DNA of 51,896 nt from positions 1-51,896 of the forward strand of contig JAETSN010000028.1 in assembly GCA_021769625.1 (NCBI GenBank). Direction: 5' to 3'. Source of the DNA: [Clostridium] symbiosum (GTDB lineage: Bacteria; Bacillota; Clostridia; Lachnospirales; Lachnospiraceae). Under the pieces are notes generated by a model. The model was not told the DNA's origin and did not search any database. It saw only the letters and a program-made list of their open reading frames with translations. Position numbers and translations under genes: made by a program. This document shows positions 1 to 51,896 of the stretch, one piece after another. Positions within the stretch are counted from its first letter, which is position 1; every line of letters begins with the position of its first letter.

Positions 1-18
1 CAATTCTTTTGTGGTCAT
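1..18 (-). CDS. 5' end of a gene running off the left edge
   Basis: Only six codons are inside the window, reading MTTKEL on the minus strand from an ATG at 18-16. A GGGAGGG ribosome site lies about six bases upstream, which is the main support that this is a real start. The product cannot be identified. It is divergent from the PAPS-reductase-like gene, so the 19-165 region is probably a shared promoter region. Confidence 0.4.
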
Positions 19-165
19 GTTATTCCCTCCCTATATCGGGAATAGCTTAACATTTTTTAAGTCCCTTAAAATGGACTCAAATGATATAACGACCCACATG
101 CTGACTAACACCAAAATTATACATGAATTCTTAAATAAATACAATAAAATTATGTATTATACCCA

Positions 166-195
166 TTGACTAACAATATTATTGTATTTTATAAT
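166..195 (+). promoter_or_regulatory. Promoter of the PAPS-reductase-like gene
   Basis: TTGACT at 166-171 and TATAAT at 190-195 are separated by 18 bases. Transcription would start near 202, which excludes the upstream TTG at 182 as the start and supports the ATG at 248. The nonamer TGACTAACA occurs at 102-110 and again at 167-175, overlapping the -35 box, so it could be a regulator site (inference). Confidence 0.6.
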
Positions 196-247
196 ATATA
201 CAAATTTTTTGTTATTTTTGAAATTATATAAAAGGAGAAAAACAAAA

Positions 248-1249
248 ATGGTTTGTAAAGAATGCTTAGTAGAACTTACTGCTGACAATGTCTATCCCTC
301 AGATAACAGATACTGTATAACATGTGGTATAAAACATTCTTTGTATCTCTCTGAGCGCAGACAAACATTAGAATCCTTACAAAAGATGAATTTAGAATCA
401 AAAATAATTCAAACCAAATATCTTATTCGTCAAGCAGTATATGAATTTGGTATCGATAAAGTATACATTTCCTATTCTGGTGGGAAAGATTCCACTGTGC
501 TCTCCCACATTGCCAAAAGTATGTACCCAGACATACTACATCTGTTTGCCAATACTACCAATGAATATCCCGAAACACTAGAACATATCAAATGGGAACA
601 AGAGAAAAATGATACAAATATTATTACTGTAATTCCTAGAGCTGTCAACGGTGAATTATGGACATTCAAAAAAGTTGTAGAGCGATATGGCTATCCTATG
701 TTTTCAAAAAGAATTTCAAACGCAATACGAACATACCAACATGCTCTTTCAGCTCGTACAAAGCAAAATGCACAGGATTATATCGACCGCAATTTTAAGA
801 AATATGAAAAATATAAGAATTTTCCAATTTCAGACAAATGTTGTGATAAACTCAAAAAAGAACCTCTGCGTAGAAAAGCAAAAGAACTTGGCCTTAAATG
901 TGCCATTTTAGGAATCCTTGCAACAGAAAGTTATCAACGAGAAAAGGACTGGTTAGAATATGGATGTAACGTATTCCATGAAAGAAAAGACAATCAAAGT
1001 AGACCTCTTTCTTTTTGGACTAACAATGATATCCTAGAATACATTGAACGATATAATGTTCGGATTCCAAAGCTTTATGAAATGGGCTATACAAGAAACG
1101 GTTGTATGTATTGCGGTTTTGGCGTGCATCTTGAACCAGATGGTCACAATCGATATCAAAAACTCAAACAAACTCATCCAAATCAATATAACTACTTTTT
1201 AAATAATTTTGGCAATCTTATGATTGAATTTGAAATAAATGTTGCATAA
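248..1249 (+). CDS. PAPS reductase-family protein (PP-loop), zinc-ribbon N terminus
   Basis: A 333-residue protein of the phosphoadenosine phosphosulfate reductase family (adenine-nucleotide alpha-hydrolase fold). Visible features are an N-terminal four-cysteine knuckle (C3, C6, C23, C26), the PP-loop SYSGGKDSTVL around residues 75-85, a Cys-Cys pair in the middle and a C-terminal GCMYCGFG motif. The start at 248 follows AAAGGAG and fits the promoter. The gene is far more AT-rich than everything downstream and has no sulfate-assimilation neighbours. Related proteins are common in phages and mobile islands, where they may act in nucleic-acid or cofactor thiolation rather than sulfate reduction. 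Horizontal origin is inferred. It is shorter than DndC and lacks visible dnd partners, so phosphorothioation is not claimed. Confidence 0.75.
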   Translation: MVCKECLVELTADNVYPSDNRYCITCGIKHSLYLSERRQTLESLQKMNLESKIIQTKYLIRQAVYEFGIDKVYISYSGGKDSTVLSHIAKSMYPDILHLFANTTNEYPETLEHIKWEQEKNDTNIITVIPRAVNGELWTFKKVVERYGYPMFSKRISNAIRTYQHALSARTKQNAQDYIDRNFKKYEKYKNFPISDKCCDKLKKEPLRRKAKELGLKCAILGILATESYQREKDWLEYGCNVFHERKDNQSRPLSFWTNNDILEYIERYNVRIPKLYEMGYTRNGCMYCGFGVHLEPDGHNRYQKLKQTHPNQYNYFLNNFGNLMIEFEINVA

Positions 1250-1276
1250 TCTTTTCCCTACTTCAATACACAGCAA

Positions 1277-1307
1277 AAGCCGGCGGTCCCCAATCTCCCG
1301 CCGGCTT
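1277..1307 (-). terminator. Hairpin terminator between convergent genes
   Basis: A 10-bp perfect stem (1277-1286 with 1298-1307) and an 11-base loop. Read on the minus strand it is followed by TTTT, so it suits the GH1 relic on that strand. It may also stop read-through from the PAPS-reductase-like gene. Confidence 0.55.
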
Positions 1308-1322
1308 CGCCGTAGTCATTAT

Positions 1323-2261
<939 letters not shown>

Positions 2262-2263
2262 CT

Positions 2264-3157
2264 ATGAAAAAAAGAATTCACTGCCTGACAGCCATGCTGT
2301 CCGTTTTACTATTGTCCATTATGCTCCTGTCCGGATGCGGCGCTGCCGATCCGGAAACAAACGCAGATACCCCGGATGCCGCCGAAGAAGAACTTTCCGA
2401 AACGCCTTCCTCCGATGCATCCGGCACAAAGGAAACGCTCGTGGTCGCGATGGAGCTCGCCTACCCGCCCTTTGAGATGCGGGATGAAGCGGGAGATCCG
2501 GCGGGCATCGCCCCGGATCTGATGAAAGCTTTCGGGGAATATGCCGGATATGATATTCAGATCGAAAACACCGCCTGGGACGGCCTGATCCCCTCCCTGC
2601 AGACCGGCGCCGCCGATATCGTGATCTCCTCCATGACCATCACGGAGGAGCGCAAAAATCTGGTCGATTTTTCCGATCCTTACGCCAACGCCCTTCTGGC
2701 AGTCCTCGCCGGCGCCGATTCCGGTATCAGTTCTGTGGAGGATTTAAACCAGCCTGGTAAAGTGCTCGCCGTAAAATCCGGCTCCACAGGCCATATGTAC
2801 GCAGAGAAAAACCTGCCGGAGGCGGAGCTTTTAGTGCTGCCGGACGAGAGCGCCTGCGTGACGGAAGTTGCCCAGGGTAGGGCCGACGGCTTTATCTACG
2901 ACCAGCTGACGATCTACCGCAACTGGCAGAACAACCCGGACACCACCACCGCCATTTTCATCCCTTTTCAGGATGTTGAAAAATGGGGCATCGCCGTACA
3001 GAAAGGAAATCAGGAACTGCTTGATGAGCTCAACGCCTTCCTTGCGGACTTTGCTGAGAACGGCGGCTACGAAGAACTGACGGAAAAATACTTATCGGAA
3101 GAGAAAAAAGCTTTTGATGAACTCAGCTTCCAGTGGTTCTTCGACATGAAAGAATGA
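2264..3157 (+). CDS. Polar amino acid ABC transporter substrate-binding lipoprotein
   Basis: A 297-residue extracellular binding protein of the SBP_bac_3 family. It has a lipoprotein signal peptide with lipobox LLSGC (Cys25), an acidic Ser/Thr/Glu-rich linker, then the two-lobed domain beginning TLVVAMELAYPPFEM. The motifs DLMKAFGEYAGY, GAADIVISSMTITEERK and the VKSGSTG loop are typical of the family. The start was set at 2264 because AGGAGG lies just upstream; an earlier in-frame codon at 2231 has no ribosome site. It is first of a three-gene operon, with the permease starting 13 bases after its stop. The ligand cannot be read from sequence. Confidence 0.9.
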   Translation: MKKRIHCLTAMLSVLLLSIMLLSGCGAADPETNADTPDAAEEELSETPSSDASGTKETLVVAMELAYPPFEMRDEAGDPAGIAPDLMKAFGEYAGYDIQIENTAWDGLIPSLQTGAADIVISSMTITEERKNLVDFSDPYANALLAVLAGADSGISSVEDLNQPGKVLAVKSGSTGHMYAEKNLPEAELLVLPDESACVTEVAQGRADGFIYDQLTIYRNWQNNPDTTTAIFIPFQDVEKWGIAVQKGNQELLDELNAFLADFAENGGYEELTEKYLSEEKKAFDELSFQWFFDMKE

Positions 3158-3170
3158 CAGGAGCAGACTT

Positions 3171-3998
3171 ATGAATCACTTAAAGCAACTGTTTTGGATA
3201 TCCGCGGGCAACGGACAGTCCGCCCCGCAGACAGGCCTTGCGCCGAATCAGAAGATCAGCCGCCCTGCAGCTCTCTTAAACCTGCTGCTCGTCACAGCAC
3301 TCTGGGTAGCTCTTTTCTGGATTTCCCTGAGAACGATTCAGATACGGCTCGATTTTACTTTTCTGGGGGAGTTCCGCATCCGTATATGGAACGGTTTTCT
3401 CGCCACGCTGGGGCTGAGTGTCTGCAGTATGATCCTGAGTCTTTTCATCGGCATTCTGAGCGCTGCCGGACAGAGCTCCCCCGTTCTTTTCATTCGCTTT
3501 TTTTGCAGCATCTATGTAAAGTTTATACGGGGAACGCCGCTGATCATGCAGATCTATCTGTTTTTTTACATCGTCGGCACAGCCTGGGGCGTGAGCAACC
3601 GCTTTATCGCCGGTGTCCTGATCCTCTCGATCTTTGAGGGCGCCTACATCGCCGAGATCATCCGCGGCAGCCTTCTTTCTTTAGAGGAATCCCAGTTGGA
3701 AGCCGCCCGGGCGGTGGGTTTTTCCCGCAGACAGATCTGGCGTTTTGTGATCCTGCCCCAGATGGTCGCCCGCACGCTGCCGGCGCTGACCGGACAGTTT
3801 GCCTCCATCATCAAGGACTCCTCCCTGCTCTCCATCATCGCCGTCATCGAACTGACTCAGACCATGCGGGAGATCAGTGCCGTGAATTTCCGGCTCTTCG
3901 AGTGCTACCTGTTTCTCGGCGTTCTCTATTTATGCCTGACTCTGCCCATCTCCCTGATCAGCGAGCGGCTGGAAAGAAGGTTTCAGTATGAAAGTTAA
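3171..3998 (+). CDS. Polar amino acid ABC transporter permease
   Basis: A 275-residue inner-membrane permease of the HisM/GlnP type. A cytoplasmic N-terminal stretch of about 30 residues is followed by several hydrophobic segments. The cytoplasmic EAA loop that contacts the ATPase is visible as ESQLEAARAVGFSRRQIWRF. AGGAG precedes the ATG. Its 3' end overlaps the ATPase gene by 11 bases, implying translational coupling. One permease gene is present, so it presumably works as a homodimer, as in related one-permease systems. Confidence 0.9.
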   Translation: MNHLKQLFWISAGNGQSAPQTGLAPNQKISRPAALLNLLLVTALWVALFWISLRTIQIRLDFTFLGEFRIRIWNGFLATLGLSVCSMILSLFIGILSAAGQSSPVLFIRFFCSIYVKFIRGTPLIMQIYLFFYIVGTAWGVSNRFIAGVLILSIFEGAYIAEIIRGSLLSLEESQLEAARAVGFSRRQIWRFVILPQMVARTLPALTGQFASIIKDSSLLSIIAVIELTQTMREISAVNFRLFECYLFLGVLYLCLTLPISLISERLERRFQYES

Positions 3999-4725
3999 AT
4001 TTCAGGATTTATCCAAACAATATGAACCGGGACAGATCATCTTAAAGCCCATGGATTTTGAGGACGAAGTCCATACGCTCGCCATCATCGGTCCCTCCGG
4101 CGGCGGTAAGTCCACGCTCCTGCGCATTTTGGGCGGCCTGATCGCCCCTACAGACGGCAGGCTCTGGATCGACGGCGAAGAGATCATACAAAATGAAACC
4201 GCCCTGCTGCAGTACCGCAAAAAGATCGGTTTTGTCTTTCAGCAGGGCGGGCTGTTCCGCCATATGAGCGCGCGGGACAATATCGCGGTTCCTTTGGAAC
4301 AGGTGCACGGATACAGCCATGCCGCAAGCTGTGAGCGCGCTATGGAACTTCTGGAACGTTTCGGCCTAAAAGAAGATTATAATAAGAAACCTGCCGCCCT
4401 CTCCGGCGGCCAGCAGCAGCGTGTCGCGATCGCCCGGGCGGTGGCGGCGCGCCCGAAGCTTTTGCTTCTGGATGAGCCCACCAGCGCGCTGGACCCGGAG
4501 TACACCACCGAAGTGCTCGATGTGATCCGGGAACTGAAGGAGGAGGGCATGCGTTTTATCATTGTCACCCACGAGATGGGATTTGCCCGCCACGCCTGCG
4601 ATAAGGCGGCGTTTCTCTGCGAGGGCTCCCTGATGGAGTACGGCGAGAGCGCGCAGCTTTTCGCCCACCCGCAGACAGAGCAGCTAAAACGGTTTTTGGG
4701 GAAACTACTGGAGTGGAATGTCTGA
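3988..4725 (+). CDS. Polar amino acid ABC transporter ATP-binding protein
   Basis: A 245-residue ABC ATPase of the GlnQ/HisP class that powers uptake with the permease and lipoprotein upstream. Walker A is GPSGGGKST near residue 35, the signature is LSGGQQQRVAIARA, Walker B is LLLLDEPTSALDPE, and the switch histidine lies in IIVTHEMGFA. Length is normal for the family. Its last codons form the left arm of the downstream terminator, so the operon ends here. Confidence 0.93.
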   Translation: MKVKFQDLSKQYEPGQIILKPMDFEDEVHTLAIIGPSGGGKSTLLRILGGLIAPTDGRLWIDGEEIIQNETALLQYRKKIGFVFQQGGLFRHMSARDNIAVPLEQVHGYSHAASCERAMELLERFGLKEDYNKKPAALSGGQQQRVAIARAVAARPKLLLLDEPTSALDPEYTTEVLDVIRELKEEGMRFIIVTHEMGFARHACDKAAFLCEGSLMEYGESAQLFAHPQTEQLKRFLGKLLEWNV

Positions 4726-4747
4726 ATTCCACTCCAGATTCTTTTTC
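4708..4747 (+). terminator. Rho-independent terminator of the amino acid ABC operon
   Basis: A 12-bp perfect inverted repeat (4708-4719 with 4726-4737) and a 6-base loop that contains the TGA stop of the ATPase gene, followed by TTCTTTTTCT. The terminator is built into the end of the coding sequence. Confidence 0.75.
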
Positions 4748-4783
4748 TGTATGGTGAAGGTTCCGCCGCAGGCGGGAGATTTC

Positions 4784-5665
4784 TTATTTCCGGCTTCTCC
4801 GATATTCACCGGGCGTAACACGGAATCTGTCCCTGAATACCCGGTTAAACGTCCTCTGGCTGTCAAATCCGCTGTCCAGACATATATCAGTGATGGAATC
4901 CCCTGTGTTCTCCAGCCGATGGCAGGCATAATTCAATCTCGCATCATTCAGATACCGTTTAAAATTACTGTGAAATGTCTTTGAAAAGATGCGCGATAAA
5001 ACATATTTGCTGACCCCCAGCTCTTTCGCCATATCCTCCAAAGAAAACGAATTTCTGAAATTCCCCGCCACATAGGCAACCGTCCTGTAAATAAGATCAT
5101 CGCTCCCGACTCTTTCTTTATCCACCAGCCTGAAATTTCTGATACACTTTGCCAGGATAATCTGCAAATATGCCTGCACAATTGCAAATTCCGTCCGCTC
5201 TGTCTCCATAACTGCCTTCAGCGCGCGGCAAACCTCCCCGTCTATGTCTGCCGCCTTTATGATCGGATACTCCGGCGCATAATTTGACAGAATTTCATCA
5301 GCACTGCTCAGGATAAACGGCGGCACCTTTATAAAAACAGCCGTATTCTTCCCCTCCGCAAAGACCTGGTAATGATGAATGATATTGGGAAACACAAAAC
5401 CTAAATCCCCGCATTCCATATGATACAATTCCTGTCCTGCTCCGAGTTCCAAAGCTCCGTCTGTTACCCAGACAAGTTCCAGCGCATTATGTAAATGCGG
5501 CGGCACATGTCCTGCTGCCCTTTCCACTGCCAGAATTTCTTCTTTTGTATCTACAACTGTCAGATGCACCGTTGATCCTCTCCTCTTCCTTTCTGCCATC
5601 CTGCTTCTGTATCGCAGTCTTGTATCTGCCGCAAAATTTGGCTGTTTTTTCTTTTCTTTTGGCAC
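4784..5665 (-). CDS. AraC-family regulator with cupin sensor domain
   Basis: A 293-residue cytoplasmic transcription factor. The N-terminal cupin domain includes HVPPHLHNALELVWVTDG and a GDLGFVFPNIIHHYQV strand pair. The C-terminal tandem helix-turn-helix unit includes FSLEDMAKELGVSKYVLSRIFSKTFH and ITDICLDSGFDSQRTFNRVFRDRF, with the family ending TPGEYR. The GTG start at 5665 has AGGAG 12 bases upstream; an internal ATG at residue 23 is the alternative. Its ligand and target are unknown. It is not clearly divergent from a transporter operon, so it may act elsewhere or on the 5816-10284 sugar genes downstream on the same strand. Confidence 0.88.
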   Translation of the reverse strand: MPKEKKKQPNFAADTRLRYRSRMAERKRRGSTVHLTVVDTKEEILAVERAAGHVPPHLHNALELVWVTDGALELGAGQELYHMECGDLGFVFPNIIHHYQVFAEGKNTAVFIKVPPFILSSADEILSNYAPEYPIIKAADIDGEVCRALKAVMETERTEFAIVQAYLQIILAKCIRNFRLVDKERVGSDDLIYRTVAYVAGNFRNSFSLEDMAKELGVSKYVLSRIFSKTFHSNFKRYLNDARLNYACHRLENTGDSITDICLDSGFDSQRTFNRVFRDRFRVTPGEYRRSRK

Positions 5666-5725
5666 GCAATATTTTTTCTCCTGTCATATAATGAGCTTGC
5701 AGACAAGAACAAGGAGGAAAATAAC

Positions 5726-5803
5726 ATGCGTAAACTTAAACTGTATTTAGACACCCTTTTAACTTTTTATGCCGGCTATTTTAATCATATATACCGCGTA
5801 TGA
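5726..5803 (+). pseudogene. N-terminal remnant of a PIN-domain gene
   Basis: A 25-codon frame with an excellent AAGGAGG ribosome site seven bases before its ATG. The first ten residues, MRKLKLYLDT, match the usual opening of clostridial PIN-domain (VapC-like) proteins, where the aspartate is a catalytic metal ligand. The remaining 15 residues do not resemble a PIN fold and the frame then stops, so most of the gene is gone. No antitoxin partner is visible. A genuine small peptide remains possible. Confidence 0.35.
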
Positions 5804-5815
5804 TCATCAAAAGGG

Positions 5816-7195
5816 TCACTTGCCGCTATCCCCTGATGCCATCCCCTTTTCTGCCCGGATCTCCTCATTCGCTTTCTCGACATTCATTCTGGAGAGAACA
5901 AACAGTATCAGCACATCAAAAATTAACGGCAGCCACAGGTACATAAACTGAAGCATATTGATACAGGATTCCGGCTGGGCTGCCGCCGTCCCCACATATC
6001 CGCTTAATTCAAGCAGCCATCCCACAACGGCAGTTCCGATACCCCCGCCAAGCTTAACTCCCAGCGAAGTGCAGGAATACATTGTGCCCTCCACTTTTTT
6101 CCCTTTTGTCAGATATGTATACTCTGAACAGGATGCAATGACCGCATTCATATCTCCCTGCCAGGGTCCCTGTCCGAATGCCGCCACCGCCGTAAACAGC
6201 AGCATCAGCGGAACGCTTCCCATATAGCCGGCGACAACTACCAGAGCCCTTCCGATTACCGCCAGCATATAGCCTCTTAAATTCAGCTTATACATCCCCT
6301 TCCACTTTTCTACCAGCATCGGCGTAAAGATCAATGCGATGATCAGTGGAATGTTTACCGCCCATGAAAATACGCCGAACAGATTTTTATTCTTTAAAAC
6401 CCACGTTGCATAGAAAATACCCGCCCCGATCATCGCAGTATACAGCTGCTGCAAAATATAGACTCCGCAGATCATAAGATAATATTTATTTGCCATGATC
6501 AGCTTAAATGCATCGGCTGCGCTGTATTTTTCTTCTTTGGACTGCTGCTCCCGGGCCAGTTCCTCCTCCGGAAGTTCCTTCACGGAAAGTCCCGAAGCAG
6601 TATTTACAATAAGGCCGATCAGCGCATAAATAATTGCGACCATCCTCCATGCCTTCGCGCCTCCGCCGCAGAAATCCACAAAGATCACCGTGACGGACTG
6701 GATCAGCAGGCTCGTTGAAAATGCGAAGATAAAACGAAAAGATCCCATCTGCACACGCTCTTTGCTGTTTTTTGTCACAAGGGAAGTCAGCGCCGAATAT
6801 GCGATATTGTTCGCTGTATAAAACACTCCGTTCAGCAGCGTGTAAGCAATAAAGAACCATATATACTGCGCCGTTTCCCCCCAGCCGGTTGGAACCGCAA
6901 ACACCGCGATCAGCGTTGCTGCGCACCCGACATACCCGTAGATCATCCAGGGCCTTGCCTTTCCCAGTTTCGTGCGGGTCTTATCGATCAGGGAACCGAA
7001 AATAATATCCGTAAATCCGTCAAAAATCTTGGACACCGCGATTAGCGTTCCGATTATCCCGGATGCCAGGCCGATCGTGTCAGTCAAATAAATCATAACA
7101 AACGATGTCAAAAATGCATATACCACATTTCCGGCAATATCCCCCACGCCGTATCCAACTTTGTTATACCACCTCAGGTACGTCTTTTCTCCCAT
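5816..7195 (-). CDS. GPH-family sugar:cation symporter (MelB type)
   Basis: A roughly 459-residue, 12-helix membrane transporter of the glycoside-pentoside-hexuronide family. The cation-site motif DGFTD is followed by the loop GSLIDKTRTKLGKARPWMIYG, both characteristic of MelB-like carriers. ATGATG occurs at the start; the second ATG (7195) sits six bases after AAGGAG and is preferred. The gene starts 45 bases after the beta-galactosidase stop on the same strand, so it most probably imports the galactoside hydrolysed by that enzyme. There is no IIA-like C-terminal domain, unlike streptococcal LacS. Confidence 0.88.
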   Translation of the reverse strand: MGEKTYLRWYNKVGYGVGDIAGNVVYAFLTSFVMIYLTDTIGLASGIIGTLIAVSKIFDGFTDIIFGSLIDKTRTKLGKARPWMIYGYVGCAATLIAVFAVPTGWGETAQYIWFFIAYTLLNGVFYTANNIAYSALTSLVTKNSKERVQMGSFRFIFAFSTSLLIQSVTVIFVDFCGGGAKAWRMVAIIYALIGLIVNTASGLSVKELPEEELAREQQSKEEKYSAADAFKLIMANKYYLMICGVYILQQLYTAMIGAGIFYATWVLKNKNLFGVFSWAVNIPLIIALIFTPMLVEKWKGMYKLNLRGYMLAVIGRALVVVAGYMGSVPLMLLFTAVAAFGQGPWQGDMNAVIASCSEYTYLTKGKKVEGTMYSCTSLGVKLGGGIGTAVVGWLLELSGYVGTAAAQPESCINMLQFMYLWLPLIFDVLILFVLSRMNVEKANEEIRAEKGMASGDSGK

Positions 7196-7239
7196 CATAT
7201 TCTCCTTTCAGGAATGTCTGACATCTCAGCGTCAGAGTG

Positions 7240-10200
7240 TTATTTTGTGCCTTTCACAAACGGAACCAGGGTAACGCCAAACTGAAACCCGGTTTCGTCA
7301 AACCTGTACTTCTCCAAAACTTCAGGACCGCAGCTGTTGGAACCTATTCCGTTGAGCGCATAATCCAGACAAAGCACCGTACTGTCAGATTCGCATAATT
7401 CATAGTTGTGCGCCGCTCTTTCCAATTCTTCCTGCGTGTAGCGGGAAGCATTGAATGAAAAAGAGTTCTCCGCAACAGCCGCAATTCCGTACTGTGAACC
7501 GGAAAGTTCCAGATAATCACAGTCATAGTGGCTTCCGTTTTCCTGCGGGCGGATGTAATCCTCATGCAGATCGCACACCTTCGACCGATACAGTCCGTGA
7601 CTTGCCGCTCTGTGTTTATCCCTGTAACTCTCTTCCGGTCCCATTCCATAGTAGCAGACATTTTTCAGGCCTTTATCAAGGAAAAGCCTCAAACCGAATC
7701 TCGGCAGTTCCGGGAATTCACCGTCTTTCCTCACAATAAATTCAGAAGATATTTTCCCGCCGGCGTCTATCGTCCATCTGATTTTTACATCCATGATCTT
7801 CTGTACCGACGCTGCCACTATCGCCGCATTGCTGTAGACATCAACGCCGTTATTGTTCCGGCAGACCTCAATATCATAAGCTCTTGTATAAGCCTCATGA
7901 TAATGCGCCCTCTTCCACGCCTCCCTGATATACATGTCATTATCCACCGGCGCTCTCCAGATATTCAGTTCCATGCGGCGGTCCAGATAATCTCTTCCGG
8001 CAAACTGAATTTGCTCAAAAAGGGCTGTCCGTTTATCTATGGTATAAACAAAGCCGGCCGCCTTTATCTCAATTTGATCGTCCCTTTCCTTCACCTGAAT
8101 CTCCGCATTTTCTGCCGTTCTGCTTAACCACCGCTGTGCCTGAAGCGTTTTCCTATGGCTTCCGGAAAGACAGATCTCGTCAAATCCCAGCACATGATCC
8201 TTCTTAAGAAGTGCCGTCTCCTTCTTCAGCCGGTAGATCAGTTTCAAATAGATCTTCCCGCTTTCCGGTATGGAAATCTCCAGCTTTGTCCTCCCTTCCT
8301 GATGAGGCGCCGCCGAAAAAGCGGGCAGTCTCCCCTTGCCGATGACCAGGCCGTCCTGCGTCGTCTCATAAGAGATTTCCACATAGTCTTTCAGATCATC
8401 AAAATCCATATAATTATGTAAGACCAGCTCCCCGCTGTTCCTGTCATAGGAGACGACCCTTGCCGGGCGATACACATTTTTGTACTCCAAAAGCCCTGTA
8501 TGCGGAGTACGGTCAGGATAGACAAGTCCATCCACGCAGAAATTTCCGTCATGTATGTTCTCTCCATGATCGCCGCCATAGTAATATACCGTCGATCCGT
8601 TTTCCGTTTTTCCGTGTGCAACCGCATGGTCACACCATTCCCAGACAAACCCGCCGCACATCCGGTCGTCCCTCTGGATGATCTGAAAATAATCTTCCAA
8701 ATCGCCGGGACCATTCCCCATGCTGTGGGAATATTCGACCAGAAGAAAAGGTTTGCTTCCATCTTTCTCCAGATATTCCTCTATTTCCGCCACCGACGGA
8801 TACATGCGGCTGTACAGATCCAGATTATGATACCGGTATGTCTTCTCATAGTTCCGATATCTGGCGCTCTCGTACTGTGTAAGCCTCGCGGGGTCAAACG
8901 TTTTTGTCCACTCTAACGCCTTCTCAAAATTGCAGCCGTACGCGCTTTCATTTCCCATGGACCACATAACGATACAGAACCGGTTCTTATCCCGCTGAAC
9001 CATAGATTGCACACGGTCAAGGATCGCCTCTTCCCAGGACGGATCGTCCGCTATTTTCTCATTCCAGCGGCCAAAGCGGTTATGATCCGTATCCTCTTTT
9101 CTGTACAGCATATACGGCCCATGCGCCTCAATATCGGCCTCGTCGATAACCATAAATCCATATTTATCACACATCTGGTAAAAATACGGTGCGTTTGGAT
9201 AATGGCTGGAGCGGATCGCGTTAAAATTGTGCTGCTTCATCAATAACATATCCGCCTTCATCCGCCCTGCATCCACGGCGAATCCCGTTTCAGGATCAGA
9301 ATCATGTCGGTTCACGCCGCGGAATTTGATCTTCTGACCATTGAAATAAATCACTTTATCACATATCTCAATCGTGCGCAGCGCAACGTCATCCACGATC
9401 GTCTCATATTCCGATTCCATGATCATCGTATAAAGGGATGGGTTTTCCGTGTTCCAAAGCTCCGGAAAGAAAATATCAAATTCGATCATTCCATCATTGT
9501 CAATCGTCCCCTGACAGACGGCCGCCCCGTTCTTATCCTCTATTTTTACATTCAGATGAACCGGCTGATAAAACTTCACCTCCAGCCCTATCCTGGCGGC
9601 CTCCTCAGAAATATCTGTCGTTATGCGATAATCGCACACAGCATTCCCCGGGCGCTTCAAAATATACACATCCCTGAAAATTCCGCTCATTCGGAATTTA
9701 TCCTGATCTTCCAGGTACGAACCATCGCACCACTTCAGGACCAGCACCGCGACAGTGTTCTCCCCTTCTCTCAGGAAAGAGGTGACATCAAACTCACTCG
9801 TCATATGGGACACCTGACTGTATCCCACATACTTTCCGTTCAGCCAGACGTAAAAGCAGCTGTCCACCCCCTCAAAATTCAGATATGCTTTAGGCGCCGC
9901 TTTTTCACTCTGATAAGAAAACGTACGTACATACGCACCGCACGGAATATCCTGCGGGACATAAGGTGGGTCAAACGGAAACGGATAACGGATATTCGTG
10001 TACTGATTCGTATCATACCCTGCCGTCTGCCACACCCCCGGAACCTTCACTTCATCGAAGCCGGACAGGTCATGATCCGTCTCGTAGAACGGCTCGTTCA
10101 GATCATAAATACTTTCAAAATAACAGAACTTCCAGCTTCCGTTTAACATCTGCAGGCGATCAGACTTTTCCCTGTGCTCCGCCAGATCCTCCATTCTTTT

Positions 10201-10284
10201 TGATGCCGGCATATAATACGCTCTGGGCGGCATTGTGTTTTCATGCAGCACGCTTAAATTTTCATAATGGCGCGGTACGATCAT
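7240..10284 (-). CDS. lacZ: Beta-galactosidase, GH2 (LacZ type)
   Basis: A 1014-residue cytoplasmic glycoside hydrolase, close to the length of E. coli LacZ (1024). In order are the jelly-roll sugar-binding domain (GVWQTAGYDTNQYTN, EGVDSCFYVWLNG), Ig-like domain, TIM barrel (FRGVNRHDSD, MVIDEADIEAHGP) and C-terminal beta domain. Acid/base Glu is about residue 446 in MWSMGNESAYG and the nucleophile Glu is about residue 517 in LVEYSHSMGN. The start at 10284 has AAGGAGGGG upstream; the 20 codons before it in the same frame are leader. It is transcribed away from an AraC regulator and upstream of a GPH symporter, giving a lactose-like utilisation module. There is no signal peptide. Confidence 0.95.
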   Translation of the reverse strand: MIVPRHYENLSVLHENTMPPRAYYMPASKRMEDLAEHREKSDRLQMLNGSWKFCYFESIYDLNEPFYETDHDLSGFDEVKVPGVWQTAGYDTNQYTNIRYPFPFDPPYVPQDIPCGAYVRTFSYQSEKAAPKAYLNFEGVDSCFYVWLNGKYVGYSQVSHMTSEFDVTSFLREGENTVAVLVLKWCDGSYLEDQDKFRMSGIFRDVYILKRPGNAVCDYRITTDISEEAARIGLEVKFYQPVHLNVKIEDKNGAAVCQGTIDNDGMIEFDIFFPELWNTENPSLYTMIMESEYETIVDDVALRTIEICDKVIYFNGQKIKFRGVNRHDSDPETGFAVDAGRMKADMLLMKQHNFNAIRSSHYPNAPYFYQMCDKYGFMVIDEADIEAHGPYMLYRKEDTDHNRFGRWNEKIADDPSWEEAILDRVQSMVQRDKNRFCIVMWSMGNESAYGCNFEKALEWTKTFDPARLTQYESARYRNYEKTYRYHNLDLYSRMYPSVAEIEEYLEKDGSKPFLLVEYSHSMGNGPGDLEDYFQIIQRDDRMCGGFVWEWCDHAVAHGKTENGSTVYYYGGDHGENIHDGNFCVDGLVYPDRTPHTGLLEYKNVYRPARVVSYDRNSGELVLHNYMDFDDLKDYVEISYETTQDGLVIGKGRLPAFSAAPHQEGRTKLEISIPESGKIYLKLIYRLKKETALLKKDHVLGFDEICLSGSHRKTLQAQRWLSRTAENAEIQVKERDDQIEIKAAGFVYTIDKRTALFEQIQFAGRDYLDRRMELNIWRAPVDNDMYIREAWKRAHYHEAYTRAYDIEVCRNNNGVDVYSNAAIVAASVQKIMDVKIRWTIDAGGKISSEFIVRKDGEFPELPRFGLRLFLDKGLKNVCYYGMGPEESYRDKHRAASHGLYRSKVCDLHEDYIRPQENGSHYDCDYLELSGSQYGIAAVAENSFSFNASRYTQEELERAAHNYELCESDSTVLCLDYALNGIGSNSCGPEVLEKYRFDETGFQFGVTLVPFVKGTK

Positions 10285-10363
10285 AATTCCCCTCCTTAAA
10301 TATGCACTTTTTTTACGCGGCAAACTTTCTCCCATCCGGATCATCCGCTTCTCTCCGGCTGTT

Positions 10364-10392
10364 TCTATATGTAATCATACGCTGTCACTCAA
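10364..10392 (-). promoter_or_regulatory. Promoter of the beta-galactosidase/symporter operon
   Basis: On the minus strand TTGAGT (10387-10392) and TATAGA (10364-10369) are separated by 17 bases. It points at lacZ, with a leader of about 75 bases. Confidence 0.5.
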
Positions 10393-10422
10393 AATATGTC
10401 TATAAACTGGAATGGACATATT
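10393..10422. promoter_or_regulatory. Inverted-repeat operator between divergent promoters
   Basis: AATATGTC at 10393-10400 and its exact complement GACATATT at 10415-10422 are separated by 14 bases. The repeat abuts the lacZ -35 box on one side and covers the araC -35 box on the other. That placement suits activation of lacZ and autoregulation by the adjacent AraC protein (inference). Confidence 0.45.
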
Positions 10423-10441
10423 ATGCACAAAATGATACAAT
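10413..10441 (+). promoter_or_regulatory. Promoter of the divergent AraC regulator
   Basis: TGGACA at 10413-10418 and TACAAT at 10436-10441 with a 17-base spacer, followed by the ATG at 10488. Confidence 0.5.
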
Positions 10442-10487
10442 ATAAAAAACACCCCACATATTCCGTTTTATAGGGAGATTGTCCGCT

Positions 10488-11363
10488 ATGTATATGAATA
10501 ATGCTTACTTAAACCGATCCTATCTCGACTTCAAGGACAAAAGCCGGCCGCTGGTCGTCGGAAGCTGCGGCACATACCGGCTTTCCGAAATGCCCAGACT
10601 GCCGACCTACCGCCCGCGGGGACGTCTGGATTTTCAGATCATCTACATCGCTTCAGGATGCGGGCATTTTCATTTCGGGCGGCCGGAAAACGAGGCCGTC
10701 GTTCCTGCGGGTAATATTGTTTTGTACCGTCCGAAAGAATTTCAAAAATATGAATACTACGGTGCAGACAAAACCGAAGTATACTGGATTCATTTTACGG
10801 GAAATGATGTGACAAACATTTTACGGAAATACGGATTTGCGGACAACCGCCGGATATTTTCGGTGGGTACTTCTCTGGAGTATGAACAGATTTTCAAACG
10901 CATTATAATGGAACTGCAAAAATGCCAGAATGATTATGAAGAAATTATGATGCTCTTACTGCGCCAATTATTGATTATTTTCCATCGGGAACTGACGAAA
11001 GAACATACCTTAAAAAATGACTATATGAATCACGAAATAGACAACGCTGTGACTTACTTTACGGAAAACTATAATCGGGAGATCAATATAGAAGAATATG
11101 CCGCATCCAGAGGAATGAGCGTCAGTTGGTTTATTCGAAACTTTAAAAAATATACAGGTTACACGCCCCTGCAATACATAGTTTCCATCCGCGTCAGCAA
11201 CGCACAGATTTTATTGGAGACTACAAATTATGCGGTCAATGAAATATCACGAATCGTAGGGTATGATAACCAGCTCTATTTCAGCCGTCTGTTTCATAAA
11301 CTGAAGGGATATTCCCCAACAGAATATCGGAAAATCAAAAACAGCTTCCATGATACGCCCTGA
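10488..11363 (+). CDS. AraC-family regulator of the galactoside module
   Basis: A 291-residue regulator with an N-terminal sugar-sensing cupin-like domain (GRLDFQIIYIASGCGHFHFG, YYGADKTEVYWIHFTG) and two C-terminal helix-turn-helix motifs (INIEEYAASRGMSVSWFIRNF and VNEISRIVGYDNQLYFSRLF), ending in YSPTEYR. The ATG at 10488 is ten bases after GGGAG; an in-frame TTG nine bases earlier overlaps the ribosome site and is unlikely. Divergent placement from lacZ makes it the probable activator of beta-galactosidase and symporter expression. Confidence 0.9.
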   Translation: MYMNNAYLNRSYLDFKDKSRPLVVGSCGTYRLSEMPRLPTYRPRGRLDFQIIYIASGCGHFHFGRPENEAVVPAGNIVLYRPKEFQKYEYYGADKTEVYWIHFTGNDVTNILRKYGFADNRRIFSVGTSLEYEQIFKRIIMELQKCQNDYEEIMMLLLRQLLIIFHRELTKEHTLKNDYMNHEIDNAVTYFTENYNREINIEEYAASRGMSVSWFIRNFKKYTGYTPLQYIVSIRVSNAQILLETTNYAVNEISRIVGYDNQLYFSRLFHKLKGYSPTEYRKIKNSFHDTP

Positions 11364-11534
11364 GTTCGCTTTTCCGTCAAACTCTCTGTTCTTTCATCAA
11401 TTGATGCCTGTGATTGAAAACTCTACCGGACAGTTATCATATGGCTGATCAGATATCTTCCGCCCTGCAGCTTTTCCGCCTCCAGCGTCATCGTCTCCCC
11501 TGTCGGGTACTTAAAATTGGGGGATACAGGTGCT
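11364..11534. other. Convergent intergenic region with a short open remnant
   Basis: No full gene. On the minus strand a 37-codon frame is open from the GH1 stop region to a TAG at 11423; it contains FKYPTGETMTLEAEK and ISHMITVR. It has no start or ribosome site, and I do not recognise it. It may be the tail of a lost gene. Confidence 0.3.
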
Positions 11535-13016
<1,482 letters not shown>

Positions 13017-13041
13017 TCAACATTCAGTCTGTGCCGGCATA

Positions 13042-14973
13042 TCATTCCATATATACGCCTGCGGTGATCAGTTTCTCACCCGGCTGTATCTGTCTTCCGC
13101 CGTCTATCGGGATCACTTCTCCCGCTTCATCCGCATTTGTCACCAGCACAGGCGTAAGCAGCGAATATCCCGCCTCTTTAATCAGATTCATATCAAATTC
13201 CAGAAGCTTTTGTCCCTTCTTCACCTGATCGCCGACTGCCGCAAGAGGTTTAAATCCTTTTCCGTTCAACTGTACCGTATCCATGCCCACATGCATCAGC
13301 AGTTCCGCCCCGCCTTCCGTGGTCATGCCCACCGCATGGCCTGTGGGAAAGAACGCGGATATGGTTCCGTCCGCAGGGGCGTACAGCACGCCTTCTTCCG
13401 GCAGGATCGCCACACCCTTACCGAGGATTCCGGAAGAAAATGCCTCATCCTCCACCTCCTCCAGTTTCATCGTCTTTCCTTTTAAAGAGCTGCAGATCAT
13501 TTCCCCTGCCGATGCTCCCGACTGTTTTTCCTTCTGTGTTCCGCCTTTCTCTGTTCCTTTTGCCTCATCCGCATCATCCTCTTTATAGAAGATCATTGTC
13601 AGGATAAAGCCTGCCGCCATGGAAATTCCGATTCCCGCAAATGCCACCAGAATATTCCCCATGCTTCCGTCCGGATTCATCATGTTCGGCAGTTCAAAAA
13701 TTCCCATGCCCCCCAGAATAAATTTCCGGAAATTGCAGAAGCCGTAAAATGCACCTCCGATACCGCCTGCTATACAGCTGATAATAAAAGGTTTCTTCTT
13801 CGGCAGCAAAATACCATAGATTGCCGGTTCCGTCACGCCGAAGATACCGGAAATGAAATTCGGGATCGCCATCTCCTTCAATTTTTTGTCCTTTGTCTTG
13901 AAAAAGATTGCGAGCACCACTGCCGACGTTGCGAAAGTACAGGCAAAGAACGGCATCATCACATTGTCATAACCCAGCGTCTGCACATTATTGATGTAGA
14001 CCGGTATAAAGCCCCAGTGCATCCCGAAAATGACCAGAATCTGCCATGTCAGTCCCACGATACCGCCTGCCAGCGTCGGGCTGACACCGCGGATTGCCAG
14101 TGTGAACTCCGAGATCAGCGTGGAACCGAAAGTCGCAACCGGCCCGAGGAAGAGTATGGACACCGGAATCGTCACCAACAGCGTCAGCATCGGTACAAAG
14201 AAAAATTTCACCAGATCCGGGATGTATTTGCTGAACAGCTTCTCACATTTTGAAGCAAACCATACCGCAAGGATGACCGGGATGACTGTTCCGGTATAGT
14301 CCACCGAGATCACCGGGATACCGAAAAAATTGATATACACCGGCGAACGGAACATGGTTCCCTCCAGAATATAAGAAAGCGGTTCGGCCCCCGCCGATAA
14401 CGCTCCCGCCTGTATGCCCGGATAACACATAGCCGCCCCGACGGCAAGTCCGAGCATTGGTTTTAGTTTAAACTTCTGTGCCGCAGTATAGCCCAAAAAC
14501 AGCGGTAAGAAAGTAAACAAAGCATCCCCCGCCGCATTGATGATCAGATATCCGCCACAGTCCGCACTGTAAAGCCCCAGTGTGACAAACAGCGTGTTTA
14601 ACCCCTTTAACATACTGCAGGCCGCCATGATCCCGAGGATCGGCTGGAAGATTCCCGATACCATATCCACCGCTTTATCGAGAAGCCTGCCGGACTTCTC
14701 CTCTCCCGCTGCCTCTCCTTCCCCTATGTCGAGAAGCTGCATCACATCCTCGAATACTTCCGGGACATGGTTTCCGATCACCACCTGATACTGGCCGCCG
14801 CTTTTCATGACGGTCACAACCCCTTCCATATTCTTCAACACCTGATCCTTTGCAATGCCCTCATCCCTAAGCGTAAAGCGAAGTCTCGTGATGCAGTGGA
14901 CAAGCCCTGCGACATTTTCTTTTCCGCCGACGTTTTTCACGATTTCCTTTGCCAGCGCCTGATATTTTCCCAT
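13042..14973 (-). CDS. Beta-glucoside PTS transporter, EIIBCA
   Basis: A 643-residue membrane phosphotransferase. The IIB domain comes first with phospho-cysteine C27 in GLVHCITRLRFTL. The IIC membrane domain spans roughly residues 100-470, and IIA-Glc-type domain follows with active His near 561 in LLMHVGMDTV. The BCA order is that of BglF/BglP. The ATG at 14973 follows AAGGAGGG by eight bases; the six earlier codons in the frame include the ribosome site. It imports and 6-phosphorylates a beta-glucoside for the GH1 enzyme downstream. It has its own promoter after the rpiR terminator. Confidence 0.93.
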   Translation of the reverse strand: MGKYQALAKEIVKNVGGKENVAGLVHCITRLRFTLRDEGIAKDQVLKNMEGVVTVMKSGGQYQVVIGNHVPEVFEDVMQLLDIGEGEAAGEEKSGRLLDKAVDMVSGIFQPILGIMAACSMLKGLNTLFVTLGLYSADCGGYLIINAAGDALFTFLPLFLGYTAAQKFKLKPMLGLAVGAAMCYPGIQAGALSAGAEPLSYILEGTMFRSPVYINFFGIPVISVDYTGTVIPVILAVWFASKCEKLFSKYIPDLVKFFFVPMLTLLVTIPVSILFLGPVATFGSTLISEFTLAIRGVSPTLAGGIVGLTWQILVIFGMHWGFIPVYINNVQTLGYDNVMMPFFACTFATSAVVLAIFFKTKDKKLKEMAIPNFISGIFGVTEPAIYGILLPKKKPFIISCIAGGIGGAFYGFCNFRKFILGGMGIFELPNMMNPDGSMGNILVAFAGIGISMAAGFILTMIFYKEDDADEAKGTEKGGTQKEKQSGASAGEMICSSLKGKTMKLEEVEDEAFSSGILGKGVAILPEEGVLYAPADGTISAFFPTGHAVGMTTEGGAELLMHVGMDTVQLNGKGFKPLAAVGDQVKKGQKLLEFDMNLIKEAGYSLLTPVLVTNADEAGEVIPIDGGRQIQPGEKLITAGVYME

Positions 14974-15018
14974 CTGTTTTCCCTCCTTCATTTTTTCATT
15001 TCGCCTTTTGTTGTCCCC

Positions 15019-15047
15019 ACTATAGCATGCCGGAATTTCCCGCTCAA
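15019..15047 (-). promoter_or_regulatory. Promoter of the PTS IIBCA/GH1 operon
   Basis: TTGAGC (15042-15047) and TATAGT (15019-15024) on the minus strand with a 17-base spacer. The spacer contains GGAAATTCC, a near-perfect dyad that could be an RpiR operator. No RAT-type antiterminator sequence was seen, consistent with repressor rather than BglG control. Confidence 0.5.
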
Positions 15048-15094
15048 TATGTTCCGATCTGACAGGTTCATTGTTTCAAAAACAGCTCAAAAAA

Positions 15095-15119
15095 GACCGC
15101 CGTTTTCGAAACGGCGGTC
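15095..15119 (-). terminator. Terminator of the rpiR-like gene
   Basis: An 11-bp perfect stem (15095-15105 with 15109-15119) around a 3-base loop, followed on the minus strand by TTTTTT. It separates the regulator transcript from the PTS operon. Confidence 0.8.
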
Positions 15120-15146
15120 CAAATTCCACTTCTCTATTTCGTTCTC

Positions 15147-16022
15147 TCAATCTTCCTTTTCCCCGCAAACGCCTGTCCTGTCCAAAAGCAGGCCGTTATG
15201 CAGCAGCATTTCCAGCGAAGATTTTGCATGCTCGTCATATCGTTTTGCCAAAAGCAGGGAAAAAAATATATCCGTCACATAGGTCGCCGCCGAGAAAGAA
15301 GTGATCACATCCAGACTCACCAGCGAATCTCTGTTGGGAATTTCCACGATCTCATGGCACCAGTTCATGATCGCTTGATTGTGCGGCCCCACGATCCCCA
15401 CCACATAGTTATTTGTCGCTTTCCGTAAATATTCCGCTGCCCGGATCATCGTCCGGTTTGCACCGGTGAAACTGATCAGAAAAGCGACGGTCTTCTTATG
15501 CTTTCTTGCCGCCAGATAGTGTCCGTTTATGCTCTCATAAGCCGTGCTCTCCACCCCCAGAGTGGCAAACTTGAAAGCTGCGGACTGTGCCAGAATATAA
15601 CTGATCCCGGCACCGTAAATATCGATACACTCCGCCCGCTGCAGCATCTGTTCGATCCTGTTCATGCTGTTTTTGTCAAGCGTCAGACGGGTGTTTGTTA
15701 TGGCCTTATCGTAGAGGGCTGGAAGCGTATTGACGATATCTGTATAGGTGCTCCCGCTGTGGATCGGTTCCGCTTCCAGCATCCTGGAAAGCCTGTTTTT
15801 CTGGTTCATCTCCTCCACCAGCTTCAGGCGCAGTTCCTGATACCCCGTAAGTCCAAGCTTCTGGCTCAGGCGCACTACCGTTGCCTTGCTTGTAAAGGAA
15901 GCCCGGGCAAGTTCCTCGGAAGACATACCGGGTACCTTATCCGGATTTTTCAGTATATAACACGCGACTTCTTTCTCATTGTTGGTAAAATCATCCCCCT
16001 GCTCCAGCTTTTCGATCAGCAT
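15147..16022 (-). CDS. RpiR/MurR-family transcriptional regulator
   Basis: A 291-residue regulator. The N-terminal HTH_6 domain (FTNNEKEVACYILKNPDKV, TSKATVVRLSQKLGLTGYQE) is followed by a SIS sugar-phosphate-binding domain from about residue 115 (IDIYGAGISYILAQSAAFKF, AFLISFTGANRT). Such proteins sense a phosphosugar and repress transport genes. It lies immediately upstream of the PTS/GH1 operon on the same strand but on its own transcript, and is its likely regulator. Confidence 0.88.
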   Translation of the reverse strand: MLIEKLEQGDDFTNNEKEVACYILKNPDKVPGMSSEELARASFTSKATVVRLSQKLGLTGYQELRLKLVEEMNQKNRLSRMLEAEPIHSGSTYTDIVNTLPALYDKAITNTRLTLDKNSMNRIEQMLQRAECIDIYGAGISYILAQSAAFKFATLGVESTAYESINGHYLAARKHKKTVAFLISFTGANRTMIRAAEYLRKATNNYVVGIVGPHNQAIMNWCHEIVEIPNRDSLVSLDVITSFSAATYVTDIFFSLLLAKRYDEHAKSSLEMLLHNGLLLDRTGVCGEKED

Positions 16023-16049
16023 AGTTGCCCTCCCGCCTTCCGCTGCCGG

Positions 16050-16814
16050 TCATATAAATAATTCATTCTTCTTATATCCGCTGCAGGCCTTTTTCAGTCC
16101 CATGCTGCCTGCGGCAAGAAGCGCCTTATTAACGCTGCGGGCTTTCTGCGGGCAGACCGCGATACAGCGCATACAGGAGATGCATTTTTCCGGATCGGTC
16201 TTCGACGGGTCATCCGCGGGGATCGCTCCCACCGGGCATTTCCCCGCACAGTATCCGCACCGCACACAGTCCTTCCCCGCCTTAGGCTTCATCGGCACAC
16301 CGCCATACGCACGGTAGGGGCGGTTTCCGGGCAGCTTCAACCCGTCCGGCACTGTTCCTGCTTCCACAGCGGAGCGGATGCGGGCCGCAAACTCTGCAAG
16401 CTCTCTCCCATCCTGCTCATCCGGGCGTCCCGCCGCAAACTGGCGCATAATGGAATGCTCGGCTATCGCGGCTATCCCGGCAATGCAGACAAAACCCGCC
16501 GTCTGTAGCGTATCCTGCAGTTCCGCAAAGGTATCATCGTAATCCCGGTTGCCGTACACCGCGATCAGCACCGCCTTCGCCCCGTTTCCCTTCAACTGTC
16601 CAAGCCGCGATACGGCAATATCGGGAACTCTTCCGCCGTAGGACGGCACCGCCACGACGCAGATATCCTCCGCCCGAAAGGAATATGCGGCAAAATCGGC
16701 CGTGCGGTCGGTCAGGTCAATGCATGTACTTTCCGCGCCGTATGCCTCTGTAAACAAACCGGATACTTTTTTTGTCCCGCCGGTGGGACTGAAGGTGATC
16801 TCATAGAGTGACAT
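16050..16814 (-). CDS. EFR1-family ferredoxin/flavodoxin-fold protein
   Basis: A 254-residue protein with an N-terminal flavodoxin-like half that starts YEITFSPTGGTKKV, the FMN-phosphate loop. The C-terminal half has two 4Fe-4S motifs, CVRCGYCAGKCP and CISCMRCIAVCP. This arrangement is known as the EFR1 family, common in anaerobic Firmicutes; its electron partners are not established. AGGAG precedes the ATG. Neighbours give no pathway hint. Confidence 0.85.
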   Translation of the reverse strand: MSLYEITFSPTGGTKKVSGLFTEAYGAESTCIDLTDRTADFAAYSFRAEDICVVAVPSYGGRVPDIAVSRLGQLKGNGAKAVLIAVYGNRDYDDTFAELQDTLQTAGFVCIAGIAAIAEHSIMRQFAAGRPDEQDGRELAEFAARIRSAVEAGTVPDGLKLPGNRPYRAYGGVPMKPKAGKDCVRCGYCAGKCPVGAIPADDPSKTDPEKCISCMRCIAVCPQKARSVNKALLAAGSMGLKKACSGYKKNELFI

Positions 16815-16931
16815 TTTTTTCTCCTCCGCATATTATCGTGATATTCTTATCATATGCGTTTCCGAATGGGAAATCAATACCAAAAAAAGCTTCATACTTG
16901 GCTCATTGCCCGCAGGAATAAATATTCCCTG

Positions 16932-17669
16932 TCATTCTGCCCTGTCGCAGTAAATCTGGATCGCCCTGTCAAGGAACTCGCCGGTTCCCTCACCGCCATA
17001 CGCATCGATATTCTTTGTGAAGTCACCGCCGCCTGAATACATTTTCCCCAGTCCTCTCAAGATCTTATCCGAACAGGTATACATATTCTCGGTGATAAAG
17101 TTCTGTATCCTTTTCACAATATCCTGCGCCTCTAAAGACGCCGGATCAGTATGCCTGATCTCTCCTGCCTTCTTCAAAAGCAGCATAAATCTGTCGGCCA
17201 AAAGCTTATCCTCTTCATCCGACCAATTCTTGGACCTCTCTGCAAACTCTTTATATTCCGGCGTATTTCCCCACTGCTCCTTCGCCTGTTTTGAGTACTC
17301 GTCAAGTTTGCTTCTGTCAAAAACCGTAAAATCCATATATTTCACTCCTAACAATTTTATTCCAAGCGCAAAATTTATCAGATTATCAAGATGTTCCTTT
17401 TTCAGCTTCAGCAGTTCTATCTGCTGCTCCAACGCCCTGCTCCTGTCAAAGTCAGGACTGTCCAGGATCGCCCTGATATCTTTCAGCGGAAACTCCAACT
17501 CACGAAACAGTAAGATATGCTGAAGGCGTTCCAGATCCGTATCATCATACAGCCTGTACCCCGCATCGGTGTATCCCGTCGGATGCAAAAGACCGATCCT
17601 GTCATAATATTGCAGGGTGCGTATACTCACCCCGGCAAGCTTGCTCACCTCATGTACTGTCATCATCAT
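16932..17669 (-). CDS. MerR-family regulator with TipAS-like effector domain
   Basis: A 245-residue regulator. The N-terminal MerR winged helix is VHEVSKLAGVSIRTLQYYDRIGLL followed by a coiled coil to about residue 110. The C-terminal part resembles the TipAS drug-binding domain (QWGNTPEYKEFAERSKNWSDEE, FITENMYTCSDKILRGLGKMY). AAGGAGG stands before three consecutive ATG codons. TipA-like proteins bind amphipathic peptide antibiotics or similar ligands and activate promoters with long spacers; such a promoter lies directly upstream, so autoregulation is likely. Confidence 0.88.
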   Translation of the reverse strand: MMMTVHEVSKLAGVSIRTLQYYDRIGLLHPTGYTDAGYRLYDDTDLERLQHILLFRELEFPLKDIRAILDSPDFDRSRALEQQIELLKLKKEHLDNLINFALGIKLLGVKYMDFTVFDRSKLDEYSKQAKEQWGNTPEYKEFAERSKNWSDEEDKLLADRFMLLLKKAGEIRHTDPASLEAQDIVKRIQNFITENMYTCSDKILRGLGKMYSGGGDFTKNIDAYGGEGTGEFLDRAIQIYCDRAE

Positions 17670-17696
17670 CGTATCCTCCTTTCGCCTGGTAATGTC

Positions 17697-17727
17697 AATA
17701 TAAACTATTACGTTACGTAGGAGTCAA
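17697..17727 (-). promoter_or_regulatory. 19-bp-spacer MerR-type promoter with dyad
   Basis: TTGACT (17722-17727) and TATATT (17697-17702) are separated by 19 bases, the spacing typical of MerR-activated promoters. The spacer carries TACGTAACGTA, an odd-length palindrome, as expected for a MerR dimer twisting the spacer. Confidence 0.65.
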
Positions 17728-17736
17728 TAGCTTTTT

Positions 17737-18409
17737 TTATTTTATGTAATCCCAGAGAGTTAACTGCTCTGCCATATCCTTCTCTTCAAACTTATTAAGG
17801 TACTCGAATATCTGCCCGTTGTCATGGACTATTCCGCTCTCACTGCATTTCTGATGAAATAATTCCATCAAGCGGGGGCTGTTTGGACTATCGATCACAT
17901 ACCGGTTTCCGTACATCTGTATGTATTTCTCCTTCAGCCGCGGAAACAGGCGATCCAGTTGCGCATAAAAATATTCCCTGTTCCCCTCCCTGAGCGTCAA
18001 TCCCATGCCGAAACAGATCACCCCATAGACTTTCGCCTCCGCACACATTTATTTTCAGCAAAAGATCCAGATCCCGTAAAATGCGGTCCGACTTTGTAAT
18101 GACCGTAAACCCAAATCCATACTCGCAGATCAACTTCAGCGCTTTTTGGACGTTCCCGATCTCCATCTCCAGAGGAATATAGGGATCGGTCATAGCGCCT
18201 GTTCCGATCATACATTTTTTCCGCTTATGTTTCAGAGCGTATTCCAACAGTTCGACCGCATTTTCCTTGACTTCAATATCCTCAAAAGCGTGGTCCATGT
18301 GATAACACCTGCTTCTGGAATCACAATAAATGCATCCGTGAGAACAGCCGCGGTATAAATTCATTCCATTCTTGGAGGATAATATCCCTTTTGCCTTCAC
18401 AAAATGCAT
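17737..18409 (-). pseudogene. Radical-SAM (SPL-like photolyase family) gene with internal deletion
   Basis: Residues 1-121 from 18409 show the radical-SAM cluster motif RGCSHGCIYCD (C22, C26, C29) and GAMTDPYIPLE. At about 18048 the frame breaks, and a second frame continues as AEAKVYGVICFGMGLTLREGNREYFYAQLD to 17737. Intact relatives are about 290 residues; the two pieces sum to about 223, so roughly 70 residues are lost together with the frame. The ribosome site AGGCGG before 18409 remains. It is annotated as one broken gene. A sequencing error alone would not explain the missing residues. Confidence 0.8.
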
Positions 18410-18444
18410 TGTCCGCCTCCCTTTTCATATATTTTCACATCCCA

Positions 18445-19800
18445 TCATTCCTGAACGGCCGGCGCAATATATCTCCTCGACGGTTTTACGATCAGCGTCA
18501 CCACTAAAATGACCGCCGCCGTCACCCCCAGGCTGAGCGGATATACCTGCATGATCGTCGCAAAGGACGGCGACTGTCTGAATACCGTAAAGATCCATGT
18601 GAGCCGCACACCGCAGATCCCGATGACCGAGCAGGCTGCCGGAATAAAAGAAACGCCGAATCCCCTGAGATAACCGGACAGCCCCTCCTGCGCAAAGCTA
18701 AATAGATAAGCAAAGAAAATATACTCCAGCCGGATCCTCCCAGTTGCGATCACCTCCGGATCCGTATTGAAAATACTGAGCAGCTGCTCACTGAACAACA
18801 GGATCACGCCGCTGGCCGCAGCGGTGCTCGCGATGCTCTGCACAAGGCACAGCTTCAGCGTTTTCCGGCATCTGTCCCCTTTCCCTGCCCCATAATTCTG
18901 ACCTACGAAGGTGGTGCACGCCTGTCCGAAAGAGTTCATGATATAGTAGGCAAAAACTTCCAGATTATACGCCGCCGAAGATGCCGCCATCACCGTCGTC
19001 CCAAGGCTGTTGACCGCCGACTGGATGATGATGTTGGCAAAGGAGAAGATCATGCCCTGCACGCCCGCAGGGATCCCGATCCGCAGGATCTGCCCCAGCA
19101 CATCCCTATGCAGCCGCAGCTTTCGGGGTTCGATCCTGATCGCCAGCCCCGTTTTCATCAGTGCGGTAAACAGAAGCACCGAACTGACCAGATTGGAAAG
19201 CACCGTCGCCGTCGCAACGCCATCCACATCCATCCCAAGCCCCATCACGAAAAACAGATTGAGCACGACATTCAGCAGCCCGGAGGCCACCAGCGCGATC
19301 AGCGGCGTCTGGGTATTTCCGCAGCTTCTGAAAATGGCAGCCTCAAAGTTATAGAGCAGGATCACCGGCATCCCCGCCAGATAGATCCGCAGATATTTCA
19401 CCGCCAGAGGGAATACATCCGCCGGGACATCCAGCATTTTCACGATCTCCGGCGCCAGAAATTCTCCGAACACTGCCAAAAGCAGTCCCCCGAGCAGCGC
19501 CACGATCACGGATGTATGTACTGCCTTTGAGATACTCTCGTTGTCCTGCTGCCCGATGGATCTCGCGATGATGACGTTGCTCCCCAGCGAAATCCCGACA
19601 AACAGATTGACCAATAGGCCGATGACAGGCGCATTGCTCCCCACCGCCGCCATAGCCGCCTTGCCCGAAAACTGCCCGACCACCGCCAGGTCCGCCGCGT
19701 TGAAGAGCTGCTGCAAAATTCCCGTCACCGCGAGCGGTATCGCATATTTGATGATCTTATCTCCCAATGAGCCGTTTATCATATCCATACGACTCTCCAT
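18445..19800 (-). CDS. MATE-family multidrug/metabolite exporter
   Basis: A 451-residue, roughly 12-helix membrane transporter of the MATE family. Landmarks are the N terminus NGSLGDKIIKYAIPLAVTGILQQ, GQFSGKAAMAAVGSNAPVI and SNVIIARSIGQQD. It exports cationic drugs or metabolites by ion antiport; substrate unknown. AAGGGATC precedes the ATG. Its first 13 codons and leader are duplicated 2.8 kb away at 22571-22645. Confidence 0.9.
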   Translation of the reverse strand: MESRMDMINGSLGDKIIKYAIPLAVTGILQQLFNAADLAVVGQFSGKAAMAAVGSNAPVIGLLVNLFVGISLGSNVIIARSIGQQDNESISKAVHTSVIVALLGGLLLAVFGEFLAPEIVKMLDVPADVFPLAVKYLRIYLAGMPVILLYNFEAAIFRSCGNTQTPLIALVASGLLNVVLNLFFVMGLGMDVDGVATATVLSNLVSSVLLFTALMKTGLAIRIEPRKLRLHRDVLGQILRIGIPAGVQGMIFSFANIIIQSAVNSLGTTVMAASSAAYNLEVFAYYIMNSFGQACTTFVGQNYGAGKGDRCRKTLKLCLVQSIASTAAASGVILLFSEQLLSIFNTDPEVIATGRIRLEYIFFAYLFSFAQEGLSGYLRGFGVSFIPAACSVIGICGVRLTWIFTVFRQSPSFATIMQVYPLSLGVTAAVILVVTLIVKPSRRYIAPAVQE

Positions 19801-19835
19801 GTTGATCCCTTCTTTCTTCTGTTGCTTTGATATTC
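19761..19835 (-). repeat. Direct repeat copy 1 (MATE gene start and leader)
   Basis: About 75 bp covering the first 13 codons and the leader of the intact MATE gene. It matches 22571-22645 in the same orientation with about six differences. Confidence 0.85.
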
Positions 19836-20450
19836 AATCTCTCTTTTATAACATCATTCTATTGATACAGTACTGTCTGAATTGCCGGCAGAAAATGTTT
19901 TACTGTTTTCTTCACGCAACTTATTTTTTATTATATATGTGCATACAAACAAAGGCAAGCAGCCCGACTTGAACTTTTATATTCCAATCAAAGAAAGAGG
20001 GGTATTTTAAATCCCTCTCCCGAAAAAAGCAAAAATAAGAACAAAAAATCAAATTTTTGTGTTCTATATGCTCTGCACTTATAAATCAAGCTGGTATCCT
20101 GATAACTTTTTGTGCCATATTTGGCTGGTATACTCTGCTTGAAAGAAGCCAATAATATCACCTCACTCAAAATATCCCTGCATCAACACTTTTTTCGGCA
20201 TTTCCGGTTTACCCAAACTTTGCTGGCTTGTCAACTATTGTTGTTCTATCCTCTCAACAAAATAAGCAAATATTATATCAAATTTGTACATTTCCTCACA
20301 TAATAAAAGCACCTACCAAAATAGTAAACGGTAGATTTACCGTTTACCTTTCACCCGTTAGAACGCGCCCATGGCACGCAAAACCCCCAAGAAAGTGGCC
20401 AGCAGAGGAATCCATCTCCACTGGCCATTTTATTTGCTGTATTTACTCTC
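19801..20450. other. Gene-poor stretch with two hairpins
   Basis: No supported gene. A perfect 10-bp hairpin lies at 20324-20347 with a GATT loop. A second hairpin lies at 20396-20427, directly downstream of the HTH-HD gene. A 60-codon minus-strand frame near 19988-20170 has no ribosome site and no recognisable protein. The first 35 bases are the MATE leader. Confidence 0.5.
20396..20427 (-). terminator. Hairpin after the HTH-HD gene
   Basis: TGGCCAG (20396-20402) pairs with CTGGCCA (20421-20427). It lies 24 bases beyond the HTH-HD stop, but the downstream T tract on that strand is weak (ACTTTCTT). A related hairpin occurs at 21965-21992. Confidence 0.4.
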
Positions 20451-21266
20451 TTACATCAGCCTTTTATAAATATCCAGCATGCTTTCAATCTGGTATTGCA
20501 GAAGCCATGCGGCATCATTATACTCAGTCGTTGATTTAATTGCCTTCAACAGTCTGGTATAATATTTTTCTGTCTCTGTGATCATCCGATAAATTCTCTC
20601 CCTGCTCAGCCCCCAGGACATCGTTGTCAGATTATTGCAGCGATCAATACATTTCACTAAAGCAGCTTTCGGGTTTGCAGCTATGGCATCATAGTAAGAA
20701 TCCATTACTGCTTCTCTGTCTGAAGCGTTTGTCTTTTCGTGAGTTAACAGGACAACTATTCTTTTTGCTCCATCACTGACCGGAAGATCACTCTCTGTCT
20801 TATTGCAATCCTCAATGACATCATGAAGAAGAATCGCTGCTATGACCGCATCTTCTTTTATACCCATAGATAAAGCATGGCATGCCATATTCAGCGGATG
20901 ATAAATATATGGAGTATCCGATTTTTTTCTTTTCTGGCCTTTATGCGCTTCAACCGCAAAGTCAATCGCTTTTAAGGTATCAGGCATCTGAAGATTCCTG
21001 GCGGTAGTCTTTACATATGTTTTCATATGTTCCCAATTATAGATCGCCTCTTTGGCTTTAAAGACTTTTCTCTTTTCCTCAGCCAAAACAGACAGGGAGA
21101 CATCGAAGACTTCAGCCAGTTTCAGTAACTTGTCAAGATCAGGTTTATATTCATCCCTCTCCCAGGAAGATACCGCCTGAAAGGATACATCCAGCTCATC
21201 GGCTATTCTTTCCTGCGTAAATCCTCTTTCTTCCCTGAATCGTCTTATATTAGCACCTATGCTCAT
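20451..21266 (-). CDS. HTH-HD protein: XRE DNA-binding domain fused to RelA/SpoT-type hydrolase domain
   Basis: A 271-residue fusion. Residues 1-60 form an XRE helix-turn-helix (FTQERIADELDVSFQAVSSWE). Residues about 95-230 are an HD domain of the SpoT/Mesh1 class: the metal ligands appear as H123 (IYHPLNMACH), H148-D149 with E152-D153 (HDVIED) and D208 in KCIDRCNN. In the family these residues bind Mn and hydrolyse (p)ppGpp or related nucleotides. The synthetase, TGS and ACT domains are absent. The ATG follows AGGAGGG, which overlaps the stop of the upstream 174-residue gene, so the two are cotranscribed. A nucleotide-sensing repressor is one hypothesis; enzymatic activity is inferred from motifs only. 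Confidence 0.85.
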   Translation of the reverse strand: MSIGANIRRFREERGFTQERIADELDVSFQAVSSWERDEYKPDLDKLLKLAEVFDVSLSVLAEEKRKVFKAKEAIYNWEHMKTYVKTTARNLQMPDTLKAIDFAVEAHKGQKRKKSDTPYIYHPLNMACHALSMGIKEDAVIAAILLHDVIEDCNKTESDLPVSDGAKRIVVLLTHEKTNASDREAVMDSYYDAIAANPKAALVKCIDRCNNLTTMSWGLSRERIYRMITETEKYYTRLLKAIKSTTEYNDAAWLLQYQIESMLDIYKRLM

Positions 21267-21275
21267 CGTACCCTC

Positions 21276-21800
21276 CTAGTCAAGGAACCCAAAACTGTAA
21301 ATATCCGTAGCACCATACGCTTTCAGATCTTTTTCGATATCAGACTGAATTGTTTCCATAAACCCTTGATCCCAGCAATCATAGGTCAATCCAATATCTA
21401 TCGGAAACAGGCTGTACTTAATGCTATTCAGCGTAAACTTTGTTTTAACATACTTCGCAGGCCATCTGGGTTTTTTATCCCACTCTTCTTTTCGGGTTGC
21501 AAACTCGACTCTCCATATATTTTTCAGAGAATCCAGTATTTGCTGGTTTATAATGGGAATCGCCTGCTCCACGGAAATCTCATCCATTTCCATCAGGACA
21601 CCCGTGCTCCCAAATCGATGCGGAGAATCCTCCGGTTCTGACGGATCATAACCTGCCAAATGATCCATGATGACATGATCAGAATCTTCAACCCATTTGC
21701 CATCCCTAAAAATATAGTCCCTGTCGTAATCTCCGCCCAGTTCACGCTTAGCAACGACTCTGTCTCGAATAAGATAATAAATGACTTTCTTTTCTTCCAT
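21276..21800 (-). CDS. Conserved-looking hypothetical protein cotranscribed with HTH-HD gene
   Basis: A 174-residue soluble protein, unrecognised. It is acidic and rich in Tyr/Trp, with stretches YLIRDRVVAKRELGGDYDRD, IPIINQQILDSLKNIWRVEF and a C-terminal half containing FPIDIGLTYDCWDQGF. No signal peptide or membrane segment is seen. The ATG at 21800 has AAGGAGG nine bases upstream; 19 codons before it are leader. Its stop codon lies inside the ribosome site of the HTH-HD gene (9-base gap), suggesting functional linkage. Confidence 0.7.
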   Translation of the reverse strand: MEEKKVIYYLIRDRVVAKRELGGDYDRDYIFRDGKWVEDSDHVIMDHLAGYDPSEPEDSPHRFGSTGVLMEMDEISVEQAIPIINQQILDSLKNIWRVEFATRKEEWDKKPRWPAKYVKTKFTLNSIKYSLFPIDIGLTYDCWDQGFMETIQSDIEKDLKAYGATDIYSFGFLD

Positions 21801-21857
21801 CCCGCGCGCCCTCCTTCTGTATGTATCATATAAAAGAATGCACGAAATGTTCAGCAA

Positions 21858-22100
21858 GCCCGAGTAGAAGTTAAATATACTTATTCAAGCTACGCTTGAG
21901 TTGTCCTGTTTCATTATAACCGCTGTCATTGTAAATAACAATAATCATATACATACAAAAACGACCAGTAGAGGCCATAGAATCTCCACTGGCCGACTTC
22001 CACTTATACTATCGTATATACCCCCTGTGGGCAGAACTGCTCTCTGGAAAATCAGTTCCAGCTCCGTTTCTGATATTCAGATCTGTTATACTCACCTTCA
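21858..22100. other. Non-coding stretch with second copy of the twin hairpin
   Basis: Nothing coding was recognised. CCAGTAGAG (21965-21973) and CTCCACTGG (21984-21992) form an imperfect hairpin that resembles 20396-20427 (shared TCTCCACTGGCC segment). The pair flanks the HTH-HD cassette. Confidence 0.4.
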
Positions 22101-22175
22101 TCAGAAGCCTAAATCCCGTTTAACTTCTGCGATGTATGCGGTATGTACTTTTACATAATCATTTTCAAGCACTAT
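22101..22175 (-). pseudogene. Fragment resembling the C-terminal tail of RlmD
   Basis: The minus strand encodes VKVHTAYIAEVKRDLGF and a stop. This nearly repeats the tail FKVHTAYIAEVKRDLGL of the complete RlmD gene (24474-26387). At DNA level 22108-22150 and 24505-24547 share 39 of 43 bases. No start codon or complete gene surrounds it. Confidence 0.6.
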
Positions 22176-22191
22176 ACTTATATGATCCTGA

Positions 22192-22570
22192 TTACGAAAC
22201 GCCAGTGGAAATTCTTTCTGCTCTTATGCAAAGCTGATTGTACAATTTAGCTTCCTCATAACTTTGATGATTATGAAATAACGCCAATGCATAGTTATAT
22301 AGAGACAAATAATCATTTTGATCCAATATCCTTTTTCTATAAAATAATTCTCTTTCATAATTTCCTTGATAAAAGTATGCTTGGCTCAAATAATCTTGTA
22401 TACCCCACTTTTCATCGTTATCTAATGTATATTCATAAATGAGATTTCCATATTTAATAACGTCCTTCCACAGTCCTTTTTTACAAGATAAATAAACACA
22501 TCTCCCCAAATGTTTAAGAGCAAGAATGATAAATCTATCATTTTTTGTACACTTTTCCTTTAATTCTTGT
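22192..22570 (-). pseudogene. TPR-repeat gene fragment
   Basis: A continuous frame from the edge of the MATE-start copy (22570) to a stop at 22192. The text has tetratricopeptide-like spacing: LALKHLGRCVYLSCKKGLWK, WGIQDYLSQAYFYQGNYERE and YLSLYNYALALFHNHQSYEE. There is no credible ribosome site; the nearest initiator, a TTG at 22509, is poor. The upstream half of the gene seems replaced by the MATE fragment, so this is probably a remnant of a larger TPR protein. Confidence 0.5.
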
Positions 22571-22645
22571 CTCCCAATGAACCGTTTATCATATCCATAC
22601 GACTCTCCATGTCAATCCCTTCTTTCTTCTATTGTTCTGATATTC
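22571..22645 (-). repeat. Direct repeat copy 2: orphan MATE gene start and leader
   Basis: Reads MESRMDMINGSLGDK from an ATG at 22610 and then runs into a stop. It duplicates 19761-19835, including the leader bases upstream of the ATG. The rest of the second MATE gene is absent. Confidence 0.85.
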
Positions 22646-22651
22646 CATTCC

Positions 22652-22825
22652 GTAACTGTTTAGCTCAGACAAGCGGGCGCAGTCATATCCTATGAAGACT
22701 GTAGAAAAACGTCGGCATTTAGGCGCCGTGTTTTGGCGCCTTATGTGCCCGCTACGTTTTTCTTCAAGCGAGAGCGTGTCTGAATAGGATATGACTGTGT
22801 CTACTTGTCTGGGCTGAACTGTTAC
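22652..22825. repeat. 174-nt palindromic element, copy 1
   Basis: Arms of 42 nt (22652-22693 and 22784-22825) are complementary with seven differences, several of them G-U compatible in RNA. The core (22694-22783) contains a second stem, GAAAAACGTCGGCAT with the complementary-like segment ending GCTACGTTTTTC, plus a GGCGCC/GGCGCC inner stem, followed by AAGCGAGAGCGTG. It begins 12 bases after the stop of the GNAT gene. A homologous core with unrelated arms lies at 42215-42389. Confidence 0.75.
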
Positions 22826-22837
22826 TCAGTCCCTTCC

Positions 22838-23338
22838 TCATACAAGCGATTCCCGTTTCTTTCTCTCCATAGTGTGATAGCAAAGAAAACCCCCGTTCTC
22901 TGTTTTGATCTTTTCATACGAAATGATCCGGTACCCCCGTTTCAGATACATACTTTCCGCCGGAAAAGAAGCGGCTACATGAACCTCCGGGTAATTTTCA
23001 AAAATCCTTGCCTCCAGTAGATCCATCAATCTGCTCCCATATCCATTCCCCTGATATTCGGGCAGAATAAACAACCTGCAGATCTCATTTTTCCGGATAC
23101 TCCCTGTTCCTACGATGTTTCCCTGTGCCATCGCAAGATAGACCTCTTCGGAGGACATCGCTTCTTCAATCCCCGCCTCGCTGTGCAGATCAAGGAAGAA
23201 CTGCACCACGCCTGACGGATAATAATGCGGGTACACGTTCTGTATTGTTTCCCTTACAATGGCAGCTATCTGTTTTGGACGATCTGCCAATTTTAATTTT
23301 ATATCGGCTTTGGGATATTGCTTAAAAAAACAAGTCAT
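22838..23338 (-). CDS. GNAT-family N-acetyltransferase
   Basis: A 166-residue acetyltransferase domain. The acetyl-CoA binding segment is ICRLFILPEYQGNGYGSRLMDLLE (Q-x-x-G-x-G), preceded by the strand VYLAMAQGNIVGTGSI and followed by SMYLKRGYRI. The start is placed at 23338 (GGAG five bases upstream), overlapping the preceding gene by 17 bases; the frame is open further upstream to 23404 but without a better site. Acceptor substrate unknown. Confidence 0.82.
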   Translation of the reverse strand: MTCFFKQYPKADIKLKLADRPKQIAAIVRETIQNVYPHYYPSGVVQFFLDLHSEAGIEEAMSSEEVYLAMAQGNIVGTGSIRKNEICRLFILPEYQGNGYGSRLMDLLEARIFENYPEVHVAASFPAESMYLKRGYRIISYEKIKTENGGFLCYHTMERKKRESLV

Positions 23339-23726
23339 TTTTCTCCGCCCACTCAAAAAATATTTGATCATAAATATCGCCGCATACCATTTCAAAGTCA
23401 TCATATAAATCTAATTCTCGCAACTTTTTGATAAAAGAATCTACATAATCACTGCATCTTAAAATATTGAACAGCTGCCTTCTGATATCTTTGTCGTCCA
23501 CACATTCTTTCACATAAAATCTCATTATATCTTTATGATTGATTTCATCGTATGTAAGAAAGCAAAAATTATTTTCATCCTTCTCAGGCAATCGTGCATT
23601 CACATCGAGATTCTGCAATTCAACTGCAGAAACCGGGTATCTATCAAAAATATTTGTATCTTTGTGATAAAAAAAATACACTCTCCTGTTATTTATTGCT
23701 AACATCATTTCTATAATCGAACTCAT
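23322..23726 (-). CDS. UPF0158-like small protein
   Basis: A 134-residue soluble protein with the general look of the UPF0158 family: an N-terminal strand pair after MSSIIEMMLAINNRRVYFF, a middle YDEINHKDIMRFYVKEC segment and the terminal DIYDQIFFEWAEKNDL. No function is established for that family. The ATG at 23726 has GGAGG eight bases upstream. It overlaps the downstream GNAT gene. Confidence 0.55.
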   Translation of the reverse strand: MSSIIEMMLAINNRRVYFFYHKDTNIFDRYPVSAVELQNLDVNARLPEKDENNFCFLTYDEINHKDIMRFYVKECVDDKDIRRQLFNILRCSDYVDSFIKKLRELDLYDDFEMVCGDIYDQIFFEWAEKNDLFF

Positions 23727-23760
23727 TGTAACTTCCTCCACATCAATACTTGGTGGCGAA

Positions 23761-24081
23761 TCAGCCCAATCTATCTTTCAAAAATTTTACATTCTCTTTC
23801 AATTCATCCGAAAAATCGTCTAAATCGTCGACAGTTATTACATCCTCATGCATAAGCCGAATCAGATCAAATGGCATATCCTGTTTCCTCAATTCCAGCA
23901 ATACCCCTGGATTTTTCTTGTCTCTTTTAATACGCTTCTCCATTTCCCAAAACTTTGTGGACGCCGATTCGTCACTCGTTAAATACTCAACATATGTCGC
24001 CACGAGCCTCTCCATATATGCTTCCTGCCACTCAGGAAGTTTTTCCCTATACAATTTCCAATCTCTTTTCGAAACCTCCAT
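23761..24081 (-). CDS. Small conserved hypothetical protein
   Basis: A 106-residue, charged, probably all-helical cytoplasmic protein (MEVSKRDWKLYREKLPEWQE, KFWEMEKRIKRDKKNPGV, VITVDDLDDFSDELKENVKF). I recall similar short proteins in Lachnospiraceae, sometimes mislabelled as multidrug transporter; no membrane segment is present here. GGAGG is 16 bases before the ATG, rather far, so expression level is uncertain. Confidence 0.65.
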   Translation of the reverse strand: MEVSKRDWKLYREKLPEWQEAYMERLVATYVEYLTSDESASTKFWEMEKRIKRDKKNPGVLLELRKQDMPFDLIRLMHEDVITVDDLDDFSDELKENVKFLKDRLG

Positions 24082-24171
24082 ATACTCTGTTTTTTATCCT
24101 CCTTTTCAGTCCTGATTTTTCTTTGTATTCTTGATACAATAGCAGTTTTCCAGATCCACATTATTCCGTAC

Positions 24172-24258
24172 TTACATGTCAAGTTTTCGGTTGCTCTTCT
24201 GAAGTAACGCAATTGTCTCAACATGCGTACCAAATTAGAACATATCCCCACAAAATCA
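24172..24258 (-). pseudogene. Decayed methyltransferase C-terminal fragment
   Basis: The minus strand reads CGDMF, an in-frame stop, then GTHVETIALLQKSNRKLDM and a stop. This resembles the CDMFPWTGNVETVVMLSHK motif near the end of RlmD/RumA-type methyltransferases, but it is more diverged than a recent duplicate of the neighbouring gene. Homology is judged by eye on about 20 residues. Confidence 0.4.
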
Positions 24259-24360
24259 CAGAAATATGGACAATATTTATACAGTACTAATACCGTTCAT
24301 GCAACCCTTTTCCCACAAAATATAAGTTCCATCAATTTTGCACCACCCTGATGCAAAATT

Positions 24361-24483
24361 TCAATTGATTCTTTTTTCAATATCTTCAATTGATGGCAAC
24401 TTGTCTTGTAATTCTTCTGAAACACGATTGGAAAGTTTGTATTCACTTACTCCCATTGGTTTATTTACATCTTTCAAAGCATA
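24361..24483 (-). pseudogene. C-terminal remnant of a DUF1016/YhcG-type nuclease gene
   Basis: The minus strand encodes YALKDVNKPMGVSEYKL followed by a helix ending LPSIEDIEKRIN and a stop. This is the characteristic end of DUF1016 (PDDEXK-nuclease-domain) proteins. The fragment overlaps the last ten bases of rlmD in another frame, so the junction is a recombination scar. Nothing of the nuclease core remains. Confidence 0.7.
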
Positions 24484-26387
24484 GGGGCATCGTACATCGG
24501 CAATCCTAAATCCCTTTTTACCTCTGCGATATATGCGGTATGTACTTTGAAGCCGTATTCCGCTTCTATGTACTCCTTAATCATTTTGTAAGTAATACGC
24601 TCTTTCGGCTTGTATGCTTCAGCTCTCTTGGCGATATTATCAAGCGGCACTTTGCCCTCACCCTCGCCAAACTCCACTTTTACATTGATTACGCTGTCGG
24701 GTTTTTTGTGTGAAAGCATTACCACCGTCTCCACATTCCCCGTCCACGGAAACATATCGCAGCATACCGCTCTCTCCACCCGATACCCTTCCTCCAAGAA
24801 ACTTTCCAGATCCCTCGCCAGACTGGTCGGTTTACAGGAAATATAGACGATCCGTTCCACCCTGTAAGCCAGTATCTTTTTCAGCGCTTTCGGATGAACT
24901 CCGTCCCGCGGCGGATCCAGTATGATAAAGTCCGGCTTCTCCTCCAGTTCATCCAGCACCTTCAGCACATCCCCGGCGATAAACTCACAGTTATCAAGGC
25001 CGTTTAAAGCCGCATTCTCTCTGGCTGCCTCCACGGCTTCCTCCACAATTTCCACACCGACAACTTTTTTTGCCATAGGCGCCATCAACTGGGCTATCGT
25101 CCCCGTGCCGCTGTATAAGTCAAAGACCACCTTATCCGGCCTCTCACTGCCTTCCTCCCTGCCGCTCAGATCACCGATAAACTCCCGCGCCGTCGAGTAA
25201 AGCACCTCCGCTCCCAGAGAATTCGTCTGGAAAAAGGAAAACGCCGATATCCGGAAACGGAGTCCCAAAAGTTCCTCATAAAAATAATCCCTTCCATATA
25301 ACAGTCTCGTTTCATCGCTTCGCACCACATCAGCCACCGCATCGTTGACCATATGGAGGATGCCCACGATTTTCCCGTCAAGCGGCAGGCTCAACAACAT
25401 TTTTGCGAAGCCATCTATATATGAAAGCACCTCCCTCGTTCCCTCTTCATAACTTTCTACACGGGAAACTGCCTCTTTTACTTCATCACCAAAATCTCCT
25501 GTTCCGCCAGCTGTCCCTTTCGCCTCATAGCCACAATCACCGACACCACAAGCTGCCTCCTTCGCCCCATACCCAGAATCACCCACGCCGCAAGCTGTCT
25601 CTTTCGCCTCATTCCCAGAATCACCAACGCCGCAAGCTGCCTTCTTCATCTCATCCATTAAAATTCCCGCACCGGGAACCCTCTCTTTTTCCTTCTCCGC
25701 CACGCTGTCAACACCACCTGTCGTCACAAGCGCCACGAGGATCTCCCCTGTCTTCGCCCCCTTCCTTACCAGCAGATGCCGCAGATAACCTGTATGCCGC
25801 AGCCTGTGAAAAAAGGGCAGTCCCAGCTCTTCAAAATACTCCCTGACAGCCGTCAGGATCCGCCGGTAGTCCTCATCCATGATCATACAGCCGGAAACCG
25901 TGACAATGTCATAAAATCCGCCCCGTTTATGTAATCCTACAGACAGCGGTCCATCCTTCACCTCATCCCCGAAAGTAAACTCCATCTTGTTCCGATAGCC
26001 ATACACTGCCGGACTTGGTTTTATCGCCTCAAACTCCCACGCATCCTGCCTGCAGAGTACCTGATCGAGCAGTTTCTTCACCTGTTCCTGCTTTAACCTG
26101 CACTGATCCTCATAAGATAAATTGTGGTACAGGCATCCCCCGCAGAGCATAAAATGCGGACACGGGCTATCCACTTCATTCTCCGCTTTTTCCATGACTT
26201 TCAAAAGCCGTCCCTCCGCCCTGCCGTTTCTTTTTTTCTGTACACAAAAAGAAACTTTCTGCCCCGGCAGCACATTCTTCACAAGACAAAAAGCCTCTTC
26301 GCCGCTCTCCTCCCTGACTTTCACCACGCCTTTATTCGGAAAATCCACACGTTCCACGATTCCCTCTAAAATCTGACCCTTTTTCAT
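24474..26387 (-). CDS. rlmD: 23S rRNA (uracil-C5)-methyltransferase RlmD
   Basis: A 637-residue SAM-dependent enzyme with TRAM domain (residues 1-60), four iron-sulfur cysteines (CPHFMLCGGCLYHNLSYEDQC) and the Rossmann methyltransferase (FDLYSGTGTIAQ, DPPRDG, catalytic Cys in VYISCKPTSLARDLE). The start at 26387 has GAAAGGGAT upstream; the frame continues open through a hairpin array to 26666, which is not protein. Two oddities: a tandem block of roughly 14-residue repeats (GVGDSGNEAKETAC and variants, about 25480-25650) sits inside the central domain, and the C terminus ends at MYDAPML where a foreign gene fragment joins. Relatives are usually 450-480 residues plus a short tail. Catalytic residues are intact. 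Confidence 0.88.
   Translation of the reverse strand: MKKGQILEGIVERVDFPNKGVVKVREESGEEAFCLVKNVLPGQKVSFCVQKKRNGRAEGRLLKVMEKAENEVDSPCPHFMLCGGCLYHNLSYEDQCRLKQEQVKKLLDQVLCRQDAWEFEAIKPSPAVYGYRNKMEFTFGDEVKDGPLSVGLHKRGGFYDIVTVSGCMIMDEDYRRILTAVREYFEELGLPFFHRLRHTGYLRHLLVRKGAKTGEILVALVTTGGVDSVAEKEKERVPGAGILMDEMKKAACGVGDSGNEAKETACGVGDSGYGAKEAACGVGDCGYEAKGTAGGTGDFGDEVKEAVSRVESYEEGTREVLSYIDGFAKMLLSLPLDGKIVGILHMVNDAVADVVRSDETRLLYGRDYFYEELLGLRFRISAFSFFQTNSLGAEVLYSTAREFIGDLSGREEGSERPDKVVFDLYSGTGTIAQLMAPMAKKVVGVEIVEEAVEAARENAALNGLDNCEFIAGDVLKVLDELEEKPDFIILDPPRDGVHPKALKKILAYRVERIVYISCKPTSLARDLESFLEEGYRVERAVCCDMFPWTGNVETVVMLSHKKPDSVINVKVEFGEGEGKVPLDNIAKRAEAYKPKERITYKMIKEYIEAEYGFKVHTAYIAEVKRDLGLPMYDAPML
25479..25650 (-). 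repeat. 42-nt minisatellite inside rlmD
   Basis: About four in-frame copies of a 42-bp unit encoding GVGDSGxxAKExAC-like peptides. The period is a multiple of three, so copy-number change keeps the frame. Confidence 0.75.
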
Positions 26388-26412
26388 ATATCCCTTTCTT
26401 TTCAAAACAAAA

Positions 26413-26671
26413 GGCAGCATGCTCTGCAGACTGCCCTTTATATCCAACAGCAGACAATATACTATATAGACTGCCCCTATATCAGGCAACGGACGGTGCA
26501 CTTTGCAGACAGTCCTTATACCAGACAACAAGCAGTGCTCTTCGCTTACTGCCCTTATACCAGGCAACGAAAAGTGCGCTTTGCGAACTTTTCTTATACC
26601 AAGCAACGGACAATGCGCTCCGCTTACTGTCCTTATGCAAAAGAAAGTGTGAACGAAGCCGCCCACACTTT
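26413..26671 (-). repeat. Tandem hairpin array upstream of rlmD
   Basis: Seven hairpins, the later ones at 38-40-bp spacing, separated by a conserved spacer close to TTATACCAGGCAACG. Stem pairs differ between units: GGCAG/CTGCC (26413-26435), GCAG/CTGC (26450-26474), GGAC/GTCC (26491-26515), GCAGT/ACTGC (26532-26552), AAAAGT/ACTTTT (26570-26592), GGACA/TGTCC (26608-26632) and a final AAAGTGTG/CACACTTT (26644-26671). It lies between the small membrane protein gene and rlmD and would be in the rlmD leader. The unchanged spacer with changing stems is the reverse of a CRISPR. Confidence 0.75.
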
Positions 26672-26788
26672 CCGCTTTAAATTATTCCTGTTTCATCCTA
26701 TCTCCAAGATATCTCTCAGATCCACTTATCCGAATCTGATCCTAAAGACCTTACCTATCTTATTTCTTCCCTGATCTGATCTTAAACC

Positions 26789-27076
26789 TTATTCCTCTTC
26801 CTTCTTCTCCTCGGGTTCAGCAGCCTCTTTCTCCGCCGCCTCCTCTTCGTCCTCGAAGAACTCATCGTCGAAGTCATCCTCAAAATCATCTTCGAAATCT
26901 TCCAGATCACACCTGGACATCATGCGGTAGATCGCATATGCAGCACCGCCGATGGCAGCCAGTACAGCTAGTACGATCAGCACACACGTCACGATCCTGC
27001 TGATATCCCGCTTTTCCTCTTCCCTCTTTGTAAGCTTGTTCAATGTTTCCATCACTGTACGATATCTCTCTTCCAT
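26789..27076 (-). CDS. Small single-span membrane protein with acidic tail
   Basis: A 95-residue protein: charged N-terminal coil of about 28 residues, one transmembrane helix (IVTCVLIVLAVLAAIGGAAY, about 29-49), then a strongly acidic C-terminal tail of Asp/Glu runs ending EEKKEEE. Function unknown; similar small proteins are common in Lachnospiraceae. It follows pcrA by 137 bases on the same strand. Confidence 0.7.
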   Translation of the reverse strand: MEERYRTVMETLNKLTKREEEKRDISRIVTCVLIVLAVLAAIGGAAYAIYRMMSRCDLEDFEDDFEDDFDDEFFEDEEEAAEKEAAEPEEKKEEE

Positions 27077-27212
27077 AACGCTATACCTTCCTCTCTTCCC
27101 ATTGTTAATTTTCTTTTACAAAATACAGTTTCTGCACTTTGCATCGCTTCTGACACATATTTTTCTTAGTATATCATGAATTGTTTTTTTTTACTACACC
27201 TTAACAAAAATT

Positions 27213-29729
27213 TTACAGTTTTTTCAGCTTCGCAAACCCTGCATACATGGACCGCTGCCCTACCGAATCAAACTTCACCATCACCTGATAGTCTTTTGTC
27301 CCTTTCTCCAGCGCCAGCACCGTCCCCTCCCCGTACTTTGTATGCAGTACTCTGTCTCCGACGCCATAGTCCGGCGCGCCGCCGGGCGCCTGCATGCCTT
27401 TGGAAAGTCCGTTTATATTCTGCAGGCTTGAAACGCCTTTTGCGATAAAAGGCTTGTTTTCCTCCGCGGTTCTGGTCACTTTCTTTAAACCGCCGTTTCC
27501 GAACGTATGCATGGCGGTGCTTCCGTAACCGCTTTTTGCGGCGCCGCTATAACCGCTGTTCATGTTACTCCCGGAATTCCCGAAAGATGCGCCGTCGAAA
27601 TTCTTCCCCGCTGCATTGCCGCCTGAACCGCTCCGGGCACTCCTCAACGCTCCGCCGTAAACACCGTCCGATGCACCTCCGGCACTCCCCGATGTCCCGC
27701 CGTATCCGCCTGAGCGCCGCTCCGACCGGTCAAAAAACGGCAGCGGCTCATCGTCGCCGAGACTGAAGCTGTCCTCATCCTGCCATTTCCGAAGCGGCGG
27801 AATATACCCGTCGATCAGTTCCGCCGGTATCTCCCTGACAAACCTGCTCACTGCGTTGTACTGCGTCTCCCCCCGCACCATCCGCGCTCTGGCACAGGTC
27901 AGCGTCAGCTCCTGCATCGCCCGGGTGATCCCCACATAGGCAAGCCTTCTCTCCTCCTCGATGTCCTCCATATCCTCCGATATGATGGACATATAACTCG
28001 GAAACAGTCCATCCTCCAGCCCCGCCAGATAAACATAGGGGAACTCCAGCCCCTTCGCAGAATGAAGCGTCATGAGCAGCACCCTGCCTTCGCCGCCCGC
28101 CACATTGTCAATATCGCTGACCAGAGCCACTTCTTCCAGAAACCCGCTAAGCGACGGCTCCTCCGCCCCTTCCTCATAAGAGACGAGCTTGCTGACCAGT
28201 TCCTCCACATTGTCGATCCGGTCGTCCGCGTCCTCCTCATCGGATGCGCGCAGCTCCTCCAGATACCCCGTCTGCTCCAGAATGTCCTCCAACAGGTCCT
28301 TCAGCGAGTAAAACTCCATCTTTCCGCGGAAAGCCTGTATCATCGTCACAAAGGAGGAAAGTTTCGACAGCCCTCTGCCGATCCCCGGAATTTCATCCGC
28401 TTCCCTCAAGGCATCATAAAAACTGATGCCCTTTGCGTCCGCATAATCCTGCACCCGCTGGATGGTCGCCGCCCCGATGCCGCGCTTCGGAATATTGATG
28501 ATCCGTTTTACCGCCACATCGTCCGCCCCGTTGTCAATGGTCTTTAAGTAGGCGAGCATGTCCTTGATCTCCCTGCGGGCGTAGAAATTCGTGCCGCCCA
28601 CTACGTTATAGGGGATCCCCTCCATGACCATCCGCTCTTCCAAAATACGCGCCTGCGCATTGGTCCGATACAAAATGGCAAAATCGGAAAAACCGCATCC
28701 TTCCCTCCGGTATTTTCTCGCAATATCGTCGGCGATATACTCCGCTTCCTCATAAGCCGTATCAAACTGCTGGAAGCGCACCCGCCGTCCTTCCCCTTTG
28801 CTCGTCCAGAGCGTCTTGCTCTTTCTGCCCTGATTATTTCTGATCACCGCATTGGCGGCATCCAGAATACTCTGGGTGGAGCGATAATTCTGCTCCAACC
28901 TGACCACCTTCGCCTCCGGGTACACCTTCTCGAAATCCAGAATATTGCGGATATTTGCCCCCCTGAATTTATAGATGGACTGATCGTCATCCCCCACCAC
29001 GCAGAGATTCCTGCTGCCCTCCGCCAAAAGACGCACCAGCTCGAACTGCGCCGTGTTTGTATCCTGATACTCATCCACCATAATATAGGTAAAGCGGTTC
29101 TGATAATTCTGCAGTACCTCCGGTCTTTTCCGAAACAGCTCCACCGTCAGCATGATCAGGTCGTCAAAATCCACGGCATTGTTTTTCTTCAGCGTCTGCT
29201 GGTATTCCAGATACGCCGCCGCGATCTTTTTCTGCATAAAATCCCAGGAAACATTCTGTGCAAATTTCTCCGCCCCGATCAGTTCGTTCTTCGCATTGGA
29301 AATCGCGTTTAAGATCGCCCGCTCCTTCAACTGCTTTGTATCTATCTGCAGTTTTTTACAGATTTCCTTCATCACGGTTTTCTGATCGTCCGTATCATAT
29401 ATCGTAAAATTTGTATCATATCCCAGCAGGTCAATATGTCTGTGCAGGATCCTGACACAGGCGGAGTGAAACGTGGAGACCCAGATGCTCTCCGAACCGA
29501 AGCCCACCAGTTTATCCACTCTCTCCCGCATCTCCCCCGCCGCCTTGTTGGTAAAAGTGATGGCGAGGATATGCCACGGGTTGACGCCGAGCCGGTCGAT
29601 CAGATAGGCGATCCGATGGGTCAGCACCCTCGTCTTGCCGCTGCCGGCACCTGCCAGAATAAGAAGCGGTCCTTCCGTACAAAAGACCGCTTCCTTTTGT
29701 TTGTCATTTAATGTATCATATATGCTCAT
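27213..29729 (-). CDS. pcrA: ATP-dependent DNA helicase PcrA/UvrD
   Basis: A roughly 838-residue SF1A helicase for repair and replication-fork maintenance. Motifs: Q-motif LNDKQKEAVF, Walker A AGAGSGKT, Walker B DEYQDTN, motif III GDDDQSIYKFRGA, motif IV QNYRST, motif V LHSAKGLEFPYV and motif VI YVGITRAM. The linker near residues 660-760 is Gly/Ser-rich, and the C terminus (GDRVLHTKYGEGTVLAL) is the Tudor-like RNA-polymerase-binding module of PcrA. The start at 29729 has GGAG seven bases upstream; an ATG four codons earlier is possible. Confidence 0.93.
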   Translation of the reverse strand: MSIYDTLNDKQKEAVFCTEGPLLILAGAGSGKTRVLTHRIAYLIDRLGVNPWHILAITFTNKAAGEMRERVDKLVGFGSESIWVSTFHSACVRILHRHIDLLGYDTNFTIYDTDDQKTVMKEICKKLQIDTKQLKERAILNAISNAKNELIGAEKFAQNVSWDFMQKKIAAAYLEYQQTLKKNNAVDFDDLIMLTVELFRKRPEVLQNYQNRFTYIMVDEYQDTNTAQFELVRLLAEGSRNLCVVGDDDQSIYKFRGANIRNILDFEKVYPEAKVVRLEQNYRSTQSILDAANAVIRNNQGRKSKTLWTSKGEGRRVRFQQFDTAYEEAEYIADDIARKYRREGCGFSDFAILYRTNAQARILEERMVMEGIPYNVVGGTNFYARREIKDMLAYLKTIDNGADDVAVKRIINIPKRGIGAATIQRVQDYADAKGISFYDALREADEIPGIGRGLSKLSSFVTMIQAFRGKMEFYSLKDLLEDILEQTGYLEELRASDEEDADDRIDNVEELVSKLVSYEEGAEEPSLSGFLEEVALVSDIDNVAGGEGRVLLMTLHSAKGLEFPYVYLAGLEDGLFPSYMSIISEDMEDIEEERRLAYVGITRAMQELTLTCARARMVRGETQYNAVSRFVREIPAELIDGYIPPLRKWQDEDSFSLGDDEPLPFFDRSERRSGGYGGTSGSAGGASDGVYGGALRSARSGSGGNAAGKNFDGASFGNSGSNMNSGYSGAAKSGYGSTAMHTFGNGGLKKVTRTAEENKPFIAKGVSSLQNINGLSKGMQAPGGAPDYGVGDRVLHTKYGEGTVLALEKGTKDYQVMVKFDSVGQRSMYAGFAKLKKL

Positions 29730-29968
29730 GTATTTCTCCATGTCCTACAGGTAAAAACATTTTGCCGTCCCGCAGTTAAACCCATCATTCGATCCCACCG
29801 GGGATTTACCTGATACTTTTTTTTTATTCTTCTCAGCACAAATCTGCAATTCACAGCAGCCGTTTACCGCCGCCAAACGAACATGCCGCTTTTCTTTCTT
29901 GCGCTCACACTCATTCTACACAGCATAACTATCCGCATCCGGCATCCCTTCTGTTGCCGCTTGCCGCA

Positions 29969-30973
29969 TCACACAAAGAGCTGGCTTCCGCAGTTCCCGC
30001 AGAATTTCGTCCCGGTCGTAGGCGTCCCGCAGTTCGGACAGAACTTCGGTGACACGGCGGGAAGAGGTGCTGTCCCTCCCGCAGGAGCCGCCTGGCTTTG
30101 AGGCACTGCGCCCTGATTTATCATACCCTGTCCCATCATCCCCTGCACCATTTGCTGTCCCATAGCCATTCCCATCTGAAGCTGCACCATATCCGAGGCG
30201 ACGCCTCCGCCATTGCCTCCGCCTTTTCCGAGAGCATCCGCCACAGCCACCTGCTGGTACTTGTTTACATCCGACAGCAGGGACTGCGCCGCCGCCTTCT
30301 CCTGCATCTTCCTGATCTCTTCCGGATAGGAAAAACTCTCGATATTGAAATCCGTGATGGAAATGCCGATCTTCTGCATATCCCGGTCCAGATCAGCCGC
30401 GATCCCCTTGGCGATATTTGCCGCATCCATCTGGAGATTGAAGATATCCCGGCCTTCCTTGCCGATCCAGCTCATCAGAAGCTGGTCCAGATTCGCGATG
30501 ATACGCTCCTTCACGTCGTCCACCGTATATCCCGCCTTCACACCGGCAAGCTTTTCGATCAGCACCTTCGCGCTCTCCACCTTACAGCTGAATGTGCCGA
30601 ACGCCCTGATCGGCATACCGCCGGGCAGTCCCTGGGCGGGCAGGTTGATCGCGCTCTTTGTCCCCCATTTCACCAGCTGCTCTTTCGTGTTGATGAACAG
30701 CACTTCCGCCCGTAGCGGCGTGTTAAAGCCGAATTTAAAACTGGCGAGCGTAGTCAGAAACGGAATGATATCGGACTCCACATCATACCGTCCCTCCCTC
30801 TCAAAAATCCCCTCTATCTTACCGTTATACATAAAAATGGCATCCTGCCCCATCCTGATGATCAGTTTGGAACCCTTTTTGATCTCGTCATTTGACCATT
30901 TCCATAAAAGTACGCCTCCCTCGCTCTCGTTCCACTCGATCACATTGGCAAGCTGTGTCGCAAAAATCCCCAT
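29969..30973 (-). CDS. SPFH-domain protein with C-terminal zinc ribbon
   Basis: A 334-residue protein starting MGIFATQLANVIEWNES. The SPFH/YdjI-like part (to about residue 240) is followed by a Gly/Gln/Met-rich linker (MGMAMGQQMVQGMMGQGM) and a zinc ribbon CPNCGTPTTGTKFCGNCG. Such proteins assemble as rings or filaments and may be involved in membrane-stress responses; the old label virion core protein is misleading. AGGAGGG precedes the ATG at 30973; 14 upstream codons are leader. Genes on either side are not obviously linked. Confidence 0.8.
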   Translation of the reverse strand: MGIFATQLANVIEWNESEGGVLLWKWSNDEIKKGSKLIIRMGQDAIFMYNGKIEGIFEREGRYDVESDIIPFLTTLASFKFGFNTPLRAEVLFINTKEQLVKWGTKSAINLPAQGLPGGMPIRAFGTFSCKVESAKVLIEKLAGVKAGYTVDDVKERIIANLDQLLMSWIGKEGRDIFNLQMDAANIAKGIAADLDRDMQKIGISITDFNIESFSYPEEIRKMQEKAAAQSLLSDVNKYQQVAVADALGKGGGNGGGVASDMVQLQMGMAMGQQMVQGMMGQGMINQGAVPQSQAAPAGGTAPLPAVSPKFCPNCGTPTTGTKFCGNCGSQLFV

Positions 30974-31141
30974 GATTACCCTCCTATTCCAGTTCCGCAG
31001 ATATCCTTCTGGCACACTTTATCCGTAGCTCAATTTCCGGCTGCTTCACATCCGTAAATCGAGCTGTGCGCCATTCGGATATCTGCTGATTTTCCATTTT
31101 CACATCCAACCCTGTTTGGGGCATCCGTTCTCAACATGTCT

Positions 31142-32389
31142 TCACTCCGGCACGGAAATAACTCCCGCCGCCGCAGATGCCGCCGCCGTCGCCGGCGAAC
31201 CGAGGAAGATCTCCACCTTGGACGTACCCATACGCCCCAGGAAATTCCTGTTGTTTGTGGCAAGCACCCTCTCTCCGTCCGTCAGGATACCGCATGCCCT
31301 TCCGCAGCACAGCCCGCAGCCCGGATGCGTAACGATCGCCCCGGCATCCGCCAAAGTACGGATATAGCCCGCCTTCACCGCCTCCCGATAGATACTCCTG
31401 CTGGCGGGCGTGACGATTAGTTTCACAAAAGGCGCAACCTTCTTTCCTTCCAGGATTCCGGCAGCCACCGCCAGATCCTCCAGCCGCCCGTTGGTACAGG
31501 AACCGATAAACACCTGATCCAGCTTTGTTCCCGCAAGCTCCGATACGTCATGAATATTATCCACCTGGGAAGGACAGGCAAGAACCGGCACCAGATCCTC
31601 CGCCCTGTATTCCATCACCTGACAGTACGCGGCATCCTCATCCGCATACAGCCAGTCTACATCCTCCATCTTCACGCCGGAATATTGGCAGGTCTTTTCA
31701 TCCGGCGCGAACAGCGCCGCCTTCGCCCCCGCCTCGATCGCCATATTGGAGATCGTCATGCGGGAAGAGACGCTCATCTCGTCCACCGTACTCCCCGAAA
31801 ATTCCAGCACCTTGTATGTCGCTCCGTCCGCCCGGAGATCTCCGATCAGCCGCAGGATGATATCCTTTGCATAGACGCCCTTTGGCAGTTTCCCGTTGAT
31901 CACTACCTTTATCGTCTCCGGCACCCTGATCCACATCTCACCCGTGCCCAGCACCGCCGCCATCTCCGTATAGCCTATCCCCGAAGAAAAACAGCCCACA
32001 CAGCCGTATGTCGTGGTATGGGAATCCGTTCCGAATACAATATTGCCGGGCTTCGCATAGCCCATCTCCGGCATAAGCTGATGGCAGATACCGTCCGCCC
32101 TGTGGAAATGTGTCAGTCCCTGCTCCTTCACAAAGGCATCCCCGATCTTGAAATGCCTTACATCCTCCACCGCGCTGGTCGGCACCAGATGATCGTAGAT
32201 CAGCACGACCTTATCCTGATCCCATACTTTTCGAAATCCCATCTCGCGAAACTTATCCACCACGAACGGGATAAAGATATCATGTATCATCACCCGATCC
32301 ACTTTGACCGTCTTGATCTCCCCCGGCGACACCGAAGGCTCGCCGGTATTTCTCATCACAATCTTCTCAATCAACGTATGTCCCATCAT
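31142..32389 (-). CDS. LeuC-like dehydratase large subunit, copy 2 (isopropylmalate/homoaconitate/dimethylmalate family)
   Basis: A roughly 415-residue aconitase-superfamily large subunit. Cluster ligands are in IGSCTNGR and HPGCGLCCG; the substrate region includes GICHQLMPEMG and GTDSHTTTYGC. It pairs with the small subunit just upstream: the TGA of the latter overlaps the ATG here (TGATG), so the subunits are translationally coupled. The enzyme performs a stereospecific dehydration/hydration of a branched dicarboxylate. The exact substrate is uncertain because no leuA or leuB is present; dimethylmalate dehydratase (DmdA type) is an alternative. Confidence 0.82.
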   Translation of the reverse strand: MMGHTLIEKIVMRNTGEPSVSPGEIKTVKVDRVMIHDIFIPFVVDKFREMGFRKVWDQDKVVLIYDHLVPTSAVEDVRHFKIGDAFVKEQGLTHFHRADGICHQLMPEMGYAKPGNIVFGTDSHTTTYGCVGCFSSGIGYTEMAAVLGTGEMWIRVPETIKVVINGKLPKGVYAKDIILRLIGDLRADGATYKVLEFSGSTVDEMSVSSRMTISNMAIEAGAKAALFAPDEKTCQYSGVKMEDVDWLYADEDAAYCQVMEYRAEDLVPVLACPSQVDNIHDVSELAGTKLDQVFIGSCTNGRLEDLAVAAGILEGKKVAPFVKLIVTPASRSIYREAVKAGYIRTLADAGAIVTHPGCGLCCGRACGILTDGERVLATNNRNFLGRMGTSKVEIFLGSPATAAASAAAGVISVPE

Positions 32390-32877
32390 CACACCCCGTT
32401 CCTCGCCTGCATCGCCTTTACCAGTCCGCCGGCATTCAAAATATCCATCAGATTCTCCGGAAGCGGTGTGATCGGATAATCCTTATCACCCGCATGGATC
32501 TTCTCGCCCATTGTCACAGTGATCACATCTCCCTCCGTCACGTCATCCCGCAGCGCAGAGCTTTCGATCAGCAGAAGCCCGTTATTGATGGCATTCCTGA
32601 AAAAGATCCGCGCAAAGGACTTGGCGATCACGCATCTCACGCCAAGCTGCTTGATGATCTCAGGCGCCTGCTCCCTCGAGGAACCGCAGCCGAAATTTTT
32701 TCCTGCCACGATGATATCCCCCTGCCCGATCTGCCCTGCAAGCTCCTCCCGGAGCGGTGAGAACGCATATTTCTTCATATCCTCCACACTCGGCAGCGCC
32801 AGATACTCCGTGGGGATAATGATATCCGTATCGATATCATCTCCCAGAAGCCATACCTTTCCTGTAAACTCTGTCAT
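32389..32877 (-). CDS. LeuD-like dehydratase small subunit, copy 2
   Basis: A 162-residue swivel-domain subunit with VWLLGDDIDTDIIIPTEYLALPS, the GKNFGCGSSREQAPE motif and SFARIFFRNAINNGL. The specificity loop after the YL pair reads YLAL, unlike the YLRT described for isopropylmalate isomerases of the archaeal type. AGGAG lies ten bases before the ATG. It partners with 31142-32389. Confidence 0.85.
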   Translation of the reverse strand: MTEFTGKVWLLGDDIDTDIIIPTEYLALPSVEDMKKYAFSPLREELAGQIGQGDIIVAGKNFGCGSSREQAPEIIKQLGVRCVIAKSFARIFFRNAINNGLLLIESSALRDDVTEGDVITVTMGEKIHAGDKDYPITPLPENLMDILNAGGLVKAMQARNGV

Positions 32878-32971
32878 ATCCCATACTCTCCTATTTCATT
32901 TTCATCTTCTTATTCCGGTTTTGCATACGATCATTACATGACAAACTGAAATCCCAATTTTATCAAGAAGT

Positions 32972-34222
32972 TTACAATCCTTCCGGCCCTGCGATCTTCC
33001 CTGCCACCGCAGATGCCGCCACGGTTGCCGCCGACGCCAGATACACTTTCGAATCCTTGTGTCCCGCGCGTCCTTTGAAGTTTCTCGTGCCCGTGGAGAT
33101 CAGCACTTCCCCCTCTCCGATCACACCCTGACAGCTTCCCCAGCAGACGGAGCAGTTCGGATTCATCATCATGGCTCCCGACTCCAGGAAAATGTCCACA
33201 AGCCCTTCCTCTAACGCCTGCAGATAGACACTGTTGGATGCCGGAGCGATCAGAAACCGCACATCCGGATCTACTTTTCTTCCTTTCAGGATGGACGCCG
33301 CCACTCTCAGTTCATCGATACGCCCGTTATTGCAAGAACCGAGGAACGCTTCATCGATCTTTACTTCCCCCACTTCCGAAAGAGGCTTCACATTGTCCAC
33401 AAAATGCGGCTCCGCAACAACCGGCTCTATCTTTGAGAGATCATAGTCATATACCTGCAGGAAGGAAGCGTCCGCATCGCTCTGATACAGATTATCATAA
33501 TTTCTCCCATGCTCTTTCATGAACGCCGCTACCTTTTCGTCCGGCTCCACGATACCCGTCTTTGCGCCCGCTTCCACCGCCAGATTGCAGAGTACAAACC
33601 TGTCATTGACACTTAAGCCGTGAGCACCCTCGCCGGCAAACTCCATGATCTTATAGTTGCAGCCGTTGGCTCCGATATCCCCGATGATCGTCAGGATGAG
33701 ATCCCTCGGATATACGCCCTCCCTCAGTTTTCCCGTCAGGTTAAACCGTATCGTCTCCGGCACCAGCACCCAGGATTTCCCTGTGACCATGGCATATAAA
33801 AAGTCCGTACAGCCGATTCCCGTGCCGAAAGCGCCGACCGCCCCGTAGGAACAGGTATGGGAATCCGCCCCCATGATAAACTGTCCCGGCTCCACGAAAT
33901 CTTCCAGCATGATCTGATGGCATACGCCCTTGCCCTCATAAAACGCGATATCATATTTTTTCGCGAACTCCCGCATTTTTTTATGCGCCGCGGCGGTCTT
34001 CGGATTCTCCGCCGGAATATTGTGGTCAATAATAAAGACCAGCTTATCCTTATCCGCTATCCGCGGATTTTTCAACTGATTATAAAACATGTCGATCGTC
34101 AGATGCGTCGTACCGTCATTGCTCATCAGATAGTCCACATCGACCGTATGTATCTCACCGGGCTTTACAGACGATACACCTGCCGCCCGGGCTATGATCT
34201 TTTCACCAATTGTCATGCTCAT
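32972..34222 (-). CDS. LeuC-like dehydratase large subunit, copy 1
   Basis: A 416-residue aconitase-superfamily large subunit. Cluster ligands are in LGSCNNGR and NPNCSVCWGSCQG; GVCHQIMLEDFVEPG and GADSHTCSYGA mark the substrate face. The ATG at 34222 follows GGAG by nine bases; a TTG five codons earlier lies within that ribosome site. It is paralogous to 31142-32389 but clearly diverged, so the two pairs probably handle different substrates. Its small subunit is 34406-34876, separated by a 68-bp tandem repeat. Confidence 0.82.
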   Translation of the reverse strand: MSMTIGEKIIARAAGVSSVKPGEIHTVDVDYLMSNDGTTHLTIDMFYNQLKNPRIADKDKLVFIIDHNIPAENPKTAAAHKKMREFAKKYDIAFYEGKGVCHQIMLEDFVEPGQFIMGADSHTCSYGAVGAFGTGIGCTDFLYAMVTGKSWVLVPETIRFNLTGKLREGVYPRDLILTIIGDIGANGCNYKIMEFAGEGAHGLSVNDRFVLCNLAVEAGAKTGIVEPDEKVAAFMKEHGRNYDNLYQSDADASFLQVYDYDLSKIEPVVAEPHFVDNVKPLSEVGEVKIDEAFLGSCNNGRIDELRVAASILKGRKVDPDVRFLIAPASNSVYLQALEEGLVDIFLESGAMMMNPNCSVCWGSCQGVIGEGEVLISTGTRNFKGRAGHKDSKVYLASAATVAASAVAGKIAGPEGL

Positions 34223-34243
34223 GCCATTATTCTCCAATCTTAT

Positions 34244-34400
34244 ATTCGCCTGCTCGGCTCATCTACGGGAACAGATTCGATCCGCTGCGCCGATCGCCCC
34301 TGAGCGAATAGATTCGCCTACTCGGCTCATCTACGGGAACAGGTTCGATCCGCTGCGCCGATCATCCCTGAGCGAATAGATTCGCCTACTCGGCTCATCT
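34244..34400 (-). repeat. 68-bp tandem repeat between leuD-like and leuC-like genes
   Basis: Two full 68-bp units (34244-34311, 34312-34379) with few differences and a third partial copy (34380-34400). Each junction makes GCGAATAGATTCGC, a 6-bp inverted repeat. The array ends just upstream of the ribosome site of the large-subunit gene. Confidence 0.85.
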
Positions 34401-34405
34401 ATTCT

Positions 34406-34876
34406 TTATTCTTTATTTAAGGATGCGATCAGGCCGCCCTGATTCAGTATATTCTGCATGTATGGTGGAAGCTTTGTACAGGTATAGGTAACGCCATCCG
34501 CCACGATGGTTCCCTCCGCCAGATCAAGTGTGACCTCTTCCCCCGCCTTTGCCACATCATAAAAATCTTTGCTCACGAGCACAGGCAGTCCGATATTGAT
34601 CGCATTCCGATAAAAGATCCGCGCAAAAGACTTTGCCACAACAGCCTTAACGCCGAGAGCCTTCAGCACACTGGGCGCCTGCTCCCTCGAGGAACCGCAT
34701 CCAAAATTCTCACCCGCCACGATGATATCACCGGGCTCGACCTTCTTCGCGAACTCCCCGTCCAGCGACTCAAAAGTATATCCCTTCATATCCTCAACAC
34801 TCGGCAAAAGCAAATACTGTGATGCAATGATCTGATCCGTATCCACATCATTATGAAATTTAAAAATCTTACTCAT
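34406..34876 (-). CDS. LeuD-like dehydratase small subunit, copy 1
   Basis: A 156-residue swivel subunit with KFHNDVDTDQIIASQYLLLPS, GENFGCGSSREQAPS and SFARIFYRNAINIGLPVL. The loop after YL reads YLLL. AAGGAGAAGCT precedes the ATG. It is the first gene of the four-gene dehydratase cluster; no clear promoter was identified in 34877-35067. Confidence 0.85.
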   Translation of the reverse strand: MSKIFKFHNDVDTDQIIASQYLLLPSVEDMKGYTFESLDGEFAKKVEPGDIIVAGENFGCGSSREQAPSVLKALGVKAVVAKSFARIFYRNAINIGLPVLVSKDFYDVAKAGEEVTLDLAEGTIVADGVTYTCTKLPPYMQNILNQGGLIASLNKE

Positions 34877-35067
34877 AGCTTCTCCTTTTTGGACAGTTTT
34901 CCGCTACAATAACATTTTGTGACCTCCGGCAGATCCCCCACAGGAAACTGCCGCCGCACAATACACATAGTCTAACATATTTTCCCCCGATTGAAAAGAT
35001 TGCTTTTCATAAGCTGTTCAACTACTTTGCTGATAAACCTTATCAGCATCCGTGAACAATATGCCTC

Positions 35068-36516
35068 CTATTTTCTGATAACTTTCCAATGGCCGCCGCG
35101 TGCTGAACCATACCGTACAAGACGTCCTTCTTCGCGAAGTTCCCTGATATATCTTTCTACCGTGCGCTGCGTTACGGACAGTACTTTTGCGATCTCGGAT
35201 GCTGAAGCCTTGCTGTTGTTGATAATGATTTTTAGTATGGATGCTTTCATATCTCCGTCATTCTCTGCCTTTTCTCCGACATTTTCTCCGACTTCTCCGA
35301 CATTATCACCGACTTTCATCGACGCATTACTGACACTGGACAGCGGCTTACGGTATAGATTCACACGAAAGGATTCCGGCATCTCGATAAACTCTGATTC
35401 CGGCAGTCCGTATTCCTTTGCGGCATTCTGAATCCGCTGGAGACCGGTTCCCCATGCTTCAATCAATCCGATCTGGCTGAAAACATTTGCAATGACGCGG
35501 TTTCTCAGCTTAGAGTGCCCCTGCAAGGCTTCTTCAAAGGTAAGTCCGTTGTAAAGACCTCCCGGCGATGTCACTTCCAGCCGATCATCAAAAATCGCCA
35601 CCTGTACGAAGGATTCATCCGTCAGGTTGCGGTGACAATGTGCGTTGACAATCATTTCCCTAATGGCATCTATCGGCAGCTCATAGGATTCCTTTCTTAT
35701 CAGCCCATCGATCTTTACACCAAGCCGGATATTGCGCAGGACAAAGCTTACAGCATCCTCAATCTGTTTATAGATTGGACCGATATATTCCCTCTTATCC
35801 AAAAACACCGAGCGGTCAGTTCCCTTGAACACAGCACACTGCGTCCTTGAAAACGGGAAGTAATCCGATGTCAGTAAAACAAAAGCATTGGACGCAAGAT
35901 ATCCGTCGTTTATTTTCTTCAGCAGCTTCCAATTCTCAAGATTTGTCCTTGTCACGGTAGGATGCTTCTCTGCAAGAGCTTTGCGCTCCTGCATTTCCTT
36001 TCGGCGGGTGGTCATATCCCGGCAAAGCTTCCTGATGGCATTTTCGGTCACATCATATCCGACACAGATCAGCTCATCCCATGATATCTTTGCCCCTTCC
36101 ATCTCCAGTTCCTTGATCTTCTCCGGAGAAGCCAGTCGGGTGGTTGCACCTACACGGATGTAGGTCCCCTTGTCCTTTCCCTTGGATTTCAGATAATACG
36201 GTCTCTGAGGCTCTGGAGCAACTGTCACTACGATGACCGTTTTCCCCTCAACCGTATATGGCTCAATCTCAGGAACGATCTGCGGTTCACAGGAATCGGA
36301 TATGGCATTGGTAATGGAATCCATCGTCTGGAAGAGTATGGACTTATCTATTCCGACGATTTCCCTGGTCTCGTCCACTACGCCGAAAAACAGCTTGCCA
36401 CCCTGAGTATTGGCGTACGCTACAACTGTCTTCGTATATTTTTCCGTGTTCTTCGGAGGCATCTCCTTAAACTCAGCTCTCTTTGATTCTCCGCGAATGA
36501 TTTCTTCAATCGTCAT
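35068..36516 (-). CDS. AlbA/Schlafen-type (COG2865) regulator with winged helix
   Basis: A 482-residue protein. The N-terminal AlbA_2/divergent AAA-4 domain (ESKRAEFKEMPPKN, AYANTQGGKLFFGVVDE, TYIRVGATTRLAS) is followed by a GHKL-like HATPase_c_4 region (VNAHCHRNLTDESFVQVAIFDDRLEVTSPG, EAWGTGLQRI). A low-complexity VGDNVGEVGENVGE linker leads to a C-terminal winged helix (ASASEIAKVLSVTQRTVERYIRELREEG). GGAGGG precedes the ATG. Members are putative nucleic-acid-binding regulators, often beside restriction or BREX genes; the upstream PglX relic fits that. Confidence 0.85.
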   Translation of the reverse strand: MTIEEIIRGESKRAEFKEMPPKNTEKYTKTVVAYANTQGGKLFFGVVDETREIVGIDKSILFQTMDSITNAISDSCEPQIVPEIEPYTVEGKTVIVVTVAPEPQRPYYLKSKGKDKGTYIRVGATTRLASPEKIKELEMEGAKISWDELICVGYDVTENAIRKLCRDMTTRRKEMQERKALAEKHPTVTRTNLENWKLLKKINDGYLASNAFVLLTSDYFPFSRTQCAVFKGTDRSVFLDKREYIGPIYKQIEDAVSFVLRNIRLGVKIDGLIRKESYELPIDAIREMIVNAHCHRNLTDESFVQVAIFDDRLEVTSPGGLYNGLTFEEALQGHSKLRNRVIANVFSQIGLIEAWGTGLQRIQNAAKEYGLPESEFIEMPESFRVNLYRKPLSSVSNASMKVGDNVGEVGENVGEKAENDGDMKASILKIIINNSKASASEIAKVLSVTQRTVERYIRELREEGRLVRYGSARGGHWKVIRK

Positions 36517-36530
36517 CTTACTGCCCTCCC

Positions 36531-36748
36531 TTACTCAATCTTCGCCAAGACATCCTTGAATATCTCATAATTGTGCTTGCTCCATCACCAAGGTCAATGC
36601 TGATCATCTGATCGGCAATGGCTGTGCGGTATCTGCTCTGCTGCTCACGCACATAGTCTGTACGGATACGGGCAATTGTATCCGGCTGATAGCGATGTAT
36701 ATACGCAATAATTAAGCAAAACATATCACGTTTCCACAAAAAAATCAA
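36531..36748 (-). pseudogene. C-terminal relic of a BREX PglX-type DNA methyltransferase
   Basis: The minus strand reads AYIHRYQPDTIARIRTDYVR, then SRYRTAIADQMISIDLGDG. After a frame change it continues as SKHNYEIFKDVLAKIE with a stop at 36531. These are landmarks of the end of Firmicute BREX adenine methyltransferases (PglX). Between TAI and ADQM the coiled-coil stretch usually present is missing, and the frameshift follows. So an internal deletion and a frameshift both mark decay. Recognition rests on memory of the family, not a search. Confidence 0.65.
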
Positions 36749-36848
36749 TTTAGCCAGAACTTTTGTTACACCTGCCTGAGGGAATAGACATATCTTGCAA
36801 AGGGCATATCTGCTGAACCGATTTCCACGGTTATTCCTACTCTGTTTC
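36749..36848. other. Intergenic upstream of metF
   Basis: No gene. On the minus strand a 25-codon frame (VGITVEIGSADMPFARYVYS) ends at a stop; I do not recognise it. It may be a further piece of the lost island. Confidence 0.25.
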
Positions 36849-36877
36849 TTGTCCTGAAAATCATAATGTGCTATAAT
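36849..36877 (+). promoter_or_regulatory. Promoter of metF
   Basis: TTGTCC at 36849-36854, a 17-base spacer and a perfect TATAAT at 36872-36877, giving a leader of about 45 bases. No S-box or other riboswitch is long enough to fit. Confidence 0.6.
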
Positions 36878-36929
36878 CTTCTCTGGACGATAAATCGATC
36901 GTCAACGGCTTACGAAAGGAACATTATAT

Positions 36930-37769
36930 ATGAATAAAGTACAGATCTCCATGGAGATATTTCCCCCAAAGAAAGACAGCGAATTTTCTTCCGCCTTCCG
37001 CGTTGCAAAAGAACTGGCGGATATCACCCCCGATTTTATCAGCGTTACCTACGGTGCGGGCGGAAGCCGCTCCAAAAGCACCATCGAAATTGCTTCCTAT
37101 ATCCAGAACGAGCTCCGCATACCCGCCATGGCGCATCTGACCTGCGTGGGCAGCACAAGGGAGGACATCCGCAGGCTCTGCGGAGAATTTAAGCAGCAGG
37201 GCATTTCCAATGTACTCGCCCTGCGGGGCGACCGTCCAAAGGACATGTCCGATGAACAATATGACAGCAGGGAATTTACCTACGCCTCCAATCTTGTGGA
37301 TTTTCTGAAAGAACAGACGGATCTCGAAATCTGGGGCGCCTGCTATCCGGAAAAGCATTTTGAATCTTTCAGCAAAGAGACAGACCTGATGCATATGAAA
37401 GAAAAACAGGACAGAGGTGTGACGCAGTTTATCACCCAAATGTTTTTTGATAACGACTTTTTCTATGAATTCCGTGATAAAGCGGTCCGGAAGGGCATTA
37501 CAGCCCCGATCCATACAGGCATTATGCCGATCACCAGCGCAGGACAGATCGGACGCTCCATCTCCCTTTCCGGTTCCTCCGTGCCGAAGGCCTTATCCGA
37601 TATCATTGCTGCCCACGGAGACGATCCGGAGGATATGTATAAAGCCGGTATCGACTATGCCATCCGCCAGTGCAATGACCTTCTACAGAACGGCGTAGAC
37701 GGCATCCACATTTATACAATGAATAAGCCCGATGTGGCAAAGCAGATCGTAAAGGCACTTACCCTCTGA
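36930..37769 (+). CDS. metF: 5,10-methylenetetrahydrofolate reductase
   Basis: A 279-residue flavoprotein TIM barrel that reduces 5,10-methylene-THF to 5-methyl-THF. Landmarks are MEIFPPKKDSEFSS, SVTYGAGGSRSKSTIEIA, HLTCVGSTREDIRR, NVLALRGDRPKD and the C-terminal ITQMFFDNDFFYEFRDKAV. AAAGGAAC precedes the ATG. It stands alone with its own promoter; it probably feeds methionine synthesis. Confidence 0.9.
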   Translation: MNKVQISMEIFPPKKDSEFSSAFRVAKELADITPDFISVTYGAGGSRSKSTIEIASYIQNELRIPAMAHLTCVGSTREDIRRLCGEFKQQGISNVLALRGDRPKDMSDEQYDSREFTYASNLVDFLKEQTDLEIWGACYPEKHFESFSKETDLMHMKEKQDRGVTQFITQMFFDNDFFYEFRDKAVRKGITAPIHTGIMPITSAGQIGRSISLSGSSVPKALSDIIAAHGDDPEDMYKAGIDYAIRQCNDLLQNGVDGIHIYTMNKPDVAKQIVKALTL

Positions 37770-37939
37770 CTGCGTTCACAAAGCATTCACAAAACTTTCA
37801 CAAAACTTTTCAGAGGCAGCCTTGCGCTAATCGCCGGGCGGCCTTATACTGATATCATAACTACAGCCAAAAACAGGCGGCTGCAGACAACCCTTGTTTT
37901 TCGAAAGCCCTCAATGAACAGGAAAGGCGGCAATATCAT

Positions 37940-38881
37940 ATGAGCGAAATGAATCCTAACAACCAGAACACGGAGTTTGAACCGGGAACGCAAAATTCCG
38001 AAAATCTTTCAGATCTTTCCGGTTATGACGAAAACGGACAACAGTATTACAATGGCCAGCAATATAATGCCCAAAATAATGATCCGAATTATAACAACGG
38101 GCAATATTACGGCGGACAACAGTACTATAACAGCGGACAGCCCGGCTATAACGGACAGCAGTATTACAACAATGGGCAAAATACGGGATATAATAACCAA
38201 CAGTATTACGGACCGGGCACAGGCTATAACAACGGACAGTACTACAACCAGAATAACGGACAGTATTACGGACAAAACGGTAGCTATAACAACGGCCAAT
38301 ACTATAATCCAAATAACGGACAGTACTATGGGCAAAATAACACTTATAACAGCGGGCAATACTACGGCGGGCCGCAATACACGAACCCTCAGGCTGCTTA
38401 CAGACCGGCAGAGCCCGTAAGGGAACCCGTCTCCAATGTATTTTGTTATATTTTAATGGCGCTCACCGCCATCTCCGCCATCATCGGCATCATCGCCGCA
38501 AGGGGCCTTATTACCAATATGTTTTCTTCCATTGACCTTAATGCCATGGCGGGGGAAGACTTTATGTCCATGTATTCTTCCATGATGAATTCCTTTGCCA
38601 ATGCGCCCGGCTATTCGGCATATTCCGTGCTGAATTCCCTGCTTGGTTTTGCGATCATCGTAATTTCCATTATCGATATCGTACATGTCCACAAAAAAGG
38701 ATATCCTATCCTCGGCATGATACTGTTCACCATATTCTGCAAACCGGGATACTTCATCTGGCGCGCTTATGTGTTAAAGCAGAAAAAAACAGTTCCGGTG
38801 CTTTACACGGTAACCTATGTACTGCTTTATCTCATTTATTTTTTCTGGAGTTTTTATTTTATGTTAAATCTGATCGCGTAG
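37940..38881 (+). CDS. Gly/Tyr/Asn/Gln-rich membrane protein (prion-like N terminus)
   Basis: A 313-residue protein. Residues about 35-150 are an imperfect repeat of GQYY, NNGQ and QQYY units with almost no charged or aliphatic residues. This composition is that of prion-like low-complexity regions. Hydrophobic helices follow at about 165-190, 228-250, 256-272 and 286-310. There is no signal peptide, so the rich region probably faces the cytoplasm. The 3' half looks like a small DUF-type membrane protein. Function unknown; the repeat could form assemblies or act as an adhesive tether (speculative). Confidence 0.85.
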   Translation: MSEMNPNNQNTEFEPGTQNSENLSDLSGYDENGQQYYNGQQYNAQNNDPNYNNGQYYGGQQYYNSGQPGYNGQQYYNNGQNTGYNNQQYYGPGTGYNNGQYYNQNNGQYYGQNGSYNNGQYYNPNNGQYYGQNNTYNSGQYYGGPQYTNPQAAYRPAEPVREPVSNVFCYILMALTAISAIIGIIAARGLITNMFSSIDLNAMAGEDFMSMYSSMMNSFANAPGYSAYSVLNSLLGFAIIVISIIDIVHVHKKGYPILGMILFTIFCKPGYFIWRAYVLKQKKTVPVLYTVTYVLLYLIYFFWSFYFMLNLIA

Positions 38882-38919
38882 TTATAGGAAACGACAAAGA
38901 TATTTGTCGTTTCCTATAA
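38882..38919 (+). terminator. 17-bp hairpin directly after the prion-like gene
   Basis: A perfect 17-bp inverted repeat (38882-38898 with 38903-38919) around GATA, starting at the base after the TAG stop. No T tract follows, so it may act as an RNA-stabilising end, with the intrinsic terminator at 39025 downstream. Confidence 0.55.
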
Positions 38920-38938
38920 ACCCTCCGGAAGATGCTCA

Positions 38939-38981
38939 CGGATTTGCAATAGGAAATATGCCGCTTTGCGGCGCAAATCCG
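38939..38981. repeat. Nested hairpin in the convergent region
   Basis: CGGATTTGC (38939-38947) pairs with GCAAATCCG (38973-38981), enclosing GCCGC-TTT-GCGGC (38960-38972). It is followed by GGCGCAGCGG, a motif whose complement also occurs in each 68-bp repeat unit at 34244-34400. Confidence 0.5.
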
Positions 38982-39024
38982 GCGCAGCGGCAGTACCTTT
39001 TACGAAATGCTTTCCCGACCGTTC

Positions 39025-39059
39025 AAAACAGGCATTCAGCACGGATGCCTGTTTTTTAT
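39025..39059 (+). terminator. Rho-independent terminator
   Basis: An 11-bp stem (39025-39035 with 39045-39055) followed by T residues. It probably ends the transcript of the prion-like gene, with the A-rich left arm allowing some activity on the other strand for the glycosyltransferase gene. Confidence 0.7.
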
Positions 39060-39139
39060 GCAGATAAGCAGGCATCTGATACTATCCGGCAACCCCCGGA
39101 TCACATACGCCGCCGAAACTCTGCCAATCCATCCGCCCG

Positions 39140-40165
39140 TCAATTAAATTTAAAGAATCGTCGGCACAACTTATAACCGTCTACAGAAATCCGGCGTCCG
39201 CCACGCCCCGGCAGATTCGTATATCCGCAGAGCAGCCCATAGCGGAGCCTGCGGAACAGCCTGTAATTTTTCTCTTTAAAATAAACCCAGAGTTCTTTCC
39301 GCTTCTCCAGATTCTCCTGCGTGCCCGAAATGGCCATCATGACCGTGGAGATCACCGTGATGATCTCCAGATAATTATACATATACTGCTTCCTATGCTT
39401 TTCCGTATGAATCTCCGATAGATGTTCATTGTAAAAATCAAACATCCGCTTATTTACCTTTATCTGCTGATCGATCCGGGATATCATAACGGACTCATTG
39501 ACCGACTGGTCCTCCCTGCCGATATAGTAGCGGTAAAAATTCACATCCAGATAATACATATTTTTCACCTGCAAAAGCGGCTCAAATACATAAATATTAT
39601 CCACATAAAACGTTTTTTCGGGAAGCTTGAGGCCGCACTCCTTCAACAGCTTCGTCCGGAAGATCACCGAATGCATCAGGATATACTGCCCTTTCATGAA
39701 ATGTTTTACATCCTTCCATGTAAACAGTTCATTTTTCGGCAGCGCATGGCGGTAGCGCATTACCTTATTGCGCTTTTCGCCCTCTTTTTCATAGACAAAA
39801 TTGCTGATCAGCATATCCAGCACATCCTTAGAACCCGCAAAATAGCGCAGTGTATCCAGAATTTCCAGATAAGCGTCTTCCCTCACCCAGTCGTCGCTGT
39901 CAACCACTTTAAAGTAAAGCCCTTTCGCCTCCCTGATCCCTGTGTTGACCGCCGCACCGTGGCCGCCGTTTTCCTGATCGATCAGTCTCACTATGCTCGG
40001 ATACTTCTGCTCATACTCCCTGCCGATCCCGGAAGTTTCATCCACAGAACCGTCATTGACCACCAAAATCTCCACATCCTCCCCGCCGGGCAGCAAAGAT
40101 TCAATACATTTTCTCATATATGCCGCCGAATTATAGCAGGGGATTGCCACCGATAATAATTTCAT
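39140..40165 (-). CDS. Family 2 glycosyltransferase
   Basis: A 341-residue GT-A enzyme: SVAIPCYNSAAYMRKCIESL and EILVVNDGSVDETSGIG form the nucleotide-sugar site, VVDSDDW is the metal-binding DxD region and GHGAAVNTGIREAKG is typical. There is no membrane helix at the C terminus. AGGAG lies eight bases before the ATG. It stands alone, so the acceptor (cell-wall or surface polysaccharide, or glycolipid) is unknown. Confidence 0.85.
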   Translation of the reverse strand: MKLLSVAIPCYNSAAYMRKCIESLLPGGEDVEILVVNDGSVDETSGIGREYEQKYPSIVRLIDQENGGHGAAVNTGIREAKGLYFKVVDSDDWVREDAYLEILDTLRYFAGSKDVLDMLISNFVYEKEGEKRNKVMRYRHALPKNELFTWKDVKHFMKGQYILMHSVIFRTKLLKECGLKLPEKTFYVDNIYVFEPLLQVKNMYYLDVNFYRYYIGREDQSVNESVMISRIDQQIKVNKRMFDFYNEHLSEIHTEKHRKQYMYNYLEIITVISTVMMAISGTQENLEKRKELWVYFKEKNYRLFRRLRYGLLCGYTNLPGRGGRRISVDGYKLCRRFFKFN

Positions 40166-40238
40166 ACTTCATCTCCTCATACAGTATCTTTCGAATATAC
40201 TTCTTTCAGACATAACAGTCCCTTAAAGCGCTGAATAT

Positions 40239-40352
40239 TCCGCTAATGCCTGTTTGCTTTACTTAACATATCCGCCCCGCCGATATATGCAGTTCCAATT
40301 CTTCGCTAATATCTGTCCGCTTTCTTAAATATATCCGCCCCCTGTGTGATAT
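40239..40352 (-). repeat. Tandem duplication of the sfsA-mutY gene end
   Basis: The last codons of the fusion gene (40302-40352) are repeated at 40239-40290, offset 63 bp. The second copy still reads GGADMLSKANRH and a stop, against QGADIFKKADRY and a stop in the gene. Confidence 0.65.
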
Positions 40353-42111
40353 CCAGATATTTCGCATAAGCTGCGTAAGCCGAAGGAATCGGGAATTTTT
40401 TTTCTATCTCCTCTTTTTCCGCAAAGATAAATCCGGCCTTTCGTGCCGCCGCTTCCTGATTTGCCAGCTCGTCCGTCCTGATCAGGTAACCTGTCATATG
40501 CCACTCTTTATGGGTAAAGATATGTTTGGCTTCTCCGATCCTCTGTATGCGCAGGGATACAAAACCCAGCTTTTTCAGATATTCCAGCACCTGCTCACCG
40601 CTCTGTTTTCCTGACAGGCAGGGGAACTCATAAAAGCCCGCGAGAAGTCCCTTTTCCTCTCTCTTCGTGAGCGCCACCCGCGTTTCATCCTGCAGTATGA
40701 GCACCGTTTTCTCCTCTTTTTTTCTTGCCTTCTTCGATGCCTTTTTGGGATATTCCATCATGCATTCCTGACGGTATGCCCTGCAGAATCCCCGCAGCGG
40801 GCACTCCTCACATTTCGGTTTCCCGTTCGGCAGACAGACCATGGCGCCCAGTTCCATCATCGCCTGATTGAAATCCCCGGGACGCTCATCCGGTATCACA
40901 TAGTAAAGTTCCTGCTCCACGGACCGTTTTACTTTTGCATCCAAGATATTCCGTTCGTCCATCATCACCCGGGAAAGCACCCGCAGCACATTCCCGTCCA
41001 CCGCGGGCGCCTTTTTCCCGTAGGCGATGGAAGACACCGCGCCCGCCGTATAACTGCCGATCCCCGGCAGCCTGCAGAGCTCCTCAAAATCCGCCGGCAT
41101 TTTCCCGCCGTATTCTCCCATGATCTGTCTCGCCGCCTTCTGCAGATTCCGCACTCTGTTATAGTAGCCGAGCCCTTCCCAGAGCTTTAACAGACTCTCT
41201 TCCTCAGCCTCCGCAAGAGCCTTTATATCCGGCAGCGCTTTTAAAAATCTGTCATAGTAGGGCTTCACCGCCTCCACCCTTGTCTGCTGCAGCATGATCT
41301 CCGAAAGCCACACATGGTAGGGCGTCGGCTCCTCCCTCCAGGGCAGGATGCGTCTCCCTCCATCGTACCAGTCAAGAAGCGGCTCCGGTATCCGGTCCAT
41401 CTCGGAAAGATATACCGGAAGAGGATTCCTGATCTCCATGGAATCCGCCGTCACAAGGCAGTCTCTGGCGATGATCCGAACGCCCGCCCTTCTCGCCTCC
41501 AGCAGAACTTCCGCAAATTCCGGCTGGGTTCTTCGGTTCGGCACCACACAGTCCACCCGGTCCATCTGTACGACAAAGAGAAGAAAGGCTTCATACCCCG
41601 CTTCCCTTGCCCTTATCAGTTCTTTTACATGTTTTACAGCCCTCTCCGACGGCGCGTCCGGAAAACTGCCGACACCGTTTTCCTCCAGCGTACAGCCCTT
41701 TACTTCCATATATATTTTTCTGGCGCCGCCGTTTTCATCCGCCGCTTCCATATAAAAATCAAACCGCGACTCCCCGAATGTCATCTCCGGCCTCAAGCAG
41801 ATAATATCGGAAAAAAGCCCCCCGGCGAGCAGCCACTCCCCCACCGCCTTATTGGGCGCCTGGGAATCCATATTGACGATCCTGCCCTCCTTCTCCACCG
41901 CCACAAGGTCATAGGCTGTGGAGCGCTCCGCATTTTCCGAATGCTCCAGATAGACGGCCGCACCCTCCTTCAACAGTTCCCGGCACCTGCCGGTATTTTT
42001 CACATGTACCTTTTCTTCCTTCCCATCCACCGTCACATAGGCGATAAACCTGTTGGGCCTCGAGAGGAACGTTCCCTGTTTTATATGCTCATATCTCATC
42101 TGTCCCGGCAC
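40306..42111 (-). CDS. SfsA-MutY fusion: nuclease-like domain plus A/G-specific adenine glycosylase
   Basis: Up to 601 residues. Residues 1-235 are a full SfsA domain (IKQGTFLSRPNRFIAYV, VKNTGRC, MEVKGCTLEENG). Residues about 240-460 are MutY: catalytic Glu in WLSEIMLQQTRVE (E271), helix-hairpin-helix LPGIGSYTAGAV, catalytic Asp in AVDGNVLRVL (D372), then four iron-sulfur cysteines (CLPNGKPKCEECPLRGFC). Residues about 465-595 form the MutT-like C domain that recognises 8-oxoG. The start is GTG at 42111 (AGGAG 3 bases away) or the ATG at 42099, which matches the family opening MRYEHIKQGTF. The fusion means adenine removal opposite oxidised guanine may be coupled to a nucleic-acid-processing domain. 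SfsA function is debated. Confidence 0.9.
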   Translation of the reverse strand: MPGQMRYEHIKQGTFLSRPNRFIAYVTVDGKEEKVHVKNTGRCRELLKEGAAVYLEHSENAERSTAYDLVAVEKEGRIVNMDSQAPNKAVGEWLLAGGLFSDIICLRPEMTFGESRFDFYMEAADENGGARKIYMEVKGCTLEENGVGSFPDAPSERAVKHVKELIRAREAGYEAFLLFVVQMDRVDCVVPNRRTQPEFAEVLLEARRAGVRIIARDCLVTADSMEIRNPLPVYLSEMDRIPEPLLDWYDGGRRILPWREEPTPYHVWLSEIMLQQTRVEAVKPYYDRFLKALPDIKALAEAEEESLLKLWEGLGYYNRVRNLQKAARQIMGEYGGKMPADFEELCRLPGIGSYTAGAVSSIAYGKKAPAVDGNVLRVLSRVMMDERNILDAKVKRSVEQELYYVIPDERPGDFNQAMMELGAMVCLPNGKPKCEECPLRGFCRAYRQECMMEYPKKASKKARKKEEKTVLILQDETRVALTKREEKGLLAGFYEFPCLSGKQSGEQVLEYLKKLGFVSLRIQRIGEAKHIFTHKEWHMTGYLIRTDELANQEAAARKAGFIFAEKEEIEKKFPIPSAYAAYAKYLDITQGADIFKKADRY

Positions 42112-42214
42112 CGTCTCCTATCTATATCACCTGTCGCTGTCCGGATTTCATCCCACAGTCTCTTCTCCGTCATCATACCTCCGCCATTCATAACAGTTTA
42201 ACCTACAATGTCAT

Positions 42215-42389
42215 TGAGTTATCACCTCAGCCAGCAGGTAAGAACATAAAATGCTTAAGGAGCCCTTTGAAAAACGCCGGCACTTGGCGAGGTCTCTTAC
42301 GAGCTTAGTGTCCGCTGCGTTTTTCACAGAGCGCGAGCGTGGCAACGAAGTATTTTATGTTCTTACCTGCGTCCGCCCTCATTAACTCA
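42215..42389. repeat. 175-nt palindromic element, copy 2
   Basis: Arms of 42 nt (42215-42256 and 42348-42389): the inner 22 bases (CAGGTAAGAACATAAAAT then G/A CTT) and outer 7 pair, the middle less well. The core (42257-42347) has GAAAAACGCCGGCACT and TCCGCTGCGTTTTTC forming a second stem, then GAGCGCGAGCGTGG. Overall length and arm length equal those of copy 1 while arm sequence is unrelated. It starts eight bases after the 5'-nucleotidase stop. Confidence 0.75.
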
Positions 42390-42397
42390 ATAAAATC

Positions 42398-43315
42398 TCA
42401 CGGTCCCCTCCCCTCATGCCGGACCGGCACCCTCGCCGCCGGGACCACTTCCGAAGCCGGTTCTGTGTGTACCGCCTGGTCGTCAAAGAAAATATGCGCC
42501 CCGAACGCTTTCAGGATATCTTTTTTCTGCACCCCGCCCAGAAAAAAAGCTTCGTCGATCCTCACGCCCCAGGCGCGCAGCGTGCGGATGACCCTCTCGT
42601 GGGCAGGCGCGCTCCTCGCCGTTACAAGAGCCGTCCTGATCGGCGCCTGTTCCTGCGGAAACTCTTTCTGGAGTTCCGAAAGAGTCTTTAAAAACTTGGC
42701 AAAGGGCCCCGCCTGCAGCGGATTTTTCGCATTTTCCCGCTCATTTTTCTCAAAGGCCTCCAACCCCTCCGCCTGATAGATCTGTTCTGATTCATCGGAG
42801 AAGAGCACTGCATCCCCGTCAAAGGCGATGCGGATCTGGCTGATATCCCCGTCACAGTTATAGGTGTGGATCCCTTCGCCGCAGATGATCCCCGCCGCTA
42901 TGCCGCTGTCTATAGCCCCCTGCACATCCTCCTCATAAGCCGATAAAAACAGATCCGTCTTAAAAGCCGTAAGGTAAGGCGCAAGGGAAACGCCGCTGAC
43001 CAACGCCGCCCGCGTAATATCCAATCCGTATTCCCGGATCGCGTTGAATACCCGAAGCGAAGTATCGGGGCTGTTGCGGGACATCACGATCACCTCCACC
43101 CGCCCTTCCTGTCCGGGTATCTTATTCAGATTCAGCAGTGCCCTGATCAGGGCGAAACCCGGGCCGGGCTTAAGCAGCTCATGCTCATGCTCCACCTGAT
43201 AACTGCAGTACGCCTCCACACCCTCCCTCTCAAAAAGTTCGTTTTCCTTTGAGAGATCAAAGAGCGCTCTCGAGGACACGCCGATCACCAGCCTGTTATC
43301 CAGATCAAATGCCAT
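42398..43315 (-). CDS. Cytosolic 5'-nucleotidase (NT5C1/PF06189 type)
   Basis: A 305-residue HAD-like nucleotidase: the N terminus MAFDLDNRLVIGVSSRALFD, SRNSPDTSLRVFNAIREYGLDITRAALVSG, the central RIAFDGDAVLFSDESE acid motif and HIFFDDQAVH near the end are family landmarks. It removes the 5'-phosphate from nucleoside monophosphates. No operon partner is evident. Confidence 0.85.
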   Translation of the reverse strand: MAFDLDNRLVIGVSSRALFDLSKENELFEREGVEAYCSYQVEHEHELLKPGPGFALIRALLNLNKIPGQEGRVEVIVMSRNSPDTSLRVFNAIREYGLDITRAALVSGVSLAPYLTAFKTDLFLSAYEEDVQGAIDSGIAAGIICGEGIHTYNCDGDISQIRIAFDGDAVLFSDESEQIYQAEGLEAFEKNERENAKNPLQAGPFAKFLKTLSELQKEFPQEQAPIRTALVTARSAPAHERVIRTLRAWGVRIDEAFFLGGVQKKDILKAFGAHIFFDDQAVHTEPASEVVPAARVPVRHEGRGP

Positions 43316-43344
43316 ATCTGCTCCTTTCCGCCGCTATACCGGCA

Positions 43345-43998
43345 TCAACGGAGCCTTCTGCATTCAAACCTTTCCCTTGTGGCAAGACAGTATTTCAATT
43401 CCTCATACCGCTCTGTGATATCTCCCGGCTTCACTTCCACATCTATGGCGATCGCCATTGTGTTGATCATCTCGTCGGTCAGCCTGTCTTTCATGGTCGT
43501 CAGTATCTGCAGTTTTTCTTTACAGGTATCGGCATCCAGATATGCTAATACCATGGGATCTATTCCCGGCTCCGTCTCTTTCTCGGGGGACTGCTTTTTA
43601 TCGGATACCTCTGTCTTTTCATTTCCACCCGTACCCCCGGCTTCTTTTAGCCTCTCAGATGATACAGGTATTTCTCCATTTCCCATCTGACCATTTTCCC
43701 CGGCGTCCTCCCGGCTTTGCACGCTTCGCGCATCTGCCGCTCCCTGCACTACAGGGTTTACAGCGCCGCTCTCCACCAGTTCAAACCGCCTTTTCTGCGT
43801 TGCATACGGATATTTTTCCTTGTCCACAGGACTCATAAACATGGAAAGCTCTCTTGCATATACATTAAAGTCTCCGTACAGCGCCTGATAAACGACCAGT
43901 TTTTCTCCGGTCTCCGTATGTTCCGCCACTGTTATGATGCGATAGCAGTTCCCTTTAAAATGTTTATAGATTTCACCCGGCTTTGGAAGCTGTCTCAT
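43345..43998 (-). CDS. DUF1653-domain protein
   Basis: A 217-residue cytoplasmic protein. The N-terminal 65 residues form the DUF1653 fold (LPKPGEIYKHFKGNCYRIIT, KLVVYQALYGDFNVYARELSMF). A low-complexity Glu/Gly/Ser/Lys linker follows, and then a helical C terminus (LAYLDADTCKEKLQILTTMKDRLTDEMINTMA). The start at 43998 has AAGAAGG upstream; 58 earlier codons are leader. Function unknown. Confidence 0.8.
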   Translation of the reverse strand: MRQLPKPGEIYKHFKGNCYRIITVAEHTETGEKLVVYQALYGDFNVYARELSMFMSPVDKEKYPYATQKRRFELVESGAVNPVVQGAADARSVQSREDAGENGQMGNGEIPVSSERLKEAGGTGGNEKTEVSDKKQSPEKETEPGIDPMVLAYLDADTCKEKLQILTTMKDRLTDEMINTMAIAIDVEVKPGDITERYEELKYCLATRERFECRRLR

Positions 43999-44144
43999 AC
44001 AAACCTTCTTTCTGTCTGCCGTTGCCTCTTTTTTATGGTAGACACTATCAGTATACCCCCAAAAACCGTTTTTGTCATGCCTAATATAGCAAAAGAGGTG
44101 TACCATAATCGGTACAATGAAATGTAAGATTGAAAAATAACTGT

Positions 44145-44187
44145 CAAAAAACAGAGATGGCTTTCGTTGCAAAAGTCATCTCTGTTT
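44145..44187 (-). terminator. Terminator of the bgl operon
   Basis: An 11-bp stem (44149-44159 with 44177-44187) with TTTTTT on the minus strand after it, 15 bases beyond the GH1 stop. Confidence 0.8.
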
Positions 44188-44201
44188 CAAAAAGTTTAGT
44201 A

Positions 44202-46187
<1,986 letters not shown>

Positions 46188-46188
<1 letters not shown>

Positions 46189-47582
46189 CAGTTTTCTCCA
46201 TTATCTTTGTATATAATAAATGTAGCCAGAAAAGATATGACGAATGCTGTTGCTACACCGGCAATGATCGCACCCATTGTCTGTTCAAAGATAACAATAC
46301 CTAAAATGCTGGAATATCCCATGGAAAATGCTTTTGCTCCTAAAATTCCGGCAACTCCTCCGCCTACAAGCCCTCCGGCCACCACTCCGATCATAGGGGT
46401 TCTGTATCTTAAATTCACACCATATAATGCCGGTTCGGACACACCGGAAAGGATAGCCCCAACTCCCGCTGATATTGCGGTCGTCCTCAGATCCCCGCTC
46501 TTTGTCTTCAACGCAACAGCAAAGCAGGAACCGCCTTCGGAAATATTATGCAGGATCCAGCCGGGTCTGAATACATTGTCGTAACCTGTTGCAGTAAATA
46601 ATTCGGTCATCGGAGCAACCATCAGCATATTTACGCCAAGCATTACAAGGAACGGATGCGCTGCTGCGATAATACCGGGAGCAAGACCGCCTACATGCGC
46701 CTGGATCCATGTAATGCCGACCACGATCCATCCGCCGACTACAACGCCTGCCGGTCCGAGCAGCAGTATGGTTATCGGATAACCGATCAAAAATACGCAC
46801 AGAGGGGCAAATACCGAGCGCAGTACCCCTGGGATCACTCTATAGAAAAATCTTTCCAACTGGGCACACAAAATGGCACAGAAAATTGCCGGGAGCAATG
46901 AGCTTGAATAGCTGACCAGTTTTACTGTAAGACCAAACATCGTTACCGGTTCCCCTGCAGCCACCATGGCAGTAAAATCCGGATACAGCAGTGCCGCCGC
47001 AATGGTGATCGCAAACACCGGATTTGATTTGAGTACCCTTGATGCACCGTAAGCTATCAGGATCGGCATAAAATAAAACGGAGCCTGGGACACAAAATTA
47101 AACAACTGATAGGTCGTGGACGCTGAGATATCAGGATTAAAGTAAGATACCAGGGATAATACCACCCGAAGCATACCCGCACCATACAATACCGTCACAA
47201 ACGGAGTCAAAGAAGCAGCCATGAACTGGATACATTTATCAAAGTAATATTTGAAATTCTTCCGCTCATTCTCTTTTTTGACGCCAAAATCCTCCATATG
47301 TGTTTCGTCCACTGCTTCACCTTCTTCTATACTGTAATTTTTCAGTATAGCGTCATATACCGGGAAAAGATTTTCCCCAAGGATCACCTGGAACTGTCCT
47401 GAACCATAGACCGAGCCCAAAACTTCCTTCAGTTGTTTCAGTTCCTCCTCATTTGCTTTCTCCCTGTCCCTCAGCACAAAACGAAGTCTTGTCGCACAAT
47501 GGGATACCGTATGGATATTTTGTTCTCCGCCAACTTTTTCTATAATATCAGCTGCCAGTTTTTCATAATCAATCTTTGCCAT
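46188..47582 (-). CDS. PTS beta-glucoside EIIBC
   Basis: A 464-residue membrane permease: IIB domain with phospho-Cys29 in VSHCATRLRFVL, then a ten-helix-type IIC domain (YFNPDISASTTYQLFNFVS, GVGAILSGVSEPALYGVN). It requires the IIA encoded next. AAAGGAG precedes the start, 19 bases after the bglG stop. Sugar specificity not resolved. Confidence 0.92.
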
Positions 47583-47601
47583 AATCTTCTCCTTTCGTTT
47601 T

Positions 47602-48450
47602 TCAATGATTTTTTTCTGTTACCCGGATGACATGAACCAGAAGATACAGACAGTCTTCATCTGTCGTCTGATAATCGTAGGTTTTCCGTACATATTCCGA
47701 AATTTTCTCCACACAGCAGTTTGCCGCCTCATTTTCTTTTTTCAGATTTTCATAAATTGTACGAGGCAGATGGTCCGCAGTTCTCCGGCTCTCAAACAAA
47801 ATACTCCGCATAAAAAATTTCAGATGGATAATGAATCTTGAATATGCAGCAGACTCTTCGTCCAGCGTCATTTCAAGAGCATTTTCCACAATTTCGATAA
47901 TCTTGCCGACACCCTGCATGATCTTCAGAGAATCGTGGTTTTTTCTGTTTTCTGTCGCCGAGATCAAATGAAATGCAATAGAACACGCTTCCTCACTGGC
48001 AAGCTTCACGTTCAACGCTTCATTGATCATCCTGACAGCCTTTTTACCCACAGCGTACTCTTCTTTATAGAACCTTTTTACCTCCTCATTGACCAGCACA
48101 GGGACCACAAAACCCTTTTTGTATTGATTTACGCTGAAATTGATATGGTCGGCCAGCGCAACCACCAGATTCACATTGTAAGTGCTCTTTAAATCCTTTT
48201 GAGCTGCTTCAATAATTTTCTGAGTTAATTCAATAATCTCATAAGGAATTTCTTCCAATGTCCTGAACAGATACCCCGATTCTTTCATCAGCAGATAAGT
48301 CTTTGCCACTTCATGAGGAAGAACCGTATCATACTGGCATTTCCGAAATCCTAATCCCTTGCCGATTGCTACAACCTCCTGACCCTTGTAGTTCTCCGCA
48401 ATTATGATATTATTATTGATAACTCTTTTGACGATTAATTTTTCTTTCAT
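47602..48450 (-). CDS. BglG/LicT-family transcription antiterminator
   Basis: A roughly 282-residue RNA-binding regulator. The CAT RNA-binding domain (KRVINNNIIIAENYKGQEVVA) is followed by two PRD domains with conserved histidines (ALADHINFSV, FHLISATEN, IIHLKFFMRSI, LLVHVIRVTE). PTS-dependent phosphorylation switches it between inactive and RNA-binding states. The start is uncertain: 48450, 48453 and 48468 are all in frame, none with a good ribosome site. It is first in the operon, downstream of a RAT/terminator leader, so it is autoregulated. Confidence 0.9.
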   Translation of the reverse strand: MKEKLIVKRVINNNIIIAENYKGQEVVAIGKGLGFRKCQYDTVLPHEVAKTYLLMKESGYLFRTLEEIPYEIIELTQKIIEAAQKDLKSTYNVNLVVALADHINFSVNQYKKGFVVPVLVNEEVKRFYKEEYAVGKKAVRMINEALNVKLASEEACSIAFHLISATENRKNHDSLKIMQGVGKIIEIVENALEMTLDEESAAYSRFIIHLKFFMRSILFESRRTADHLPRTIYENLKKENEAANCCVEKISEYVRKTYDYQTTDEDCLYLLVHVIRVTEKNH

Positions 48451-48510
48451 CATAATCGCAGATAACATTACTTTTCAGCACTGATTATCCAACCCCCCTT
48501 TCCGTAACGC

Positions 48511-48568
48511 AAAAAAGGCAAATTCCAAATTACAATTGCGTCTAACAATTGTCTTTAGAATTTGCCTT
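48511..48568 (-). terminator. Leader terminator of the bgl operon
   Basis: GAATTTGCCTT (48558-48568) pairs with AAGGCAAATTC (48515-48525), and a smaller ACAATTG/CAATTGT stem sits inside. TTTTTT follows on the minus strand. It would stop transcription before bglG unless the antiterminator fold forms. Confidence 0.8.
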
Positions 48569-48593
48569 AATAGCATTGATTAAGTAACAAGCC
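48558..48593 (-). promoter_or_regulatory. RAT (ribonucleic antiterminator) site
   Basis: On the minus strand GGCTTGTTACT followed after about 15 bases by AAGGCAAATTC, resembling the LicT/BglG RAT consensus (GGATTGTTACT...GGCAAA). Its 3' half is the 5' strand of the terminator stem, the standard mutually exclusive arrangement. Confidence 0.75.
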
Positions 48594-48616
48594 TGTTTCT
48601 ATTTATTTATAACTGT

Positions 48617-48645
48617 ATTATATTTCAAGATGCGAAAAATGTCAA
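48617..48645 (-). promoter_or_regulatory. Promoter of the bgl operon
   Basis: A full-consensus pair on the minus strand: TTGACA (48640-48645), 17-base spacer, TATAAT (48617-48622). Such strength suits an operon controlled after initiation by antitermination. Confidence 0.8.
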
Positions 48646-48667
48646 ATATTTTCTTTTTGCCCCACTG

Positions 48668-49513
48668 TCATTCTTTCACACCGCCGAGCGTTACGCCCGC
48701 AATGATATATTTCGATAGAAGCAGATATACAATAATGATCGGAACGATCGCTACCAGAATCATCGTATATATTTTTCCCATGTCAAAATTCATATAGTCG
48801 GCGCCTCTGAGCGTTGCGATCAGGATCGGCACTGTCATCTTATTTTTAGACTGAATGACCAACGCCGGAACAAAGTAATTGTTCCAGGAGCCGACAAAAG
48901 TGAATATTGCCTGCACCGCAACCGCCGGTTTCATGATCGGAAGCACGATCCTGTTGAAAGTCCTGAATTCCCCTGAACCGTCAATTCTCGCCGCCTCGAC
49001 CAATGATAACGGAAGCGAGGACTGCAGATAACTGTACATGAAATAAAATACTGCCGGTGAAGCGATGGACGGAATGATCAGCGGGAGCAGTGAGTTGTAC
49101 ATACCCATGTTTGTGATCAATCTCAGAAAGCCCATTGCAGTCACCTGTGTCGGCATGACAAGGATTGCCATAATAAATGTAAACGCAACCTTTTTCAGTT
49201 TAAAGTCATATGCATACAGCCCGTAAGCCGTCAGCGCCGAAAAATATGTACAGATTGCCGCGCAGGAGCCTGAAACGATCAGGCTGTTCAAAATTCCCCT
49301 GAACATCGGAAATGTTCCGTCATTGGCAACGTTTCTCAGATTCTCGATCAAATGGCTTCCGGGCAGCGCCGAAAAGCCTTTCTGCAGATCCGCATGCGAC
49401 CGCGTCGCATTGACAAACAAAATATAGAAAAAGAACAGACACATAAACGACAGGACAATGAGCAAAATATGTGCGAAAACACTTCTAAAATAGTCTGGTT
49501 TGTTTGATTTCAT
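48668..49513 (-). CDS. Carbohydrate ABC transporter permease (MalG type)
   Basis: A 281-residue, six-helix permease of the CUT1 family. The EAA loop is LVEAARIDGSGEFRTFNRIVLP and the C terminus ends KYIIAGVTLGGVKE, both characteristic. GGGGAGG precedes the ATG, which is three bases after the stop of the partner permease. Confidence 0.9.
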   Translation of the reverse strand: MKSNKPDYFRSVFAHILLIVLSFMCLFFFYILFVNATRSHADLQKGFSALPGSHLIENLRNVANDGTFPMFRGILNSLIVSGSCAAICTYFSALTAYGLYAYDFKLKKVAFTFIMAILVMPTQVTAMGFLRLITNMGMYNSLLPLIIPSIASPAVFYFMYSYLQSSLPLSLVEAARIDGSGEFRTFNRIVLPIMKPAVAVQAIFTFVGSWNNYFVPALVIQSKNKMTVPILIATLRGADYMNFDMGKIYTMILVAIVPIIIVYLLLSKYIIAGVTLGGVKE

Positions 49514-49516
49514 CCC

Positions 49517-50467
49517 TTATTTCCTCCCCTGTTTTTTGGCTTTTTTTGCTGCTTTTTTGGATCCGTCCGGATCGTCGTCATTTGTCATACGGTACACAAT
49601 AAAGCAGAGAATACCGCTCACAATGAACAGATACACTGACAGAGAACCCGCCATTCCATAGTTTTTGCTCTTCAAATGGCTGTTTAAGAACATGATGAGC
49701 GTCATGGAAGTACGGTCCGGGCTTCCCTGTCCGTTCGTCAAGATCTGCGGCACATCAAACATCTGCAGGCCGCCGATGATGGAGGTGATCAGCGTATAGG
49801 CGAGAATCGGTCGTATCAGCGGAAGCGTGATCCGGAAAAACCTCTGGAAACTGTTGCATCCGTCGATCTCGGACGCCTCGAATACATCCGGGCTGATGCC
49901 CATGATCGCAGCCATCAGCATGATCGTCGAATTGCCGAACCACATCAGGAAGTTCATCAGGCCCACCAGTGATCTTGTCCCAAATACCGTTCCCAGAAAA
50001 TCGATGGGCTCTGCGATCCATCCGAGTGACGACAAGATCCCATTGACCGGCCCGTTGGTGGAGAACATTGTGAAGAATAACATGGCAAACGCGGACGCCA
50101 TGATCAGATTCGGCAGATAGATAACCACCTTGAAAAATTGTGTCCCATGTATTTTCAGGCGGGCATCCACAAACCATGATGCCAGAAGCAGCGCTATCAC
50201 GATCTGCGGCACAAAGCCGATGACCCATAAGATAAGCGTATTTCCCGCATATTTAAACATATCCGACTGCAGCAGGCTGATATAATTTTTCATTCCGACA
50301 AAATTCGGTCCGATCGTTTTAAGGCCTGAACGAAAATAATTAAAAAAACTGTACCGGAACGTATCTACCAATGGAATGAACGAAAAGATAAAAAAGCTTA
50401 TAAAAAACGGAAGAATAAAAAAGTATCCCCCTTTTGCATAGTCAATTTTTTTTGATTTTGATTTCAT
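49517..50467 (-). CDS. Carbohydrate ABC transporter permease (MalF type)
   Basis: A 316-residue CUT1 permease with a lysine-rich N terminus, an opening helix GYFFILPFFISFFIFSFIP and the EAA loop FEASEIDGCNSFQRFFRITLPL. It ends in a very basic tail (KKAAKKAKKQGRK). AAAGGAG precedes the ATG. It forms a heterodimer with the MalG-type protein; the ATPase is not encoded here, as usual for CUT1 systems sharing MsmK. Confidence 0.9.
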   Translation of the reverse strand: MKSKSKKIDYAKGGYFFILPFFISFFIFSFIPLVDTFRYSFFNYFRSGLKTIGPNFVGMKNYISLLQSDMFKYAGNTLILWVIGFVPQIVIALLLASWFVDARLKIHGTQFFKVVIYLPNLIMASAFAMLFFTMFSTNGPVNGILSSLGWIAEPIDFLGTVFGTRSLVGLMNFLMWFGNSTIMLMAAIMGISPDVFEASEIDGCNSFQRFFRITLPLIRPILAYTLITSIIGGLQMFDVPQILTNGQGSPDRTSMTLIMFLNSHLKSKNYGMAGSLSVYLFIVSGILCFIVYRMTNDDDPDGSKKAAKKAKKQGRK

Positions 50468-50530
50468 AAATTGCCACTCCTTTCTTTTTCTGTATGTCAG
50501 GGGGGATAAGACCCTCCGACGTTTTTTTAC

Positions 50531-51790
50531 TTATTCCGGCCACTGAACTTCCGTGATCTCCGGATAACGCTCTTTGATCGCTATCTCAAAATTGGCTTTA
50601 GCCTTGTCGAAATCGATCTTATCCTGCAGATAATCGCCAAAGCTGTTCTGGATCAGCTCAACGCACCCCTGGTCGTAAGCGGAGAGCGGCGCCACTTTGA
50701 TATTTTCCGCAACAGGTGAAAAATATGCATACGCATTCTGCCCGCCGAGAAACTCGGAAGAAAAATTCTCATCATCCTCCGCCGCCTCCTGCATGCCGGT
50801 CTGTGCGTTGACAAAGTCCGCATATTCCTTTGAATTTTTCAGAAGATTATCCTTATCCGCCGTCAGGGAGAGGATGATATCTTTCACATGTTCCGGGTTA
50901 TCCGTTCCGGTAGCCGCATGTACATAGGAACCCCCCCAGTTGTACTCTAACGGCGGAGTTGTGACAGCCCATGCACCGTTATCGCCATCCCAGTTCGGTT
51001 TCAACGTAAAGTCAATGCCCCATGCCGGGAACAGAAACGCAAACACCTTGGAGGATGAACCCATCGCCTGATTCCAGTCTGCATTCCACTGCCCCTTTAC
51101 TGTCCTGTCAAAATAGCCTGCTTCCAGCCATTCTTTAGAATCCTTTACCCAGTTAATGATCTGCGGATCAACCTTTATGACTGTTTCACCTGCCGCTACC
51201 CAGGGCTCGCTTATGCTGTTGCCGTACAGCCGGAAAGTATCTGCATAGCAGGCAAATGTATAGTAGCCTTTGTCCTTCAGTTCCTGTGCTGTTTTCTTCA
51301 TGGTATCCCAGTCTTTCACTTTTTCAGCAACCTGCGCCGGATCGTCTGTTCCGAAAACATCAGCAGCGATGTCGCGGCGATATACCAAAAGCCCCGGGCA
51401 GCACTGCCATGTCGAACCGCGCTGTACACCGTTTACATCGGAAGCTGTCGCCTTTGTAAAACTGTACTGATCCGCCATATCCGTCTCCGGATCGATTCCG
51501 AGATCTGCAAGAGGCATCGCCACATTTACGTCCGCATCCGTATACTTACTTACATAGTCCGTTTCCGTCAGGAAAATATCAACTTTTTCATCCGCTGACA
51601 CGTCCGCCTGGCTGAGCAGCGCCTCGTCCAGCTTTTGCTGGTAGACACCGTCCTGATTAGGATTTATGATCCAATGAATTTCTGTGCCGTCATTTAAAGT
51701 AGTCACTGTACCATCTGAAGATGTTTCTTTCACCTCCGGATAAATAGCCTCCACACGCTCCTTGAACTCGTTATTCCAGCACTCAACCAC
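50531..51790 (-). pseudogene. Sugar ABC transporter solute-binding protein, 5' end cut by an IS-like end
   Basis: 419 codons of a CUT1 extracellular binding protein (VECWNNEFKERVEAIYPEV, INPNQDGVYQQKLDEALLSQ, GSYVHAATGTDNPEHVKDI). The frame begins in the middle of the first beta strand: signal peptide, lipobox Cys and about 40-60 residues are missing. The break coincides with a hairpin at 51790-51809 typical of an IS200/IS605-type right end. The initial GTG has no ribosome site. The missing 5' part may lie beyond the element outside the window. The operon order binding protein, MalF, MalG is otherwise intact. Confidence 0.75.
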
Positions 51791-51896
51791 TACCGGCTAA
51801 AGCCGGTAGGTTTCGATTTGCTGCTAAAGCAGCCTAAAGTGTGCACCCTATAATTTATCCTTTGACCGTTACGTTTATCCTATCTCGAAATTATCG
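51788..51896 (-). mobile_element. Probable right end of an IS200/IS605-type element
   Basis: CTACCGGC-TAAA-GCCGGTAG (51790-51809) and GCTGC-TAAA-GCAGC (51820-51833) are two hairpins sharing the loop, at the point where the solute-binding gene is cut. On the minus strand the order is short hairpin, AAATCGAAACC, then long hairpin, as in the 3' ends of tnpB-type elements that also carry the omega-RNA scaffold. No tnpB reading frame was seen before the window edge. Identification is by pattern only. Confidence 0.5.

Follow-up and report, generated by a model that had tools for sequence, protein, structure and literature searches.

A dispersed family of Lachnospiraceae elements with a maintained branched RNA fold

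Introduction

The window analysed here, a stretch of 51,896 nucleotides of [Clostridium] symbiosum DNA, carries two palindromic elements, A and B, whose cores resemble each other and whose arms do not. A preliminary description had noted that the cores align and that the unrelated arm sequences nevertheless each pair with their own partner arm, and our alignments and folds bear out both points. The locus therefore raises the question of what has been kept in these elements: an RNA structure, the ends of a transposon, or the trace of a mechanism that copies flanking sequence in inverted form.

Results

Layout of the two elements

Element A, measured as a complete unit from one terminal repeat to the other, occupies positions 22652–22825 on the + strand; both the folding and the terminal-repeat ends define it, and its limits coincide with the inverted-repeat ends GTAAC...GTTAC. 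The 5′ arm of its basal stem (22652–22693, +) begins with a 14-nt terminal repeat variant, GTAACTGTTTAGCT, and the partner 3′ arm (22784–22825, +) has the terminal repeat GGCTGAACTGTTAC at its end. The arms form 42 bp with seven non-Watson–Crick positions, five of them G·U. Enclosed by the arms are the conserved P2 hairpin of the core (22704–22762, +) and the P3 hairpin (22768–22775, +), GC-GAGA-GC, which has a GNRA loop. The predicted minimum free energy of A (22652–22825) is −103.3 kcal/mol (z = −12.95), and none of 200 shuffled sequences folded as low. An antisense GNAT acetyltransferase gene (22838–23404, −) has its stop codon 12 nt beyond the 3′ end of A.

Element B begins with a left terminal repeat variant, ATAACAGTTTAACC, at 42190–42203 (+), outside the coordinates previously given to it. 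This is followed by a left outer arm that has decayed in part (42206–42221, +), a 5′ inner arm of 23 bp (42234–42256, +), the conserved P2 hairpin (42269–42325, +), a P3 hairpin GC-GCGA-GC, again with a GNRA loop (42331–42338, +), the partner 3′ inner arm (42348–42370, +), after which comes a conserved GTCCG, and the remnant of a right outer arm (42380–42396, +). The continuous arm of B is thus 23 bp long, and outside it there is an internal loop of 12 nt on each side and then an outer helix of 7 bp. The 42-nt arms first reported for both elements hold for A and not for B, and the equal lengths of 174–175 nt reflect where B was cut, since its unit begins at the terminal repeat at 42190, beyond 42215. 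A right-hand terminal repeat matching the left one of B was looked for and not found. Folding of the segment 42215–42389 gave −74.4 kcal/mol (z = −7.11), again with none of 200 shuffles as low. From the 3′ inner arm of B (42348–42370) it is 27 nt to the stop codon of an antisense 5′-nucleotidase gene (42398–43315, −).

On the other side of B, the region 40306–42111 (−) of the window holds a single ORF of 601 amino acids with SfsA domains followed by HhH-GPD, iron–sulfur and NUDIX domains (MutY-like), an apparent sfsA–mutY fusion.

Further copies and subfamilies

Elements A and B are members of one dispersed family. A covariance model built from 49 copies of their own genome found the family at at least 150 places in this 4.08-Mb draft (all E ≤1.4e-10; a few of those at contig ends may be duplicate readings of a single copy) and, at E ≤ 1e-4, in 98 of 250 Lachnospiraceae genomes (249 genera, own genome included). 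A strict core pattern matched 34 places in the own genome and the reversed control pattern none. The pattern-derived list of own-genome copies had 72 rows, of which two were dropped as not being elements.

Sequence searches of the own genome were made with both elements. A has two full-length relatives, at C63:3850 (88%) and C84:4324 (86%), and more than thirty other places match it in part, around the core; B matches at least 39 other places with 80–92% identity over most of its length. The family thus comprises several subfamilies with unrelated arms and one common core, the arms being shared inside each subfamily. The view that copies do not share their arms therefore stands between subfamilies and fails within them, where copies do share arm sequence as ordinary terminal repeats would. 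The RNA reading survives this sharing because the covariation between subfamilies, described below, still holds.

Two further features were seen among the copies. Variants with an extra hairpin (CACAGGCTCTTGA..ACAGAGCC) between P2 and P3 occur at L034, L035, L037, L065, L069, L070 and other loci, and in several own-genome copies (L014, L066, L082) the left outer arm is immediately preceded by a further repeat, CATATTTAACTGCATGGGCG.

Consensus fold and covariation

The consensus element is 146 positions long and its fold is branched: the arms form the basal stem P1, which is followed by a short inner helix, the P2 hairpin and the GC-GNRA-GC hairpin P3. P1 varies freely in sequence yet stays paired. 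P2 has the consensus GAAAAACGYCGGYACUUAG...CUUAGURYCCGCURCGUUUUUC, and its lower part covaries too.

RNAalifold, applied to 49 own-genome copies, predicted 43 pairs, 26 of which were changed on both sides. The covariation score was 0.366, compared to 0.116 for shuffled and at most 0.074 for slid controls. For 100 matches from 80 loci, in an alignment that was fitted to the model and so leans towards it, the score was 0.674 (shuffled, 0.162; slid, at most 0.105), 95.0% of cells were paired and 41 of the 43 pairs showed double changes. These 80 loci, out of 106 fetched, are mostly named records of other species, and some are from the congener G008 (CANSLJ). Paralogous copies are not independent, which makes p-values based on copies optimistic.

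The P3 loop is constrained as well. Its third base was a purine in all 225 copies scored (of 244) and its second base was never T; the selection of loops rewards G and A at positions 1 and 4, leaving only positions 2 and 3 unbiased. For arm lengths, arm pairing and wobble counts we used the best-paired stretches, which lowers the mismatch counts. Arms of 22–26 bp were found in 52/66 copies from the own genome, 31/48 from G008 and 32/98 from other genera, where the range was 12–68. The paired stretches of some copies reached 68 positions. Outside the own genome, the median pairing score of an arm was 21 with its own partner and 6 with a swapped partner.

Inner and outer arms

The outer arms of the same elements allow pairing to be compared within copies. 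We took 30 own-genome copies with outer arms that are still recognisable; for inclusion, agreement with the consensus at as few as 8 of the 17 positions sufficed on one side. Their 17-bp outer arms were mismatched at 197 of 510 pairs, with no strand bias (G·U 42, A·C 45). In the inner arms of the same copies, only 19 of 660 pairs were mismatched in a fixed 22-nt window (15 of 669 when the best-paired stretch was used). For nine copies with better-kept outer arms the counts were 20/153 (outer) and 6/198 (inner), and for the six with the best-kept outer arms they were 6/102 and 4/132. Mismatches in the outer arms thus rise from 6% to 39%, with those in the inner arms steady at 3%. Since the outer arms have decayed and the inner arms of the same 30 copies have not, pairing of the inner arms is maintained.

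Wobble pairs indicate which strand is concerned. The best-paired inner stretches of 70 own-genome copies had 39 mismatches in 1635 pairs, with 26 G·U and 7 A·C when read on the core strand. On the same strand, the G·U:A·C ratios in other genera were 12:1 and 47:14; the inner arms of congener G008 went against the trend (1:8). Copies from outside the own genome are represented by 150 of 174 in this count (14 had no long paired arm and 10 were too near the end of the locus). G·U therefore exceeds A·C in three of the four data sets.

A branched RNA fold is thus maintained in these dispersed elements. The proposals that pairing rather than sequence is preserved and that an RNA structure has been selected are both supported by covariation far above the shuffled and slid controls, by the purine in the P3 loop, by inner arms that remain paired beside decayed outer ones and by the wobble bias in three of the four data sets.

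Terminal repeats, mobility and empty sites

Element A and several other copies end in variants of GTAACAGTTCAGCC / GGCTGAACTGTTAC; of the 72 rows of own-genome copies, 20 had one on either side. As A and B both carry variants of one terminal repeat, the initial contrast with transposons, whose ends would be conserved, was overdrawn. In the DNA of the loci examined, there were 17 terminal-repeat pairs within 4 kb. Four of these were flanked by an exact 8-bp duplication (L003, L021, L032, L061), and in two more 7 of 8 bp were duplicated; no target duplication was found beside A in the window. Some copies therefore belong to short units that resemble transposons, having inverted repeats and target duplications of 8 bp. 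Most own-genome copies have no recognisable ends on both sides and have kept the RNA fold.

Comparison with relatives showed sites with and without the element. Eight of eight congeners lack B in the corresponding gap, G008 has empty sites opposite own-genome elements at L014, L045 and L074, and the reverse is seen at L151/L016. Across nine congeneric genomes, own genome included, the copy number ranges from 0 to at least 150.

We looked for an enzyme that could serve these elements. Ends of the GTAACAGTTCAGCC type with 8-bp duplications are, we assume, IS66-like; no IS66 transposase matched in the own draft genome, and an IS66 partner was set aside for this draft. A RAYT partner was rejected for this genome: its one Y1_Tnp gene (C105:445-801) is of the IS200 type, lies near a contig end and has no adjoining copy among the matches listed. 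Three long terminal-repeat pairs (L300, L318, L229), considered as candidate autonomous partner elements in the draft genome, enclose host-like ORFs among which no transposase was recognised by eye.

The terminal repeats also occur in other arrangements. Solo hairpins of 72 and 41 bp (L301 1535–1606 and L307 1103–1143) carry GTAACAGTTCAGCC and its complement and are too short to hold the core. At L045 2979–3120 / L159 5700–5880, the own genome has an element with the arms GCCCGGTTCC...GGAACCGGGC followed by a T-run where G008 has a short, terminator-like GCCCGG hairpin; either an element was inserted into the loop of a terminator, or an element has collapsed into one, or the difference is due to chance. 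In one Blautia MAG, the sequence upstream of the copies at four loci (L203, L205, L215, L260) is common to them but of a different kind (about GATTGCGAAACT), and it may be a second type of terminal repeat for the same RNA core.

Distribution, gene context and neighbouring copies

At least 106 stretches matched in a scan of one genome per species. The titles of the matches listed name Lachnospiraceae, Blautia, Butyrivibrio, Mediterraneibacter, Acetatifactor, Eisenbergiella, Lacrimispora and Kineothrix, and others are as broad as Clostridia, Bacillota or uncultured bacterium. Ruminococcus turbiniformis CLA-AA-H200 and Butyrivibrio sp. WCD3002 are among the matches. One viral contig has a copy. 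The core pattern was also seen on two contigs (L250, L281) of a single MAG with the label Muribaculaceae (Bacteroidota), for which contamination of the MAG or transfer is possible.

The copies are mostly intergenic. Gene context was scored for 204 of 244 copies, the others having no neighbouring gene or lying inside a predicted ORF, and the genes were taken as longest ORFs, unannotated. For 142 of these 204 copies with two scorable neighbours, the gene on the 5′ side was further away than that on the 3′ side. Between co-directional genes, copies in the own genome were antisense in 34 cases and sense in 7, an excess that would be expected if the sense RNA were active and costly inside operons. 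No such bias was seen elsewhere (antisense:sense 22:16 in G008, 22:25 in named species and 4:5 in other genera).

Where two copies are close neighbours, they are inverted with their 5′ ends facing. This ‘−+’ arrangement was found in 25 of 27 distinct pairs and ‘+−’ in none; the count combines 19/21 pairs, three of them from one locus (L241), with 9/9 pairs, three of which are the ileS loci counted twice. Genome-wide match lists add at least four ‘−+’ and at least two ‘−−’ pairs, and among the matches listed for the own genome, few copies have a close partner. Convergent genes were considered as the source of this orientation and dismissed, the orientation of the genes around the inspected pairs being mixed.

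Neither a promoter nor a terminator could be assigned to the element. No positioned, strand-specific promoter signal was found upstream. An own promoter was rejected on the grounds that there is no positioned enrichment of TATAAT/TTGACA outside the own genus and that the signal within the genus is made by a family-specific repeat. A TTTTT within 25 nt past the 3′ arm was present in 2/66 own-genome, 1/48 G008 and 3/98 other-genera copies, a rarity that led us to reject an intrinsic terminator.

Origin and change of the arms

It had been suggested that an unfamiliar duplication mechanism might make inverted copies of flanking sequence. In 12 stretches from relatives with an empty site, the longest exact match to the arm was 5–9 nt, and the maxima for random stretches of the same loci were 8–10 nt. 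A 12-mer common to an arm and its own locus was found for 2 of 212 arms, against 5.5 expected from other loci; this test masks 90 nt on each side of the element and speaks only of DNA further off. With both measures at chance or below, arms copied from flanking DNA were rejected.

Orthologous loci show how arms do change. The L164/L007 orthologues differ in their arms by about seven compensated changes, and both are still paired. In the L176/L071 orthologues, the arms are unrelated and of different lengths and the core is nearly identical.

Three species (L253 5522–5894, L264 3700–4122 and L238 5700–6180) share a conserved inverted pair of elements upstream of ileS, situated between a terminator-like hairpin and that gene. 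The ‘+’ copy has kept its arms in the three species, with a few G·U intermediates, and ends just before the ribosome-binding-site-like AGAAAGGA. The ‘−’ copy has a conserved core and arms that differ in each species, each self-complementary, within L253 and L238 flanks that are about 93–96% identical. Import of a diverged allele or rewriting of the arms would explain this change, either of them sufficing; we therefore did not take arm turnover alone as proof of an exotic mechanism. No Rfam T-box match was found in L253, L238 or L264.

Discussion

The most likely function of the element is that of a cis-acting structured RNA spread by transposition. As an explanation of the family as a whole, we favour a dispersed structured RNA of the Lachnospiraceae that acts in cis in transcripts and was amplified by transposition, to which we give a probability of roughly 55%. 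The selected product would be the RNA strand, acting in cis within any transcript that runs through it. P1 may serve as a clamp of free sequence that isolates and stabilises the core, and P2 and P3 would be the functional part, folding or binding a putative protein. The element could then be a hairpin that serves the punctuation, processing or stability of host mRNAs, and it was probably amplified by a transposase that acted on the GTAACAGTTCAGCC ends in trans.

The evidence on mobility would also suit an ordinary MITE family, in which the arms are long terminal inverted repeats and the hairpin is the mere body of a transposon: there are terminal repeats with 8-bp duplications, a high and variable copy number among congeners, and empty sites in relatives. 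We nonetheless consider this unlikely. The persistence of paired inner arms beside decaying outer arms in the same copies already weakens it, and further points against it are that the arms covary between subfamilies and genera, that the third base of the P3 loop is a purine in every copy scored and that the ileS-leader copies are conserved in three species. Slightly less likely again is correction at the DNA level, by which the arms would be rewritten from each other through replication template switching (quasi-palindrome correction) and would thereby be kept as perfect palindromes with no selection involved. The use of all four Watson–Crick pair types in P1 with few wobbles, the excess of A·C over G·U in G008, the paired stretches of up to 68 positions and the replacement of whole arms between two close species at ileS would all fit such a process, although import of a diverged allele also explains the last of these. 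Against it, the outer arms of the same palindromes have gone uncorrected, wobbles are no commoner in lower P2 than in P1, three of the four data sets have more G·U than A·C on one strand, and the arms were not found at the empty sites or elsewhere in their own loci.

Two further readings place the activity elsewhere. The hairpin might be a single-stranded DNA substrate, recognised by a HUH/Y1-type or other transposase in the manner of REPINs and selected for mobility; this seems to us improbable, given that target duplications of 8 bp suggest a DDE enzyme, that GNRA is an RNA motif, that the one Y1 gene of the own genome has no copy nearby among the matches listed and that pairing is kept in copies with decayed outer ends. 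In its favour are the conserved CA and GTCC that flank the arms in the own genus and the predominance of ‘−+’ pairs, which recalls the REP dimers described in the available text of PMC3733652. We give least credence to a trans-acting RNA or guide precursor, in which a 22–26-bp arm would be processed to a sequence-specific RNA with the core as scaffold. The arm lengths in the own genome and G008 and the great diversity of arms on one scaffold are what it predicts, but only a third or so (32/98) of the arms in other genera fall within 22–26 bp, and no promoter signal was detected. In the part of each genome searched, moreover, 15-mers of the arms occurred elsewhere for 7/66 own-genome copies (reversed-arm control, 1) and 0/48 G008 copies; the seven are probably unmasked copies, and no convincing arm target was found in that part.

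A cis-acting RNA would have wider consequences. Repeats scattered through bacterial genomes are often taken for selfish DNA, and their palindromes for side-effects of transposition, and the contrast between decaying ends and a paired RNA part in the same copies offers a direct, genome-wide test of whether repeats turn into RNA of use to the host. Many genera of the Lachnospiraceae, some of them copy-rich, contain the family, and it has no Rfam match above the gathering score in the loci searched, so that it may represent unannotated structure in many host transcripts. A stronger version, which we regard as speculative, is that of a family-wide RNA class, as yet without a name, in which the hundred or more copies of copy-rich genomes are individually selected as functional hairpins, with arms that may be bound or processed. 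If true, it would be a bacterial counterpart of mass-exapted short transposons, combining a conserved scaffold with locus-specific duplex arms.

Rfam 15 gave no match above the gathering score for the window or for L238, L253 and L264; one sub-threshold match (42367–42450, −; E 9.3) was to a human lncRNA family. The element is not described in the available text of the openly licensed literature, which includes PMC3733652, PMC8040213, PMC11109978 and PMC3049150 without their supplementary candidate lists. Among the 250 mobile or repeat sequence candidates of PMC11109978, MRSC-65-2 is described in the available text as a multi-copy covarying motif with no consistent gene orientation that is likely selfish and has a UYCCGG repeat. 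Our element resembles it in the first two respects and is set apart, by that description only, through the UYCCGG repeat; it may be identical with one of the 250 candidates. Compared with MITEs that make 8-bp duplications, the fullest copies are alike in their inverted terminal repeats and target duplications, and the family differs in that the own genome has no IS66 transposase match and most copies lack both ends and retain the fold.

The closest kinds of known repeat are the REPs and REPINs and the BOX-type repeats, which share some but not all of their defining features with the present element. In CGTC repeats, the order of the tags at the ends differs from the order of CA and GTCC here, and the own genome has no RAYT partner that we could see. 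To our knowledge, the sequences of BOX, RUP and SPRITE are unrelated to that of the element. REPs are 20–40 bp long, carry GTAG or CGTC tags and prefer inverted dimers (PMC3733652, available text). Going by that text, the element is like them in being a palindrome with short conserved unpaired tags beside the stem and a preference for inverted dimers, and unlike them in its length of about 146 nt, its conserved branched core and its flanking bases CA and GTCC. The BOX, RUP and SPRITE repeats of Streptococcus pneumoniae are short, interspersed and present in many copies, with predicted RNA folds and IS-like terminal repeats; some are co-transcribed with operons, and one lies between T-box motifs (PMC3049150, as far as its available text goes). 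The present element shares with them this combination of short, interspersed many-copy repeats, a predicted RNA fold and terminal repeats, and it differs in having no boxA/B/C modules and instead a branched fold, which includes a GNRA hairpin and has arms that covary freely, found across many genera.
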